A stretch of 54,937 nucleotides of DNA from Anaerolineae bacterium (GTDB taxonomy: Bacteria; Chloroflexota; Anaerolineae; Aggregatilineales; Phototrophicaceae). The stretch spans positions 1 to 54,937 of the forward strand of contig JAHDWN010000035.1 in NCBI GenBank assembly GCA_023382675.1, in the 5' to 3' direction. Shown here in pieces: positions 1-54,937 of this stretch (positions are counted from its first letter, which is position 1; each line of letters starts with the position of its first letter). The notes under the pieces were generated by a model. It was not told the origin of the DNA and did no database searches. It saw only the letters and a list, made by a program, of their open reading frames with translations. Made by a program: the position numbers and the translations under genes.

Positions 1-399
1 GAAGATCACGTGCCCGATCAGACTGTTGATCTGCATCTGTTCGATGCGCAGCACCATATCACCCATGCCGAGCATCAGCGGCATCAGAATCAGTGCGCCG
101 AGCACCCACCAGACGATCCCATTGACCACGCCCGCCGCGATTGTGATGCCCCATGACGACGGCAGCCGCGCGGCCACGACCCCGTAGACCGCGCCGATGA
201 AAGCGCTGATGAGCAGATGCACCACCCAGCCGACGACGACGCTTTCAGAACCGACGAGCATCGCGATCATCGGGATCGCGCCCATCATCTGCATCATCAT
301 CCCAAAGACGATCCCGCCCACGATGCCGCCAGCAACGCCGTTGATGATCGCCGGAACCAGCCCGGCTTGGGTACGCGCGGGTAGTGTGTTGGTCGCCAT
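1..399 (-). CDS. Multi-pass membrane protein, 3' end outside the window
   Basis: The reading frame starts at 399 with ATG, preceded by a strong GGAGG ribosome site about 7 nt away, and runs off the left edge after 133 codons. The visible protein is very hydrophobic. It has Gly/Met-rich helices near residues 15-40 (GGIVGGIVFGMMMQ), 50-75 (VVVGWVVHLLISAFIGAVYG) and 80-108. This resembles small multi-pass proteins with GxxxG packing found in Chloroflexota, but I cannot name the family. The C-terminus is missing, so length and function are unknown. The frame is sound and the ribosome site is good, so it is very likely a real gene. Confidence 0.75.
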   Translation of the reverse strand, partial: MATNTLPARTQAGLVPAIINGVAGGIVGGIVFGMMMQMMGAIPMIAMLVGSESVVVGWVVHLLISAFIGAVYGVVAARLPSSWGITIAAGVVNGIVWWVLGALILMPLMLGMGDMVLRIEQMQINSLIGHVIF

Positions 400-553
400 T
401 TCAAGACCTCCCTCATTTGCAAACCGAGTAACCATAGGCAGGGTAAGCCAGAGTGAGGCCGGGTTGCTGTTGGCGCGACAACACTGATGCGCTTTTGCTG
501 TAGCTACTCAGAATATGAACTGTAATCTGAGGCGAAATGTGCCGGCGTCGCCC

Positions 554-683
554 GCCAGTAGCTCGAAGCCACTGGCTAGCGGGGTAAAGCCTGCTGAAGG
601 CAGGCTATCGGAATGCTCTCACCACTGACCAGCCACTTTCCAAGTGGCTTCCCGTCCACCAGCCCGACCGTTCGACGGTCGGG
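554..683. repeat. Palindrome cluster A (four hairpins)
   Basis: The gap 400-866 holds no convincing gene but carries four short hairpins. They lie at 554-576 (10-bp stem with one mismatch, loop CGA), 588-606 (AGCCTGC/GCAGGCT, 5-nt loop), 631-649 (AGCCACTT/AAGTGGCT, loop TCC) and 663-683 (CCCGACCGT/ACGGTCGGG, loop TCG). Each stem has a different sequence yet pairs perfectly or nearly so, and loops are mostly 3 nt. The 663-683 stem recurs in cluster B at 7382-7402. Their role is unknown; a dispersed repeat or an RNA processing or termination signal are possibilities. Confidence 0.8.
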
Positions 684-866
684 CGGTGCGGCATCGATGT
701 CCGACCTGAGTGGTTCCTATTTGCTGTAATTCTGTGATCCGTCGCCGGGCTACACCTGACAATTATCGGCGCCCCCTGCCGGTGACGCTTACGGAGCCGC
801 GTAGAAATGTGACTATAATAAAATAAAAAACAACTCTCTGATCGCTTATTTCTGGATAGATGCCTC

Positions 867-2966
867 TTGAAAGACTCGCCAGCCTCACACAACATCGGTG
901 CCTGGTTCCTGGGGCCGAAAGCGGAAAACGCCGCCCTCGAAGAAGAAATGATCCTCTACATCCTGCGCGATTATTTCCATTGGCGGCGCAATTACTTCCC
1001 CTCGGATCAAATGCTCATCTCGCGCCGGATGCAGCGCAGCTATGAAGATCAACACGATGTCATGATCCAGCAGATTGGCGAAATGCTCGCCAGTTTGCGC
1101 CGCCATTTCCCGTTCTACAGCCCGCGCTACATCGGCCACATGCTGTCGGATCAGACGCTGCCGTCGATCCTGGGCTACTTCGCCGGGATGCTCTACAACC
1201 CGAACAACGTCACCCCGGAAGCCGCACCCGTGACCGTCGAGTGGGAACTGGAGGTCGGCGCAAGCATCCTGAAGATGCTGGGCTACAACCCGCCACCGGC
1301 GCAGGGCACGAGCGCAGACGACGACCCGGTTGAATTCGGCTGGTCGCATCTGACCAGCGGCGGCACAGTCGCCAATCTGGAAGCGTTGTGGGCCGCGCGC
1401 AACATCCGCTACTTCCCGCTGGCGGTTCACGCCGTCCTGCGCCGCGAACACATGCATCTGGACATCCGGCTGCCCGGCGCGGCTGCCCCAACGGCGATGG
1501 AAGCGCTGGATGAGCGGCAGGTGATGCACATCGCGCCGGACGAGGCCATCGCCCTGCTCTCCCGCTTCGTCGATGCCGTGCGCCGACACTTCGATATCTC
1601 GATGGAAGAGGCGGCAACCCGCTCGTGGTCGCTCCTGCAAGCCAGCGGCCTGAGCATCGCCCACAGCGGCACGCTGCCCGGTTTTGCCAAAATCGAGCCG
1701 GTGATCTTCGTGGCCGGGTCGGCGCACTACAGCATTACCAAGTCCGCCGAGATCCTGGGTTTCGGCAAAGACAGGGTGATCCAGGTCGCCGTCGATGATC
1801 ATTTCCGTATGGACGTGGCCGATCTGGAGGCGAAGATCCGCCAGAGCGCAGAAGCCGGGTACTTCCCGCTGGCCGTGATCGCCATCGCTGGAACCACCGA
1901 AGAAGGCGCAGTCGATCCAATCCACGAGATCGTCGCCCTGCGCCGCCGCCTGGAGCAGGACGAGCACATCAGCTTCTGGCTGCACATCGATGCGGCGTGG
2001 GGCGGTTATATCCGCTCCCTGTTTGTGGATGAATGCTCAGCTTCTGGCAGCACAGACGAGAAGCTGGCGGCGGTCGCCAATTTTGTCAGTTGCACGCTGC
2101 CCGCGCTCGACGACAAGCGCGTGGACTGGGGCAAGAGTCTGGTTGGGCGGGCATACCTGGCTTTTCCCGCGTCGGAATCGGTGACCATCGACCCGCACAA
2201 GATGGGCTATTCGCCGTATCCGGCAGGCATCATCGCCTTTCGTAATGATCGCGTGCGCCACTTTCTAACCCAGGAAGCACCTTATATCACGCTGACGACG
2301 CGCACGGGCGAAACGATGCAGGCGCAAACCCATCGCCCGCCCGTCAACGTCGGCCCATTCATCCTCGAAGGCTCGAAACCGGGGGCGGCAGCGGCCAGCG
2401 TCTGGCTATCCCACCGCGTGATCGCGCCCAACCGGGACGGCTACGGGCAGATTGTGCGCGCCTCGCTGCTGGCTGCGCGCGAACTCTATGAACGGCTGCT
2501 GCATTGGGAGCAGTATTGCGCCAGCCACGACATCGACACACGCTACGAATTCATCCCCCTCACCGCCGACCCGCCGGATACGAATATCGTCTGCTTCGTC
2601 ATCAAAGAGAAGACGAGTCGCTCCCTGGCGCGCATGAACACACTCACGCAGTGGGTCTATAAGCGCTTTACGATTGAGGCGGAACTGGATGAGCGTGAAT
2701 ACAGTTACGCGCAGCCCTACTTCCTGTCGCGCACGCGCCTCAACGCGCAACACTACGGCGAAAAGGCGCTCCAACCCTTCTTCGAGCGGGCGGCCATCAA
2801 TCCCAAAGCCTATCCGGACGAGGGAACCTTTGTCTTGCGCTCAACGGTGATGACGCCGTACATCGTCTTCGCCAGCGAGAGCGGCAGCGGACAGGACTAC
2901 CTGGGCAATTTCATGCACATTCTGGCGCAGCAAGCCGACCACGCGATCAGCGAGATGGATGCTTAG
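867..2966 (+). CDS. PLP-dependent group II decarboxylase-like protein
   Basis: This 699-residue protein belongs to the pyridoxal-5'-phosphate decarboxylases of the glutamate/tyrosine/aromatic amino acid type. The motif DPHKMGY places the Schiff-base lysine at about residue 445. A Gly-rich substrate and cofactor loop SGGTVANLEAL lies near 165-177, and HIDAAWGGY carries the Asp that contacts the pyridine ring. At about 700 residues it is longer than typical group II enzymes (450-550), matching a long-form subfamily whose substrate I cannot assign. The start is uncertain. TTG at 867 keeps the N-terminal WFLGPKAEN segment, which looks like part of the domain; the first in-frame ATG is at 948 and would remove it. 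No good ribosome site precedes either codon. The gene stands alone and ends convergently, overlapping the next gene by 4 nt. Confidence 0.85.
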   Translation: MKDSPASHNIGAWFLGPKAENAALEEEMILYILRDYFHWRRNYFPSDQMLISRRMQRSYEDQHDVMIQQIGEMLASLRRHFPFYSPRYIGHMLSDQTLPSILGYFAGMLYNPNNVTPEAAPVTVEWELEVGASILKMLGYNPPPAQGTSADDDPVEFGWSHLTSGGTVANLEALWAARNIRYFPLAVHAVLRREHMHLDIRLPGAAAPTAMEALDERQVMHIAPDEAIALLSRFVDAVRRHFDISMEEAATRSWSLLQASGLSIAHSGTLPGFAKIEPVIFVAGSAHYSITKSAEILGFGKDRVIQVAVDDHFRMDVADLEAKIRQSAEAGYFPLAVIAIAGTTEEGAVDPIHEIVALRRRLEQDEHISFWLHIDAAWGGYIRSLFVDECSASGSTDEKLAAVANFVSCTLPALDDKRVDWGKSLVGRAYLAFPASESVTIDPHKMGYSPYPAGIIAFRNDRVRHFLTQEAPYITLTTRTGETMQAQTHRPPVNVGPFILEGSKPGAAAASVWLSHRVIAPNRDGYGQIVRASLLAARELYERLLHWEQYCASHDIDTRYEFIPLTADPPDTNIVCFVIKEKTSRSLARMNTLTQWVYKRFTIEAELDEREYSYAQPYFLSRTRLNAQHYGEKALQPFFERAAINPKAYPDEGTFVLRSTVMTPYIVFASESGSGQDYLGNFMHILAQQADHAISEMDA

Positions 2967-3409
2967 GCTTCGTCCGTCCAGGTTTGCAGCGAGTCGAGCG
3001 CGGCTGTGACCGCCTCTTTGGTCACGCCCGCCTGGGACAGCATCTGGACGGCGTTGGCGTCGTCCAGGCTGCCGATGAGGAGGTGCGCGGAGGACAGCTT
3101 GTGATCGCCGCGCTGCCGGGCGCTGGCCGCCGCCTGTTCGAGCGCCTTCTTCAGCCCGTCGCTCAGATCGAGCTGCGCAATTTCGCCAGTCTCGATTTTC
3201 CCCGCCGGTCTGAGCTTCTCAGCGGTGACGCCCAGCCCACTCAAGACGCGCCCGGCGGTGCTGTCGCCTGCGGGAAGCTGCGCCAGCCCGATGAGCAGAT
3301 GGCGCACGTCGATCATGGTCGATTTTTCGAGAACAGCTTCACGCTGCGCCAGACTGAGGCAATTTCGTGCCGTGGCTGTGAAACGGAGCATCAGATTCGA
3401 ATCTGGCAT
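2963..3409 (-). CDS. Stand-alone Clp N-terminal domain protein
   Basis: This 148-residue protein consists almost entirely of the double Clp repeat found at the N-terminus of ClpA/ClpC/ClpB chaperones. The two repeats start at FTATARNCLSLAQREA and at LKKALEQAAASARQRGDHK, each followed by a conserved HLLIG segment. No ATPase domain follows, so it is not an unfoldase. Known stand-alone Clp-N proteins are thought to act as adaptors or substrate binders, which is an inference here. I chose ATG at 3409 because AGAGGA lies 8 nt upstream; an in-frame ATG at 3436 has no such signal. Its stop overlaps the convergent decarboxylase stop. Confidence 0.85.
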   Translation of the reverse strand: MPDSNLMLRFTATARNCLSLAQREAVLEKSTMIDVRHLLIGLAQLPAGDSTAGRVLSGLGVTAEKLRPAGKIETGEIAQLDLSDGLKKALEQAAASARQRGDHKLSSAHLLIGSLDDANAVQMLSQAGVTKEAVTAALDSLQTWTDEA

Positions 3410-3714
3410 ACCGGCTGTCCTCTTTGTTGCATTCACACACAGTCAGGATACACCAGAATCGCCCATCTACGAACGGTGATCGACCGCCGCTTGTCGCTCA
3501 GAAGCGCCCGAGCGCTTTCTTCATTCGTTCATCTGGCACTACACATTAACCAAAGTTACCATGTCATAATTCGCAAAATATGCGATAATACACACCAGTC
3601 TGACATGAAACCGCTAGAGCCGTTTGCCCTGTTATGCCCCTGATGGCTGTATCGCAGCCGCCTGCATTTTGTGTCACATCTCCGTCCGACGAGCGTAATG
3701 AGAGTGAGTGCGCA

Positions 3715-3909
3715 ATGAACCTTGAGACGGTCTCTGACAAGCATCTACACGAGTTGGAACGGCTTGCCGGGGAACTCCTGGCCGTCATCAGGCAGGCAAA
3801 ACTGCTCGATGAGCCGGTCACCGAGGCCATTCGTATGCTCCAGCACCAGGCAGGCGAAGTGCGCCGTTCGCGCTTCGATGCCGCCAACCGGGACTATCTT
3901 GGCTATTGA
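3715..3909 (+). CDS. Small hypothetical helical protein
   Basis: The 64-residue product begins MNLETVSDKHLHELERLAGE and is predicted from composition to be almost all alpha-helix, with regular Leu spacing and charged surfaces that could form a short coiled coil. It has no signal peptide or membrane segment. I chose the ATG at 3715 over an in-frame upstream ATG at 3634, because the extra residues are low in coding character and a GAG-rich stretch precedes 3715. The function is unknown. It lies 105 nt ahead of the DEAD-box helicase gene on the same strand and might share its transcript. Confidence 0.55.
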   Translation: MNLETVSDKHLHELERLAGELLAVIRQAKLLDEPVTEAIRMLQHQAGEVRRSRFDAANRDYLGY

Positions 3910-4014
3910 TCCCGGCGGGCAGATCTCTGTCGCACACGTCATCACAACCTATCGAAATCCAGACTGTGCGCGGGAGATGCGCCGCAGTTACACACACGCT
4001 CATATTGAGGCTAC

Positions 4015-5328
4015 ATGCAATTTAACGACCTGAAACTGATCGAACCGCTGCAGCGCGCGCTGCAAACCGAAGGGTACACCACGCCGACGCCGATCCAGGC
4101 GAAGGCCATCCCCCACATCCTGGCCGGTCGCGATCTCGTCGGCTGTGCGCAGACCGGCACCGGCAAAACCGCTGCCTTTGCCCTGCCGATGATCCAACAC
4201 CTGAGCACGACCCCCTCCCGGCACAACCGGCGGGTGATCCGTGGGCTGGTGCTGGCGCCGACGCGCGAACTCGCCAGCCAGATCGGCGATAGCTTCGCCG
4301 CCTATGGCCGCCATACCCAGATCAAGAACATCGTCATCTTCGGCGGCGTCGGCCAGCAGCCGCAGATCGACGCGCTGCGCCGCGGCGCGGACGTGCTTGT
4401 CGCGACGCCGGGACGCCTGCTCGACCTGATGAGCCAGGGCTACATCCGGCTCGACACGATTGAATTCTTCGTCCTGGACGAGGCCGACCGGATGCTCGAC
4501 ATGGGCTTCATCCACGACGTACGCAAAGTCATCGCCGCGCTGCCGAAACAGCGGCAGACGCTCCTCTTTTCGGCGACGATGCCGCAGGACATCCAGGATC
4601 TGGCCGACCGCATCCTGATCGACCCGGTGCGCGTCGAGGTCACGCCGCAGGCGACCACGGTCGAGAAGATCTCGCAGTCGGTCTTCCACGTCGAGAAGAA
4701 AAACAAGCGCGCCCTACTGGAGCACATCCTCAGCGACAAGGCGCTGCGCCGCGTGCTCGTCTTCACGCGCACCAAGCACGGCGCGAACAAGCTCGTCCGC
4801 CAGTTGGATCAATCCAACATCCAGGCGGAAGCCATCCACGGCAATAAATCGCAGAGCGCCCGCGAGCGCGCCCTGCTCAACTTCCGCACGGGCAAGACAC
4901 GCGTCCTGGTGGCGACCGACATCGCCGCACGCGGCATCGACGTGGACGACGTGACTCACGTCATCAACTACGAGCTGCCTAACGAGCCAGAGAGCTACGT
5001 CCACCGCATCGGGCGGACGGCGCGCGCCGGGGCGTCCGGCACGGCTTATTCGCTGTGTGATGTCGAGGAGCGGCCGTATCTGCGCGACATCGAGAAGCTG
5101 ATCCGCCTGCGCGTGCCCGTCATCGCCGATCACCCCTACGCCGATGCCATCAGCGAGGCGGCTTACGCGCCGCCGCTACAACACAACGGCAGCCAGCGCC
5201 CGGCGTCGAACGGCAGACAGCCCTCGCCGCAAGCCAACGGCCAGCGCCACAACGGCAGCGCCAACCCCAACGGCAAATCGTCGTATCGCCGCCGTCGCAG
5301 TCGCAATCAACGCACGGGCACGGACTAG
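4015..5328 (+). CDS. rhlE: DEAD-box ATP-dependent RNA helicase, RhlE-like
   Basis: This 437-residue protein has the full DEAD-box motif set in order: Q motif (TPTPIQ), motif I AQTGTGKT (residues 45-52), PTRELA, TPGR, motif II DEAD (155-158), motif III SAT, ARGID, and motif [10 protein letters not shown] near residue 330. The family unwinds short RNA duplexes using ATP, in ribosome assembly, RNA decay or cold adaptation. After about residue 385 the core gives way to an Asn/Gly/Gln-rich linker and a basic tail ([10 protein letters not shown]) suited to non-specific RNA binding, as in RhlE proteins. The gene is followed by a Rho-independent terminator. RhlE is the closest named type by architecture; the exact orthology is less certain than the family. 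Confidence 0.95.
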
Positions 5329-5341
5329 CACGCACATTTCC

Positions 5342-5371
5342 AGCCTGCCAGGGAATCTGGTGGGCTTTTTT
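5342..5371 (+). terminator. Rho-independent terminator after the helicase gene
   Basis: A 10-bp stem (AGCCTGCCAG with CTGGTGGGCT, two G-T wobbles, 5-nt loop GGAAT) is followed directly by six T residues, 14 nt past the helicase stop codon. Confidence 0.85.
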
Positions 5372-5403
5372 CGACCTTTCGTATGCAGGAGTAGATAAAC
5401 GAC

Positions 5404-6441
5404 GTGGCAGTTAAGACCGTAGATGGAGCGTTCGCGCCCACAGCCGACTCGATCCCCTGGCAGCAAGCTGTCGCTGGCTATCGCAAGAGCGACATGCGAC
5501 ACAGCCTGTGGCAAATGCTCAACAGCATCGCCCCCTATTTCGTCCTCTGGTACCTGGCTTATCGCAGCCTGGAAGTATCCTATGGGCTGACACTGGCGTT
5601 TGCCGTGCTCGCGGGATTGTTTGCCGTGCGCGTCTTCATCATCTTTCACGATTGCGGCCACGGGTCGTTTTTCGAAGCGCGCAAAGCCAATGACATCGTC
5701 GGCGTCTTGACCGGCATCATCACCTTCACGCCCTATTTTGCCTGGCGACACGCGCACGCCGTCCACCACGCCACGGCGGGCGATCTCGACCGGCGCGGCA
5801 CGGGCGACGTCTGGACGCTGACCTACGAGGAATATCTGGAACGGCCGCGCTTGCAGCAGATTTTCTACCGCATCTACCGCAACCCGTTCATCATCTTCAT
5901 CATCGGCCCGGTGATCGATTTCGTCGTCCTCCAGCGCCTGCCGCTGCGCGACGAACGGGCGAAGGCGCGCGAGAAGAACAGCGTCACCTGGACCAACCTG
6001 ACGCTGCTGGCGATCTTCATCGCTATGGGGCTGACCATCGGTTTCACCGAATACCTGCTCGTGCAGATTCCGATCATCGCCGTGGCGTCGTCGCTCGGCG
6101 TCTATCTCTTCTACGTCCAGCACCAGTACGAGAACACCTACTGGGAACGCCACGAGCAGTGGGACTACGCGACCGCCGCGCTTTATGGCAGCTCGTATTT
6201 CCAGATGCCGAAGGTGCTCCAGTGGTTCACAGGCAACATCGGCTTCCACCACATCCACCACCTCAGCCCCAAGATCCCGAACTATCGGCTGGAAGACTGC
6301 CACAATGAGAATGCGATGTTCCAGGTGATCGAGCCGCTGACCGTGCGCACCAGCCTCAAGTCGCTGCGCGTGCGCTTGTGGGATGAAGACCGCCACAAGA
6401 TGATCGGCTATCACAAGCAGGACGAAGCGCCGCTGGAATAG
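5404..6441 (+). CDS. Membrane fatty acid desaturase
   Basis: This 345-residue integral membrane protein carries the three histidine boxes of the di-iron desaturases: HDCGH at residues 82-86, HAHAVHH at 116-122 and FHHIHH at 281-286. Such enzymes insert double bonds into acyl chains using O2 and reduced ferredoxin, adjusting membrane fluidity. Hydrophobic helices flank the boxes (about 45-80, 100-115, 160-180, 200-240). The third box has the HxxHH spacing typical of delta-12/omega-3-like enzymes, but position specificity cannot be read from sequence. GTG at 5404 is the assumed start; AGGAG lies about 12 nt upstream, slightly far. The gene is preceded by the helicase terminator, so it probably has its own promoter. 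Confidence 0.9.
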   Translation: MAVKTVDGAFAPTADSIPWQQAVAGYRKSDMRHSLWQMLNSIAPYFVLWYLAYRSLEVSYGLTLAFAVLAGLFAVRVFIIFHDCGHGSFFEARKANDIVGVLTGIITFTPYFAWRHAHAVHHATAGDLDRRGTGDVWTLTYEEYLERPRLQQIFYRIYRNPFIIFIIGPVIDFVVLQRLPLRDERAKAREKNSVTWTNLTLLAIFIAMGLTIGFTEYLLVQIPIIAVASSLGVYLFYVQHQYENTYWERHEQWDYATAALYGSSYFQMPKVLQWFTGNIGFHHIHHLSPKIPNYRLEDCHNENAMFQVIEPLTVRTSLKSLRVRLWDEDRHKMIGYHKQDEAPLE

Positions 6442-6453
6442 CAGACATCGGTC

Positions 6454-6504
6454 GTAGGGGCGGCCCGATGGGTCGCCCAGGGCAAGCTACCGGCTTGCCC
6501 CTAC
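6454..6504. repeat. GTAGGGGC-type composite intergenic palindrome
   Basis: Outer arms GTAGGGG and CCCCTAC enclose two hairpins: GGGCGGCCC/GGGTCGCCC (loop GAT, one G-T wobble) and GGGCAAGC/GCTTGCCC (5-nt loop). I recall closely similar elements scattered between genes of Chloroflexota and cyanobacteria, but did not check this. It lies between the convergent desaturase and phosphoglycerate mutase genes, where it could also serve as a two-way transcription barrier. Confidence 0.75.
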
Positions 6505-6548
6505 AACCGGTCAAATCAATCTCGACGATGTATTAGAGCGCTCGTGCG

Positions 6549-7295
6549 CTATTTCGCTTTCGCCTGGTTAGCCACGGCCTGGGCAGCGGCTTTGATGGCT
6601 TCCTGATCGCCCAGATAATAATGCCGGATCGGTTGCAGAGCTTCATCCAGTTCATAGATCAGCGGCACACCCGTCGGAATGTTGAGATCGATAATGGCTT
6701 CATCGCTCATGGTGTCCAGGTATTTCACCAGGGCGCGCAGTGAGTTGCCATGCGCGGTGATGAGCACCTTCTTGCCCGCTTTGATCGTCGGCGCGATCTG
6801 CTCGTCCCAATACGGCAGGACGCGATTGACCGTATCTTTCAGGCATTCAGTGAGAGGGAGTTCCGCTGCGGTCAGGTCTTGGTAACGCGGGTCGTTGCCA
6901 GGGTAGCGAGGATCGGATTTTTCCAGCGCTGGCGGCGGCGTGTCATAGCTTCTGCGCCAGATGTGAACCTTTTCTTCCCCGACCTTCTGTGCCATTTCGG
7001 CTTTGTTGTAGCCCTGGAGATCCCCATAGTGGCGCTCGTTGAGACGCCAGTGCTTGATGACCGGGATCCAGCACAGATCCATCTGCTCCTCAGCCAGCCA
7101 CAGCGTGCGGATGGCGCGTTTCAGTACGCTCGTATAAGCGATGTCGAAGGTATAGCCCTCTTGTTTGAGCACTGATCCCGCGTTCCGGGCTTCGGCTTCG
7201 CCTTTTGCAGACAGATCAACGTCAGTCCAGCCCGTGAACCGGTTTTCTTTGTTCCAGGCGCTTTCGCCGTGGCGGAGTAGGACGAGCTTGTACAT
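6549..7295 (-). CDS. gpmA: 2,3-bisphosphoglycerate-dependent phosphoglycerate mutase
   Basis: This 248-residue cytosolic enzyme interconverts 3- and 2-phosphoglycerate in glycolysis and gluconeogenesis through a phosphohistidine. It shows the RHGE signature with the phospho-accepting His at residue 9 ([10 protein letters not shown]), followed by [14 protein letters not shown] and the second catalytic His in ITAHGNS. Length and motifs match the dPGM family closely. I chose ATG at 7295, giving [10 protein letters not shown], because GGAGA lies 7 nt upstream and family members start there; an in-frame ATG at 7358 adds 21 non-homologous residues. The gene is monocistronic and convergent with the desaturase. 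Confidence 0.95.
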
Positions 7296-7381
7296 AGGTT
7301 CTCCAGTGCAGACAACTATTGCCGACTGGATTTTCGTCCGAAGCAGATCGGATTTCAAGCTGGCAGATCATGAACCGCGCA

Positions 7382-7529
7382 CCCGACCGTCGAACGGTCG
7401 GGCTGGCGAATCTTGGAAGCCATCTAGAAGATGGCTGGCTCAAGGCACAAAGACGCACCGGCGTTTCAAAGGCAGCCCCATTCCATGGGGCTTACCCGAA
7501 TACGCCAGCAAGAGGCTTGGAGCCTCTTG
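7382..7529. repeat. Palindrome cluster B (four 3-nt-loop hairpins)
   Basis: Four perfect hairpins stand in a row, each with a 3-nt loop: 7382-7402 (CCCGACCGT/ACGGTCGGG, loop CGA), 7418-7436 (AGCCATCT/AGATGGCT, loop AGA), 7474-7492 (AGCCCCAT/ATGGGGCT, loop TCC) and 7509-7529 (CAAGAGGCT/AGCCTCTTG, loop TGG). Stem length is 8 or 9 bp. Stem sequences differ but always pair, so structure rather than sequence seems conserved. The first stem is the same as one in cluster A. The block fills the space between the phosphoglycerate mutase start and the stop of the next leftward gene. Confidence 0.85.
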
Positions 7530-7534
7530 CGCGC

Positions 7535-7948
7535 TCACCCCACCAGGAACGGGCGCACGCGCGGCCAGATGTAGACCGCGAACGCCGCCGCCGCGACGAT
7601 CTCCAATGCCCGCCCGATGAGGGCAGCAGATGACCCCGGCCCTTCGAGCCAGCCGCCCGCAATCGTCACCAGCACGCCCGCGTTGAGGATCAGATACGCG
7701 CCCCACGCCAGTTCGATTGCGCCGTACTTTGGCGCTTGCATGAAGCGCGGCAAGATCCAGAAGCCCACGCCGATCACGAACTGGAGCATCCAGCCGATCA
7801 GCATCAGCTCCTCGTGCATGTAGATCCAGGCGCGGTAGTTCGGGTCGAGCGTCAGCCCTTTGTTGAGCAGCATGTACGCGCCGACGGTGAAGCCGCAGCC
7901 CAGGTAGATCAACGAGGTGCGCACGATCCAAACGGCCAGCCGCGGCAT
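7535..7948 (-). CDS. Four-helix haem-copper-oxidase-like membrane protein
   Basis: The 137-residue product has four predicted membrane helices. One helix carries H45 followed by ELMLIGWMLQFVIGVGFW and then LPRF. This H-x-x-x-L-M-x-x-G-W pattern resembles the haem-ligand helix of catalytic subunit I of NorB/cbb3-type haem-copper oxidases, but at 137 residues only about four of the twelve helices are present and the copper-site histidines are absent. It is a paralogue of the protein just upstream, sharing the same helix order and motif. The two genes are 1 nt apart and surely co-transcribed. A haem b carrier or accessory role is an inference; the products could also be gas- or haem-sensing proteins. 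Confidence 0.75.
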   Translation of the reverse strand: MPRLAVWIVRTSLIYLGCGFTVGAYMLLNKGLTLDPNYRAWIYMHEELMLIGWMLQFVIGVGFWILPRFMQAPKYGAIELAWGAYLILNAGVLVTIAGGWLEGPGSSAALIGRALEIVAAAAFAVYIWPRVRPFLVG

Positions 7949-7949
7949 G

Positions 7950-8369
7950 TCAGCGCTCCTTGACCCGCGCCCAGGTGTTGACGATGAAGCCCACCCCGGC
8001 GATCCATTGCAGCACAGCCGACAGCACCAGCATCCAGCCCAGCCCTGCCGCCGGGTTGAGCGTCACCAGCGGCTCGCCGATCACGCGCAGCAGCAGCCCG
8101 GCGTTGAGCGTGAAGAAAGTTACCCAACCGAGCGGGATGCTCCGGCGCGGCTGCGTCTTGGTGAACTTGGGGAACATCCAGTAAGCGACGCCGAAGATCA
8201 TCTGCGTCACCCAGCCGACCATCAGCAGGTGATAATAGACCGGCTGCAGCAGGCCGACCCACGCGGGCAGTCCCAGCGGCGCGCGTGCCAGCGACGCCCC
8301 GCCGACCAGCAGCGCGGCCACGAGGTACATTAGGCTGGCTTTGATGAAGTAGCGTGTCAGCAGTGGCAT
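7950..8369 (-). CDS. Four-helix haem-copper-oxidase-like membrane protein, paralogue
   Basis: This 139-residue protein starts MPLLTRYFIKASLMYL and has four predicted membrane helices. H47 lies in YYHLLMVGWVTQMIFGVAYW followed by MFPKF, which matches the haem-ligand helix of NorB/CcoN-type subunit I and the equivalent helix of its downstream paralogue. The shared core is H-(2-3)-LM-xx-GW-xx-Q-xxx-GV-xx-W-xx-P-K/R-F. It is first in the leftward two-gene operon. The divergent neighbour, 700 bp away, encodes the octahaem cytochrome, so both units may serve nitrogen-oxide or respiratory redox chemistry; that link is inferred from position only. Confidence 0.75.
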   Translation of the reverse strand: MPLLTRYFIKASLMYLVAALLVGGASLARAPLGLPAWVGLLQPVYYHLLMVGWVTQMIFGVAYWMFPKFTKTQPRRSIPLGWVTFFTLNAGLLLRVIGEPLVTLNPAAGLGWMLVLSAVLQWIAGVGFIVNTWARVKER

Positions 8370-9074
8370 AGGCGATATCTGTGGATAATGATAGGCGCTG
8401 ATGATAACGCGATGGGTGGGCTTTCGGCTATTGGCTTTTGGCTTTCAGCCGTTAGCCGGATGGGATGCGCAAGCTGGAGCGCATCATGTCAGGTGCGGAC
8501 TATGTATTGCGGATCTTCGCGACCATCGCTTCCGCTGGATCGATCACCTGCTCGCTCAACACGCTCAGGAGATCGGCGTCGTTGATGTACCGGTAGATCG
8601 TCACCATCTGGCAGCCGCCGCGCCTGTGATAATCTATCGAAACGGCAAACTCAATTATTGCTCACCCGCACCTTCGAGCCGCACTCGGTCAGCGCGCTGG
8701 TGTTCCACGTGGAGTGAGGCCATTCCGATTGATCGAGAGGCTCATTACAGTTCAAAACGATTGCTGACAATCTCGAAGGGTTGGGTGCATTCGAGTTTTG
8801 GGGCGCGCCCGCCCATGAAATGGGACCGGCTATGAATTCGCCCTCTCCGAGGGCTGTTTCAGCAGTCGTCACGCCGAACAGCCTCCGTAGGAGGCGCACG
8901 TTTAGACGGGAGATTTCATTCCCCGGCGACGAAACGGCGCATTTGCCCCCATTTTCCGAATGCACCCGAAGCGTTCGCCAAACCGCTTGTGCCGCGCTAC
9001 ACTATTACGAACAGGCTGAACAACTATTCGGTTCAGTTGTTTTGAATAGATTCCGTTATGCAAGGGGGATACTT
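8370..9074. other. Intergenic region with palindrome cluster C
   Basis: I see no confident gene in these 705 bases. Three short hairpins with 3-nt loops occur at 8812-8824 (CCCAT/ATGGG), 8840-8854 (GCCCTC/GAGGGC) and 8881-8895 (GCCTCC/GGAGGC), similar in design to clusters A and B. A 35-codon frame at 8500-8607 on the minus strand (MVTIYRYINDADLLSVLSEQ and onward) reads protein-like but lacks a ribosome site; it may be a remnant. The octahaem cytochrome frame is also open upstream to 8781, but its residues there do not look coding. Confidence 0.6.
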
Positions 9075-10379
9075 ATGTCGCAGTCGGAACCTGTTGCCAG
9101 CGGTTCAATGCGAACCTTAGTGATCGGCGTGCTGACCGTGGTGCTGGTGCTTGGACTGGCGCTGGTCATGTTCGCGGTGAGCAACGCCATCAGCCCTGAT
9201 ACCGGGCCAGTCAACGCACTGGCGAACAGCGATGATGCCTGCGTGACCTGCCACCGCAACAGCACGCCGGGCATTGTCGTACAGTACGGGCACAGCTCGA
9301 TGGCCGCCGCCAATGTGCGCTGTGTCGATTGCCACGAGGTCGCCAGCGATTACCCCGCTGCCGTCGAACATGAGGGCACGTGGGTTCTGGGGTCGCCGAC
9401 GACCGCTATGTGCCAGGAGTGTCACCAGGCCGAAACCGCCCAGTACAACGCCAGTCGGCATGGGCTGCCGGCGTATGCCGCCGTGTTCGGTACCGAAGGC
9501 CTGTCAGAGGAGCTGCTGGCCGTCTACGAGGCGATCCCGGAAGGCAGCTTTGCGCCGGACAAATCGCGCAACGCCATCGCCGCGCTCGAAGGCCCGGACA
9601 TGACGCGCTTCACCTGCGAAGGCTGCCACAACATCGGCAGACCTGCGCCTGATGGATCGGTTGGCCAGTGCCAGAAGTGCCACCTGCGCCACGAATTCAG
9701 TCTGGAGCAGGCGCGGCGGCCAGAGACCTGCAATGCCTGCCACATCGGCCCAGATCACCCGCAGTGGGAGATCTACCAGGAATCGCCCCACGGTATCGCC
9801 TACGCGACGCTGGGCGACAGCTGGAACTGGGAAGCTGAACCCGGCACACTGACCACCGCCGACTTCCCAGCGCCGACCTGCGCCATCTGCCACATGAGCG
9901 GCTTTGGCGCGACCGGCACGACCCACGACGTAGGCGACCGCCTGACGTGGTATCTGTTCGCGCCGATCAGCGAGCGCCGTCCGGCCTACCAGGATAACAC
10001 GGTGCGGATGCAGACGGTCTGCCGTGAGTGCCACAACGAGAACTTCATCGACAGCTTCTACACCGACGCCGACAGGATGGTGGAGGCTGTGAATGCCTGG
10101 GTCGTCGAAAGCGACGAGATCATGCAGCCGTTGAAAGATCAAGGACTGCTGACCGCCGCGGCCTTTGACGAGCCCATCGACTTCACCTACTTCGATCTGT
10201 GGCATCACTGGGGGCGCACGGCCAAGTTCGGCGCGTGGATGCAAGGCCCGGACTACTCGCAGTGGCACGGTGCCTATGAGATGCTGCGCGAACTGGCAGT
10301 CCTGCGCGAAGAAACGGCGGCACGGCTGGCTGAAGCTGCGGGAACCACCGAGACGCCTGCCGAGTCATCAGGAGGATAA
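9075..10379 (+). CDS. Membrane-anchored octahaem c-type cytochrome, HAO-like
   Basis: This 434-residue protein has an N-terminal hydrophobic segment (about residues 13-37) that anchors it or directs export, then eight CxxCH haem sites at C56, C83, C113, C181, C199, C219, C269 and C316. Heme number and the C-terminal landmarks THDVGDRLTW, FDLWHHWGRTAKFGA and GPDYSQWHG match the octahaem hydroxylamine oxidoreductase family, which handles hydroxylamine, hydrazine or nitrite outside the cytoplasm. Whether it oxidises hydroxylamine or reduces nitrite depends on the tyrosine that cross-links the catalytic haem; I cannot place it without alignment. ATG at 9075 is chosen for its AGGGGGAT ribosome site 7 nt upstream and the signal anchor. 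A membrane protein gene starts 3 nt after its stop, so the two form an operon. Confidence 0.88.
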   Translation: MSQSEPVASGSMRTLVIGVLTVVLVLGLALVMFAVSNAISPDTGPVNALANSDDACVTCHRNSTPGIVVQYGHSSMAAANVRCVDCHEVASDYPAAVEHEGTWVLGSPTTAMCQECHQAETAQYNASRHGLPAYAAVFGTEGLSEELLAVYEAIPEGSFAPDKSRNAIAALEGPDMTRFTCEGCHNIGRPAPDGSVGQCQKCHLRHEFSLEQARRPETCNACHIGPDHPQWEIYQESPHGIAYATLGDSWNWEAEPGTLTTADFPAPTCAICHMSGFGATGTTHDVGDRLTWYLFAPISERRPAYQDNTVRMQTVCRECHNENFIDSFYTDADRMVEAVNAWVVESDEIMQPLKDQGLLTAAAFDEPIDFTYFDLWHHWGRTAKFGAWMQGPDYSQWHGAYEMLRELAVLREETAARLAEAAGTTETPAESSGG

Positions 10380-10382
10380 ACG

Positions 10383-11291
10383 ATGTCCTACCTGGCAACG
10401 GTTTTTCCACCGGCGCGAGTCGTCAACCGGCTGCCCCTGACCCGTGACCAGGTGATGCTGCTGCTGGCGGCGATCACCGAGATCTTCCTGGGCATCGATA
10501 TTTACTTTGCCCACGCGATCAGCGGAACGATCAAGACCAACGAGTGGATACCGATTGTGTTCGGGATTGCCGCCGGGGTCGCCCTGCTGCTGGCCGGGTT
10601 GATCGCGCTGCGCAGCCGCTCGCTGGCGAGTGGGCTGGCGAGCGTGGTCTTCCTTGGCAGCATCATCGTCGGCCTGATGGGCGCGTATTTCCATCTGGTG
10701 CGCGCCAACCTGATCGGCGGCGGCGCGCCCGTCGCCCAGGCCGTCACGGTCTTGATCTGGGCACCGCCGTTCCTGGGGCCGCTGTTCTTCGCGCTTAATG
10801 GCGTGTTGGGCATCAGCGCCGCCTGGGTTGAGACGCCGGTCAACAGCGGCAGGCTGCGGCTGCTGGGCAACGCCCACGTGCAAATGCCCTACAGCAAGAC
10901 GCGCGCCTACTTCTTCATCGTCAGCATCGGCATCCTGGCGACCACCATCAGCAGTGTGCTCGATCATGCCCGCGTGAATCTGGAGAATCCGTGGGTCTGG
11001 GTGCCGACGGCTGCCGGGGTGTTCGCGGTCGCTGTGTCGGCGTACCTGGGCTTCATCGCCCGGCCCACGCGCAACGACCTGCGCATCTACCTGTCAGCCA
11101 TGGTGCTGCTGTGCCTGGTCGGCATCGTCGGCTTCCTGCTGCACGTGAACACCAATCTGATCGCCAACGGCAGTATTCTGCTCGAACGGTTCGTGCGCGG
11201 TTCGCCCTTCCTCGCCCCGTTGGTTTTCGCCAACTGGGGGCTGATCGGGCTGGTCGCGCTGCTCGACCCGGCGGAAGAACGGCACGCATAG
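10383..11291 (+). CDS. Eight-helix membrane protein with duplicated His pairs, cytochrome partner
   Basis: This 302-residue integral membrane protein has about eight hydrophobic helices. It looks like a tandem duplication of a four-helix unit. H44 (YFAHA) and H104 (GAYFHLVRANLI), 60 residues apart, correspond to H195 (LDHAR) and H254 (GFLLHVNTNLI), 59 apart. The segments PPFLGPLFFALNGVLGI and SPFLAPLVFANWGLIGL also match. Histidines in membrane helices at repeated spacing suggest b-haem or quinone binding. I therefore infer a quinone-linked membrane partner of the octahaem cytochrome encoded 3 nt upstream. No known family was recognised. ATG at 10383 follows AGGAGGATAAACG. A terminator closes the operon. 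Confidence 0.8.
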   Translation: MSYLATVFPPARVVNRLPLTRDQVMLLLAAITEIFLGIDIYFAHAISGTIKTNEWIPIVFGIAAGVALLLAGLIALRSRSLASGLASVVFLGSIIVGLMGAYFHLVRANLIGGGAPVAQAVTVLIWAPPFLGPLFFALNGVLGISAAWVETPVNSGRLRLLGNAHVQMPYSKTRAYFFIVSIGILATTISSVLDHARVNLENPWVWVPTAAGVFAVAVSAYLGFIARPTRNDLRIYLSAMVLLCLVGIVGFLLHVNTNLIANGSILLERFVRGSPFLAPLVFANWGLIGLVALLDPAEERHA

Positions 11292-11315
11292 TCTGCTGTC
11301 ACAACTAACACAGCG

Positions 11316-11353
11316 AATGGGGTGAGCACGATCATGGCTCGCCCCATTTTGTT
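11316..11353 (+). terminator. Rho-independent terminator of the cytochrome operon
   Basis: AATGGGGTGAGC pairs with GCTCGCCCCATT (12 bp, one G-T wobble, 9-nt loop) and is followed by TTGTT, 24 nt past the stop of the membrane protein gene. Confidence 0.85.
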
Positions 11354-11439
11354 ATGGCAGGTCGTCGGTGGCACACTCCATGGATTGTCCAGTTAGGTTT
11401 GAACGGACCAAATTGGCAGGTAGCGTTGGCACGCCGTCC

Positions 11440-11575
11440 GCCGACGGGTCAACCCGTCGGCTAGTAGGCATCCAGCACACTAAAGGTGCTATTCAGAAAA
11501 CGCACAAGACAACTAGCGTAATGAAGCATCTTCAGTATGCTTGATTAGACCTAGCCGACCGATTGATCGGTCGGC
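11440..11575. repeat. Palindrome cluster D
   Basis: Two perfect 10-bp hairpins with 2-nt loops, at 11440-11461 (GCCGACGGGT/ACCCGTCGGC) and 11554-11575 (GCCGACCGAT/ATCGGTCGGC), flank two weaker ones at 11474-11490 (AGCAC/GTGCT) and 11524-11542 (AAGCAT/ATGCTT). The design resembles clusters A-C. The rest of the gap 11354-11653 shows no gene. Confidence 0.8.
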
Positions 11576-11653
11576 GACTGCAAGCGCCATTCATATGTAT
11601 CTGAATTCAGTTCTCCATTAGATGTAATAGAACCAGGAGAGAGACACACAGAC

Positions 11654-12055
11654 ATGAGAGATTCAGAGGCGCGCGTGCCTGACTCGGAGACAGCGCCAGC
11701 CTGGGCGCTGACGTGTCTCAGAATTCGCAATGGCCGCCAGCTTGCCGGGGTGCTGACCGGCGCACAGGCGTTGAGCTTCGACAACGATGCGCCGCGCAAC
11801 GAAGATGAAGCCATCCTGATCGACCAGTTTCACGAGGATATTCAGGACTGGGACGCCATGCTGGAAGTGGGCGGCCATGCCCTCGTTGGCGCAGAGAACG
11901 AGTTCACCCGGCAGATCGACCGGCTGGCGCTGCGCGAACTCTACGTGTATGCGGCGAAAAAGAATGAGCAAGGCCAGGCAGCCGTTATCCCGACAGCCTA
12001 CGTCCGGGTGCGCAGACTGGATCTAGAACAGATCGTCTTGACCGAGAAGCCCTGA
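11654..12055 (+). CDS. Hypothetical protein, 133 residues
   Basis: This acidic soluble protein has no signal peptide, membrane segment or motif that I recognise. Its middle, residues 45-80, reads NDAPRNEDEAILIDQFHEDI and is rich in Asp/Glu; the C-terminal part (YVRVRRLDLEQIVLTEKP) looks like a beta-strand ending. AGGAGAGA lies about 12 nt before the ATG. The stop is 4 nt before the ATG of the phosphotransferase gene, so the two are almost certainly co-transcribed and may be translationally coupled. The function is unknown; the pairing hints at a modifier or partner of the kinase-like enzyme. Confidence 0.7.
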   Translation: MRDSEARVPDSETAPAWALTCLRIRNGRQLAGVLTGAQALSFDNDAPRNEDEAILIDQFHEDIQDWDAMLEVGGHALVGAENEFTRQIDRLALRELYVYAAKKNEQGQAAVIPTAYVRVRRLDLEQIVLTEKP

Positions 12056-12059
12056 CGTG

Positions 12060-12980
12060 ATGACAACAGAAGATACCAACGCACCATTCGAGCAGTTAGG
12101 CCAGCGAATCGCGCCGGGGAGCAGGCTGCTGCGGGCGTGGCCGCTTACGGGCGGCGTCTCGGCACAGATGACAGCGCTGGAGGTTGCGCGCACGGATGGC
12201 ACGACGGTGAAGTGGGTCGCGCGCAGCAATAACGATGTCGATGCGCACGGCGAGTACGTCGTGGCGGGCGAGTTCAGGCTGCTGCGCGCTTTGCAGGCCA
12301 CCGCGCTCCCCGTGCCGACGCCGATTGCCTACCATCCCCCTGGCAAAATCTTCGACACGCCGGTACTGGTGCTCGCCTACGTCGAGGGCGCACCCCAGTT
12401 CGCCCCGGCGGACGTGGGCGCATTCGTCCGCCAGCTTGCCGCGCAGCTAGCGCAGATTCACGGCCTGGATGTCGCCGCGCTTGATCTGTCGTTTCTACCT
12501 CGGCAATCTGGTGTCGTCCACACACGGCTGCGGGCACGACCGGCAGCGCTCGATGAGGCCATGAGCGAGGGGCGTATCCGCGACACGCTCGCAGCCGTCT
12601 GGCCGCTGCCACCCATCAACCCGTCGGCACTGCTCCACGGCGACTTCTGGCCGGGCAACGTGCTCTGCCAGGAGGATCAGATCGCCGCCGTCATCGACTG
12701 GGAGGATGCCGCACTTGGCGATCCGCTGGCCGATCTCGCCAACGGCAGGCTCGAAATGCTATGGGCCTTCGGGGACGAGGTCATGCACAGCTTTACCCGC
12801 GCTTACGCCGCGCTCATGCCGGGGATCGATCTCCGCAATCTGCCGTATTGGGACTTGAGCGCCGCGCTGCGCCCCATCGGCCAGTTCGAGACGTGGGGAC
12901 TGGACGCGGCGACCGTGCGCACCATGCGCGAGCGGCATCGCGGGTTCGTCGCTCAGGCCTTCACAACCCTCTCCGGCTGA
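12060..12980 (+). CDS. Phosphotransferase of the aminoglycoside/choline kinase (APH) family
   Basis: This 306-residue protein has the protein-kinase-like APH fold. The catalytic loop is LLHGDFWPGNVL (HGDxxxxN, catalytic Asp) and the metal-binding motif is AAVIDWEDAALGDPLADLAN. The N-terminal nucleotide lobe starts with a Gly-rich stretch (LTGGVSAQM). Members transfer phosphate to small molecules such as aminoglycosides, homoserine, choline or fructosamine; the substrate cannot be told here and resistance should not be assumed. ATG at 12060 is preferred over the adjacent GTG at 12057. It follows the hypothetical gene at 11654 after only 4 nt. Confidence 0.85.
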   Translation: MTTEDTNAPFEQLGQRIAPGSRLLRAWPLTGGVSAQMTALEVARTDGTTVKWVARSNNDVDAHGEYVVAGEFRLLRALQATALPVPTPIAYHPPGKIFDTPVLVLAYVEGAPQFAPADVGAFVRQLAAQLAQIHGLDVAALDLSFLPRQSGVVHTRLRARPAALDEAMSEGRIRDTLAAVWPLPPINPSALLHGDFWPGNVLCQEDQIAAVIDWEDAALGDPLADLANGRLEMLWAFGDEVMHSFTRAYAALMPGIDLRNLPYWDLSAALRPIGQFETWGLDAATVRTMRERHRGFVAQAFTTLSG

Positions 12981-12988
12981 CAATAGAT

Positions 12989-13025
12989 TCCCCCCCGCAG
13001 GGGGATGACTCCCACCCTGGGGGGA
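12989..13025. repeat. Two C/G-run hairpins after the phosphotransferase gene
   Basis: TCCCCC pairs with GGGGGA around a short loop (12989-13005), and TCCCACC with GGGGGGA (13010-13025, one mismatch). The pair lies 9 nt past the phosphotransferase stop, where it may slow or end transcription, though no T tract follows. Confidence 0.55.
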
Positions 13026-13088
13026 CATCTATGCTGAAACTATCGGACGCGCTGAGGAAATCGGCGCCAGCCCATAGGAGCATAGATC

Positions 13089-13289
13089 ATGATCATGGAC
13101 CACTACTCACTCGAAAAGCTCTCACAGCAGCGCATCAACGACTTTCAGCGCGACGCCGCGCAGCGGCAGCTCGCACGTGAAGCCCGTGGCGACGAAGCGC
13201 GCGGGCGGCACATCCCGGCCTGGATCAACGTCTTCGCGCTGATGGCGCTATTCGCCCGTCTGATCGGCCTGACGGTCAGAAACGCATAG
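13089..13289 (+). CDS. Small membrane-associated hypothetical protein
   Basis: The 66-residue product has a charged, helical N-terminal half (SLEKLSQQRINDFQRDAAQR) rich in Arg/Gln/Glu and a C-terminal hydrophobic helix (INVFALMALFARLIGLTV, about residues 44-62) ending in a short basic tail. It is probably a tail-anchored inner-membrane protein with the helix in the cytoplasm. AGGAG stands about 8 nt before the ATG at 13089; ATG at 13095 is the alternative. I do not recognise a family. It stands between two unrelated enzymes on the same strand, with its own space of about 190 nt to the next gene. Confidence 0.65.
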   Translation: MIMDHYSLEKLSQQRINDFQRDAAQRQLAREARGDEARGRHIPAWINVFALMALFARLIGLTVRNA

Positions 13290-13484
13290 AACAAATTTTC
13301 ACACTTTGCAGTTTGTAGAGCATTACGGATCAGCCGACATCACTCTCTGTACCATCGGAACCGTCGGCAGCGCAGGACATCATCCATAGGTCAGATGCGG
13401 AAATTCCGTATTTGTAACGATGCTCCTCTATGTCCGTTTGCCTAGACTGTCTTTGTTGGCATGAAGTGAAAGATCAGCGGCGTG

Positions 13485-14384
13485 ATGAATCCGAAAACCT
13501 TGCTTGTCATTTTTGCCCACCCGGACGATGAATCGCACGGGCCTGCCGGTACGCTGGCGAAATATGCCGCCGAAGGCGTCCGGGTGCATTACCTGTGCGC
13601 GACGCGGGGCGAGTCAGGCGTGGTGGACAGCCGCTTCCTGGCGAACGGCGGCAGCGTGGCCGAACTGCGGACGGCGGAACTCGACCGGGCGGCGGCGGCG
13701 CTGGGGCTGGCGAGCGTCAGCTTTCTGGGCTACCGTGATTCGGGGATGGCCGGTTCGCCGGATAACGCGCATCCGCACAGCCTGTGCGCCGCCCCGTTAA
13801 ACGAAGTGGCCGGGAAGATTGCGGAGCACATCCGCCGCCTGCGCCCGGATGCCATCATCACGCACGACCAGTACGGCTGGTATGGGCATCCCGACCATAT
13901 CAAGTGCTATGCCGCCACGCTGCGCGCCTACGAACTGCTCTACGGCATTCGCGCCGGCGACCCGGAAGCCTACGCACCGAGCGCGCCCCGGCTCTACGTC
14001 AGCACGTTCTCAAAAGCGATGCTCAAGCTCGCGGTGCGCGTCATGCCGTTGTTCGGCCTCGATCCCCGCCGCCATGGGCAAAACCAGGACATCGACCTGG
14101 CCGAGATCGCGTCGTGGAGCATCCCGACGACGGCGTGCATCCAAGTGCGTGCGTATCTGCCCGCCAAAGACCGCGCGAAGGCCGCCCACGCCAGCCAAAC
14201 GCCGCTGACGCAGACGAAGCGCCCCTGGCTGCGCGCGATCATGCGGCGCATGGAGACCGCCGAGGCCTTCAACCGCCTGTATCCGCCCGTCGCCCCCGGC
14301 GAAGCGGTCGAACGCACTTTGTTCGGCGCCGCGCCCCAGCCTGTCTGGAACCCGGCGATCCACGAGCTGCCCTACCCGGTGTAG
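13485..14384 (+). CDS. PIG-L family (LmbE-like) zinc deacetylase
   Basis: This 299-residue protein starts MNPKTLLVIFAHPDDESHGP, with the AHPDDE zinc-binding and catalytic motif near residues 11-16. The second metal-ligand region THDQYGWYGHPDHI supplies the further His. TRGESG and the Rossmann-like strands are also typical. Family members remove acetyl groups from N-acetylglucosaminyl conjugates, for example in mycothiol, bacillithiol, lincomycin or GPI pathways, or act on other amides. No companion thiol-pathway gene is present in this window, so the substrate is open. ATG at 13485 is chosen; GTG at 13482 is adjacent. The ribosome site is weak. The enzyme is probably cytosolic, since no signal peptide is seen. 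Confidence 0.9.
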   Translation: MNPKTLLVIFAHPDDESHGPAGTLAKYAAEGVRVHYLCATRGESGVVDSRFLANGGSVAELRTAELDRAAAALGLASVSFLGYRDSGMAGSPDNAHPHSLCAAPLNEVAGKIAEHIRRLRPDAIITHDQYGWYGHPDHIKCYAATLRAYELLYGIRAGDPEAYAPSAPRLYVSTFSKAMLKLAVRVMPLFGLDPRRHGQNQDIDLAEIASWSIPTTACIQVRAYLPAKDRAKAAHASQTPLTQTKRPWLRAIMRRMETAEAFNRLYPPVAPGEAVERTLFGAAPQPVWNPAIHELPYPV

Positions 14385-14423
14385 ATCGCCATCACGACAT
14401 TCGCTACGCGAGCTTAACCTATC

Positions 14424-14906
14424 GTGAGATATGGCTACAGCAATGTGATTTTTGCTCATCTCGGTGCAATATCTGTCAACGTAGGCGATAGAGTATCAGC
14501 AGGCGACGTGCTTGGGGCTGTAGGACAATAGACTGATGGATTTGGTTCACATCTTCACCTTGAGATGAGAAATTTCCCGGCAGGTGTATTCGATCATAAT
14601 GCTGTAATTGCATCAGGTATCGAACCCACAACAGGGATAATCACAGGGAGTGCAAACCAAGCACCGCTATTGTTTGTGAATACGTATCTGTTTTTCGATG
14701 CAACGTCTCAGCAACTCATGGACTCATGTGTTGAAAGAACTTATGATAGCCCACGATGGAGTGAAGATTGGCAGAGACCAAATACTGGTGGAGGGACAAT
14801 TCCATCAACTCAAAGGTCAGCCTGTTTTAACGGAACTTCAAGCGATGTAACTTACAGAGAGAACTCTGGGATATGTAGTCAAGGATTAGCAGGCGCACCG
14901 CAATAA
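14424..14906 (+). pseudogene. M23 (LytM-type) peptidase, C-terminal remnant with stop codon
   Basis: One frame reads VRYGYSNVIFAHLGAI, then VGDRVSAGDVLGAVGQ, then a TAG stop at 14529-14531, then TDGFGSHLHLEMR. This is the end of an M23 zinc endopeptidase domain with its HLH metal motif. Reading continues past the stop to 14906 with a Trp/Ser/Thr-rich tail. A TAA just upstream (near 14417) and the missing first zinc ligand (HxxxD) show that the N-terminal part is lost. The gene is therefore broken. Its base composition is clearly poorer in GC than the surrounding genes, which suggests transfer. M23 enzymes cut peptidoglycan cross-links. Confidence 0.75.
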
Positions 14907-14985
14907 AGAACAAGTACAAGTTACATATGTTGGTGATTGGATTGTTTCTTCAGCGATCCGGTCACCAACTGTCTTGGTTTCAAGG

Positions 14986-16005
14986 CTAACATGGTATCCA
15001 ATATGGTGTGTATTCGTTACGGTTGCCAGATGTGAGTCGCATGATTTCGTTGGTAGCTATATTGAGCGCAAACACTCCGACCCTATATTCAGCAACATTA
15101 TTATCAATTGCCTCAAATACAACAAGTGAACCATCAGGAGACCACTCTGGTCTTGCATAGTTTTCATGGAAAATGGTAACGCCTTCAGTCAGTAAGGTCT
15201 CCTCTGCTGTAAGCAGGTTTCGTGTATATATCTCATTTAATCCGTTGTTTGATACAGCATAAACAAAGTGAGTGGCAGCTGGATTCCACGAAACGCTCAC
15301 CACCATCGAATCGACAAATAGCGCTGATGTATCATCAAGCAAGTTTATATGATACAGAGACAAGTTATCTGAAAATCTGTTTGTCGAATATAAGATACCT
15401 TCGCTGTCGGGTGTCCAGCTTACGAAGTAATCAAATATGCCTTCTAGTGGCGGTGTAATTTCGCTGAAATCCCCTGTCTCAAGGGAGACAATCATCATGT
15501 TTTGTCTATCAACATCATTGACGCTGATTACTAAATTTCGCCCATCCAATGACCAATCGCCAAGAAAGTATGTCTGATTTCCTTGTGTTAGTTGTCGATG
15601 TTCCTCTCCTGTAGGCGTGACAATATATATGTTGTTCCGCGACTCAAAAGCAATCCAATCGCCAGTAGGAGACCAACGAATTCTCGGTTGTGTGGCTCGT
15701 CCAGATGTAATCTGAACAGGTTCGTCATCAATATCTGACAGCACTGCTAAATCGAATCCGCCATCTTCGTTGTAAGTAGCGATTGCTATTTGGCTACCAT
15801 CTGGCGACCACACCGGCGCTGAAGCTAAATTATCTAATGGTAATTCCACCTCAATGTGTTGGCTTAAGTCTAGTTGGTAGTATCGAAGTCCATCGTCAGT
15901 TGGTGCTGAATAAACCAGAACATTTCGGCAAGTTTCCAGGTTGATGCCCTGCTGTGGAAACCCGTTCAAAAATACGATCAGGAGACTGATCATAAGGATC
16001 TTCAT
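14986..16005 (-). CDS. Exported TolB-like beta-propeller protein
   Basis: This 339-residue protein begins with a signal peptide (MKILMISLLIVFLNGF) and then shows repeated PD40/TolB blades, marked by PVWSPDGSQIAIATY, RIRWSPTGDWIAFES, VSWTPDSEGILYSTN, VSWNPAATHFVYAVS and PEWSPDGSLVVFEAI. About six blades can be counted. There is no enzymatic motif; such propellers bind proteins or ligands in the periplasm or outside the cell. The gene is GC-poor like the adjacent M23 remnant and unlike genes on either side, so both may have come in together. The next gene upstream on this strand is far away, so it is probably transcribed alone. Confidence 0.85.
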   Translation of the reverse strand: MKILMISLLIVFLNGFPQQGINLETCRNVLVYSAPTDDGLRYYQLDLSQHIEVELPLDNLASAPVWSPDGSQIAIATYNEDGGFDLAVLSDIDDEPVQITSGRATQPRIRWSPTGDWIAFESRNNIYIVTPTGEEHRQLTQGNQTYFLGDWSLDGRNLVISVNDVDRQNMMIVSLETGDFSEITPPLEGIFDYFVSWTPDSEGILYSTNRFSDNLSLYHINLLDDTSALFVDSMVVSVSWNPAATHFVYAVSNNGLNEIYTRNLLTAEETLLTEGVTIFHENYARPEWSPDGSLVVFEAIDNNVAEYRVGVFALNIATNEIMRLTSGNRNEYTPYWIPC

Positions 16006-16446
16006 AACGATTTTTCTTCCAATCAGATCACCAATAGTCTATGGTGCGGTATTTTGAACGTCAAGAAACGACTCCTCAACGGCATTGCTACGCTATCAAA
16101 AGACGCACTCACAAAAGGGGCGTGTTACCTGTCCTCAATGGATAGGGACGGCGACATAAGTCGCAGGCCAGCCAATTTTCAGTGCAAATTTGTATACACG
16201 TAATGTGTATCGTAATATAGAGAGTGGCCTCTCAAACCGCTACAACGCTATATGCGCATGACCTGAGCAGCAGGAGAGGCATTCACTGCTGCTTTTGGTT
16301 TGTATCCATAACTCACGTTAACCTACGTCCGCGACGGATTGAGCAGGTAACACCCTCGCAGTGTTACAGGGCTGACACACCGGCGTAAAATACAAGTGAC
16401 AGGCAGCGCCTACGCTGAAATGGGATGCCTGCTCAGGAGTATCTTT
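16006..16446. other. Intergenic region with several small inverted repeats
   Basis: No gene is evident. The stretch is GC-poor at its left half. It holds ATACAC/GTGTAT (16194-16210), GCGAC/GTCGC near 16151-16164 and GTAACAC/GTGTTAC with a 7-nt loop (16347-16367). The last lies about 80 nt before the htrA start and could be an operator or part of a leader. Confidence 0.5.
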
Positions 16447-16779
16447 ATGCGCAGTCGGTTTATGCTCATGTTCGTTTTCGCAGCCGGGCTGCTGCTCGGC
16501 GCGGCGCTGATCACCTACACACTGGTGCTGCCGCATGGCACACCGTCGTTGGCGCAGGCAATCACGACGCCCGCGCCGACCCCGTCGCTGCCAGACGCGA
16601 CAGTCTTCGCCCAGGCAGATGCGCACGATCAGATCGTCGCCACGCTCTACCAGCGCGTCAGCCCGTCCGTGCTGCATATCACCAGCCGCGCGCAGTCGTT
16701 CAGCCCGTTCTACGGGGTCGTGCCGCGCGAAGGCACAGGCTCCGGCTTCGCCTACGATGACCAGGGAGGTCCGGATTAA
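16447..16779 (+). pseudogene. HtrA/DegP-type serine protease, N-terminal fragment
   Basis: ATG at 16447, with AGGAG 8 nt upstream, starts a 110-residue frame. It has an N-terminal membrane anchor (about residues 4-28), a Thr/Pro linker and then RVSPSVLHITSRAQSF and GTGSGFAYDDQG. That is the beginning of a trypsin-like HtrA domain, just before the expected IVTNxHV catalytic-His segment. The frame then diverges (GPD, stop at 16777-16779). The whole protease core and most of the PDZ domain are gone. A matching C-terminal HtrA tail appears 4 kb to the right at 20799-20888 in the same orientation, so an insertion with deletion destroyed this gene. Confidence 0.8.
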
Positions 16780-16834
16780 CCCGCCGGCACAACCGGTTCC
16801 TCCTCAATGTTTTTCCTGAAGTTGTTTCATACCC

Positions 16835-16885
16835 TTGACACATACCGCTGCACCATTACAATTCAAAATATGAAAATATTTGAAT
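16835..16885 (+). promoter_or_regulatory. Promoter and ArsR-type operator
   Basis: TTGACA (16835-16840) and TACAAT (16857-16862) are spaced by 16 nt, a near-consensus sigma-70 promoter. An inverted repeat of ATTCAAAATAT and ATATTTGAAT (16861-16885) overlaps the -10 region and start site, as expected for an ArsR-family repressor site. It sits 37 nt before the ArsR gene, which suggests autorepression. Confidence 0.75.
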
Positions 16886-16922
16886 ATTATAGTTGAATGC
16901 GATTATCTGAGAAGGATACCCC

Positions 16923-17261
16923 ATGAATCAAGCGGTTCATCAGTTCAAAGCCGAGTTTTTTAAGGTGCTCTCGCACCCGGCACGCCTGGCGATCCTTGAC
17001 CTTTTGCGGAGTGGGGAAAAGAGCGTCAATGAATTACAAGTTCTACTGGAAGCCGATCAATCAACCCTTTCGCAGCAGCTCGCCAAACTGCGTAACGGCA
17101 ATCTGGTGGACACCCGCAAGAAAGGGACAACCGTATATTATTCTGTGCGTGACCCCATGATTTTCCAGCTCATGGATGTTGCGCGAGAAATTTTCAGCCG
17201 TCAACTTATCAGCCATCAGGAACTGCTTGAGGAATTGAGCGAGGAGGTTGAACTGCCTTAA
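16923..17261 (+). CDS. ArsR/SmtB-family winged-helix repressor without cysteines
   Basis: This 112-residue protein is a winged-helix ArsR-type regulator. FFKVLSHPARLAILDLL starts the domain, and the recognition helix is QSTLSQQLAKLRNGNLVDTR, followed by the wing KKGTTVYYSV. Unlike metal- or thiol-sensing members it contains no cysteine, so arsenic or zinc thiolate sensing at the usual helix-3 site is unlikely. AGGA precedes the ATG. A promoter and palindromic operator stand directly upstream, and the SulP transporter gene follows after a riboswitch, so it probably represses its own transcript and the transporter. Composition is GC-poorer than the genome around it. Confidence 0.88.
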   Translation: MNQAVHQFKAEFFKVLSHPARLAILDLLRSGEKSVNELQVLLEADQSTLSQQLAKLRNGNLVDTRKKGTTVYYSVRDPMIFQLMDVAREIFSRQLISHQELLEELSEEVELP

Positions 17262-17317
17262 ACATCTCCCCGGCGCGTAAGCTGGGTAAGAACGAGATGC
17301 AGGATGCAAATGAATCT

Positions 17318-17432
17318 AGGCCGAGGCTCTGTCATGGGAGCGCGGGGGAACCAATTGTGGGGTGAAGGTTGTGTCAACAACCAGGGTGTCCTTTCAACCC
17401 GAACCCGTCAGCTCACCTCGTAGGCCAGCGTG
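17318..17432 (+). promoter_or_regulatory. ydaO/yuaA-type c-di-AMP riboswitch
   Basis: The conserved core of the ydaO RNA is present in order: CGGGGGAACC (17342-17352), TGGGGTGAA (17358-17366), AGGGTGTCCTTTC, then ACCCGAACCCGTCAGCT and CACCTCGTAGGC ending about 17425. These match, from memory, the two ligand-binding half-sites of the c-di-AMP aptamer. It is followed at once by an intrinsic terminator, which fits a terminate-on-ligand switch. The controlled gene is the SulP transporter starting at 17546. The exact ends of the outer P1 stem are approximate. Confidence 0.88.
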
Positions 17433-17474
17433 AAAGGCTCTCTCCTCTTCGAGGAACGCGAGCCTTTTTTTGTC
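17433..17474 (+). terminator. Intrinsic terminator, riboswitch expression platform
   Basis: AAAGGCTC pairs with GAGCCTTT around an inner CCTC/GAGG hairpin (loop TTC), followed by a run of T. It lies between the c-di-AMP aptamer and the SulP gene. A second hairpin, TACACCA with TTGGTGTA, follows near 17488-17507. Confidence 0.85.
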
Positions 17475-17545
17475 CGATGAAGTCAGTACACCAGTATGTT
17501 GGTGTATAAGTTGGAACTGCCGCTGATTGGAGGATTGACCTGACT

Positions 17546-19270
17546 ATGCAAGTTCTTCGCTACCTGCCCAATCTTTTTGAGATTTGGCGCGATGAGTTTC
17601 GAGGTTATAACACCCAGGTTTTCCGGCGTGACCTGCTGGCAGGCGTTACAGTCGCCGCCGTAGCGCTACCGCTGGCACTGGCATTCGGCGTGGCATCTGG
17701 CGCAACCGCTGCTGCCGGTCTGGTAACGGCTATCCTGGCTGGTTTCATCATCGGCGGACTTGGTGGGGCAGGCTATCAGATTTCTGGCCCAACCGGTGCT
17801 ATGTCGGCGGTGCTCATTGTGCTGGCAAGCCGCTATGGCGTCGAAGGGGTTTGGATCGCCGGGGTTATGGCAGGCGCGCTTATTCTTCTGCTGGGGGTCT
17901 TTAACCTGGGGCAGATTGTCAACTTTATCCCCTCTGCCGTAATAGCCGGGTTCACCAGTGGAATCGCCGTCATCATCTTTATTGGACAGATCGACAACTT
18001 GTTGGGTGTAACAACTGAAGCGGCTGAAAACGCGCTGGTGAAACTGACGCATTATTTCCGCTTCGACTATGCCCCCAACCTGGCTGCCGTGGGCTTGAGT
18101 GCGCTGGTTATTCTCATTATGATTTTCTGGCCCAAACGATTCAATGCCCGTTTCCCCGGTTCACTGTTGGGACTCATTGTGGCGACAGCGGTTGCCATAC
18201 TGCTAAAGTTGGATGTGCCTGTCATCGGCAGCATTCCACAAACGATCTTGCTGGATCAACGCCTGCTGCCTACAAACATCCCCTGGGAACATGTGGGAGA
18301 GTTGATTATGCCAGCATTATCCATCGCGGCGCTGGGATCAATCGAAAGCCTGCTGTGTGGCGCAGTGGCCGGTCGGATGACCGGGGTCAAGTTATCTTCC
18401 AATCAGGAATTAATTGCCCAGGGTCTGGGCAACATCGTTATCCCCTTTTTCGGTGGAGTTCCAGCTACAGCGGCTATCGCTCGGACGAGTGTAGCCATCA
18501 AAAGTGGCGGTGCCACACGGATCATGAGCATCGTACATTCCATCACACTGCTGCTGGCTGCTCTGGTACTTGCCCCTGTTATCTCGCAGGTACCGCTGGC
18601 AGCCCTGGCGGGTGTCTTGGCTGTTACAGCCTGGCGGATGAACGAGTGGGGTGAAATCCGCGAAATCTTCCACCGCCGTTTCAAAAGTGCGATGTTCGCT
18701 TTCGTTAGCACCTTGATTGCGACAGTAGCGCTCGATCTCACCCAGGCCATTATTCTGGGGGTGGGACTTTCCGCGATGATCTTCGTGTTCCAAAGCAGCC
18801 AAGCCAAGGTGACATTTGCCCCGGTTTCCGTTGAGAAGATGCGCGCCGATGGGTACGAGATGCAGTATGACGCAGACCGTATCCTTGTGGTGTACATTAC
18901 AGGACCGCTGTTCTTTGGCACAGTCAACACCTTCAACACAGTGTTGGAGAATCTCAACGGGAATCAGGACATTATCTTGAGCTTACGCACTGTCCCATTG
19001 CTGGATACTACAGGTATCAGTGCAATTGAGAATCTCCTTCGTCAGTTTGAAAGTGAAGGCAGGCGGGTCTATCTCAGCGGGCTTACTGATCCTGTGCGTG
19101 CCTACCTTGAACGATCTGGTGTCATTCACCATTTAGGAGAAAATCGCGTCTTCTGGAGTGCTTACGAGGCGATTATGGCTGCTGACCATTATCGCGCGAA
19201 CATCAAGCGGCAGACTCAAGAATATGAGGAAGCAAAAATGGCTCACCAAGTCAATGGCGCTTCGACATAA
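17546..19270 (+). CDS. SulP (SLC26) family anion transporter with STAS domain
   Basis: The 574-residue protein has the SulP membrane domain (about residues 25-415, 10-14 helices), beginning FRRDLLAGVTVAAVALPLALAFG. It has the conserved GYQISGPTGAMSAV segment near residue 75. A cytoplasmic STAS domain follows (about 440-550) with LLDTTGISAIENLL. SulP proteins carry sulfate, bicarbonate, chloride or other anions; the substrate is not readable here. GGAGG is about 12 nt before the ATG. The gene lies under a c-di-AMP riboswitch and downstream of an ArsR regulator, so control is likely both by repressor and by second messenger. A universal stress protein gene follows. GC content is lower than in flanking genes. 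Confidence 0.92.
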   Translation: MQVLRYLPNLFEIWRDEFRGYNTQVFRRDLLAGVTVAAVALPLALAFGVASGATAAAGLVTAILAGFIIGGLGGAGYQISGPTGAMSAVLIVLASRYGVEGVWIAGVMAGALILLLGVFNLGQIVNFIPSAVIAGFTSGIAVIIFIGQIDNLLGVTTEAAENALVKLTHYFRFDYAPNLAAVGLSALVILIMIFWPKRFNARFPGSLLGLIVATAVAILLKLDVPVIGSIPQTILLDQRLLPTNIPWEHVGELIMPALSIAALGSIESLLCGAVAGRMTGVKLSSNQELIAQGLGNIVIPFFGGVPATAAIARTSVAIKSGGATRIMSIVHSITLLLAALVLAPVISQVPLAALAGVLAVTAWRMNEWGEIREIFHRRFKSAMFAFVSTLIATVALDLTQAIILGVGLSAMIFVFQSSQAKVTFAPVSVEKMRADGYEMQYDADRILVVYITGPLFFGTVNTFNTVLENLNGNQDIILSLRTVPLLDTTGISAIENLLRQFESEGRRVYLSGLTDPVRAYLERSGVIHHLGENRVFWSAYEAIMAADHYRANIKRQTQEYEEAKMAHQVNGAST

Positions 19271-19351
19271 AGTAAGTTTGGCGTTCGGGGTTCTGTCAGT
19301 TCCTCCGCTGCCGATGGAACCCCCTCCATGTCTGTTGAAAGGAGACGAACG

Positions 19352-19813
19352 ATGAGCATCATCCTGGTTCAGATGGCAGACGACCAGTGGACCCAGCGGG
19401 CAATGCATCTAGCATGCACAATGGCACAACAGAACAAGGCACGGATTGTGCTGTTGTGGCTAGTATCAGTCCCCAATCCGGGGTGGTTAGGTGCAGGGCT
19501 GAGCGAGTTTATTCCAACTAAACGCGACACAGAGCGCCAAGCAGTCTATACGACGATTGCCCGTGATTATGGGGTCGAATGTATGGTTCAACGGATGGAT
19601 TACTATACCCTGTATGGAGCGCTCGTCAGTGCAGTTGATCTCTTGGATGCACAGGTGGTTTTCACTAAACTCCCGAGAGGTATTTTCCCACTTTGGGACA
19701 AATTCCGGTTATGGGATTTAAGACGTCAATTGTCTGCCCGCGATTGTGAACTCCACACCCTAAACGAACCACCTGAAGTAGCCGCTTCATTGCCGTCAAT
19801 AAACAGTGTCTGA
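19352..19813 (+). CDS. Universal stress protein-like (UspA-type) protein
   Basis: The 153-residue protein starts MSIILVQMADDQWTQRAMHL with the beta-strand/helix pattern of the USP fold. It continues with a second strand (RIVLLWLVSVP) and an alternating alpha/beta order to the end. The Gly-rich ATP-binding loop of classical UspA (GxxGxxxxG) is not seen, so nucleotide binding is doubtful. I chose ATG at 19352 because AGGAG lies 7 nt before it; an in-frame ATG at 19328 is less likely. It follows the SulP gene by 81 nt on the same strand. USP-like partners next to SulP or other ion transporters often act as cytoplasmic regulators; that role is inferred. Confidence 0.7.
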   Translation: MSIILVQMADDQWTQRAMHLACTMAQQNKARIVLLWLVSVPNPGWLGAGLSEFIPTKRDTERQAVYTTIARDYGVECMVQRMDYYTLYGALVSAVDLLDAQVVFTKLPRGIFPLWDKFRLWDLRRQLSARDCELHTLNEPPEVAASLPSINSV

Positions 19814-19911
19814 GAAGAATAGGACAATAGATGTCATGAATTTCCAAAACGCAAACAAGAGATTTATTTCATAAAGTTACATTGATAGATTTCCTGTTCG
19901 AGGTAACGGGC

Positions 19912-20142
19912 ATGATGTTTCCCAATTCCAGTTTTTACCGAGCGATCACCGACGAACAGGTGTGTAAGGCGACAGGCAAAACATGGTCGGAATGGGCGGT
20001 GCTCTTAGATGCATGGGGCGCGAGGCAGAAACGATTGGTCTCAATTACGGAGCATCTCATAGAACATTACCGCCTTAGCCAAATCTGGGCGCAAGTCATA
20101 GCCGTTGCCTATCATTGGGAACGAGCGACGGATACACTCTAG
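19912..20142 (+). CDS. DUF4287-like small protein
   Basis: The 76-residue product contains DEQVCKATGKTWSEWAVLLD and ends with WAQVIAVAYHWERA. This matches my recollection of DUF4287 (xxAxGKTxxEWxxLLDxxGA, then xWWAQxVTVxYE). Function in this family is not known. ATG at 19912 follows GAGG at about 8 nt; a TTG at 19882 would extend it by ten residues. It lies in the GC-poorer insert, after the stress protein gene. Confidence 0.7.
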   Translation: MMFPNSSFYRAITDEQVCKATGKTWSEWAVLLDAWGARQKRLVSITEHLIEHYRLSQIWAQVIAVAYHWERATDTL

Positions 20143-20176
20143 GCTTGGATGGTCAAAGCACACAAATTGAGCTTCT

Positions 20177-20488
20177 ATGTCACAGTCGCTACATAACGTT
20201 GGACATGAAGAGCAGTTCAGGAGACTGGCTCATGCACTTGCCTATTCCGCCTCGCCACGCTTGACGGCCATTTTGGTGCGTATGCGTGCAGTTATTCCCA
20301 CCCTGAATGCTACAGATGGCACACGGCTCAATATTCAATCCGAGCGCATCCATGATGCTGACCTGCGCAGCTCGATTTACACGGCGCTTTGCGGAAACAG
20401 GAGGTTGCTTGCCGAATTAGACGATGAGGCAATCTTTCGCGCCGCGTGCCAAGCATACCTGGATAATATTAGCTTCCCAGGGGTATGA
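20177..20488 (+). CDS. Hypothetical protein, 103 residues
   Basis: The product begins MSQSLHNVGHEEQFRRLAHA and is mostly helical, with mixed charge and a single Cys pair (residues 72 and 90 region). No motif is recognised. GAG lies near the ATG but the ribosome site is weak. It follows the DUF4287-like gene by 34 nt and may be co-transcribed with it. It could also be a remnant of a larger gene, since the region to its right is scarred. Confidence 0.45.
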   Translation: MSQSLHNVGHEEQFRRLAHALAYSASPRLTAILVRMRAVIPTLNATDGTRLNIQSERIHDADLRSSIYTALCGNRRLLAELDDEAIFRAACQAYLDNISFPGV

Positions 20489-20639
20489 AAACGATTATGC
20501 TTTATATGTGACGTTGGCAAACCGAACTATCCTTCACGGCTCTTTTGGGGTCAATCAAGCGCGGAGCTTATCGCCCTCTGTGCCAGAATGAATGAAACAA
20601 CTTCGGTCTCAAGTTTAGTGTAGACTCGAGGGCGAAGAA

Positions 20640-20798
20640 GGATGGAAGCAGATAGCATACGAGAATGGCACAGGCAGACCGGTTGAGGTGCAACCGCGGG
20701 CGGCGCGCCGGGCCTTCAGCGCGGACTACGAGCGGCGGATTCTAGCAGAAACGGACGCCTGTACACGCGGACAGGTGGGGGTGCTGCTGCGACGAGAG
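20640..20798 (+). mobile_element. Transposase N-terminal remnant
   Basis: An open frame without a clear start reads WKQIAYENGTGRPVEV, then RRAFSADYERRILAETDAC, then GQVGVLLRRE. This resembles the N-terminal helix-turn-helix of IS3-type transposases (RRxFSAEYKxRILxExDAC, GxLLRREG). It is cut off at about 20798, where the sequence joins in frame to the HtrA C-terminal tail. The rest of the element is missing and no terminal inverted repeats were recognised. It marks the right border of the 4-kb insert. The left limit 20640 is approximate. Confidence 0.6.
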
Positions 20799-20888
20799 GT
20801 GCGGCCACGCGCTGGTGACACGGTCACGCTCACGATCCTGCGCGATAATACGCCGGTGGACGTGCAGGTGATGTTGGACTCCGAGTAG
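20799..20888 (+). pseudogene. HtrA-type protease, C-terminal tail fragment
   Basis: The 29 residues VRPRAGDTVTLTILRDNT followed by PVDVQVMLDSE and a stop match the last two beta-strands of an HtrA PDZ domain. They are fused in frame to the transposase remnant. With the N-terminal fragment at 16447-16779, they show that one htrA gene once spanned this site. Confidence 0.65.
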
Positions 20889-20901
20889 CGCAGTCGGCGC
20901 C

Positions 20902-22311
20902 TCAGTCGAGGGCAGCCCGCGCGGCGTGATAGCCGCACATGCCGTGGACACCGCCGCCGGGCGGCGTGGACGACGAGCAAATGTACAGGCCTTGGAGCGG
21001 CGTCGAATAGGGCACGCGGCGCAGCGTGGGGCGCGTGAACAACTGGCGCAAATCCTGCACGCCGCCGTTGATGTCGCCGCCGACGTAGTTCGGGTTGTAA
21101 TCCTCCATCGCCTGCGCGTGGCGTGTATGCCGGGCGAGGATGCAGTCACGGAAGCCGGGCGCGAAGCGTTCAATCTGATCCTCAATCGCTGCCGTCATGT
21201 CCTGCGTCGAGCCATGCGGGACGTGGCAGTATGCCCAGGCGATGTGCTTGCCTTCCGGCGCGCGGGTGGGGTCGAAGCGCGTCGGCTGGACGAGCAGTGT
21301 GAACGGGCGCGCGCTGTGCCGCCCCTGCCAGGCTTCCGCCTCGCTTTGGGCGATGTCTTCGAGCGTGCCGCCGACGTGGACAGTCGCGGCGCGAGCACAG
21401 TCTTTCGCCCGCCAGGGGATCGGCTGGCTGAGCGCGTAGTCGATCTTGAAGACGCCGGGGCCGTAGCGATAGCCCTCTAGCTGGCGGCGGTAGCCCGCGG
21501 GGAAGCGATCCCCGGCGATACGCAGCATTTGGCGCGGCGTCACGTCGAACAGCATCATGCGCGTGGGCGGCAGATCGTCGAGCGAGCGCACCTTGTGGCC
21601 GGTGACGATCTCGCCGCCGAGATGGGCGAGATACGCCGCGAGCGCGTCGGCAATTCGCCCGGAGCCGCCGCGCGCCAGCGGCCAGCCGACCGCGTGCCCC
21701 AGCATCCCCAAGATCAGGCCAATGGCCGCCGTCGCCGGATGCTCCAGCGGGCGGATGGCGTGCGCCGCCACACCTGCGAACAGCGCCCGCGTCCGCGCCT
21801 CGCGAAAGAGCAGCTTTGCCAGCAGCCGCGCCGGGAGCAGCGCCGGGATGCCAAAGCCAATCGTCGCCAGCGGCTGCCGGGGCAGACGCAGCGGGCCGAG
21901 GAACTGGTCGAGCAGCGCCTCGTCGTGTGTAACCAGCCAGTCCATCAGCCGCCGGTAGCTGCCTGCGTCGCTGCCGAGCTGTGCTGCCGTCGCCGCCACC
22001 GAGCGTTCGAGCAGCAATGCACTGCCGTCGTCAAGCGGGTGCGCCACTTCTGCCGGGGAGAAGACCCATTCCAGGCCATAATCCGCCAGCGGCAGACCGC
22101 GGAAGAACGGCGACGCCAGGCCGAGCGGATGCACGCTCGAACACACGTCGTGCTGGAAGCCGGGCAGTGTCACTGCCTGCGTGCGCAGCCCGCCGCCGAT
22201 GCTGTCCTTCGCTTCGAGCACCAGCGGTTTGCAGCCCGCCCGAGCCAGCGTGATCGCGGCGGCCAGCCCGTTCGGCCCGGAGCCGACGATCACGGCGTCA
22301 TATTCTGGCAT
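20902..22311 (-). CDS. FAD-dependent oxidoreductase, CrtI/PYROXD2-like
   Basis: This 469-residue flavoprotein starts MPEYDAVIVGSGPNGLAAAI, a dinucleotide-binding GxGxxG motif at residues 10-15, followed by LVLEAKDSIGGGLRTQ. The C-terminal FAD-contact motif is PPGGGVHGMCGYHAARAAL. It belongs to the phytoene desaturase superfamily, in the branch with PYROXD2 and retinol reductase-like proteins, which act on isoprenoid or unknown substrates. GHxW and carotenoid-specific features cannot be judged by eye. It is distinct from the clear phytoene desaturase at 42791. It is transcribed leftward towards the HtrA scar, without an operon partner. Confidence 0.85.
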   Translation of the reverse strand: MPEYDAVIVGSGPNGLAAAITLARAGCKPLVLEAKDSIGGGLRTQAVTLPGFQHDVCSSVHPLGLASPFFRGLPLADYGLEWVFSPAEVAHPLDDGSALLLERSVAATAAQLGSDAGSYRRLMDWLVTHDEALLDQFLGPLRLPRQPLATIGFGIPALLPARLLAKLLFREARTRALFAGVAAHAIRPLEHPATAAIGLILGMLGHAVGWPLARGGSGRIADALAAYLAHLGGEIVTGHKVRSLDDLPPTRMMLFDVTPRQMLRIAGDRFPAGYRRQLEGYRYGPGVFKIDYALSQPIPWRAKDCARAATVHVGGTLEDIAQSEAEAWQGRHSARPFTLLVQPTRFDPTRAPEGKHIAWAYCHVPHGSTQDMTAAIEDQIERFAPGFRDCILARHTRHAQAMEDYNPNYVGGDINGGVQDLRQLFTRPTLRRVPYSTPLQGLYICSSSTPPGGGVHGMCGYHAARAALD

Positions 22312-22641
22312 CGCGCATTGTCATTTCTGTTTGGCCCCTGGCTATTGGCGGTTGGCAAATGCGCGGGATTCTCGCGCGGTGCCCCTGTCGGCCAGCCAGT
22401 ATGCCACGGGCGCATGCTGACGTGCAACGCGGCGGATACCGCGTTGGCGATCGTGACGCTTTGTGGACTCAGTGCCCGCGGCGACCAATCAGCAGCACCC
22501 CAGGCACACCAGCAAGTCGCTGGCGCGGGGAATAGACGCGCATCGGTCGAACGCCAGGAATGGCGGCCCTACCGCATACAATGAGTTTGGATATGATATG
22601 GCGGACGAGACGCGCCTCGTTCCCTACAGCGCATCTCGTAG

Positions 22642-22854
22642 GAACGCCCAGAAGCGCTTGACAATCTCGATCCGCTACGCCGCTTCGAGGCCGCCTGCCC
22701 GGATATCGGCGCGCAGATCAACCAGATCCTGATGCTCGCGCCGGATCAGGCGGCGGTCGGGCTGCACGATCTGGCGGATGGACTGCTGCGGGATAAGCTG
22801 GCGGATTACCCGTCGGAGGCAGTCTCGGCCACCCGGGGGCGCATTCTGGCGTAG
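22642..22854 (+). pseudogene. Unidentified gene remnant, 70 codons without start
   Basis: Between an in-frame TAG at 22639 and the stop at 22852 a frame reads ALDNLDPLRRFEAACPDIGA, then QINQILMLAPDQAAVGLHDL, then DGLLRDKLADYPSEA. The composition looks strongly coding, yet there is no start codon at its head. It is probably the 3' end of a deleted gene. I do not recognise the family. The rest of the gap 22312-22954 shows nothing further except the hairpin at 22913-22937. Confidence 0.45.
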
Positions 22855-22912
22855 AAGGCTAGATGTGGTTTTTCCATTGAGCAGGCTGTCTCGTCAGAGG
22901 AATAGGACGAGG

Positions 22913-22937
22913 AGGGCGGGATGAAACAACCCGCCCT
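22913..22937 (-). terminator. GC-rich hairpin after the beta-propeller gene
   Basis: AGGGCGGG and CCCGCCCT (8-bp perfect stem, 9-nt loop) lie 18 nt past the stop of the leftward propeller gene. No T tract follows on that strand, so it may act as a stabilising 3' hairpin or factor-dependent terminator. Confidence 0.6.
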
Positions 22938-22954
22938 TTGAACCAGAGATGATC

Positions 22955-24226
22955 TTAGTGATGCGCGAAGTGTGCGTTTCCCATCGCCGACTCGAGGGAT
23001 TCGGGCATCATGCCATAGTCTTCCGTCAGGTCAAGTCTGCCCAACTGCTCGCCGGTATGGATATCGACAATCGTCAGGGTGCCTGCGTTGATCCCCTCGC
23101 CATTGAGCAGGTTGTTCTGAATCACCATCGCCTCGCGCCCTGATTCGGTGCGGAAGAAGCCGAAGTGATGCGTACCTGCCTCGGCCTGGAAGGTTTTCAC
23201 CAGCTCCAATTCCGGCAGATTATCCAGGCTGTAGGCATTCACGACACCGGGCACGGCGAAGCTGACATAGAGCAGTTGATCTTCGTCGCTGGCCGGGTCG
23301 TCGCCGGGGCCGATGTAGAACTCAAGGGCCACCCCTACGTTATTAGCGCTGCCGTCAAAAGCTTCGCTGAATTCGCCCAGGCGACCTGCCTCTCCATCGA
23401 ACGGCGCAACCCACACGTCGCCGCCGAACACCGTCGTCGCCAGCGCATAGGGCGGCAGGCCATCGCGCAGCATCAGCACTTCCACCGGCTCGCTCAGATC
23501 CTCCCACGACTGCCCGACGAGAAGCGTCTGCACGGGTTCGTTGGTTGCCATGTCGATCAGCGTCACCGTGTTGCCGATGCCAGTGGTGAGATCTGGGTGA
23601 ACCGTCGAAGTGACCAGCATGTAACCGAGGTCTTCGTTGGCCGAAATGCCGTGCGGGTAGAGGATGAACGGCTCGCCGCTGGCCGCGTCTTCCGGCTCAG
23701 GCGCGACGATGGTCTGAAGCAGTTCATTGGTCTGCGCGTCAAACATGCCGACTGATCCGTCGCGCTCCCCGCCGAAGCCCCCGATGAAGGTCATCCAGAA
23801 GTAGGCACCGTCTTCCGAGAAGTACATGTCCTCGCCCACGATGCTGTCCCCGGTATCAATGGCCATGGCCTCAGTGATGGTCGGTATGCCGTCGGCATCA
23901 CGCTCCAGCATCAGCTCATACAGAAACTCGCCGTTGAGCGTCGTGTTGTACAAGCGCGATTGATCGCGATTGTAGTAGAGATGATGCAGCAGCACGCCTT
24001 CACCCAATTCAAAGGTCTGCAGAATCTCACCGAAAGTCGCCGATTCCGGATCAACATTGACCAGCATGACGCCATCCGAACCGCCGTTCATACTGCGGTA
24101 ATCGACAAAGAACAGGCCGTTCGGCGCAATCCCACCGTCTCCATGAGCTGCTGCGGGCATGATGCCCAACCAGCTCACCAGCAGCAGCAACGCCGCGGCA
24201 GTCCCGATACTTAGTCTTGAGCGCAT
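22955..24226 (-). CDS. Secreted beta-propeller protein (YVTN/selenium-binding-like)
   Basis: The 423-residue protein has a clear signal peptide (residues 1-27, ending PAAAHG). Repeats such as GVMLVNVDPESATFGEI, GSVGMFDAQTNELLQTI, TVTLIDMATNEPVQTLL and GTLTIVDIHTGEQLG follow, typical of YVTN-type propellers. Several histidines (LLHHLYYN, YPHGIS, THHFGFF) recall those that line the pore of SBP56/methanethiol oxidase, but I cannot claim that activity. GGAGGA stands before the ATG. A 20-bp motif 56-75 bp upstream recurs before the FAD oxidase gene across the LuxR regulator, so both genes may answer to that regulator. A GC-rich hairpin follows the stop. Confidence 0.8.
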   Translation of the reverse strand: MRSRLSIGTAAALLLLVSWLGIMPAAAHGDGGIAPNGLFFVDYRSMNGGSDGVMLVNVDPESATFGEILQTFELGEGVLLHHLYYNRDQSRLYNTTLNGEFLYELMLERDADGIPTITEAMAIDTGDSIVGEDMYFSEDGAYFWMTFIGGFGGERDGSVGMFDAQTNELLQTIVAPEPEDAASGEPFILYPHGISANEDLGYMLVTSTVHPDLTTGIGNTVTLIDMATNEPVQTLLVGQSWEDLSEPVEVLMLRDGLPPYALATTVFGGDVWVAPFDGEAGRLGEFSEAFDGSANNVGVALEFYIGPGDDPASDEDQLLYVSFAVPGVVNAYSLDNLPELELVKTFQAEAGTHHFGFFRTESGREAMVIQNNLLNGEGINAGTLTIVDIHTGEQLGRLDLTEDYGMMPESLESAMGNAHFAHH

Positions 24227-24281
24227 TGTGTTTTCCTCCTTTTGTGCTCACAAACGATGAGCAACAGCATAGGAGGAAGGA

Positions 24282-24301
24282 GGGGTGGAGTGTCATCACC
24301 C
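24282..24301 (-). promoter_or_regulatory. Candidate LuxR-regulator site, copy 1
   Basis: On the gene strand it reads GGGTGATGACACTCCACCCC. Nearly the same sequence with the same orientation relative to its gene occurs at 27038-27059. It lies 56-75 bp before the propeller start, with a TATGCT-like -10 downstream. The GGGTG/CCACCC halves are inverted. Confidence 0.6.
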
Positions 24302-24338
24302 GTCCAGGTGATTAGAGGGATTGAACCTGGATTAAGGA

Positions 24339-26906
24339 TTAGAGAATGCCCAGCTCGCGAACCCGCGCGACAGCTTGAACCCGGTTGGTCACGCCCAGCT
24401 TGGAATAGATGTTGTTGATATGGGTCTTGACCGTGTTCAGCGAGACCACGAGCCGGTCGGCTATCTCACGATTCTGCATTCCGGCGGCGACGTACGACAT
24501 CACTTCAATCTCGCGTGGACTTAAAGGATCGAGCAGCGATTGGCTGGTTGTTCGAGTAGTGGACGTACCAGGCGGCGGTTTTGTGCCGTGCGCTTCTGCG
24601 ATATCAAAGAGCGTAGATTCGATATTCGCTGCCATTTGAAGCAGAGAGCCGACGTTCTGCAGGTCGTATCCGGCGGATAGCGCGGTCGATTCAGCGCCAC
24701 CCTGCCGCACAAGGAACTGCCGCACCGCTGCTTTGGTGGCATAATTGGTTGCCGTGTGTTTCATGATCAGCGCAAGAACTTCCGACCCCGCGGATCGATT
24801 CTGAACTGCATAACAGAGTTCACCAGCGATCATCAGCAGTTGCAAAAGAACGGGAACGTATTGAATTGACGCCGTGATCTGAAGCGCCTGCCGGCAGGCT
24901 TCGGCGGCAGCCTGATAGTTTTGAAGCGACAGCTGCGCGCGACTGAGACCGCATAACGCTCTCGCTAAACCACCCGGATCGCTTATTTGCCGGTATAACG
25001 TCTGGCTCTCATCGTAGTAACGGAGCGCCGCGTCGAACGAGTGCTGGCGAACGGCAATATCCCCCAGGTGAGCCAGCGCCAACGCCATGCCTTCCGGGTC
25101 GCCGATTTCCTGACGCAGCGTGTAAGCAGATTCGAAGTGTTTTTTTGCCGCAGCATACTCCTGCATCTCAATCCCGATTTCGCCCAGCGTCATCAGGCAG
25201 TATGCCATGAACCACCGATCATCCGTCTCTTCGCAGATCTGATAGGCCCTCAGCGCGAATTGATGCGCGCTCTCGTGTTTTCCCTGGCGCAGACAGGCTT
25301 CCGCAAGTGTGCGGCTGGCAATTCTCAGATCAGCTGAACTCTTAGCCATCTCCGCCGTGTGACATGCCTGCTCGGCGAGACGTTGAGCCTCACCATAGTC
25401 GCCGCGTACTAGCGCGATCACGCCTCGCCCAATCGAAGGATCGCCGCCATAGCCATATCCCTGCGCTGGTGTGATGTTCAGACGGTAGAAGGCTGCATCG
25501 GCTTGCCGAAAGGTCGTTTCAGCATTGTCCAACTGCCCCATACGGACATACATCCAACCCAGCGCTGAGAGCAGCATACTCAATGCCAGATCGACTTCGG
25601 GCATACTGTCAAGCGTCATAAGGCGACTGATTGCGCTGAGGTAGGCGTTGTGCGCTTCCTGGTAGCGGCCGCGGAATTGACAAAACAAGGAATAGGCGGT
25701 GGTCATCTGAGACAAGGCCTGGAAATCACCCCGGTTCACTGCATGCCCCCAGGCCGCCCGGATGTTATCGAGGTCTTCCGCTATTTCGTCACTTGCCCCA
25801 AGCTGGCGGCCTCCATTCAAATCCTTATCCCGTTGTTGAAGAAAACCCGCGTAGTGGGCGCAGTGCGCGTCGAGCAGCGCTTCCGCATCGCCCAGTCTTT
25901 CGGCGGCATATTGGCGCACCAGTTCGTGGATGTGAAAACGCCCGTTGGTGTCCAGTCGCAAGAGGGACTTGTCGACCAGCAGCATCAAGATTTCCAGGTT
26001 TGCGCCAGCGACCTGTTGCGCCGCTTCACGTCGGAAGCCGCCTTTGAAAATGGAGAGGCAGTTGATGGTATCGCGCTCTGAAGGCGACAGGAGCTTCCAG
26101 CATTGTTCAAACACGGCGCGGATGCTGCGATGGCGTTCGGGCAAATCGCGCTGATGACTATTCAGCAAATCCAGGTTCTGGCGAATCTCCTCGGCGATGG
26201 CTTTGCAGGGAAGCACCTTGAGCCAGCAGGCGGCGAGTTCAAGCGCCAGCGGCATCCCTTCGACAAGCTGGCAGATTTGAAGGACGTACGGCAGATCGTT
26301 GTCGATCAGGAAGTCGGATCGTACGTGACGCGCACGCTCCGAGAATAACCGCACAGCGTCGTATGTCTCCGGAGACTCATCCGTCTGCTGCTGTGGAAAT
26401 GCCAACCCGGTAACGCGCCAGACCCATTCTTGTCTCAGATTCAGCACCTCGCGCGACGTCACCAGAATGGAGAGACCGGGGCAGCCATTGAGCAGGTCGC
26501 TCACCAGCTCGTCTGCCCGCTCTGGCAACAGCTGCTCGAAGTTGTCGAGCAGAAGCAGCATGTCTTTTTCACGTAAGAAACCGAGGAGCTGCTCGAGGGC
26601 GGTCTGATGTCCTGAAAGCGGGCAGGCGAGCGTATCCGAAATGACCTGTAGAAGCGTATCCGCTGTGTGAACTGCCTGCAAATCGACAAAATAGATGCCG
26701 TCGGGATAATAACCCAGTGAACGCGCGGCAATCTCTAGCGCCAAGCGCGATTTGCCGATGCCCCCTTCGCCCGTCAAAGTTAGCAGGCGGCAGTGCGAAT
26801 CCGCCAGCATCTCCATCACCTGCGCGATCTCATTGTCTCGCCCGACAAATGCCGTTGGTTGCGTCGGCAAATGCTCTAGCTGTCCCCGGACACCTGTACG
26901 CAACAT
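24339..26906 (-). CDS. LuxR-family regulator with ATPase and TPR domains (MalT-like)
   Basis: This 855-residue regulator has three parts. The N-terminal STAND-type ATPase has a P-loop GEGGIGKS at residues 46-53, preceded by PTAFVGRDNEI, and a Walker B-like LLLLDNFEQLL. A long helical middle (about 330-750) of TPR-like repeats follows, for example ALSMLLSALGWMYVRMGQ and MAYCLMTLGEIGIEMQ. A C-terminal LuxR helix-turn-helix (about 790-855) reads LSPREIEVMSYVAAG and VSLNTVKTHINNIYSKLG. Such proteins sense a ligand through the TPR part, bind ATP, oligomerise and activate transcription. Its gene lies between a secreted propeller and a divergent FAD oxidase, and both flanks carry the same motif upstream, so they are likely targets. 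Confidence 0.92.
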   Translation of the reverse strand: MLRTGVRGQLEHLPTQPTAFVGRDNEIAQVMEMLADSHCRLLTLTGEGGIGKSRLALEIAARSLGYYPDGIYFVDLQAVHTADTLLQVISDTLACPLSGHQTALEQLLGFLREKDMLLLLDNFEQLLPERADELVSDLLNGCPGLSILVTSREVLNLRQEWVWRVTGLAFPQQQTDESPETYDAVRLFSERARHVRSDFLIDNDLPYVLQICQLVEGMPLALELAACWLKVLPCKAIAEEIRQNLDLLNSHQRDLPERHRSIRAVFEQCWKLLSPSERDTINCLSIFKGGFRREAAQQVAGANLEILMLLVDKSLLRLDTNGRFHIHELVRQYAAERLGDAEALLDAHCAHYAGFLQQRDKDLNGGRQLGASDEIAEDLDNIRAAWGHAVNRGDFQALSQMTTAYSLFCQFRGRYQEAHNAYLSAISRLMTLDSMPEVDLALSMLLSALGWMYVRMGQLDNAETTFRQADAAFYRLNITPAQGYGYGGDPSIGRGVIALVRGDYGEAQRLAEQACHTAEMAKSSADLRIASRTLAEACLRQGKHESAHQFALRAYQICEETDDRWFMAYCLMTLGEIGIEMQEYAAAKKHFESAYTLRQEIGDPEGMALALAHLGDIAVRQHSFDAALRYYDESQTLYRQISDPGGLARALCGLSRAQLSLQNYQAAAEACRQALQITASIQYVPVLLQLLMIAGELCYAVQNRSAGSEVLALIMKHTATNYATKAAVRQFLVRQGGAESTALSAGYDLQNVGSLLQMAANIESTLFDIAEAHGTKPPPGTSTTRTTSQSLLDPLSPREIEVMSYVAAGMQNREIADRLVVSLNTVKTHINNIYSKLGVTNRVQAVARVRELGIL

Positions 26907-27037
26907 GGCCTGTGGTCTCCTGCTCCATGAGACGAAAGCTTGGACGATGCTTTAGACTGTCCTTAAGCGTGACAAACACAATGTAGCACAAGACAGCTGA
27001 CAAACGAAGGACCAGCCCGAATCAAGTTTCACTCGTA

Positions 27038-27059
27038 GGGGTGATGACTTCTCCACCCC
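27038..27059 (+). promoter_or_regulatory. Candidate LuxR-regulator site, copy 2
   Basis: GGGGTGATGACTTCTCCACC (with CC after it) lies 95-116 bp before the FAD oxidase start and 131 bp before the divergent LuxR gene. A TTGACG hexamer follows 4 nt later and could be a -35 element. Copy 1 differs by a short change in the spacer and one flanking base. Confidence 0.6.
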
Positions 27060-27153
27060 CTATTGACGTACGCTTTTGAACGTTAAGACCGTGGCGGTAC
27101 GGCAATACATCTGCCCACAACCGTTCGCGGAATCAGTCAATAGGAGAAGCACA

Positions 27154-28575
27154 ATGTCAATTGCAATCTTGCCCGATCAAAGCGAGAGGCTGGCTGAGGC
27201 AGTCCAGTCCTTGCAGCAGCAGATGCAGGGGCAGGTGATATCGCCCTCGCATCCAGAGTATGATGAGGCGCGTCGCGTCTGGAACGGGATGATCGATAAG
27301 TACCCGGCCATGATCGCGCGCTGCGCCGGTGTCGCGGATGTCATTGCAGCGGTAAATTTCGCGCGCGAGCGTGACTTCCTGGTCGCCGTACGCGGTGGTG
27401 GCCACAATGTCGCCGGACATGCAACCTGCGATGGCGGACTGGTCATCGATCTTTCCGGGATGAAAGGGATTCACGTTGATCCTGACAAGCGCGTCGCGCG
27501 CGCACAGGCCGGTGTCACCTGGGGCGAACTGGATCGCGAGACACAGGTCTTTGGGCTTGCAGCTCCCGGCGGCGTGGTCTCGACCACCGGAATTGCCGGG
27601 CTGACTCTTGGCGGCGGCATGGGCTGGCTGCGGCGCAAACATGGTCTCACCATTGACAGCCTGCTCTCAGTCAATCTCGTGACTGCCAGGGGCGAATATC
27701 TCACGGCCAGCGAGAACGAGAATGCGGAGCTTTTCTGGGGCCTGCGCGGCGGCGGTGGCAATTTTGGAGTTGTCACATCGTTTGAGTACCGCCTACACCC
27801 GGTCGGGCCGATGGTGACGCTGGTTATGCCCTGGTATCCGGTCGAGGATGCCAAGGAACTGCTGCCAAAGTGGCGCGACTTTATGAAAGAGGCTCCTGAA
27901 GAGCTATCGTCCAGCGCCTATTTCTGGTCTATCCCTGCCACGCCAGACTTTCCCGAGGAATTTCACGGAAAGCGCGTTGTGATTCTCGGCGGCGTGTACA
28001 CCGGCCCGCTCGAAGACGGAGAGCGCATCACCCGTCCGTTACGGGAGATGGGCAGGCCACTCCTCGATTTGAGCGGCCCGATATCCTGGACAGCCGTCCA
28101 GCAAGGCTTTGACCAGTTTTTCCCGAAAGGGCAGCGCCAGTATTACTTCAAGTCGCGCTACCTGGCGAATCTGGATGACGAGACGATCCAGGCGCTCATC
28201 CCACAAGGCACCAAACCGCCGGCACCGTCGATTCTCATCGTGATCTGGCACAATGGCGGCGCAGCGCGCAGGGTCGATGCCGAAAAGACGGCGTTCATGG
28301 GGCGCGACGCGACCTATCTGTTCAGCGTCGATGCCATCTGGGATGATCCCCATCAAACCGAGGAAGTGCTCGACTATGCACGCGCGTACCTTGCCGAGAT
28401 GGAAGCCTACTCCACAGGCGGCTTGTACGTCAACTTCCCCGGCCTGGGCGAAGAGGGCGAACAACTGGTCAAGGATGCCTATGGCGCGCACTACAACCGA
28501 CTGGTGGCACTGAAGACTCGATACGACCCGACCAACCTGTTCCGCCTGAACCAGAACATCAAACCTGCGCTGTAA
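27154..28575 (+). CDS. FAD-linked oxidase of the berberine bridge/6-HDNO family
   Basis: The 473-residue protein has the PCMH-type FAD domain. RGGGHNVAGHATCDGG places a histidine (H84) where the family attaches FAD covalently, and PGGVVSTTGIAGLTLGGGMG follows. A C-terminal BBE domain ends YNRLVALKTRYDPTNLFRLN. The second, cysteinyl FAD attachment of berberine-bridge-type enzymes is not present: the position reads GVVSTTG with Ser/Thr, so a single histidyl bond is expected, as in 6-hydroxy-D-nicotine oxidase. The substrate is unknown (alcohol, sugar or amine). No signal peptide is visible. ATG at 27154 follows AGGAG at 8 nt. It is divergent from the LuxR regulator. Confidence 0.9.
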   Translation: MSIAILPDQSERLAEAVQSLQQQMQGQVISPSHPEYDEARRVWNGMIDKYPAMIARCAGVADVIAAVNFARERDFLVAVRGGGHNVAGHATCDGGLVIDLSGMKGIHVDPDKRVARAQAGVTWGELDRETQVFGLAAPGGVVSTTGIAGLTLGGGMGWLRRKHGLTIDSLLSVNLVTARGEYLTASENENAELFWGLRGGGGNFGVVTSFEYRLHPVGPMVTLVMPWYPVEDAKELLPKWRDFMKEAPEELSSSAYFWSIPATPDFPEEFHGKRVVILGGVYTGPLEDGERITRPLREMGRPLLDLSGPISWTAVQQGFDQFFPKGQRQYYFKSRYLANLDDETIQALIPQGTKPPAPSILIVIWHNGGAARRVDAEKTAFMGRDATYLFSVDAIWDDPHQTEEVLDYARAYLAEMEAYSTGGLYVNFPGLGEEGEQLVKDAYGAHYNRLVALKTRYDPTNLFRLNQNIKPAL

Positions 28576-28599
28576 TCCGCAACCTATCGGCACAATAAC

Positions 28600-28627
28600 A
28601 GCCCGGATGCGCGCCTGCATCCGGGCT
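28600..28627. terminator. Bidirectional hairpin between convergent genes
   Basis: AGCCCGGATGC and GCATCCGGGCT pair perfectly (11 bp, loop GCGCCT) 25 nt past the FAD oxidase stop. The leftward SH3-protein gene ends at 28706. T tracts are short on both sides. Confidence 0.7.
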
Positions 28628-28705
28628 GCCGTGCCGCATCTCTGACGATGCGATCAGGCTGGCGTCACGGTTTGAGGGTGCTTTTATCCACAAGCGCGTC
28701 ACAAT

Positions 28706-30019
28706 CTACAGCCTACATCCCGCCATGACCGTGACGTATTCGCCATCGACCCAACCGGTGACACCGTCATACGTCACCTGCCACCTGCCATCCGCGTTGT
28801 GATCGCTGGCGCTGACAATCGTGCCGTAGGGGATGGTCAGCAGCAGGTCGCCGTCGGCGCTGGGGCTGGCGCGCAGGTTGAGATTGAAGTTGATGAGCAC
28901 ATTGCACGCAGCCACCGGGGCCGTCGTGCTAGTCGGCGCGAACGTCGGGAACGGCGTCGAGGTCGGCCAGGGCGTCCTTGTCGGGAGTGGCGTCGCAGTC
29001 GGCTGTTGTGTCGCCGTTGGGCTGGCTGTCGCGGTCGCTTCGGGCTGAGCCGCTGCGCCAGTGCTGTCATTGCTGCCACCGGGCATGTTGAATCCGGCGG
29101 GCGCTTGCGGGAAACCTGCCGGGCGCTCGCTGCTGCCGGTCGTCGTGTCTGCCGCGCTCGTCGTATCCTTCACACCGGCTGCCGTGGTGTCACTACCCGC
29201 GGCGCTGGGGTCACTGACGGGCGCACCTGCCGCCGGAGCGGCCACACCGCCAGAGAGCACACTGGCGAGCAGCGCCTGGCCAAACTGCGCGGGCAGACCG
29301 CCCTGCACCAACTGCTCGACAAAGCCTGACGTGCCGCCGAAGCGCTCCGTCATCTGCGCCGGGATCGTGCCGTCAGTGATGCCCTGCTCGACCGCGGTCG
29401 TGAATGCCGCTGTGACAGCGGTCAGATCGCCGCCGCCCGCGGTCACCAGCTCGCTGATCGACTTCCCGGCCTGGAGCTGTTCAATCACAGCCTGGCCTGT
29501 CAGCCCGGACTGCCCGGCGATGACCTGCACCAGCGGTGACGAGGCCATATCAGCGGTCAATTCCTGCCCGGCAAAAGCGCCGTTCCGCGCCGTTGCCCCT
29601 GTGGAGGCGGTCGTGTTGGTTGTGGTCGTCGCGGTCGTCGCGCCGAGCAGCGTCGTCACCTGTTCAAGCACCAACGGTGTAATCAGCGTCCCGGCGATGA
29701 CAAGCACGCCGACGCCCAGGCCGAGCACGCTGTACGACTGGCCGAGCGCCCGGTCGCTGCGCCGCAGTTCCCGGATCAGCAGGATGATGCTGAACAAGAC
29801 GACGACCGCGCCGCTGGCGATGGCTGCCACGGTCAGGATGGCCGGTTCAACGTCGTTGACGGTCTGGATGGCGATGATGATCAGCGGCACGAGCACAGCC
29901 AGATAGGCCAGCAGCGTGCCCAGACCCGTGATGCGCACTTTGCCGCGCACGGCCTGGATCACCGCGTAGACCGCATATGGCAGTGGCATTAACGCACCGG
30001 CAAACATAATTCCTTGCAT
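28706..30019 (-). CDS. Membrane protein with low-complexity linker and SH3b domain
   Basis: This 437-residue protein has four predicted membrane helices in its first 130 residues (for example GTLLAYLAVLVPLIIIAI and LTVAAIASGAVVVLFSIILL). An extracytoplasmic region of about 190 residues follows, then a Thr/Pro/Ala-rich linker (PTATPLPTRTPWPTSTPFPT). The C-terminal SH3b domain (about 375-437: NLNLRASPSADGDLLLTIPY, ending GWVDGEYVTV) probably binds cell wall or surface material. ATG at 30019 is preferred because AGGA lies 9 nt upstream; an in-frame ATG at 30064 would overlap the previous gene. It is the last gene of the efflux operon, 22 nt after the second permease. Confidence 0.8.
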   Translation of the reverse strand: MQGIMFAGALMPLPYAVYAVIQAVRGKVRITGLGTLLAYLAVLVPLIIIAIQTVNDVEPAILTVAAIASGAVVVLFSIILLIRELRRSDRALGQSYSVLGLGVGVLVIAGTLITPLVLEQVTTLLGATTATTTTNTTASTGATARNGAFAGQELTADMASSPLVQVIAGQSGLTGQAVIEQLQAGKSISELVTAGGGDLTAVTAAFTTAVEQGITDGTIPAQMTERFGGTSGFVEQLVQGGLPAQFGQALLASVLSGGVAAPAAGAPVSDPSAAGSDTTAAGVKDTTSAADTTTGSSERPAGFPQAPAGFNMPGGSNDSTGAAAQPEATATASPTATQQPTATPLPTRTPWPTSTPFPTFAPTSTTAPVAACNVLINFNLNLRASPSADGDLLLTIPYGTIVSASDHNADGRWQVTYDGVTGWVDGEYVTVMAGCRL

Positions 30020-30041
30020 GATCTGCTTCCTTTCGCAGCCC

Positions 30042-31241
30042 TCATTCGTAACGCAGCGCGTCAATCGGGCTAAGGCTGGCGGCGCGGCTCGCCGGGTAGA
30101 CGCCGAAGAAGATGCCGACCGCGGCGGCGATGCCCGCTGCCAATAAGAGACTGCTGGGTTGGATAATGACGTTGAAATCGCTGACGAGCGTCGTGATCAG
30201 CGCCGCGCCGCCAAAGGCGATCACGACGCCGATGAGACCGCCGAGCATCGTGATCACCACGGCTTCCGTCAGGAACTGAGAGATGATGTCCCAGCGCTGC
30301 GCGCCGACCGCCTTGCGCAGGCCAATCTCACGCGTGCGCTCATTGACGGTCACGAGCATGATGTTCATCACACCGATGCCGCCGACGACCAGGGAGATGC
30401 CTGCCAACATGCCGAGAAAGACGGTGATCGTCTCGATGGTGCTGGAGAGCGTATCCAGGATGGTCGAGGAGGTGAAAACACGGAAATCATCACTATCGCT
30501 CGCGCCGATGTTGCGCACCTGGCGCATGACGGTCGTGACCTCGTCGGTCGTCGCATCGACCTGGTTGTTATCCGCCGCCAGGACGAGGATCGTATTGACC
30601 ACCGGCTCGCCGCTGTTGGTGCGCGTGGCATTCAGGCGCGTCTGCGCGGCGGTGATCGGCACGACGATCAGATCGTCGTTTTCGCCGCCGGTGTCGTTGA
30701 GCACGCCGATGACCTGGAAGAAAACCGTGCCGATGCGGATCTCTGCGCCGAGCGGGTTGGCGGTGTCGAACAGGTTCTCGGCGGTCTCCACGCCGATGAC
30801 GGCGAGACGCGCGCTGCTGTTCAACTCGTCTTCAGTGAAGAAGCGCCCGCCTGTGAGGCTGCGGTCGTTGATCGCCAGATAGTCAGTCGTCGCGCCGGTG
30901 ACGCCGACGCTGAATTCGTCGCCGTTGTAGACGACGGAGTAGTTGCCACTGGTCTGCGGCATGACGTAGCTGGCGGTCGTCAGGCGTGTGCGCAGCGTAT
31001 CGGTCAGCGTGGTTGTCAGCGGCGCGTCACTGCTGGTCGAACTGACGCGGATGAGCGATGCGCCCAGGCCTTCGAACTGCGCGGTGATGCTGGATTGCAC
31101 GGCCTGCCCCAGGGACAGCAGCAGCACCACCGACGCGATGCCGATGATGACGCCGAGCATGGTCAGGATCGTGCGCAGCTTGTTGCTGAAAAGCTGCGTC
31201 GTGGCGATGCGGATGTTATCGAAGAATCCGGTAATCATCAT
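30042..31241 (-). CDS. MacB/FtsX-type ABC transporter permease
   Basis: The 399-residue permease has one N-terminal helix, a large extracytoplasmic domain (about residues 45-265) and three C-terminal helices with the FtsX signature GGIGVMNIMLVTVNERTREI, GLRKAVGAQ. It starts MMITGFFDNIRIATTQLFSN, typical of MacB-like permeases. These work by mechanotransmission, driving export of peptides, lipids or drugs through a periplasmic adaptor. Its start overlaps the stop of the other permease by 4 nt (ATGA), so translation is coupled. The two permeases are diverged paralogues, suggesting a heterodimer with the ATPase. Confidence 0.92.
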   Translation of the reverse strand: MMITGFFDNIRIATTQLFSNKLRTILTMLGVIIGIASVVLLLSLGQAVQSSITAQFEGLGASLIRVSSTSSDAPLTTTLTDTLRTRLTTASYVMPQTSGNYSVVYNGDEFSVGVTGATTDYLAINDRSLTGGRFFTEDELNSSARLAVIGVETAENLFDTANPLGAEIRIGTVFFQVIGVLNDTGGENDDLIVVPITAAQTRLNATRTNSGEPVVNTILVLAADNNQVDATTDEVTTVMRQVRNIGASDSDDFRVFTSSTILDTLSSTIETITVFLGMLAGISLVVGGIGVMNIMLVTVNERTREIGLRKAVGAQRWDIISQFLTEAVVITMLGGLIGVVIAFGGAALITTLVSDFNVIIQPSSLLLAAGIAAAVGIFFGVYPASRAASLSPIDALRYE

Positions 31242-32479
31242 TCAAACCTCAGCGCCTGGATCGGCTGCATCCGCGCCGCGCGGTTGGCGGGATAGAGACC
31301 GAAGAGAATGCCGATAGCGCTGCACACGCCGGTCGCGAGCAGCAGCACATCGGGGCTTAAGGACGGCGTCACACCGGAGAGCAGCGCTTGTCCGGCGATG
31401 GTCGTGATGCCCAGCGCCAGCAGAACACCGCCCGCGCCGCCGAGCAGCGAGAGCATGATCGCCTCGATCATGAACTGGCTCAGGATGTCCCGCGAGCGCG
31501 CGCCGACCGCCTTGCGCAGGCCGATCTCGCGCGTGCGCTCGGAGACGGACACGAGCATGATATTCATCACGCCGATGCCGCCGACCAGCAGCGAAATCGC
31601 CGCGATGGCGCTCAGGAACAGCGTCAGCGTCGTGAAGACCTCCGTCCGCGCTTCCGAGATCGTCTCCGGGTTCGAGATTGAGAAATCGGCCTGAGTCGAG
31701 TCGGTGATGCCGTGCTCGGCGAGCAGGTACGCCTCGATCTCGTCGGTGGCCCTGTCAACATCCGCGTCCTCGACCAGTTGCGCCTGAATTGTCGAGACGG
31801 AGTAGCCCGCCCCGGCGACGCGCGCATTGCCAAGCTTGCTCTGCGCGGTCAGCAGCGGCACGAGGATGGCCGAGTTCGGATCTTGCCCGAAGGTCGAACT
31901 TTTTTCTTCCATAACGCCGACGACGGTGAAGGGCAGGTTGTTGATCAGGATCGTCAGGCCGGTCGGGTCATAGCTTGCGCTGCCGAACAGGTCTTCGACG
32001 GTCGATGAGCCGAGCAGCGCAATCTGCGCCTGCGCCGTGTTGTCCTGCTCGGTGAAGAAGCCGCCTTCCAGCGGATACCAGTCGTTGGCGGCGGCGTAGT
32101 TTGCGCTGACGCCGCGTATGGACGACGAGAGACTGTCGTAGCCGTAGACAACCGTGGCCTGCACCTGATATTCCGCCGTCACCGCGCGCACACTCGGCGC
32201 GACAACACCGGACGCGAGCGCGGTGACGTTCTCCGTAGTCAGCGGCTTGATCGCCAAGCGGTTGAAACCACGCCGCGGCGGGCTGGCGCGAATGGTGAGG
32301 ATGTCCGCGCCCAGGCCTTCGAACTGCGACGCGACGTAGCTTTCGACGCCGCGCCCCAGGCTGATCAGGCTGGTGACGGCAGCCACGCCGATGACGATGC
32401 CGAGGATGGTCAGCAGCGCGCGCAGGCGGTTGAGCAGCAGATTGTCGAGCGCGATACGCAGGTTCTCGAACACGTTCAT
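31238..32479 (-). CDS. MacB/FtsX-type ABC transporter permease, paralogue
   Basis: This 413-residue protein has the same plan as its downstream neighbour: an N-terminal helix (LLTILGIVIGVAAVTSLISL), a long extracytoplasmic domain and three C-terminal helices with GGIGVMNIMLVSVSERTREI and GLRKAVGARSRDIL. The extracytoplasmic domains differ more than the membrane parts. It follows the ATPase gene by 9 nt and overlaps the next permease by 4 nt. Confidence 0.92.
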   Translation of the reverse strand: MNVFENLRIALDNLLLNRLRALLTILGIVIGVAAVTSLISLGRGVESYVASQFEGLGADILTIRASPPRRGFNRLAIKPLTTENVTALASGVVAPSVRAVTAEYQVQATVVYGYDSLSSSIRGVSANYAAANDWYPLEGGFFTEQDNTAQAQIALLGSSTVEDLFGSASYDPTGLTILINNLPFTVVGVMEEKSSTFGQDPNSAILVPLLTAQSKLGNARVAGAGYSVSTIQAQLVEDADVDRATDEIEAYLLAEHGITDSTQADFSISNPETISEARTEVFTTLTLFLSAIAAISLLVGGIGVMNIMLVSVSERTREIGLRKAVGARSRDILSQFMIEAIMLSLLGGAGGVLLALGITTIAGQALLSGVTPSLSPDVLLLATGVCSAIGILFGLYPANRAARMQPIQALRFE

Positions 32480-32488
32480 CGTCGGCTC

Positions 32489-33301
32489 CTAATCCGCTGC
32501 GCCCGCTTCGGACGGCGCGTAGGCGGCCTCGAAGATGCCTTGCAGCTCCTCGGCCTCGGATGGGCGTTCCGCCTCACCTGCGACCAGCGGCTCGGCGACC
32601 GGCTGATCGGCGACGATTTGCCCGTCGCGGATCATGATCACGCGCTGCGTGTGGCGGGCGATCCACGGGTCGTGGGTGACGAAAACTGTCGTGATGCCTT
32701 GCTCGCGATTCAGGCGCTGGAAGATCTGCATGACTTCCGTGCCGCTCTTCGAGTCGAGGTTGCCGGTCGGTTCGTCCGCCAGGATGATCGACGGATCGCC
32801 GACGATGGCGCGCGCAATCGCGACACGCTGCTGCTGGCCGCCGGACAGTTCGCTCGGCAGATGATCGAGCCGGTCTTCCAGCCCGACCGCTTCGAGGGCG
32901 GCGCGCGCCTTCTTGGCCCGATCCCGTGATCCAGCGTAGATCAGCGGCAGTTCGACCTGGCGCTGGGCCGACGTGCGCTTGAGCAGGTTGAAGCTTTGGA
33001 AGACGAAGCCGATCTTGCGGTTGCGGATACGCGCCAGTTCCACCTGGCTCAACTTGGCGATGTCCTCGCCGTCCAGGTTGTACGCGCCCGTCGTCGGCTG
33101 ATCGAGCGCGCCGAGGATGTTCATCAGCGTGCTCTTGCCGGAGCCGGATGGTCCCATGATGGAGACGATTTCCCCGCGCTGGATCTGCAAACTGATGCCT
33201 TTGAGTACGTCGAGCTTCAGCTTGCCCATGTCATAGGTCTTGGTGATGCCGAGAATATCGATCACCGGAACGTGGTTGTTGGTGTGCAGATCATTCATCA
33301 T
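32489..33301 (-). CDS. ABC transporter ATP-binding protein, MacB/LolD type
   Basis: This 270-residue ATPase shows Walker A GPSGSGKST (about residues 50-58), Q-loop FVFQSFNLL, signature LSGGQQQRVAIA and Walker B IILADEPTGNLD followed by the D- and H-loops (FVTHD). This is the LolD/MacB-type exporter ATPase group. It powers the two FtsX-type permeases. A C-terminal extension of about 35 acidic residues lies beyond the core. The start codon overlaps the stop of the adaptor gene (TAATG), so expression is coupled. Confidence 0.95.
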   Translation of the reverse strand: MMNDLHTNNHVPVIDILGITKTYDMGKLKLDVLKGISLQIQRGEIVSIMGPSGSGKSTLMNILGALDQPTTGAYNLDGEDIAKLSQVELARIRNRKIGFVFQSFNLLKRTSAQRQVELPLIYAGSRDRAKKARAALEAVGLEDRLDHLPSELSGGQQQRVAIARAIVGDPSIILADEPTGNLDSKSGTEVMQIFQRLNREQGITTVFVTHDPWIARHTQRVIMIRDGQIVADQPVAEPLVAGEAERPSEAEELQGIFEAAYAPSEAGAAD

Positions 33302-34932
33302 TAGCCTCCCGGCCCGGCGAAGCCGCCACCGCCGCCCTGGAAACCACCGGCGGGCGGTTGGAAGCCATCAGGCGGACGCTGGCCGCCGCCACCCAGAATG
33401 CCGAGGCCCAATCCACCCTGCTGCGTGGTTGTCGATGTCTCGCGCGCCAGCAGGACGACGGTTTGCCCGGCGCTGAGGCCAGACGTGATCTCGCTTTCTT
33501 CGGCGTTGCGCGCGCCCAACGTGACTGGCAGCGCCGTGTAGACATCCGGCGCAGGCTCGATCTGAACAACGGTTTGCCCGGTCGTCGCGTCGGTCTCGAT
33601 GAAGCGGTTGGGCAGCAGCAGCACGTTCTCGTAGGCTTCGAGCGTGATCGTCGCGGTCGCGCTCATGCCCGGACGCAGCGGCACATCCGCCGTCGGGTTG
33701 ACCGTCACTTCGGCAGCGTAGGCGATCAACTGGCCGGACTGCGTCGGCGAGACATCCAGGCGGGTGATCGTGCCCGTGACCGGCGTATCGTTGACCGCCT
33801 GCACCGCCAGATCGACCGGCTGGCCGACCGCGACGTTGATCACGTCCGATTCGGCGACGCTCAGATTGAGCGTGTAGCGGCTGGTGTCGATCAAGGTGAT
33901 GGCACTGTTGGCGAGCGGCACGACGCCGACGATCAGATTCTCGTCAGCAACGATGCCATCGAATGGCGCGGTGAGCGTCGCATCGTCAAGCGCCTGGCGG
34001 GCGCTGTCGACCTCAAGCTGCGCCGACTCGACCGCAATCTGCGCGCGGCGCAAATCCGTCTCGGACGGCCCGGCCTGCAGTTCTTCCAGGCGTCTCTCAG
34101 CGCTGGCGACCGAAGCATTGGCGCTCGCGAGCGAACTGCCGCTGGGGCCATCGGTCAGCGTATCCTGAAAATCCGTCTCGGCCAGCGTGACGCTGTTTTC
34201 AGCCTGGGCTACGGACGAGTCGAACTCCTGCTGCTCCAGCCAGTTGACACCGCCGCCGCGCGCTTCCTCCTGGGCGACGCGCATGTCGCGGTTGATCTGC
34301 GACTGCCAGAGCTGGTTGCGCGCCAGTTCTTCTTGCAGCCGCGCGATCTCGACGTCAGCGTCGCTCGAACCGCCCTGGGAGGCGGAGTACAACTGCGCCT
34401 GCACCAGGGTGATGTTCGCTTCCGCCGCCGCAATCTCAAGCTCGGTCGCGGGCGCGAGCAGCGCATCCAGCGATGCCTGCGCCTTCGCCAGCGACAGTTC
34501 GGCGTCGCGCAGATTCGCTTCCAGATCGGTCGTATCGACCCGCGCGAGGACATCGCCCGCATGAACCGTATCACCGACCGAGACGAGGACTTCCGTGACC
34601 GGGGCCGACGCGCCAAACGTCAGCGCTTGCGTATCGCCCGGCTCCAGATTGCCAACCGCATCCAGCGTCACGGTGAGCGTGCCGAGTTCAGCCGTCGCCC
34701 GTTCGGAGACAAGCGGCGTGGTCGTCGTCGCAGCCGCAGCTTGCGTTTGACTGCGCATGAGCGTCAGGCCGCCGGTGACGGCGATGAGGACAACGGTCGC
34801 CAGCCCGGACATCCGGATCAGGGTGCGCACGATGCCCGGCTTGATCAGCCGCTTTGATAGCCACCAGAGTACTCCCAGCCCGCTCAGCAGGGCCGCGGCG
34901 GCGGCAAGTACAATCGTCATGTCTGTGTTCAT
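33301..34932 (-). CDS. HlyD/MacA-type periplasmic adaptor of the efflux pump
   Basis: The 543-residue protein has two N-terminal hydrophobic segments (about 5-25 and 40-60), a lipoyl/barrel-sandwich part (GDTVHAGDVLARVDTTDLEA), a long coiled-coil hairpin rich in Ala/Gln/Glu (about 130-300) and beta-barrel and membrane-proximal domains. The C-terminus is Gly-rich (GGGGFAGPGG) and probably flexible. Such adaptors link an inner-membrane ABC pump to the outside. Its stop overlaps the ATPase start by 1 nt. A second adaptor gene lies upstream, separated by a repeat element. Confidence 0.88.
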   Translation of the reverse strand: MNTDMTIVLAAAAALLSGLGVLWWLSKRLIKPGIVRTLIRMSGLATVVLIAVTGGLTLMRSQTQAAAATTTTPLVSERATAELGTLTVTLDAVGNLEPGDTQALTFGASAPVTEVLVSVGDTVHAGDVLARVDTTDLEANLRDAELSLAKAQASLDALLAPATELEIAAAEANITLVQAQLYSASQGGSSDADVEIARLQEELARNQLWQSQINRDMRVAQEEARGGGVNWLEQQEFDSSVAQAENSVTLAETDFQDTLTDGPSGSSLASANASVASAERRLEELQAGPSETDLRRAQIAVESAQLEVDSARQALDDATLTAPFDGIVADENLIVGVVPLANSAITLIDTSRYTLNLSVAESDVINVAVGQPVDLAVQAVNDTPVTGTITRLDVSPTQSGQLIAYAAEVTVNPTADVPLRPGMSATATITLEAYENVLLLPNRFIETDATTGQTVVQIEPAPDVYTALPVTLGARNAEESEITSGLSAGQTVVLLARETSTTTQQGGLGLGILGGGGQRPPDGFQPPAGGFQGGGGGFAGPGG

Positions 34933-34993
34933 CGTTATGGTCGTCCAATCTTCAATAGGCAGTTTCAGAGCAGATCGCTTGACGCTTTCATTG

Positions 34994-35061
34994 TCCCCAC
35001 CCCTGAACCTGCGGTTCGTCCCCTCCCCATCGCAATGGGGAGGGGATTAGGGGAGGGGACA
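34994..35061. repeat. 68-bp dispersed repeat, copy 1
   Basis: The reverse complement of this block matches 44335-44403 over its whole length with only a few differences. Its core is a palindrome, CCCTCCCCAT with ATGGGGAGGG around CGCA, flanked by CCCCTGAACCTGCGGTTC. It sits between the two adaptor genes, which are otherwise one transcription unit. Confidence 0.85.
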
Positions 35062-35100
35062 CATTCAAACAATGAACTGCACTCTTCACTAGCTAGCGGC

Positions 35101-36300
35101 TCACGAAGAAACGTCGATGTTGGCTTCGCCAGTCATGCCCAGGCGCACGCGCGCATCGGCATTGTCGAGCGCCAGCCAGATGTCATACTGCACGATGCCG
35201 TCCGACTCCACGCCGATCCAGGCAATCCGCTGGACGGTCGCGCTGAAGGTCTCGTCCGGCAGCGCATCCAGCACAATCGTCGCAGGCGCGCCGACGCTCA
35301 CCTGATCGAGATCAAGTTCGTGCAGCGGCGCTTTCAGCAGTAGCTGCGTGAGATCGGTCAGCTCTGCAATTTCCGTCGATGGAATGACATTCGTGTCCAC
35401 ATCCACCGGCAGCGACGTGATCACACCGGAAAAGGGCGTGACCAGTTCCAGCCGCTGCAGCGTCACCTGCGCGTCGGCCACACGCGCCTCGGCAGAGCTA
35501 ACCGCGAGCTGCGCACTCGTCAGTTGAGCCTCGGTCGGCCCGGCCAGCAGTTGATCATATTCCAACTGGGCGATTTGAATGCGCGCGCCAGCCGACCACA
35601 GGTTGGCGTTGTTCGGCGTTTGCAGTTCCTGCAATTGCAGCCGCGCGATCTCCAGGTTGAACGAGGCCGCGCCGACGGCGGCGTCCTGGAGCGCGGTCTC
35701 CTGCTCGGACGCATTCATGTTGGCGCGCTTCTGCACGGCCAGGTCATACGCGGCCTGCGCCTGTTCGTAGCGCATCTGCGCCGATTGCAGGGTGGAATCG
35801 GAAACACTGTTAGCCGCGTCCGTGTAGGCGCTCTGCGCGCTGAGGATGCTGAGCCGGGCGTTTTCGAGATCGGCTTCGTCGGGCGGGGCTTGCAGGTCTT
35901 GCAGGTCGAGCCGCGCCAGTTCCAGGTTGTAGACCGCCTGGTCATAGGCGATCTGGGCATTCTCCGGGTCAAGCCGGGCGATGACCGTACCGGCCTCGAC
36001 GTAATCGCCCTCCTGGACGAGCAGTTCCGCAATCGTGCCCGGCGTGAGGAAGGTCAGGCTCGCCGTCTCGGCGGCTTCAATCGAGCCGAGGATGGCGATG
36101 CTGCTGTCGGTCTGCGTCGTGGTTTGGGTTTGCACCGCGGCGGGCAGGCTCACCGTCTGCGCCGTCTGAACGTCCGCGCTTTCAATCGGCAGCGCCACGG
36201 GCGTCGTGCTGGCGACCTGGCTGGCGTTGATCGCGCCGACCGCAGCGGGGATCGCCAGCGTGAGCAGCGCCAAAAGGATCAACGTGCGGGTAACACGCAT
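35101..36300 (-). CDS. HlyD-type adaptor protein, first gene of the efflux operon
   Basis: This 399-residue exported adaptor starts MRVTRTLILLALLTLAIPAA (signal anchor). Then come a barrel-sandwich half (LLVQEGDYVEAGTVIARLDP), a coiled-coil hairpin (about 125-265) with repeats such as LQDLQAPPDEADLENARLSI, and the second half with FSGVITSLPVDVDTNVIP. It is related to but shorter than the adaptor downstream. GGAG stands 6 nt before the ATG. Having two adaptors suggests either a hetero-oligomeric conduit or two alternative assemblies. The divergent two-component system starts 182 bp away. Confidence 0.88.
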   Translation of the reverse strand: MRVTRTLILLALLTLAIPAAVGAINASQVASTTPVALPIESADVQTAQTVSLPAAVQTQTTTQTDSSIAILGSIEAAETASLTFLTPGTIAELLVQEGDYVEAGTVIARLDPENAQIAYDQAVYNLELARLDLQDLQAPPDEADLENARLSILSAQSAYTDAANSVSDSTLQSAQMRYEQAQAAYDLAVQKRANMNASEQETALQDAAVGAASFNLEIARLQLQELQTPNNANLWSAGARIQIAQLEYDQLLAGPTEAQLTSAQLAVSSAEARVADAQVTLQRLELVTPFSGVITSLPVDVDTNVIPSTEIAELTDLTQLLLKAPLHELDLDQVSVGAPATIVLDALPDETFSATVQRIAWIGVESDGIVQYDIWLALDNADARVRLGMTGEANIDVSS

Positions 36301-36351
36301 AAAAGACTCCGATGGATGGTTGTTGCGTACTGGTTGTTATTGTCGCGAGCG

Positions 36352-36432
36352 AATGTGGGGACGCTGCGAGGGAATTCTGGAGAAAGTGTAAAATTGTCCT
36401 GGCGGTGGAAGATTTCACAGTTTCCCCACATT
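36352..36432. promoter_or_regulatory. Inverted repeat in the efflux/two-component intergenic region
   Basis: AATGTGGGGA (36352-36361) and TCCCCACATT (36423-36432) form a perfect 10-bp inverted repeat, 61 bp apart, in the 182-bp space between the adaptor start and the response regulator start. Each arm faces one of the divergent promoters. It is a candidate site for the OmpR-type regulator; this is inferred from position. Confidence 0.5.
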
Positions 36433-36482
36433 TGATCGCTAGAATGAAGGGGGAACGGTTTTTCTGACGGAATCGGAGGTCT

Positions 36483-37184
36483 ATGTCGTCTGAATGTATT
36501 CTGGTCGTCGAAGATCATCAGGAGACGCTGCGCGCGCTCTGCGCCTACCTGGAAAGCTCCGGCTTTCAGGTGCTGGCAGCGGCAGACGGCGCGACGGCCA
36601 TGCACATCATGCGCCAGGAAAAGCCAAATCTGGTGCTGCTCGACCTGATGCTGCCCGACCGCGACGGCATGGACATCGCCCGCGCCGTGCGCAGCGATCC
36701 CTATCTCAAGGCGACGCCGATCATCATGCTGACCGCGCGCGTGGACGACAAAGACAAGATCGTCGGCCTGGAGCTTGGCGCGGATGATTACATCACCAAG
36801 CCGTACAACCCGCGCGAAGTCGTGGCGCGGGTGCGTTCGGTGCTGCGCCGCACCTCCGGCGACCTCGACGCCGAGACCGAGCGTGTGCTGCACTACCGTG
36901 ACCTGCGGCTCGATCCCTCGCGGCGGCTGTTGACATTGGGCGAGCGCGACATCGAATTGACGCGCATCGAATTCGAGCTGATCCACGCGCTCATACGCAG
37001 CCCTGAGCACGTCTTCACGCGCACAGAATTGATCGAGTCCGCGCTCAATTTTCAGTACGAGGGCATGGAGCGCTCGCTAGATACCCACATCAAGAATCTG
37101 CGCCGCAAGATCGAAACCGACCCCAGGAATCCCGACTACATCCAGACCATCTATGGGGTTGGCTACCGGCTCGGCAGCAAGTGA
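36483..37184 (+). CDS. OmpR-family response regulator
   Basis: The 233-residue protein has a receiver domain with acidic pair E10-D11, phospho-accepting D54 (LLDLMLPD), T84 and K106 (ITKPYNP), then an OmpR/PhoB winged helix (about 135-230) with HVFTRTELIESAL and the ending IQTIYGVGYRLGSK. It is encoded 15 nt before a histidine kinase and divergent from the efflux operon, so it probably controls that operon. GGAGGT precedes the ATG. Confidence 0.95.
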   Translation: MSSECILVVEDHQETLRALCAYLESSGFQVLAAADGATAMHIMRQEKPNLVLLDLMLPDRDGMDIARAVRSDPYLKATPIIMLTARVDDKDKIVGLELGADDYITKPYNPREVVARVRSVLRRTSGDLDAETERVLHYRDLRLDPSRRLLTLGERDIELTRIEFELIHALIRSPEHVFTRTELIESALNFQYEGMERSLDTHIKNLRRKIETDPRNPDYIQTIYGVGYRLGSK

Positions 37185-37199
37185 AGCAGAGGTAGGCGC

Positions 37200-38564
37200 A
37201 TGAATCGTCTCTGGGTCAGATTGAGTCTGACATTCATGGCGGTGGTCATCATCGGCTTCGTCATTATCTCAGTCGTCAGCGTCCAGCTGATCCGCATCAG
37301 TCTGGAGCAATCGGACGCCAACCGCGACGAGGTTCTGCCTGCGAGTGTCACGGCAGGGCTGGCGAACCTTTATCACATCTATGGTGATTGGCGCGGCGTA
37401 ACGACCTATCTCGACCTGGCGCAGGAAGCCTATCCGCCTCTGCGCGACTCCCAATATGCTCTCGTCTCGAGCAACGGCACCCTGGTAGCGGGTCAGTCTC
37501 CGGCGACCTTCGGCATCGCCGAGTCCTTGCCGATTGTTGTCGATGGGCAGACTGCGGGTGCGCTGCTGGTCGGCGCCAGCGAGAATCCGCCGCCACCCTT
37601 CCGACCCTTCGGCATCGCGCGCGGTGTCGGCATCGAGGAATTCATGCTCCTGGTCGCTTTCGTCGGCAGCGTCATCGGCATCCTGTTCGGCGTCCTGATG
37701 AGCCGCACGCTGACGACGCCGCTCGACGATCTGGCGGCGGCGGCCCAGGCCATCGGCAAAGGCGACTTTCAGCGCCAGGTCAAGGTGTCCGGCACATCCG
37801 AGATCCGCTCGCTCGGCGAGTCGTTCAACCGCATGGCTGATGCGCTGCGCAACGCTGAAGTGCTCCGGCGCAACCTCGTCGCCGATGTCGCCCACGAACT
37901 GCGCACGCCGATCACGGCGCTGCAAACCAGCCTCTACGCGCTGATAGACGACACCTATCCAGTCACCAAGCAGGAGATCGCCGGGCTGTACGAGCAGACC
38001 CGTCTGCTCAGCCGCCTCGTCAACGATCTGCACGAGCTATCGCTGGCGGATGCCCGACAATTGCCCTTGCGCAAGCACCGGGTGGATATCAGCGCGGCGC
38101 TCGAAGAACTGGTCACGCCCTTCCGCATGGTCGCCGAGACCAAGGCGATTGATTTCGATGTCGTCAAGGCCGGCAAGCTGCCGGACATCGAAGCCGACGA
38201 GGCGCGCATCAACCAGGTGCTGCACAACCTGCTCAGCAACGCGCTGCGGCACACGCCGGAAGGCGGCACGATCACACTGACGCTCTCAGAATATGGCGAC
38301 GGTGTGCAGATCGCTGTCACAGATACCGGCGAAGGCATTCCGCCGGAGCATCTGCCGCACATCTTCGAGCGCTTCTATCGCGGCGATGCCGGGCGCAGCC
38401 GCGACATGGGCGGCACAGGCCTGGGATTGGCGGTCGCCAAGGCGATTGTCGAGGCGCATGGCGGCGAGATCCTTGCCGAAAGCGAGATCGGCAAAGGCAC
38501 GTCGGTCAAGGTGCGGCTCCCGCGCTACACGGCACAAGACAAGCGTCCGCAGGCCGTGGCTTAA
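37200..38564 (+). CDS. Membrane sensor histidine kinase
   Basis: The 454-residue kinase has two membrane helices (about 8-30 and 146-168) flanking an extracytoplasmic sensor of about 115 residues. A HAMP domain follows, then a dimerisation domain with the phospho-accepting H232 (VADVAHELRTP). The ATPase domain has an N box (NQVLHNLLSNALRHTPEGG), a G1 box (VTDTGEGIP) and a G2 box (GGTGLGLAVAKAIV). It partners the response regulator just upstream. The sensor has no recognised fold. Given the divergent efflux genes, cell-envelope or toxin stress is a reasonable signal, as in BaeS/CpxA-type systems, but this is inferred. Confidence 0.93.
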   Translation: MNRLWVRLSLTFMAVVIIGFVIISVVSVQLIRISLEQSDANRDEVLPASVTAGLANLYHIYGDWRGVTTYLDLAQEAYPPLRDSQYALVSSNGTLVAGQSPATFGIAESLPIVVDGQTAGALLVGASENPPPPFRPFGIARGVGIEEFMLLVAFVGSVIGILFGVLMSRTLTTPLDDLAAAAQAIGKGDFQRQVKVSGTSEIRSLGESFNRMADALRNAEVLRRNLVADVAHELRTPITALQTSLYALIDDTYPVTKQEIAGLYEQTRLLSRLVNDLHELSLADARQLPLRKHRVDISAALEELVTPFRMVAETKAIDFDVVKAGKLPDIEADEARINQVLHNLLSNALRHTPEGGTITLTLSEYGDGVQIAVTDTGEGIPPEHLPHIFERFYRGDAGRSRDMGGTGLGLAVAKAIVEAHGGEILAESEIGKGTSVKVRLPRYTAQDKRPQAVA

Positions 38565-38764
38565 ATCTGGCGGCGCAAGACCTCACTCCTGGCGCGTTTG
38601 CCGATCCACATATCCCTGAGCGTCCTGGTCACAAACATTAACTCGGATTTAAGGATATTTGAGGTGCATTTAATTTCCGCAGGCGCTTGAGATCTTATGC
38701 TCTCCCCCGGGAAGAGACATAGCCATTGATATGTGACGTCCTGCACCCTTCCCCGTCTGTTCGC

Positions 38765-38791
38765 GGGCGATTTTACTCTCGCCCAGATTTT
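38765..38791 (+). terminator. Hairpin with T-rich tail before the sulfotransferase gene
   Basis: GGGCGA and TCGCCC (8-nt loop) followed by AGATTTT lie about 200 bp past the kinase stop and 15 nt before the next start. This could end read-through. The gap 38565-38806 shows no clear gene. Confidence 0.5.
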
Positions 38792-38806
38792 GCGTGAGAG
38801 AGTCAC

Positions 38807-40165
38807 ATGAAATTACCGAACTCTGTTTACCCTGCACGGCATTTCCTATCCCTTGCCGTCATCATGCTGGGCATCGCCCTCCTGCTCCTGAGTCGGGGCG
38901 AGATTGCCGCGGCTCAAGCATCCGAGGCTCCGAAGCCAGCGCCAGGTTACACGCTGATTTCTCCATTGTTCAGCACCGAAACGATCCTGCTCGACAACGA
39001 ACAAGCGACCGTTCACACGTGGACACTGCCCTATCTTTCCGGTGGCGCTGCCTACCTGCTTGAAGATGGTCGGTTACTCCAGACGGGGATCATCGAAGAG
39101 TCCGGTTGGTTCCCGGAAGCCATCCGCACGGGCGGTTATGGTCACATCAATCTGCTCGATTGGGATGGCAAGGTGTTGTGGGAATACACGCTGCACACCG
39201 AGACGCAGTTTGCGCATCACGGCCTGGAACTGATGCCCAACGGCAACATCATGATCATCGCCTACGAGCGTTTCATGGCTCAGGACGCGATTGCAGCGGG
39301 GCGTGACCCCGCGCTGTTCCCTGATGGGCGTGATGAATTCTGGTCGGAAGCGCTGCTGGAGATCGACCCAGACACGAGTGCCATCGTCTGGGAATGGCAT
39401 CTGTGGGATCATCTGGTGCAGGACTACGACCCCAGTGCCGCCAACTACGGCGACCCGGCGGCTCAGCCCGAACTGGTCGACATCAACTACGTGGTCAACT
39501 TCCCTAACTATCAGCCGGATTATGGCATTCACGTCGAGTGGATTCATATGAATGCGGTTGACTACAACCCGGAGCTTGATCAATTGCTGTTGGGCGCTCG
39601 CCAATTCAACGAATTCTGGATCATCGATCACAGCACGACGACCGCAGAAGCTGCCGGGCACACGGGCGGAACCTACGGCAAAGGCGGCGATCTGCTCTAC
39701 CGCTGTGGCAATCCGGCGGCGTATCGCGCAGGCGATGAGTCGACGCAGGTTTTCTGGTTCCCGCACGATCCGCGTTGGATTGCGGCAGGTCTGCCCGGAA
39801 CCGGAAACATGACGATCTTCGATAATGGCTCCTACGTCGGGCGCGACAGTACGCGCGTCCTGGAGATTGCGCCTGCCGTTCATGAGGACGGCTCGTATGA
39901 TCTGGCGGCGGGGCAGGCGGCCGCAGGGGAGATTGTCTGGGAATACGATCTGACGACGGACTTCTCGTTCATCCTGGGTTCAGCCCAGCGCCAGGCCAAC
40001 GGCAACACACTGATCAGCGATGGCTATCAGATGCACGTTTTCGAGGTAATGCCAGAGGGTCAGATCGTGTGGGATTGGCGCGAACCTTCCGGGCTGTATA
40101 TCTTCCGCTCTGATCGGTATGCGCCGGATTATCCGGCCTTCGCTGGAAGAACGCTGGCGGGCTAG
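38807..40165 (+). CDS. Exported arylsulfotransferase (ASST)-like protein
   Basis: This 452-residue protein has an N-terminal signal segment (about residues 10-34, LSLAVIMLGIALLLLSRG) and then propeller-like repeats: INLLDWDGKVLWEYTLHTE, HHGLELMPNGNIMIIAYE, LLEIDPDTSAIVWEWHLWDH, WIHMNAVDYNPELDQLLLGA and QANGNTLISDG. That order and those words match the ASST family, which moves sulfate between phenolic compounds without PAPS in the periplasm. The catalytic His of ASST may correspond to one of the HHGLE, WIHMN or WFPHDP histidines; I cannot fix which. No sulfatase or partner gene is near. Confidence 0.85.
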   Translation: MKLPNSVYPARHFLSLAVIMLGIALLLLSRGEIAAAQASEAPKPAPGYTLISPLFSTETILLDNEQATVHTWTLPYLSGGAAYLLEDGRLLQTGIIEESGWFPEAIRTGGYGHINLLDWDGKVLWEYTLHTETQFAHHGLELMPNGNIMIIAYERFMAQDAIAAGRDPALFPDGRDEFWSEALLEIDPDTSAIVWEWHLWDHLVQDYDPSAANYGDPAAQPELVDINYVVNFPNYQPDYGIHVEWIHMNAVDYNPELDQLLLGARQFNEFWIIDHSTTTAEAAGHTGGTYGKGGDLLYRCGNPAAYRAGDESTQVFWFPHDPRWIAAGLPGTGNMTIFDNGSYVGRDSTRVLEIAPAVHEDGSYDLAAGQAAAGEIVWEYDLTTDFSFILGSAQRQANGNTLISDGYQMHVFEVMPEGQIVWDWREPSGLYIFRSDRYAPDYPAFAGRTLAG

Positions 40166-40180
40166 AGGCGAACATGCAAA

Positions 40181-40219
40181 CGCCCGGCTCCTGTCGAGTT
40201 TGATCGGCAGAGTCGGGCG
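40181..40219. terminator. Bidirectional terminator-like hairpin
   Basis: CGCCCGGCTCCTGTCGA pairs with TCGGCAGAGTCGGGCG with one bulge and a wobble. It lies between the convergent sulfotransferase and kinase genes. Confidence 0.65.
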
Positions 40220-40234
40220 CATGATGTGCCAGCG

Positions 40235-41362
40235 CTATGAATAGGCTGGCTGCGCTGCCCGTGCGTTCGCCAATTCAATCCAGAAGATCGAGCCGCCATT
40301 CGGGCCATCTTCTACGCCCACGGAGCCATCCTGCATCTCCACCAGATGTTTGACGATCCACAGCCCCAGGCCGGTGCTGTTCTCGCCGTCGGTCGGGCGC
40401 GTGCTGAGTTTGCCAAACTGCGTGAACAGCAGATCGTGCTCGTCCGGTGGAATGCCAGGCCCTTGATCGGCGACGTGGACCCGCGTCCGTAAGCCGACGC
40501 TCTCCGCCCAGACGCGCACTTCGGTATTGCGTGGGCTGTACTTGATGGCGTTGCTGATCAGGTTCGCCAATGCCTGCTCGAAGCGTGCGCGGTCGGCATA
40601 GATTGTGCCGCTCACACCATCGATATTGATCGTGATGTCTTTCTGGGTGGCATGAACCGCAAACTGCTTGACCAGGTGGCGCACGCAGGCAACGAGGTCG
40701 ATTTCGACGGGATTCAGTCGGATCGTGTCCGGATTAATGGCAGCCGTATCGAGAAAGTTCGTGATAATGTTTTGCATGGTGTTGATCGATACGGTCAGCG
40801 CGTCGAGCAATTCCACCCCATTGGGGATGGTATCCACGCTCTCCTTCATCAACGAGATGATCATGCTGACATTGCCAATCGGCCCTTTGAGATCGTGCGA
40901 GGCGATGCGCAGCAGGCGGTCTTGCAATTCACGGGCAGCCTCAAGCTGTTGGATGGTATTCTTGCGCTCTTCCTCAAGCCGTTTGAGGCGCAGTTGCGTG
41001 CGCACCCGTGCGACGGTCACTTCCAGGTCCAGCGGCTTGGTGAGATAGTCGTTTGCGCCCAATTCCAGGCCGCGCGCAATATCGTTTGTGTCTACCAGGG
41101 CAGAGATGAGGATGACCGGCAAATCCGCAGTTTTGGGATCATGGCGGATGCGCTTCAACACCTCCAGACCGCTCATTCCGGGCATCATAATATCGATCAG
41201 CGCCAGGTCGAACGGCATCTTCACCAGTCCGTCCAGGGCACTCTCTGCGCTATCTGCAATGTAGATCTGGCATTCTTTGCTCAGCAGGCGCTCCAGCAGT
41301 TGCCTGTTGCTGACTTCGTCGTCAACCACCAGGATTGACGGCAGTGTTTTTGAGGTCATCAC
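40235..41362 (-). CDS. Response regulator-histidine kinase hybrid, soluble
   Basis: The 375-residue protein starts with a receiver domain (D14-D15, phospho-accepting D57 in ALIDIMMPGMSG, K in YLTKPLD), then a helical linker. A kinase core follows with H in RIASHDLKGPIGN, an N box (LANLISNAIKYSP), G1 (VADQGPGIPP) and G2 (STGLGLWIVKHLV). It has no membrane segment, so the input probably arrives by phosphorylation of the receiver by another kinase. It is transcribed leftward alone, with an AT-rich upstream region. Confidence 0.93.
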   Translation of the reverse strand: MMTSKTLPSILVVDDEVSNRQLLERLLSKECQIYIADSAESALDGLVKMPFDLALIDIMMPGMSGLEVLKRIRHDPKTADLPVILISALVDTNDIARGLELGANDYLTKPLDLEVTVARVRTQLRLKRLEEERKNTIQQLEAARELQDRLLRIASHDLKGPIGNVSMIISLMKESVDTIPNGVELLDALTVSINTMQNIITNFLDTAAINPDTIRLNPVEIDLVACVRHLVKQFAVHATQKDITINIDGVSGTIYADRARFEQALANLISNAIKYSPRNTEVRVWAESVGLRTRVHVADQGPGIPPDEHDLLFTQFGKLSTRPTDGENSTGLGLWIVKHLVEMQDGSVGVEDGPNGGSIFWIELANARAAQPAYS

Positions 41363-41752
41363 GAGACCTTCACGATGGGATTCATTAACCTATGTTCCAA
41401 ATGATAAACTTGATTCGTGACTATAGTTGGTTTAGGATAGTTTCCCTTTTGTGAATTAATTCAAAATTTCGTATTCTTCTATAGAATTTAACGAAACTCG
41501 TATCTCGCTTAACGATCAGTCAGGGTGGTGGACAGAAGCAGCCAGCCGTCACAACGCCAGCCCGCACATCGAATCAGTGACTTTTGTCATTGTACCGCTC
41601 TGATCAATGTCACTTGTTGGCCTCCAGCGCGCGACCCTTTCTCCCCGCCCCCGTATAGGATGTGGGACAAGAGAAACGACATGAGCGAGCGTGCAGCCCC
41701 TGCGCAACCAGCCTCGTTCATATGATCCAGCCACAGACGAAAGCAAACGTAT
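41363..41752. promoter_or_regulatory. AT-rich divergent intergenic region with a palindrome
   Basis: This is the space between the kinase hybrid and the phytoene synthase. TTTTGTGAATTAATTCAAAA (41447-41466) is an almost perfect palindrome and a possible operator. No gene is seen. The AT-rich core (about 41390-41520) fits divergent promoters, but I could not assign -10 and -35 elements with confidence. Confidence 0.5.
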
Positions 41753-42715
41753 ATGTCGAGTCACGCGGTTCTCTCGAACAATCTTGCCACGCGCCACACC
41801 TGCCGGATTCCGGGCCTCCTGACAGTACAACCGGACACGACACGCGTCGATGCGCTGGCCACCAGCATCACCAGAGCCGCCAGCAAACAGACCTACTACA
41901 CCATCCGGCTGTTGGTGGATCGCGGGCGTGTCGCCGATGCTTACCGCGCCTATGCTTACTTCCGCTGGGTCGATGACCGCCTGGATGAGCAGGCCGCGAG
42001 CAGGCCGGGCAGCCTGGCCTTCGCCGAGCGTCAGCAGGCACTGGTCGAGGCGGCCTATCGTGGTGAGCAGCCGCGCGATCTATCCCCGGAAGAGCGGATG
42101 TTGTTCGCTCTCGTCCGCAGCGACGACGCGCCGGACAGCGGCCTGCAAGCCTACATCCGCCGCCTGATGAACGTGATGATCTTCGACTCACAGCGCCGGG
42201 GACAGACGATCTCGCAGCAAGAACTGGAAGCCTATTCCGGCGATCTGGCAGCAGCAGTCACAGAGGCGCTGCATTACTTCATCGGCCATGACGCCCCGAC
42301 TCCTGAAGGCCAGGCGCGCTACCTGGCCGTCACCGCGGCGCACATCACCCACATGCTGCGCGATACCTGCGAAGACGTGGCAGCAGGCTACTACAACATC
42401 GCCAGCGAGTTTCTCGATGCACACGGCCTCGATCCGGCGGACATCACCAGCGGGGCTTATCCTGAATGGGTCAGAGCCAGAGTCCAGCTCGCGCGCGATT
42501 ATTTCCGCCAGGGCAGCGACTATCTGCGCCAGGTCGCGAGCCGCCGCTGCCGCATCGCCGGTTTTGCCTACATGGCGCGCTTCGAGGGTGTGCTTGAAGC
42601 CATCGAGCGCGACGGCTACCGGCTGCGTCCGAATTATGACGAGTGCAAACGCCTGAAGACGTGTGTCAAGGCCGCCTGGGCTGTGCTCAACGGCGCGCCG
42701 GGTTTCGCGTTCTGA
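41753..42715 (+). CDS. crtB: Phytoene/squalene synthase family protein
   Basis: The 320-residue protein carries the two Asp-rich motifs of head-to-head prenyl synthases: DDRLDE (residues 74-79, in YFRWVDDRLDE) and DTCED (204-208, in MLRDTCEDVAAGYYN). With the phytoene desaturase gene 75 bp downstream on the same strand, phytoene synthase is the likely role: it joins two geranylgeranyl diphosphates at the membrane. Squalene or dehydrosqualene synthase is the alternative. The N-terminal 35 residues before ITRAASKQTYYTIR are variable and the ribosome site is weak, so the start is uncertain. Confidence 0.88.
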   Translation: MSSHAVLSNNLATRHTCRIPGLLTVQPDTTRVDALATSITRAASKQTYYTIRLLVDRGRVADAYRAYAYFRWVDDRLDEQAASRPGSLAFAERQQALVEAAYRGEQPRDLSPEERMLFALVRSDDAPDSGLQAYIRRLMNVMIFDSQRRGQTISQQELEAYSGDLAAAVTEALHYFIGHDAPTPEGQARYLAVTAAHITHMLRDTCEDVAAGYYNIASEFLDAHGLDPADITSGAYPEWVRARVQLARDYFRQGSDYLRQVASRRCRIAGFAYMARFEGVLEAIERDGYRLRPNYDECKRLKTCVKAAWAVLNGAPGFAF

Positions 42716-42790
42716 AGGCGATGTAAACGGGATGCCGGTGCTGGATATGCGTACCGGCGCCCCGGCGATTGAGTGAGGATAACCACAGCC

Positions 42791-44275
42791 ATGAAAACAA
42801 CATCAGCGATTGTCATCGGGGCGGGCATCGGCGGCATCACCACAGCGGCGCATCTGGCGCAGCGCGGAATGCACGTAACGGTGATCGAGAAGAACGACCA
42901 GCCGGGAGGCCGCTGCGATACCATCACCCGCGAAGGCCACCGCTTCAACACCGGCCCGACACTGTTCATCATGCCGAAAGTCTTCGAGGCCGAGTTCGCC
43001 GCCCTGGGCGCGTCGATGCACGAGATGCTCGATCTGCGCCGCGTCGATCCAACCTATCATCTGATTTTCGATGATGGCAGCCGCCTGGCGCTCACCTCCG
43101 ACCTGCGGCATATGTACGAGCAGTTGGAAGCTATCGAGCCGGGCAGCTTTCACAACTACCTGCGCTACATCGAAGAAGGCCAGCGCCACTACGATCTGGG
43201 CATGAAACGCCTGGTCGAGCGCGATTTCCGCAGCCCGTTCGATTTCTTCAGTCTCGGCAACCTGCCGCTCGCTTACCAGCTTAAGCCCTTTCTGCCGCAC
43301 TACGGGCATATGTCGGCCTACTTCAAGCAGCCACGGCTGAAGGCCGCCTTCACCTTCCAGGACGTGTACATGGGGCTGAGTCCCTACGAAGCGCCATCGA
43401 CCTTCTCGATGATGCCGTACACGGAACTGGCGCACGGCGTCTGGCATCCCAAAGGCGGCATGTACAGCATCGTCGAAGCATTGGTAGAAATCGCGCGCCG
43501 TGCGGGAGTCGAGTTCGTCTTCGAGACGACCGTCGAGCGGATCGACACCAACGGGCGGCGAGCGAATGGCGTGCTGTTGGAAGATGGCCGCCGCCTGACT
43601 GCCGACGTGATCGTCGCCAACGCCGATCTACCCTACGTCTATCAGAATCTGCTGCCGGATGCTGCCGCTGCGGAACGGATGGCGAGCAAGCGCTTCTCGT
43701 GCTCGGTCGTCAGCTTCTTCTGGGGTGTGGACAAGGTCTACCCGCAGATCCAGCCGCACACGCTCTTCCTGGCGGATGCATACCGCGAGAACTTCGACGC
43801 CATCGACAGCCCACGCGCGCTGCCGGCCACCCCCAGTCTCTACATCCACGCGCCCGTCCGGCTCGACCCGGAGATGGCCCCGCCCGGTGAAGACTCATTG
43901 ATCGCCATCGTGCCGGTCGGCCATCTGTGGGACGGCAGCGAGCAGGATTGGCCGTCGATTCGGGAGTGCGCACGGGAGGCGGTGTTCAAGCGGCTGGCGC
44001 TGCTCGGCATCACCGACCTGCAAGATCACATCAAGTTCGAGACCAATTTCACGCCGCTGTCGTGGCGCAAACGTTACAACCTGATGAAAGGCGCGACGCA
44101 CGGCCTGGCGCACACGCTGTTCCAGCTCGCCTACTTCCGGCCCCATAACCGGCACGCGCGCTATCACAACCTCTACTTCACCGGTGCAAGCACCCACCCC
44201 GGCACGGGCGTGCCATCGGCGCTCATCTCCGGGCGTATGGTCGCAGACCGCGTCATGGATGATCTGGTCGCGTGA
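42791..44275 (+). CDS. crtI: Phytoene desaturase (CrtI-type)
   Basis: This 494-residue flavoprotein starts MKTTSAIVIGAGIGGITTAA with the GxGxxG FAD motif near residue 10, then VIEKNDQPGGRCDTI. Further features are the typical GPTLFIMP region and the C-terminal YFTGASTHPGTGVPSALISG motif of CrtI enzymes. Bacterial CrtI desaturates phytoene in several steps towards lycopene or neurosporene. I chose ATG at 42791 over GTG at 42773, because the family starts just before the Rossmann fold. It follows phytoene synthase in what is probably a two-gene carotenoid operon; no cyclase or later pathway gene is nearby. Confidence 0.93.
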   Translation: MKTTSAIVIGAGIGGITTAAHLAQRGMHVTVIEKNDQPGGRCDTITREGHRFNTGPTLFIMPKVFEAEFAALGASMHEMLDLRRVDPTYHLIFDDGSRLALTSDLRHMYEQLEAIEPGSFHNYLRYIEEGQRHYDLGMKRLVERDFRSPFDFFSLGNLPLAYQLKPFLPHYGHMSAYFKQPRLKAAFTFQDVYMGLSPYEAPSTFSMMPYTELAHGVWHPKGGMYSIVEALVEIARRAGVEFVFETTVERIDTNGRRANGVLLEDGRRLTADVIVANADLPYVYQNLLPDAAAAERMASKRFSCSVVSFFWGVDKVYPQIQPHTLFLADAYRENFDAIDSPRALPATPSLYIHAPVRLDPEMAPPGEDSLIAIVPVGHLWDGSEQDWPSIRECAREAVFKRLALLGITDLQDHIKFETNFTPLSWRKRYNLMKGATHGLAHTLFQLAYFRPHNRHARYHNLYFTGASTHPGTGVPSALISGRMVADRVMDDLVA

Positions 44276-44334
44276 GGCGCAAACGGCTCTCAAGTCCCTC
44301 GTCTCCTGCAACCTCAGAAAGCCCGGTTTGATTC

Positions 44335-44403
44335 TGCCCCCTCCCCTCAATCCCTTCCCCATCGCGATGGGGAGGGGAGGAACCGCAGGTTCAGGGGTGG
44401 GGA
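44335..44403. repeat. 68-bp dispersed repeat, copy 2
   Basis: This is the inverted counterpart of 34994-35061, with the same palindromic core (CCTTCCCCAT/ATGGGGAGGG) and the same flank GGAACCGCAGGTTCAGGGGT. It lies 60 bp past the phytoene desaturase stop. The gap 44276-44749 otherwise holds only the SDR remnant. Confidence 0.85.
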
Positions 44404-44473
44404 TGAAGAAGGCATTTAAGCTACCTGCTTTGCTACTGCACTTAGGCGTGTGAGGGCTGAATTTGATGCCATC

Positions 44474-44658
44474 TCAATAGCGCAGCAGCGTCTTGATCGG
44501 CTTCTTCTCCAGCGAATACGTGTAAGCATCGACGATCTGAAAGCGGCCGGGGTTGGCGCGCCGGCGCGGGCAAGCGTGCGCACGATCTCTCTGCCGATGC
44601 CGCGTCCGCCACCGGTGACAAGCGCGATGCGATCTGTCAGATCGAACAGGTTATTAAT
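44474..44658 (-). pseudogene. Short-chain dehydrogenase remnant with internal deletion
   Basis: The minus strand reads NLFDLTDRIALVTGGGRGIG and REIVRTLARAGA, the start of an SDR enzyme with its TGxxxGxG cofactor loop. At a GGCGCGCC site the frame is lost, and another frame continues PGRFQIVDAYTYSLEKKPIK and TLLRY to a TGA at 44474. The catalytic YxxxK region is missing. The codon where a start would be expected is ATT (44656-44658). It is a deletion-scarred gene. Confidence 0.6.
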
Positions 44659-44749
44659 TTCTTCGCCGCCTTTTCGAAACGAGGCAATGTGGCTGCAAAT
44701 CTTAAAGCAACGGCGCAGCTATCGCAATCGGCCAGGGATCACGAGGCGT

Positions 44750-45949
44750 TCACAGCGCCGCCTTGAGGTCGTCGAACGCCGCTTGCTCGGCAGCGCGAAT
44801 CCCGGCCACGTGTTCGGCCATGCGCTCACGCATGGCAGCCGCGCCCGCCTCGTCGAGCGGGAAATCGCTGTCCATGGCCTGTCGCAGCGTCGTGAGGCCC
44901 TCTGCGATGCGCGCCCGTTCGTCGTGCGCTGTAATGCCGCGTTCGAGGAACAGCGTGTATTCGCGGTTGAGCAGGTCGCGTGCTTCTTTGAGCGGCGGGA
45001 GCGCGTCCGGCAGCAGATCGCGGGTGAAAGCCGTCCAGCGCTCAGCGCAGGCGCGGAACTGCCCGGCCACCGCGCGCAGCCCCGGCTTGCTGAGGATGAG
45101 CGCCGCTTCGTCCAGGAAATCCGCATAGATACCGCGTGCGCCCGCGCCGCCAGTGTAGAAAACTTCGAGATACTTGTAGGTCGAGGTCAGCCCGGCGTAC
45201 ATGCGCGGGCCGGACGCGAACAACTTGCTCCAGCTCTGTTTGTGTTTGTCCTTCGTCAGCAGATCGATCCATTTGTCATAGGCGGCAAAGCCCCAACTGC
45301 TGGCCGCGCCGACCGGCGGCTTGCCGGTGAAGATGTCGATGCAGGCGCGAATGCCCGCCTCGACGGCGTTCGGCAGCCGGTCCGGGTCGGGCGCGCCGAT
45401 GGTCATCGTCCGGTAGCGTGTCTTGCTCAGGCGGGCGCGCGCGGCGGCGAAGCGTTCCGCATCGACCAGGATCGGCACGCGAGCGCGGTCGGCGATGTGG
45501 ACGCTCCCCTGCTGCATGTCGTAGCCATAGACGAGCACCGGATTGATCATCCACCACGCGTCCTGCGGCTTACCCTCCAGCAGCGACAGCACATCCAACC
45601 AGACGACGACCGGCTTGCCAGCGACGAGCGCGTCGATCACGTTGGCGACGGCCTTCTGTGCATCCTTCGTCGTCCGTGGCTCGGTCGGAATCGCCAGGCG
45701 TTCAAAGGCGGCGACCGGCTCTTCATTGAAGGGATAGCGCGTCAGGAAATGCAGATGCGGATCGTAGCCTTCATAGGCGAAGGCAAAGTAGCCCGCCGCG
45801 ATGCCGCCGCTGATGCCCATCAGCAGCGCCTCGGTGTAGGCTTCGCCAGTGTGCGGCGCGGTGACGCCCTGATAGGCCAACGCATTGCGCAGATAGCCCG
45901 TCGCCCAGGCCAGGCCATCGAACTGCTGGTAGTCGTCCAATTGAGGCAT
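44750..45949 (-). CDS. BtrH N-terminal domain/DUF4872-like protein
   Basis: The 399-residue soluble protein resembles the BtrH_N + DUF4872 architecture. ATGYLRNALAYQG and EALLMGISGGIAAGYFAF match the BtrH-type N-terminus, and a helical C-terminal part (about 260-399) matches DUF4872-like sequences. BtrH transfers an acyl group in butirosin biosynthesis using an HC dyad (recalled as HCETG). Here the equivalent place reads A14-W15 (AWATG), so that chemistry is doubtful. The middle (KPVVVWLDVLSLL, about 110-125) looks like a beta-strand core. No biosynthetic cluster surrounds it. It is divergent from the next gene. Confidence 0.65.
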   Translation of the reverse strand: MPQLDDYQQFDGLAWATGYLRNALAYQGVTAPHTGEAYTEALLMGISGGIAAGYFAFAYEGYDPHLHFLTRYPFNEEPVAAFERLAIPTEPRTTKDAQKAVANVIDALVAGKPVVVWLDVLSLLEGKPQDAWWMINPVLVYGYDMQQGSVHIADRARVPILVDAERFAAARARLSKTRYRTMTIGAPDPDRLPNAVEAGIRACIDIFTGKPPVGAASSWGFAAYDKWIDLLTKDKHKQSWSKLFASGPRMYAGLTSTYKYLEVFYTGGAGARGIYADFLDEAALILSKPGLRAVAGQFRACAERWTAFTRDLLPDALPPLKEARDLLNREYTLFLERGITAHDERARIAEGLTTLRQAMDSDFPLDEAGAAAMRERMAEHVAGIRAAEQAAFDDLKAAL

Positions 45950-46208
45950 GACGTGTGTTCTCCCGTTGCCTTCTCGATGACTGCCAGGATAAGAGGATGC
46001 GTAAGTGATTGGAAGATGCCAGGATTCTTAAGGCAATGTGACAGATGTATAACCGGCGTACAGCACGTGCCATCGGTTCCACAAATTACGCACCGCACAA
46101 AGTCTCATTCGAAATTTTACGTAATATCACAAATGTCACGGCATCGAAACACGCGATCCATGCTGTAATCAAAACATATTATCTTCATCATCGTTGTCCG
46201 AGGCCCTT

Positions 46209-46595
46209 ATGTCAGTGACCATGAAAGTCATCGAGGACGGTCGTATTCTCCAGGTCATCACGGCTGATCCATGGACGCTCGAAGACCTGACCAGCGCCAT
46301 GCACGCCATCACCACGACCGGCAGTTATACCCTTGCGCCGCGCCACACTCTGATCGACGTGAGCCGGACCCAGCGACTGCCACCGGGCATCCTGCGCGCC
46401 CGTGTCCATCCTGATCTGGTGCGCCTGAACACCGGCTACATCGTCATCGTCGGCGCGAATGCCATTGTGCGGACAATGGCGAATGCGCTCGCCATGATGG
46501 CGCAGACGACACGCATCCAGCACTTCAACACGATGCAGGATGCGCTGGATTTTCTTCACCAGGTGATCGAGGCCGAACGCGCCATCATCGCCTGA
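46209..46595 (+). CDS. STAS/SpoIIAA-like small protein
   Basis: The 128-residue product starts MSVTMKVIEDGRILQVITAD and alternates strands and helices: LQVITADPWTLEDLTSAMHA, YTLAPRHTLIDVSRTQRL, GYIVIVGANAIVRTMANAL and DALDFLHQVI. This looks like a STAS/SpoIIAA-type alpha/beta fold used in regulation of sigma factors or signalling. No phosphorylation Ser within a DSSG-type motif is obvious. ATG at 46209 follows GAGG at about 9 nt. The function is unknown; the fold is a guess from the pattern. Confidence 0.55.
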   Translation: MSVTMKVIEDGRILQVITADPWTLEDLTSAMHAITTTGSYTLAPRHTLIDVSRTQRLPPGILRARVHPDLVRLNTGYIVIVGANAIVRTMANALAMMAQTTRIQHFNTMQDALDFLHQVIEAERAIIA

Positions 46596-46716
46596 ACTCT
46601 CTCTCCTACGGGCGCGGGATCATCCGTCATCATCCGGGCGGTGCTTCCGCGCCTCATCAACCTTCTGTACCTCGACAGGCACTGCTTCGCTACGACCGAT
46701 CCGAGTTATGCCGCCC

Positions 46717-48390
46717 TCACTCAGATCCACCCAGGGTCTGATTCAGCGCCGTGGCGCGTGAAGTGGCAGCCGTCGCAATCGTATTGAGCGACACATTCAC
46801 AACCGGATTGGGTGCAACCTCGACTGATTCGCCGGTCTCGTCATTGGTCTCCACCTGTGAGTCGAGCGTGTCTCCGAGACGTGCTATTGCATTCAGCAAC
46901 AACTGTTCCAGCACGTCAGACTCGGCCTGGCCTTGGAGCTGTTGAATCAGATCCACATTGTTCGTGGTGTGCGCTACTTTCGCCCACAGTGTGATTTCCG
47001 GCCTGTTATCATCCGCAGGATGTGTGAATTGGAACACGAATGAGGGTGGCTCTCCATCATCACCATCTCCGCGGCCAGGGACGAACTCGACACTCTCGGG
47101 ATCAATCATGAAATTCAGCGCGCCCAGTTCATCGATAACGTCGCCGAGTCCATACGGTACAGGCTCTGTGCCGCTTGCCAGGGCTGTGGAGTTCGCCAGC
47201 ACATCCGAGATCCGGTCGAAGGCCAGATAGGTGAGCGCTTTGAGGTGATAGAAGCGCTGGTCGATGACAGGTCTGGGTTTGATTTGGCCCGCTGTGTCGC
47301 GACCATCCAGGAATGCGCCCAGGCGGCCTGGGCCATCCACAGATTGCCCCTGGCCTTTGCGGTCATAAGCCAGAAAAGACAAATCCCCAAACGCCTCGGC
47401 ATCATCTGGTACAGGCGCCTGCAAGGCGTTTGCTTCAAGCACGGCGTATGAATGTCCCGCTGCGTCAAGCAGTTCCAGGATGCGTGCGGTGTGGGCAGCG
47501 CCGGCCACCATGGGGATCGGCTCACGCGGAAACGACCGGGCCAGGTTCAGAACGTTGTCAACCATCGTATCTGTACGTTGTGCGGCCAATTCAAAGAACA
47601 GCCGGTAGGTCTGCAAGCCGTCCGCAAACTCGTCAAAATCGCTGATCTGATCCAGGCCAATTTCACTCGCGCGCGCCTTGATGTCGTCGAGCGCTTGCAA
47701 GATGTCTTCAGCGGGCACGATACCGTCTCCATACAGCACATCGTATCGCTGTTTAGACCAGGCATCGAAGCTCAGGTAGTAATCAACGAAAGCCACCACC
47801 CCCTCGTTATCGAGAATCTGATTCGCTGCCTCTTGCTGCGCGTCACTCATGTTGAGAGAAGCGAAGGTCAGCAAATAGATCAAGACCGGTTGACTATCCA
47901 GGTTTGCGGCCGAGTCTTCATTCGCGCCGTACTGATCTTCATCTTCAATCCCTTCGACGGCGACATCGGGATAAACCAGCGCCATCCATTCCGAGCTGCT
48001 GATTTCCCCATCCGCAAGATGCTGGGTCGCAACACTTTGCTTCGACAGCGGATCTAATGGCAGGGCTGTGTACCAGCTCGTATCCAGCCGTTCGAATGCC
48101 CCTTCCAACCCAACGTGGCGGGTGCCAAAATCCCGATAGAGGCGGTTCATCATCACGGCGATTTCAAGCTGACCGATGACGGAATCGTGGGTTTCTTGAA
48201 AGATGATGATCGGCGCGGGCGACCCGTTATCTGCAACTTCGACCACCGTCCCGACATCCGTCGCAATGGTCTCGGCCATGGTTTGCAGGTCGCCTGACTG
48301 CGCCTGGACGGGTACGACGAAAACGCCGCCCACGCCAACGATAAGCGCGATCAATAATCGAAACCAGCTCCAGAATCTGAACTCTTTCAT
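46717..48390 (-). CDS. Secreted ChaN/EreA-superfamily-like protein
   Basis: The 557-residue protein has a signal peptide (residues 1-31, ending PVQAQSG). The mature part starts with IIIFQETHDSVIGQLEIAV and TRHVGLEGAF, and later has PMVAGAAHTARILELLDAAG. These ETH, GLE and AAH blocks fit the TIKI/ChaN/EreA superfamily (haem-binding lipoproteins, erythromycin esterase, TraB-like proteases), where His and Glu form the active site. A DUF-like C-terminal region of about 150 residues (from 400) is of unknown role. AGGAGG lies 6 nt before the ATG, a very strong site. It is likely exported; the substrate is unknown. Confidence 0.65.
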   Translation of the reverse strand: MKEFRFWSWFRLLIALIVGVGGVFVVPVQAQSGDLQTMAETIATDVGTVVEVADNGSPAPIIIFQETHDSVIGQLEIAVMMNRLYRDFGTRHVGLEGAFERLDTSWYTALPLDPLSKQSVATQHLADGEISSSEWMALVYPDVAVEGIEDEDQYGANEDSAANLDSQPVLIYLLTFASLNMSDAQQEAANQILDNEGVVAFVDYYLSFDAWSKQRYDVLYGDGIVPAEDILQALDDIKARASEIGLDQISDFDEFADGLQTYRLFFELAAQRTDTMVDNVLNLARSFPREPIPMVAGAAHTARILELLDAAGHSYAVLEANALQAPVPDDAEAFGDLSFLAYDRKGQGQSVDGPGRLGAFLDGRDTAGQIKPRPVIDQRFYHLKALTYLAFDRISDVLANSTALASGTEPVPYGLGDVIDELGALNFMIDPESVEFVPGRGDGDDGEPPSFVFQFTHPADDNRPEITLWAKVAHTTNNVDLIQQLQGQAESDVLEQLLLNAIARLGDTLDSQVETNDETGESVEVAPNPVVNVSLNTIATAATSRATALNQTLGGSE

Positions 48391-48434
48391 GTAAGCCTCC
48401 TAATTTTGATCAGAGAGCAGACGCTGCCGCACGC

Positions 48435-49205
48435 CTAATTTTCGCGGCAGATTGACAATCCTTTGTCGATGCCCCTCAACGCGAAAAGCCGACCGGCATC
48501 ATGCGGGCGCGTCTCTTCCCAGCTTCGCAAGGCTGTGAGGAGGTCGAACGCCATCTCCCCACCGATTTGCCCGATCCAAATGGCAATCCAATGGCGTATG
48601 GTGGCATCAGCTTCGGCATGATAGGCATTCTGGAGCACCGGCAGCACGAGTGAGGCGGGGAAAGTGCCTGTGCGTAGTTCCGCGATCCGGACAAGTTGCT
48701 GATTGGGAGACTGTTCTTTGAGCGCTTTTACCTCTGCCTGCGCCCATCTTCGCGCTGCATGGGCATCGTCAGCAATGATGCGCGCGATGTCCTCTTTGAC
48801 CCGCTTCGCAAGCTCGGCCCCGGTCTCGAACCAACAGATCGTAAGACTGTCAGCGCTGTCAACCTGCTGAATGCGTTTCAGAAAATCAGTCAGAGCGGAC
48901 TCACGGCCGTCGAGGCCAACGCGCTTTTCATAGACGAGGCACGGTTTGCCATGCTGGCGGGCACATTCGAATTCTTCAATCGTATAGGGGCCATAACGCA
49001 GCCAAAACATACCGAGATAAATATCACAGTCCTTGACTGCGTCCAGGTATGTGGTGCGAATCGGTTCTGGTCGCGCGCCCGCATCCTCTTCCCACAACCA
49101 GCCTTCAACATGGAACTCGCTCAGTGCGGCATGAACGAGGCGGCGTTCATCCGCCAGCTCATCCATACTGCTGCTCACAAAGACTGTTAAGGGATCATGG
49201 TGCAT
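48435..49205 (-). CDS. DUF4062 domain protein
   Basis: This 256-residue cytosolic protein starts MHHDPLTVFVSSSMDELADE, the VFVSSxMxELxxER signature of DUF4062, a TIR-like alpha/beta domain. GMFWLRYGPYTIEEFECARQ and HGKPCLVYEKRV complete the domain by about residue 100. The C-terminal half (about 150-256) is helical with HEAT-like spacing (LRTGTFPASLVLPVLQNAYH). DUF4062 proteins occur in signalling and phage-defence proteins, often with NACHT or TPR parts. I chose the ATG at 49205, with AGGGTG at about 7 nt, over GTG at 49214. The TIR gene lies 147 bp upstream on the same strand. Confidence 0.8.
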   Translation of the reverse strand: MHHDPLTVFVSSSMDELADERRLVHAALSEFHVEGWLWEEDAGARPEPIRTTYLDAVKDCDIYLGMFWLRYGPYTIEEFECARQHGKPCLVYEKRVGLDGRESALTDFLKRIQQVDSADSLTICWFETGAELAKRVKEDIARIIADDAHAARRWAQAEVKALKEQSPNQQLVRIAELRTGTFPASLVLPVLQNAYHAEADATIRHWIAIWIGQIGGEMAFDLLTALRSWEETRPHDAGRLFALRGIDKGLSICREN

Positions 49206-49351
49206 AAAACGCACCCTGTGACCACGAGCATCGCGATATTGATTGCAGTATATTACAAATCAGTCCGGCAGTGTCAAGATCACTGCCGATCTCACTCAAA
49301 TGGATCGTCGCTCACCGCATCAGTGCGTCTCGCGTGCACAACGCTGCCGAT

Positions 49352-49981
49352 CTATTCGCTCAGCTCCTGCACCATCTGGCGGAAGGCGCTCTTGAAGTCA
49401 GCGCTGAAGTCGTAGCGCGGGCGGCGGCGCAGCGCATCCGGCGGATCAGCGGGCGCGACCTGGGCGATGGCGACCGGCTTGTTCTTCTCGCGGAAGTAGG
49501 TCCAGGCCTGCGCGATGCTCGGCTCGTGCTGCGTGGCGGGCGAGAGCACCAGCACCATCCTGGCACACTCTTTGAGCGCCGGGTGAACGCCGCCCGCCCA
49601 ATCGACATGATCCGGCTCGATCTCGTGCAGCCAGCAGGCCAGCCCGATGCGCTGGAGTTCGTGGGCGATCTGGTGGGCTATCTGTGTGTCTTCCGGCGCG
49701 AAGTTGATGTAGACCGCCTGCTGCGCCAGTTCCGCGCCCGTGTTCGTCGCCACGCGGATCGCGTTCGGGCGGCGGGCGTCGTCGTGCGCGTCCGTCTTGC
49801 CCAGCCGGAAGACGGTGCTGCCACACTGCGGGCAGGTGCCGCGCGTGGCCGGCAGGCCCTTGCGCGTCCAGACGGGGGTTGCGTCGTCCACCGTCACCAT
49901 CTCACGGCAGCGGACGCAGTAGATTTCGATGGTCTCGTCTTCGAGGATGTCGTCTTCATCATGCACGTGATCGCGCGCCAT
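49352..49981 (-). CDS. Zinc-ribbon plus TIR domain protein
   Basis: The 209-residue protein has an acidic start, a DUF5679-like zinc ribbon (C22-x2-C25 and C50-x2-C53, with VWTRKG between) and a TIR-like domain (about 88-209): AVYINFAPEDTQIAHQIAHE, LACWLHEIEPDHVDWAGG and ARMVLVLSPATQHEPS. The Glu that TIR NADases use in the third conserved helix seems replaced by Ala (SIAQAWTYF), so it may bind rather than cleave NAD. ATG at 49981 follows GGAGGG; an in-frame ATG at 50071 is less likely. It may act with the DUF4062 protein encoded downstream. Confidence 0.78.
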   Translation of the reverse strand: MARDHVHDEDDILEDETIEIYCVRCREMVTVDDATPVWTRKGLPATRGTCPQCGSTVFRLGKTDAHDDARRPNAIRVATNTGAELAQQAVYINFAPEDTQIAHQIAHELQRIGLACWLHEIEPDHVDWAGGVHPALKECARMVLVLSPATQHEPSIAQAWTYFREKNKPVAIAQVAPADPPDALRRRPRYDFSADFKSAFRQMVQELSE

Positions 49982-50340
49982 GGTGTCTCTCCCTCCGGCG
50001 TGGACGCTTTCCACGCACATCCGTTCCAATGAAGCATACCACTGAAGGGGGATGATGGCGAATGCGATCACAACGTCCGCTGCCGTCTCTCGCCGCCTAA
50101 GATCGAAACCACACCTATGCCTTGGTTGCTAGCGCCAGCGCTTACCGAAATTTGCGAACTCACAATCACAACTACTAGAATATAGATGAATCGATAATAT
50201 AGAAGACAAATGTGGTGCACCTGATGACGCATCAGGCGCGTCTTGTAGCCCGCTGCACAGGGACTAAAGCTGCCTTGTCCATCAGGCCAAATTGGTTTTA
50301 TTTTATTAGTACATATATTGGGGCAACCACGGTATCCGCA

Positions 50341-51498
50341 ATGGTTGACGAGACCGAAGACGACTTAGTTATAAAACTGCTGCGCCTTATTCAGGAAGGA
50401 AACGTAGACGAAGCAGAAGATCTCATCCTGGCTCAGGCAACGCTGGTTGAGCAGCTTGAGGTGCTTGACCGGCTAGCCGATCAGCTTGGGCGCAAAGCCC
50501 TCAAGCTGCGCTTGCAGCTTGCCCTGGCGCTTGGTCTGCGCCGCGCCCTTGACGTTGTCCGTGCCCCCGACCTTGCCCTTGCTCGCACCCTGGCCGAAGC
50601 CCTGGCTCAGGCACTCGACATCATCCAGGCGCTCGATTCCGCCAGCGCCCGTTCCCAGGCCATTGCCATTGCGCTGGCCCACGACCGCGAACTCACCCGT
50701 AAGCTGGCCTTGTCGCTTGCCAATGAGCTTGCCCTCGACGTTGCCCTTGACCTGGATCGGGCGCTCGACATTTCCCGTGGTCTTGATCGTAGCCTGACCC
50801 TGCCGCGTGACCAGATTTCATATATTGCCCGGCTGATCGTCTTGTCCGTTTCCGGCATTACGAATACGCAGGATGTCGGCCACCTTGCCGAGCGTCAGCG
50901 TCTCCAGCTTGCCAACACGCTCGATGAGGGTCTGTTTCTGCACGCCGTTTACGATGAGCCGGTGCTGGCCGTGATCTGCTCGACGCTGTCCAAGACTAGT
51001 GGCGACAGCTTGCGGCACATCACCCTGGAAAGCGCGCACGCGACTACACCTGACGTGCTCACTCATCATATTGCACCGTACCTGCAAGCCATGCAGACGG
51101 TGCAGCGCGTCCACAACGAGATTCATGGGCACAATTCACGTTTTGCAGCGGTACCTCAGCCGCGTCTGGATGCGCTTTACGGCAGCGGCCCCAAACTCGA
51201 GCTAGCAGGTTTTGCTGATGCTATTCGCGCCGTCTATGCCATCCTGATACACCACAGACGCACGCCCGAGACCGAGATCGACGCCCCACGCAATGATCAG
51301 CAGCGGTTGGAAAATGAGACAAAAGCATTGCTCCAGGCGCTGGCTCCACCGGCTGCGACTATCGACGATTATGCAGTCCATCTGCCCGCGCTCCTGACAG
51401 CCGCCAGGACATTGATGGAAAGCAGCTTGACTCTGCGCATCGGGCATCACGACACGCCGCGCCCGGATACGCTGCCAGAGTTCGACGAAGACGAATAA
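50341..51498 (+). CDS. Ala/Leu/Asp-rich helical repeat protein
   Basis: The 385-residue product starts MVDETEDDLVIKLLRLIQEG. Residues 60-160 are nearly pure helix, with recurring LD/ALD and LAR words (DLALARTLAEALAQALDIIQ, LALSLANELALDVALDLDRA), like the DLAR-rich repeats next to NACHT/TIR proteins. The C-terminal part (about 220-385) is helical, with a His/Asn-rich patch (HNEIHGHNSRF). There is no membrane segment. I chose ATG at 50341; the frame is open back to 50212 but those residues look non-coding. It is divergent from the TIR gene and may be functionally linked. The 50072-50340 gap shows no other gene. Confidence 0.7.
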   Translation: MVDETEDDLVIKLLRLIQEGNVDEAEDLILAQATLVEQLEVLDRLADQLGRKALKLRLQLALALGLRRALDVVRAPDLALARTLAEALAQALDIIQALDSASARSQAIAIALAHDRELTRKLALSLANELALDVALDLDRALDISRGLDRSLTLPRDQISYIARLIVLSVSGITNTQDVGHLAERQRLQLANTLDEGLFLHAVYDEPVLAVICSTLSKTSGDSLRHITLESAHATTPDVLTHHIAPYLQAMQTVQRVHNEIHGHNSRFAAVPQPRLDALYGSGPKLELAGFADAIRAVYAILIHHRRTPETEIDAPRNDQQRLENETKALLQALAPPAATIDDYAVHLPALLTAARTLMESSLTLRIGHHDTPRPDTLPEFDEDE

Positions 51499-51613
51499 TC
51501 GCCTGCATCGCCCTGAAACATCCGCTACCTCAATTGGTCACAACCGGTTTTGATGGCACAATAAAGCGCAGAGGCCGAATGCTGATGACGACACGCCTCA
51601 CCGGAGTATCCCT

Positions 51614-52957
51614 ATGCAACGTTACGTGATCGAAGACACGCGCCACGTGCCGCCGTTCAACCAACCGGCGAGCCTGCTCACGATTGGCACACGGCCATTG
51701 AAAATCCACCAGGAAGACCTGTTTCGAGATGTGCTCCCCCGGCTGCTGCCGCGCAAACAGCGGCAGATCACGCTTGGCGGCGTTTTCAGCAGCCCGCAGC
51801 AGCTACAGCAGGTGCGCGGGCCGGCCATCGTCTACCGTGACAACCTGTGGTTCGATGCCGAGTTCCTGACGATGTTCATGCGCGCGGCGCTGGCGACCAA
51901 ACGCGCCTGCCGTGCCGCCATCCCGGCCACCGACGCCGCCTTCCGCACCTACACGCTGCCGCTGAGCACCGGCTTCGAGCCGGTCAAAGATGACAAGGGC
52001 AACACCTTCTATATGCTCGACCTGTGGTATTTCCCTGCGGATTACACGGACGAGTGGCAGCCGATTGTGGTCGATAGCGATGCCGAAGAGATGGGCTTTT
52101 ACAGTGTGCCGGACTTCATGACCATGGAGCAGGGTAATCTGACACATTACGCGCCAGGGCGCGCGGTCATGAGCATCGAAAGCTGGGTCCACGTCTATTT
52201 CGCCAGCATCATCTACAGCCTGTTCGGGCGGGCCAGCCGCTTCGACCGCTACGTCAAGACGCACAACTTCTACAGCCTGCGCCTGCTCTGGCGGGCGATG
52301 CTGGAACAGCGCCAGCTCCTCAGCACCCACGAGGTCGTCAAGGTCGGCAAGAACACCAGCATCCACCCGACCGCCGTCATCACCGGCCCGGCGTCGATTG
52401 GCGATAACTGCAACATCGGCCCCGGCGTCTTCATCGATAACTGCACCATCGGCGATAACGTCACCATCGACGACGGCTGCTGCCTGATGATGAGTTCGAT
52501 TGCCAATGGCTGCTTCCTGCCTTTCCGCGCCGCGCTCTATCTGACCGCCGTCATGGAGAACACGATCATCGCCCAGAACACCTGCTTGCAGATGTGCGTC
52601 ATCGGGCGCAACAGCTTCGTCGGCGCGGGCAACACCTTCACCGATTTCAACCTGATCGAGCAACGCCCGATCCGCGCCGCCGACATTGAGGGCAACCTGC
52701 GCGAAGTCGGGCAGGTCGTGCTCGGCAGCGCCGTCGGCCATAACTGCCGCATCGGCTCCGGCATGGTGCTCTTCCCTGGCCGCATGATCGAGTCGGACGT
52801 GGTGATGGTCGCCACCCCACAGCGGCGTGTGATCAGCCGCAGCGTCAGCTTCGAGGAGAGCGATCATCACTTCATCGGCGGGCGCAGCGCCCATCACACG
52901 CGCCATTACCCCCGTCAGGATGAGAATGTGCCAGTGCAGGCGGACGAACGATGGTAG
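51614..52957 (+). CDS. Left-handed beta-helix (hexapeptide repeat) protein
   Basis: The 447-residue protein has an N-terminal domain of about 225 residues of unknown fold and then hexapeptide repeats of a left-handed beta-helix (about 240-410): STHPTA-like IHPTAVITGPASIGDNCNIG, VFIDNCTIGDNVTIDDG, NSFVGAGNTF and HNCRIGSGMVLF. This is the fold of acyltransferases, sugar nucleotidyltransferases and carbonic anhydrases. No specific catalytic motif stands out. Its last codons overlap the start of the acyl-ACP-reductase-like gene by 7 nt, so the two proteins are probably made together. A role in acyl or polar-lipid transfer is possible, by context. Confidence 0.75.
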   Translation: MQRYVIEDTRHVPPFNQPASLLTIGTRPLKIHQEDLFRDVLPRLLPRKQRQITLGGVFSSPQQLQQVRGPAIVYRDNLWFDAEFLTMFMRAALATKRACRAAIPATDAAFRTYTLPLSTGFEPVKDDKGNTFYMLDLWYFPADYTDEWQPIVVDSDAEEMGFYSVPDFMTMEQGNLTHYAPGRAVMSIESWVHVYFASIIYSLFGRASRFDRYVKTHNFYSLRLLWRAMLEQRQLLSTHEVVKVGKNTSIHPTAVITGPASIGDNCNIGPGVFIDNCTIGDNVTIDDGCCLMMSSIANGCFLPFRAALYLTAVMENTIIAQNTCLQMCVIGRNSFVGAGNTFTDFNLIEQRPIRAADIEGNLREVGQVVLGSAVGHNCRIGSGMVLFPGRMIESDVVMVATPQRRVISRSVSFEESDHHFIGGRSAHHTRHYPRQDENVPVQADERW

Positions 52958-54048
52958 ACGATACTTTTGCCTTTATCATCCACCCGATCCAGATCAAGAA
53001 GGACGTGCAGCGCAAGTTTCCGCTGCTTGGCAAAATCCTGACCGAGGGGCAGATCAACTACTTCTCGCGCTTCTTCCCGCCCGTCTATCTGTCAGAGGTC
53101 AAAGGCATCGTCTCGCAGGCGACCGGGCGCGAACTGCGCGGCTGGCTCATCGCCTGCCCGTTCACGCCGCCGACGATGATGTCGCTGCCGGTCGAGATGG
53201 TCTACCGCAAGATCGTCGCCTGTGGGGAGATGGCGGCGAAGCTGGGCGCGCGCATCCTCGGCCTGGGTGCGTACACGTCCGTCGTCGGCGATGCGGGCAA
53301 AACGATTGCCGACCGGCTGGCGCTGCCGGTAACGACCGGCGACAGCTACACCGTGACGATGGCGATTGAGGCGATTCGCGCCGCCGCCGCCGAGATGGAC
53401 ATCGAGATGCGCAAGGCGGTCGTGGCCGTGGTCGGCGCGACGGGCACGATCGGCAAGACGTGCGCCGAAATGCTGGCGGGTGAGAGCGCCGATCTACGCT
53501 TGATCGGGCGGCGGCAGGACGCGCTCGACGCCCTCCGCGAACGCTGCACGGGACTGGGCGCGCAGGTAAGCGCCTCGACCGACATGAACAGGCTCTACGA
53601 CGCCGACCTGATCCTGACGGTGACGAGCGCCGTTCACGAGGTGATCGAACCGGCGCATCTCAAGCCGGGGGCGGTGGTGTTGGATGTCGCCCGCCCGCGC
53701 GACGTGAGCAAGCGCGTGGCTGCCGAGCGCGATGACGTGCTCGTGATCGAAGGCGGCATGGTCGAAGTGCCCGGCCCGGTCGATTTCGGCTTCGACTTCG
53801 GCTTCCCGCCGCGCCATGCCTACGCCTGCATGGCCGAGACGATGGCGCTGGCGCTCGAAGGCCGCTATGAAGACTACACCATCGGCAAGGACATCTCCGT
53901 CGCCCAGGCGCGCGAGATCGGCGCGATCGCGGATCGGCACGGCTTCCGCCTGAGCGGCTTCCGCAGCTTCGAGCAGCCGGTCACTGCCGAGCAGATCGCG
54001 CGCGTGCGCGAGCGAGCGCAAGCAACGCGCCTCGTCTGGGCGGGGTGA
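52951..54048 (+). CDS. Acyl-ACP reductase-like (AAR-type) dehydrogenase
   Basis: This 365-residue protein resembles the cyanobacterial long-chain acyl-ACP reductase that makes fatty aldehydes. TTGDSYTVTMAIEAI matches the TTGNTHTAYV region, a Rossmann motif GATGTIGKTCAEML (about residues 162-175) binds NADPH, and PPRHAYACMAETMALALEG aligns with the segment holding the catalytic Cys. C293 here sits where that Cys is expected (recalled as about 294). It overlaps the beta-helix gene by 7 nt and its start is fixed by that coupling. No aldehyde decarbonylase is in the window. A shikimate-dehydrogenase-like oxidoreductase is the alternative reading. Confidence 0.78.
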   Translation: MVDDTFAFIIHPIQIKKDVQRKFPLLGKILTEGQINYFSRFFPPVYLSEVKGIVSQATGRELRGWLIACPFTPPTMMSLPVEMVYRKIVACGEMAAKLGARILGLGAYTSVVGDAGKTIADRLALPVTTGDSYTVTMAIEAIRAAAAEMDIEMRKAVVAVVGATGTIGKTCAEMLAGESADLRLIGRRQDALDALRERCTGLGAQVSASTDMNRLYDADLILTVTSAVHEVIEPAHLKPGAVVLDVARPRDVSKRVAAERDDVLVIEGGMVEVPGPVDFGFDFGFPPRHAYACMAETMALALEGRYEDYTIGKDISVAQAREIGAIADRHGFRLSGFRSFEQPVTAEQIARVRERAQATRLVWAG

Positions 54049-54051
54049 GGC

Positions 54052-54285
54052 TCACGCCCCTTCCGGCAGCGCCCGCACGTGCAGCACGTCGCGGCGGCTG
54101 ACCGGGCGCACTTGATGCGCTTCTACAGTCACGACATCAAGCGTATGCCCATCAGCGCTGAAGATCTCCAGTTCGTAACCTTCATGCTCGCCATGGACAT
54201 GTACTATCACGCCTATGTCTCCGGCGATGAATCCATGTTCAGGTAGGTCAACTGTCAAAACGACACGCTGGCGCTCGTAGATCAT
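54052..54285 (-). CDS. DUF4926 domain protein
   Basis: This 77-residue protein reads VVLTVDLPEHGFIAGDIGVI and EGYELEIFSADGHTLDVVTV, the SH3-like beta-barrel typical of DUF4926 (VxLTxDLPxxGLxxGDxGxxV, EVEF). The family often stands next to DUF2283/DUF6883-type or nuclease-like genes and is suspected to be an antitoxin or partner. Its ATG directly abuts the DUF2283 stop, so the operon is tight. It is convergent with the acyl-ACP-reductase-like gene, whose stop is 4 nt away. Confidence 0.85.
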   Translation of the reverse strand: MIYERQRVVLTVDLPEHGFIAGDIGVIVHVHGEHEGYELEIFSADGHTLDVVTVEAHQVRPVSRRDVLHVRALPEGA

Positions 54286-54504
54286 TCAGGCGCTCGCTTC
54301 TACAGCCGTGATCGCCAGTGGCAGCGTCAACCTGTCACGGTCATGCTGGCTGAAGTTGAAGATTGCAAAACCGACGATCCGCCCATCGCTCGTCCGGCGC
54401 TCGAACACGTCCTCATCGACCTCTTCCATCGCGGCGGGCGCATCCTCGAACACCACTTCAAGGTAATCGCCCTCGCGGTCGTACCACACTTTCAAGCCTG
54501 CCAT
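54286..54504 (-). CDS. DUF2283 family protein
   Basis: The 72-residue protein starts MAGLKVWYDREGDYLEVVFE, the YDxExDxLYVxF pattern of DUF2283, and continues with IVGFAIFNFSQ. DUF2283 proteins are small beta-rich proteins often paired with toxin-like or nuclease-like genes. Its start overlaps the end of the upstream gene by 13 nt, so it is translationally coupled, and its stop abuts the DUF4926 start. Confidence 0.88.
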   Translation of the reverse strand: MAGLKVWYDREGDYLEVVFEDAPAAMEEVDEDVFERRTSDGRIVGFAIFNFSQHDRDRLTLPLAITAVEASA

Positions 54505-54815
54505 AGGATCGCCCCTTTTTTCATCCGACTGCTATAGAAGGCGGTCAAGATGAATGCATCATCTTCCAGGATTTTAACAGCAACAAGGAGATATTTCCGG
54601 GTCACAGGTGTTTGTTCATAAAGTCGGTGATAGACATGAACACTTGGATCGCTATTGGTGACAATAATCGTCTGTGGCGTAAGAAGCACTTCGCGGATTC
54701 GGCCAAGCTGCCCGATCATCTCAGGGTGCTCCAGAATGTGTTGGCGGCGCTCGTCCGAAATGCGAATGGAACGGCCCTCATGATCCGTAAACACAGGCAA
54801 TTCAGGGTCGCTCAT
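54492..54815 (-). CDS. Barnase-EndoU-ColicinE5/D-RelE-like (PBECR-type) protein
   Basis: The 107-residue protein contains VFTDHEGRSIRISDERRQHI and HPEM, then VYHRLYEQTPVTRKYLLVAV and DDAFILTAFYSSRMKKG. I recognise the pattern of the PBECR-type nuclease-like proteins (HIxxxHPE, then YYRxYxxT, YLxVVVK, FIxTAY). Their RNase role is predicted, not known. It overlaps the DUF2283 gene by 13 nt. The three-gene order suggests a toxin-antitoxin unit. A 17-codon frame overlaps its start, so its translation may be coupled to that leader. Confidence 0.7.
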   Translation of the reverse strand: MSDPELPVFTDHEGRSIRISDERRQHILEHPEMIGQLGRIREVLLTPQTIIVTNSDPSVHVYHRLYEQTPVTRKYLLVAVKILEDDAFILTAFYSSRMKKGAILWQA

Positions 54816-54865
54816 GTTTTGTCCTTAGCATCATCCACACTCTGCGCGACATAACGATCTCTCAT
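54812..54865 (-). CDS. 17-codon leader frame before the nuclease-like gene
   Basis: ATG at 54865, with GAGG about 8 nt upstream, starts MRDRYVAQSVDDAKDKT. Its TGA overlaps the next ATG in ATGA. GATAAT lies about 20 nt before it as a possible -10. It may be a leader peptide or the truncated start of a lost gene. The remaining bases 54866-54937 show nothing more. Confidence 0.35.
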   Translation of the reverse strand: MRDRYVAQSVDDAKDKT

Positions 54866-54937
54866 GATAGACGCCTCGACCCCATTATCCCACAGCTCGC
54901 GCCGATACTACCCTGGAAAAGCCATGTGCCCGATGAC

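Follow-up and report, generated by a model that had tools for sequence, protein, structure and literature searches.

The established roles of c-di-AMP lie mainly in the regulation of potassium and osmolyte uptake and of cell-wall genes, and the accumulation of K+ requires an accompanying anion. The closest described relatives of the leader reported here are the ydaO/yuaA riboswitches in front of Bacillus subtilis kimA (ydaO) and B. thuringiensis kdpFABC. Members of this family act as OFF switches in B. subtilis, where c-di-AMP binding promotes a terminator, and in Corynebacterium glutamicum, where the member probably acts on translation (PMC9960051); termination is also described for a Na+/c-di-AMP tandem (PMC9337991). 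The targets named in the papers listed here belong to K+ and amino-acid transport, osmotic and cell-wall functions (PMC7266159, PMC9960051, PMC9337991, PMC5575661, PMC6488665). Within the searchable literature no c-di-AMP riboswitch preceding a SulP gene was found; the tables of Block 2010 and Nelson 2013, which fall outside that scope, may well list one.

The present analysis concerns a 54,937-nucleotide stretch of DNA from an Anaerolineae bacterium of the phylum Chloroflexota, referred to below as the window, in which an aptamer of this family stands in front of a gene for a SulP-type anion transporter. As an RNA the leader is a member of an established class; it is more surprising that SulP recurs as its target and that, in the order to which the window belongs, the matches to the Rfam family RF00379 lie at SulP. 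Genomes and loci are designated by G and L numbers, respectively.

Leader and transporter gene in the window

The features of the locus are as follows.

16835-16862, + strand: promoter-like site, TTGACA and TACAAT separated by 16 nt (consensus scan, 11 of 12 matches), upstream of arsR
16923-17261, + strand: arsR, ArsR/SmtB-family regulator of 112 amino acids (PF01022, E 4.4e-11; NF033788, 89.7 bits, cut-off 55)
17309-17441, + strand: c-di-AMP riboswitch aptamer (ydaO/yuaA, RF00379), 94.6 bits, cut-off 38, E 4.1e-21
17390-17395, + strand: 5' strand of the loop-tail pseudoknot (CCUUUC), pairing with 17432-17437
17432-17437, + strand: 3' partner strand of this pseudoknot, GAAAGG; it overlaps the terminator's 5' arm
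17432-17471, + strand: intrinsic-terminator-like hairpin with T run, the expression platform (from the sequence; fold -17.5 kcal/mol)
17488-17506, + strand: inverted repeat TACACCA-N5-TGGTGTA with 7-base arms, between terminator and sulP
17546-19270, + strand: sulP, SulP/SLC26-type anion transporter of 574 amino acids with a C-terminal STAS domain (PF00916, PF01740)

An earlier note on this DNA had read from the letters a c-di-AMP riboswitch, an intrinsic terminator and a SulP gene, in this order, and had proposed that the region 17300-17480 be scored with the RF00379 model and that SulP genes with such leaders be listed in other genomes. When scored with the Rfam covariance model, the region gave a match far above the gathering score, spanning the full length of the model (positions 1-134), and RF00379 was the sole Rfam family matched in the window at the gathering threshold. 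The reading as a c-di-AMP riboswitch is thus borne out by the covariance score, and both the terminator-like hairpin and the SulP gene were recovered behind the aptamer. The Rfam match begins 9 bases before the start that the note had given. Both the conserved core and the loop-tail pseudoknot of the family are present in the window aptamer.

The host genome (6.4 Mb, 96% complete) contains a single RF00379 match, that of the window, all 79 candidates having been scored. It also contains one match to the diadenylate cyclase domain (DAC, PF02457; 142.4 bits, cut-off 27), by which the host should be able to make c-di-AMP. This domain sits in a 290-aa reading frame whose N-terminal part consists of membrane-type segments and which we take to be CdaA-like.

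The arms of the terminator-like hairpin, GAAAGGCUC...GAGCCUUUU at 17432-17468, lead into seven T at 17465-17471, and sulP follows at 17546. A simple consensus terminator scan missed this hairpin (0 found, 1.0 expected in shuffled sequences). Folding placed hairpins at the equivalent leader position in G439, G437, G449, G341, G585 and G330. The free leader folds no more stably than shuffled sequences (z -0.34), and in computed folds the terminator is present whether or not the aptamer is imposed. A thermodynamic case for the switch was dropped on these two grounds: the evidence therefore lies in the covariance score and the comparative data rather than in stability, and the sequence alone is no proof of a ligand-dependent choice. 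An antiterminator formed by the 3' strand of P2 and the 5' arm of the terminator was considered by eye; it looks broken in the relative G432, so no claim is made for it. The inverted repeat between terminator and sulP showed, by eye, no conservation in relatives.

The sulP gene starts with ATG at 17546, preceded by the Shine-Dalgarno-like TTGGAGGA at 17528-17535. Its product contains the Sulfate_transp domain (PF00916, 245 bits, E 1.5e-72) and the STAS domain (PF01740, 59.2 bits, E 3.9e-16), which place it in the SulP/SLC26 family. The best-scoring solved structures were 5da0 and 6ki1, which we take to be SLC26Dg and BicA, respectively. The protein stays below the cut-offs of the NCBIfam models for sulfate permease (TIGR00815, 297.6 against 380.45 bits), BicA (NF050096, 245.3 against 880 bits) and the C4-dicarboxylate transporter DauA (NF008660, 378.5 against 614 bits), DauA giving the highest score of the three. 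In a segment taken for TM8, a glutamate aligns with a glutamate of 5da0 and with an aspartate of 6ki1; among 21 aligned SulPs this acidic residue is always glutamate, except for serine in four proteins of the group termed D1 below. The motif GVPATAAIARTSVAIKSGG is also present. The earlier note had expected c-di-AMP control to extend to sulfate, bicarbonate or chloride. The comparative data described below bear out SulP as a recurrent target; the named anions do not follow, because all three models fall below cut-off. Any of sulfate, bicarbonate and chloride would be a guess, and a C4-dicarboxylate is just as possible. The reading frame 19328-19813 was considered as a downstream operon partner and set aside, since neither Pfam nor NCBIfam gave a match to it and the searched loci contained no relative.

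Aptamers beside SulP genes in Chloroflexota and Bacillota

To place the window among its relatives, 154 genomes of its order were searched with the SulP protein and also with RF00379, the latter under stricter Infernal filters and with a limit of 20 scored candidates for each genome. Of these genomes, 38 have a SulP homologue (E 1e-40 or better) and seven have RF00379 (six above cut-off), and all seven matches lie at a SulP locus or at an interrupted copy of one. In the window genome (G000), G439, G437 and G449 the aptamers score 86-95 bits and lie about 100 bases upstream of SulP, the window having the top score of the seven. The aptamer of G484 scores 51 bits, and that of G431, at 32 bits and under the cut-off, is a remnant. 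In G432 the aptamer (92 bits) and SulP are separated by 30.6 kb on the same contig, the left part of the terminator following the aptamer and the right part preceding SulP, with an inserted element between them. G422 carries a decayed aptamer with no RF00379 match, and locus L038 has the same leader. In both G431 and G422 the aptamer has decayed and the terminator is retained, which suggests that c-di-AMP control is dispensable for some relatives. Among named metagenome-assembled genomes found by SulP similarity, three of 15 loci carry the aptamer (L033-L035); they score as G449, G439 and G437, were taken as the same assemblies and are counted once.

Across a sample of 400 Chloroflexota genomes (stricter filters, at most 8 candidates scored per genome) RF00379 was present in 63. 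SulP follows the aptamer at 5 of 139 places, the window included and one of the 139 being below cut-off. The SulP proteins of the four other cases are 54-58% (G341, G330) and 30-32% (G226, G356) identical to that of the window. Two places (L102, L146) have no usable reading frame, and the 137 first downstream reading frames include trehalose-6-phosphate synthase (10), SulP (5), MFS (4) and the c-di-AMP receptor family CdAMP_rec (4); SulP is the commonest transporter family shown. In the class of G341 the aptamer is found at 3 of the 20 best SulP loci and is absent from 17, one of them, L208, with a short upstream stretch. For the class of G226, 16 SulP loci from 14 genomes were covered, and five genomes have the aptamer.

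The Bacillota set, drawn from the phylum of the Clostridia genome G806, comprised 199 genomes (stricter filters, at most 15 candidates scored per genome), 130 of them with RF00379. Aptamer places were examined for the 30 best and the next 60 in list order among the matches listed, and three of these 90 precede SulP (G933, G898, G879). After removal of two places with no usable reading frame (L283, L328), the 88 downstream reading frames served as a method check and returned expected targets: lysine 2,3-aminomutase (29), TrkH (4), OpuAC (3) and KdpA (2). RF00379 was further found at 84-96 bits, on the correct strand and just before SulP, in 12 of 20 chosen Bacillota SulP upstream regions, which is no unbiased rate, as the regions were picked after three had been seen adjoining listed aptamers; one region, L371, ends at a contig edge. 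From another Bacillota set of 30 SulP loci, 20 were scanned and 19 had no aptamer, the remaining one being already counted. One of the 19, L335, is a fragment: its gene begins on a different contig, and that contig carries an aptamer. No RF00379 match was obtained in five Clostridia genomes whose SulP genes resemble that of the window. With the stricter filters and the limits of 8, 20 and 15 candidates per genome, weak or extra aptamer copies may be missed in these surveys.

The listing that the earlier note had proposed thus yielded 28 loci in two phyla, Chloroflexota and Bacillota, at which an over-threshold aptamer lies directly upstream of SulP. They are grouped as follows.

Group A1: window, G439, G437, G449, G484
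Group A2: G341, G585, G330
Group B: G226, G784, G746, G356, G738
Group C: G933, G898
Group D1: G1045, G1064, G982, G1134, G1181, G963, G1103, G835, G1057, G1207, G879
Group D2: G922, G1011

Judged from these sequences, SulP is a real and recurrent target of RF00379 aptamers. Four of the assemblies (G484, G738, G879 and G898) have the SulP gene broken up.

An alignment of 28 SulP-linked aptamers, which includes G432, omits G484 and is therefore not identical to the 28 loci counted, has a conserved core of 30 invariant columns. The pseudoknot joins the loop ahead of CCCGAACCC to the tail 3' of P1. All 28 aptamers form at least five Watson-Crick pairs with their own tail; when loops are instead paired with tails from other groups (A1 and A2 treated as one), 36 of 566 combinations do so. 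When G-U pairs are allowed, the mean is 6.6 pairs with the own tail and 4.7 between groups, and half of the between-group pairings then reach five. The letters are CCUUUC:GAAAGG in A1 and A2, CUUCC:GGAAG in B, CUCUC:GAGAG in C, CUUGG:CCAAG in D1 and CUUUU:AAAAG in D2; the loop-tail pseudoknot is maintained while its letters differ between groups. Terminator-like hairpins follow the aptamer in A1 and A2 (by folding) and in D1 and D2 (by eye). By eye, no terminator can be seen in the leader sequence shown for B and C, whose aptamers lie near the SulP start codon; this suggests translational control in these two groups.

The history of the pairing was approached with trees of both partners. The SulP tree has 80 rows, 25 of them labelled aptamer-bearing, including G432 (interrupted), G431 (sub-threshold) and G422 (decayed); it omits L211, L212 and L217, from which only 8 residues were extracted, and G835:C22, a relative of D1 with no aptamer match in its upstream region (L366). 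The aptamer label changes at least seven times on this tree, five changes being forced by well-supported branches. The rows were chosen around aptamer-bearing SulPs, and gains and losses are indistinguishable. Supported SulP groups are A1 (94), A2 (100), three B rows (100), D1 (100) and D2 (100), with C a single row. In the tree of 236 aptamers, which omits L191 (a sub-threshold partial match), G484, G431, G422 and most D1 and D2 aptamers, A1 and A2 form one group of exactly eight (SH-aLRT 98), whereas their SulP proteins fall in separate groups. This discrepancy could mean either that the pairing is old and was often lost or that the leader moved. A1 and A2 are separate from the B rows (94) and from three Bacillota rows (95), and unlabelled aptamers may lie inside both of the latter.

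The arsR gene and the surrounding segment

The arsR gene is read in the same direction as the aptamer and stops 47 bases short of it. Its product scores above the cut-off of the ArsR/SmtB metalloregulator model NF033788, has no cysteine among its 112 residues and stays below the cut-off of the model for the thiol-sensing ArsR BigR (NF040642, 61.7 against 155 bits). The promoter-like site at 16835-16862 is the probable start of a transcript covering arsR, the riboswitch and sulP. A second, weaker site lies at 16862-16890 on the + strand, and the same consensus scan gave no promoter-like site between arsR and sulP, nor within 17441-17600.

Relatives of this ArsR adjoin SulP in many of the loci searched. 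Besides the window, G484, G341 and G585 have the co-directional order arsR-aptamer-sulP, the latter two belonging to another class; G432 has it in interrupted form and G431 with a remnant of the aptamer. Its occurrence in two Chloroflexota classes makes plausible the earlier suggestion that ArsR adds a second layer of control. In G539 arsR and sulP are co-directional without an aptamer. The class of G341 also has loci that lack an aptamer; in six of these (L207, L209, L211, L212, L217, L218) arsR is upstream of sulP and divergent from it, and in two (L210, L223) it follows sulP in the same direction. No ArsR relative was found in the available stretches around the aptamer-bearing SulPs of G437, G439, G449 and G330. 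Since arsR and the aptamer thus occur beside SulP separately, the two regulators are tied to it independently.

The G+C content of the stretch from arsR to sulP (about 16780-20640) is about 44-56%, with 64-72% to its right and 68% in the left piece 16500-16749; further left is a second low-G+C stretch (14500-16250, 41-45%). The end of the left piece presumably resembles the start of an HtrA-type protease domain; its search gave 3qo6 as a weak match, not the top one (E 0.22), and no relevant Pfam match. The end of the right piece is PDZ-like (PDZ_2, E 0.019, below cut-off). From these weak matches, the arsR-sulP segment may have replaced the middle of an HtrA-type protease gene, and such a replacement would fit the patchy distribution.

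Regulatory reading and known systems

The leader 17309-17471 is read here as a c-di-AMP OFF switch that would lower sulP expression when c-di-AMP is high, with a probability of about 0.8. This reading starts from the aptamer, the hairpin, the transporter family and the recurrent pairing described above, and takes its ligand and its direction from the riboswitch family, whose known members act as OFF switches. A transcript probably starting upstream of arsR would cross that gene and reach the aptamer. At high c-di-AMP the aptamer would fold, the hairpin 17432-17471 would form and RNA polymerase would halt before sulP; at low c-di-AMP sulP would be transcribed. ArsR would probably repress the same transcript on some signal, the nature of which is a guess. 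The physiological purpose is likewise a guess: SulP may be part of an osmotic programme, taking up anions when more solute is needed and being cut once c-di-AMP reports enough. Against this reading stand the decay in G431 and G422 and the many SulP genes that have no aptamer, as well as the terminator that folds with or without the aptamer imposed.

It is unlikely that the aptamer binds c-di-AMP but mainly ends the arsR transcript, with a sulP promoter between the terminator and 17546 and little riboswitch effect on the transporter. The position of the aptamer, just 47 bases past the arsR stop, would agree with such a role, and the inverted repeat 17488-17506 is suitably placed to be a further operator or start. 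However, the aptamer precedes sulP in G437, G439 and G449 with no arsR found in the available upstream stretch, in groups B and C it is only a short way from the SulP start, and the consensus scan found no promoter-like site in 17441-17600.

Somewhat less probable still is that the aptamer sequence has been retained while the leader responds to a different signal or no longer switches, as in its decayed relatives. Decay does take place in this clade, as seen from the sub-cut-off 32 bits of G431 and the lack of a match in G422, but the window copy fits the whole model with the highest score of the order's seven and has an intact pseudoknot. The neighbourhood could also be an accident of an inserted segment, with no regulatory meaning; the arsR-sulP segment indeed has lower G+C and lies between short G+C-rich fragments that, on weak matches, may be the ends of one HtrA-type gene. 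Recurrence of the aptamer-SulP order at 28 loci in two phyla makes such an accident very unlikely, the least probable of these alternatives, and with at most three SulP matches per genome chance adjacency should, as an estimate rather than a computed test, be rare.

Beyond the single locus, we make a tentative proposal, to which we give a little under an even chance: c-di-AMP riboswitches may have been repeatedly recruited to SulP and steer the anion side (chloride, bicarbonate or dicarboxylate as counter-ion for K+) alongside the K+ side, and in the window's order the riboswitch regulon may have shrunk to SulP as the sole c-di-AMP output through RF00379. The recurrence of SulP leaders in two phyla points to c-di-AMP control of the anion accompanying K+, and the pairing offers a handle on SulP proteins with no assigned function. 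The window genome is a clean case in this respect, with one cyclase domain, one riboswitch and one target found.

A possible link between c-di-AMP and anion transport is also found in the cyanobacterial carbon-concentrating mechanism; there, the protein SbtB mediates the action of c-di-AMP, the transporter concerned, SbtA, is a different one, and the phrase 'c-di-AMP riboswitch' is absent from the main text of the review (PMC10117731). On the protein side, the window SulP shares with DauA, BicA and SLC26Dg the SulP family and the STAS domain, has the motif GVPATAAIARTSVAIKSGG and shares its glutamate with 5da0, but it falls below the DauA, BicA and sulfate permease cut-offs and differs from 6ki1, which has aspartate at that position. 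On the RNA side, the window leader resembles those of B. subtilis kimA and B. thuringiensis kdpFABC in its full-length aptamer, its pseudoknot, its terminator-like hairpin and the transporter gene that comes next. It differs from them in being preceded by an arsR gene on the same strand and in its target, which belongs to the SulP anion family, whereas theirs is a K+ transporter.

Surroundings of the sulP segment

The segment of the window that carries arsR, the c-di-AMP riboswitch and sulP is lower in G+C and is bounded by two fragments, which may be the two ends of a single HtrA-type protease gene, judging from weak matches and a presumed HtrA-type motif. A possible operator lies within the segment, between the terminator and sulP. 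The features are as follows:

16396-16779: fragment, possible start of an HtrA-type protease gene (weak matches)
17488-17506: perfect 7-base inverted repeat, TACACCA-N5-TGGTGTA (putative operator)
20688-20888: fragment, possible end of an HtrA-type protease gene (weak matches)

SulP leaders in relatives from the same order

In G432, a 30-kb element (G432:C31, about 29840-60320; loci L192/L193) lies within the riboswitch terminator and separates the aptamer from SulP. It encodes an actin-like protein, a CHAT protein and a large resolvase-domain protein, probably a serine recombinase, together with a restriction enzyme of the XamI type and its accompanying methylase. Cas10/Csm1 and an NE0113-type CRISPR protein are also encoded there, adjoined by what look like Csm genes. 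The element is likely a defence island that integrated into the riboswitch.

By eye, the leaders 5' of SulP in G431 (L053/L083) and G422 (L054) have lost much of the aptamer's 5' half, but its 3' half is retained, as are the pseudoknot and the terminator. These would be either riboswitches in decay or new variants.

SulP proteins and other riboswitch neighbours

In the protein alignment, serine replaces an acidic residue in four SulP proteins of the Bacillota group D1 (L384, L385, L388 and L390), whereas this position is acidic in the remaining 17; coupling or substrate may differ in these four.

Among 137 ORFs located 3' of Chloroflexota matches to RF00379, trehalose-6-phosphate synthase is a recurrent neighbour (10 ORFs), as is CdAMP_rec, a family of c-di-AMP receptors (4 ORFs). 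The recurrence of the latter next to the riboswitch suggests feedback onto the c-di-AMP signalling system itself.
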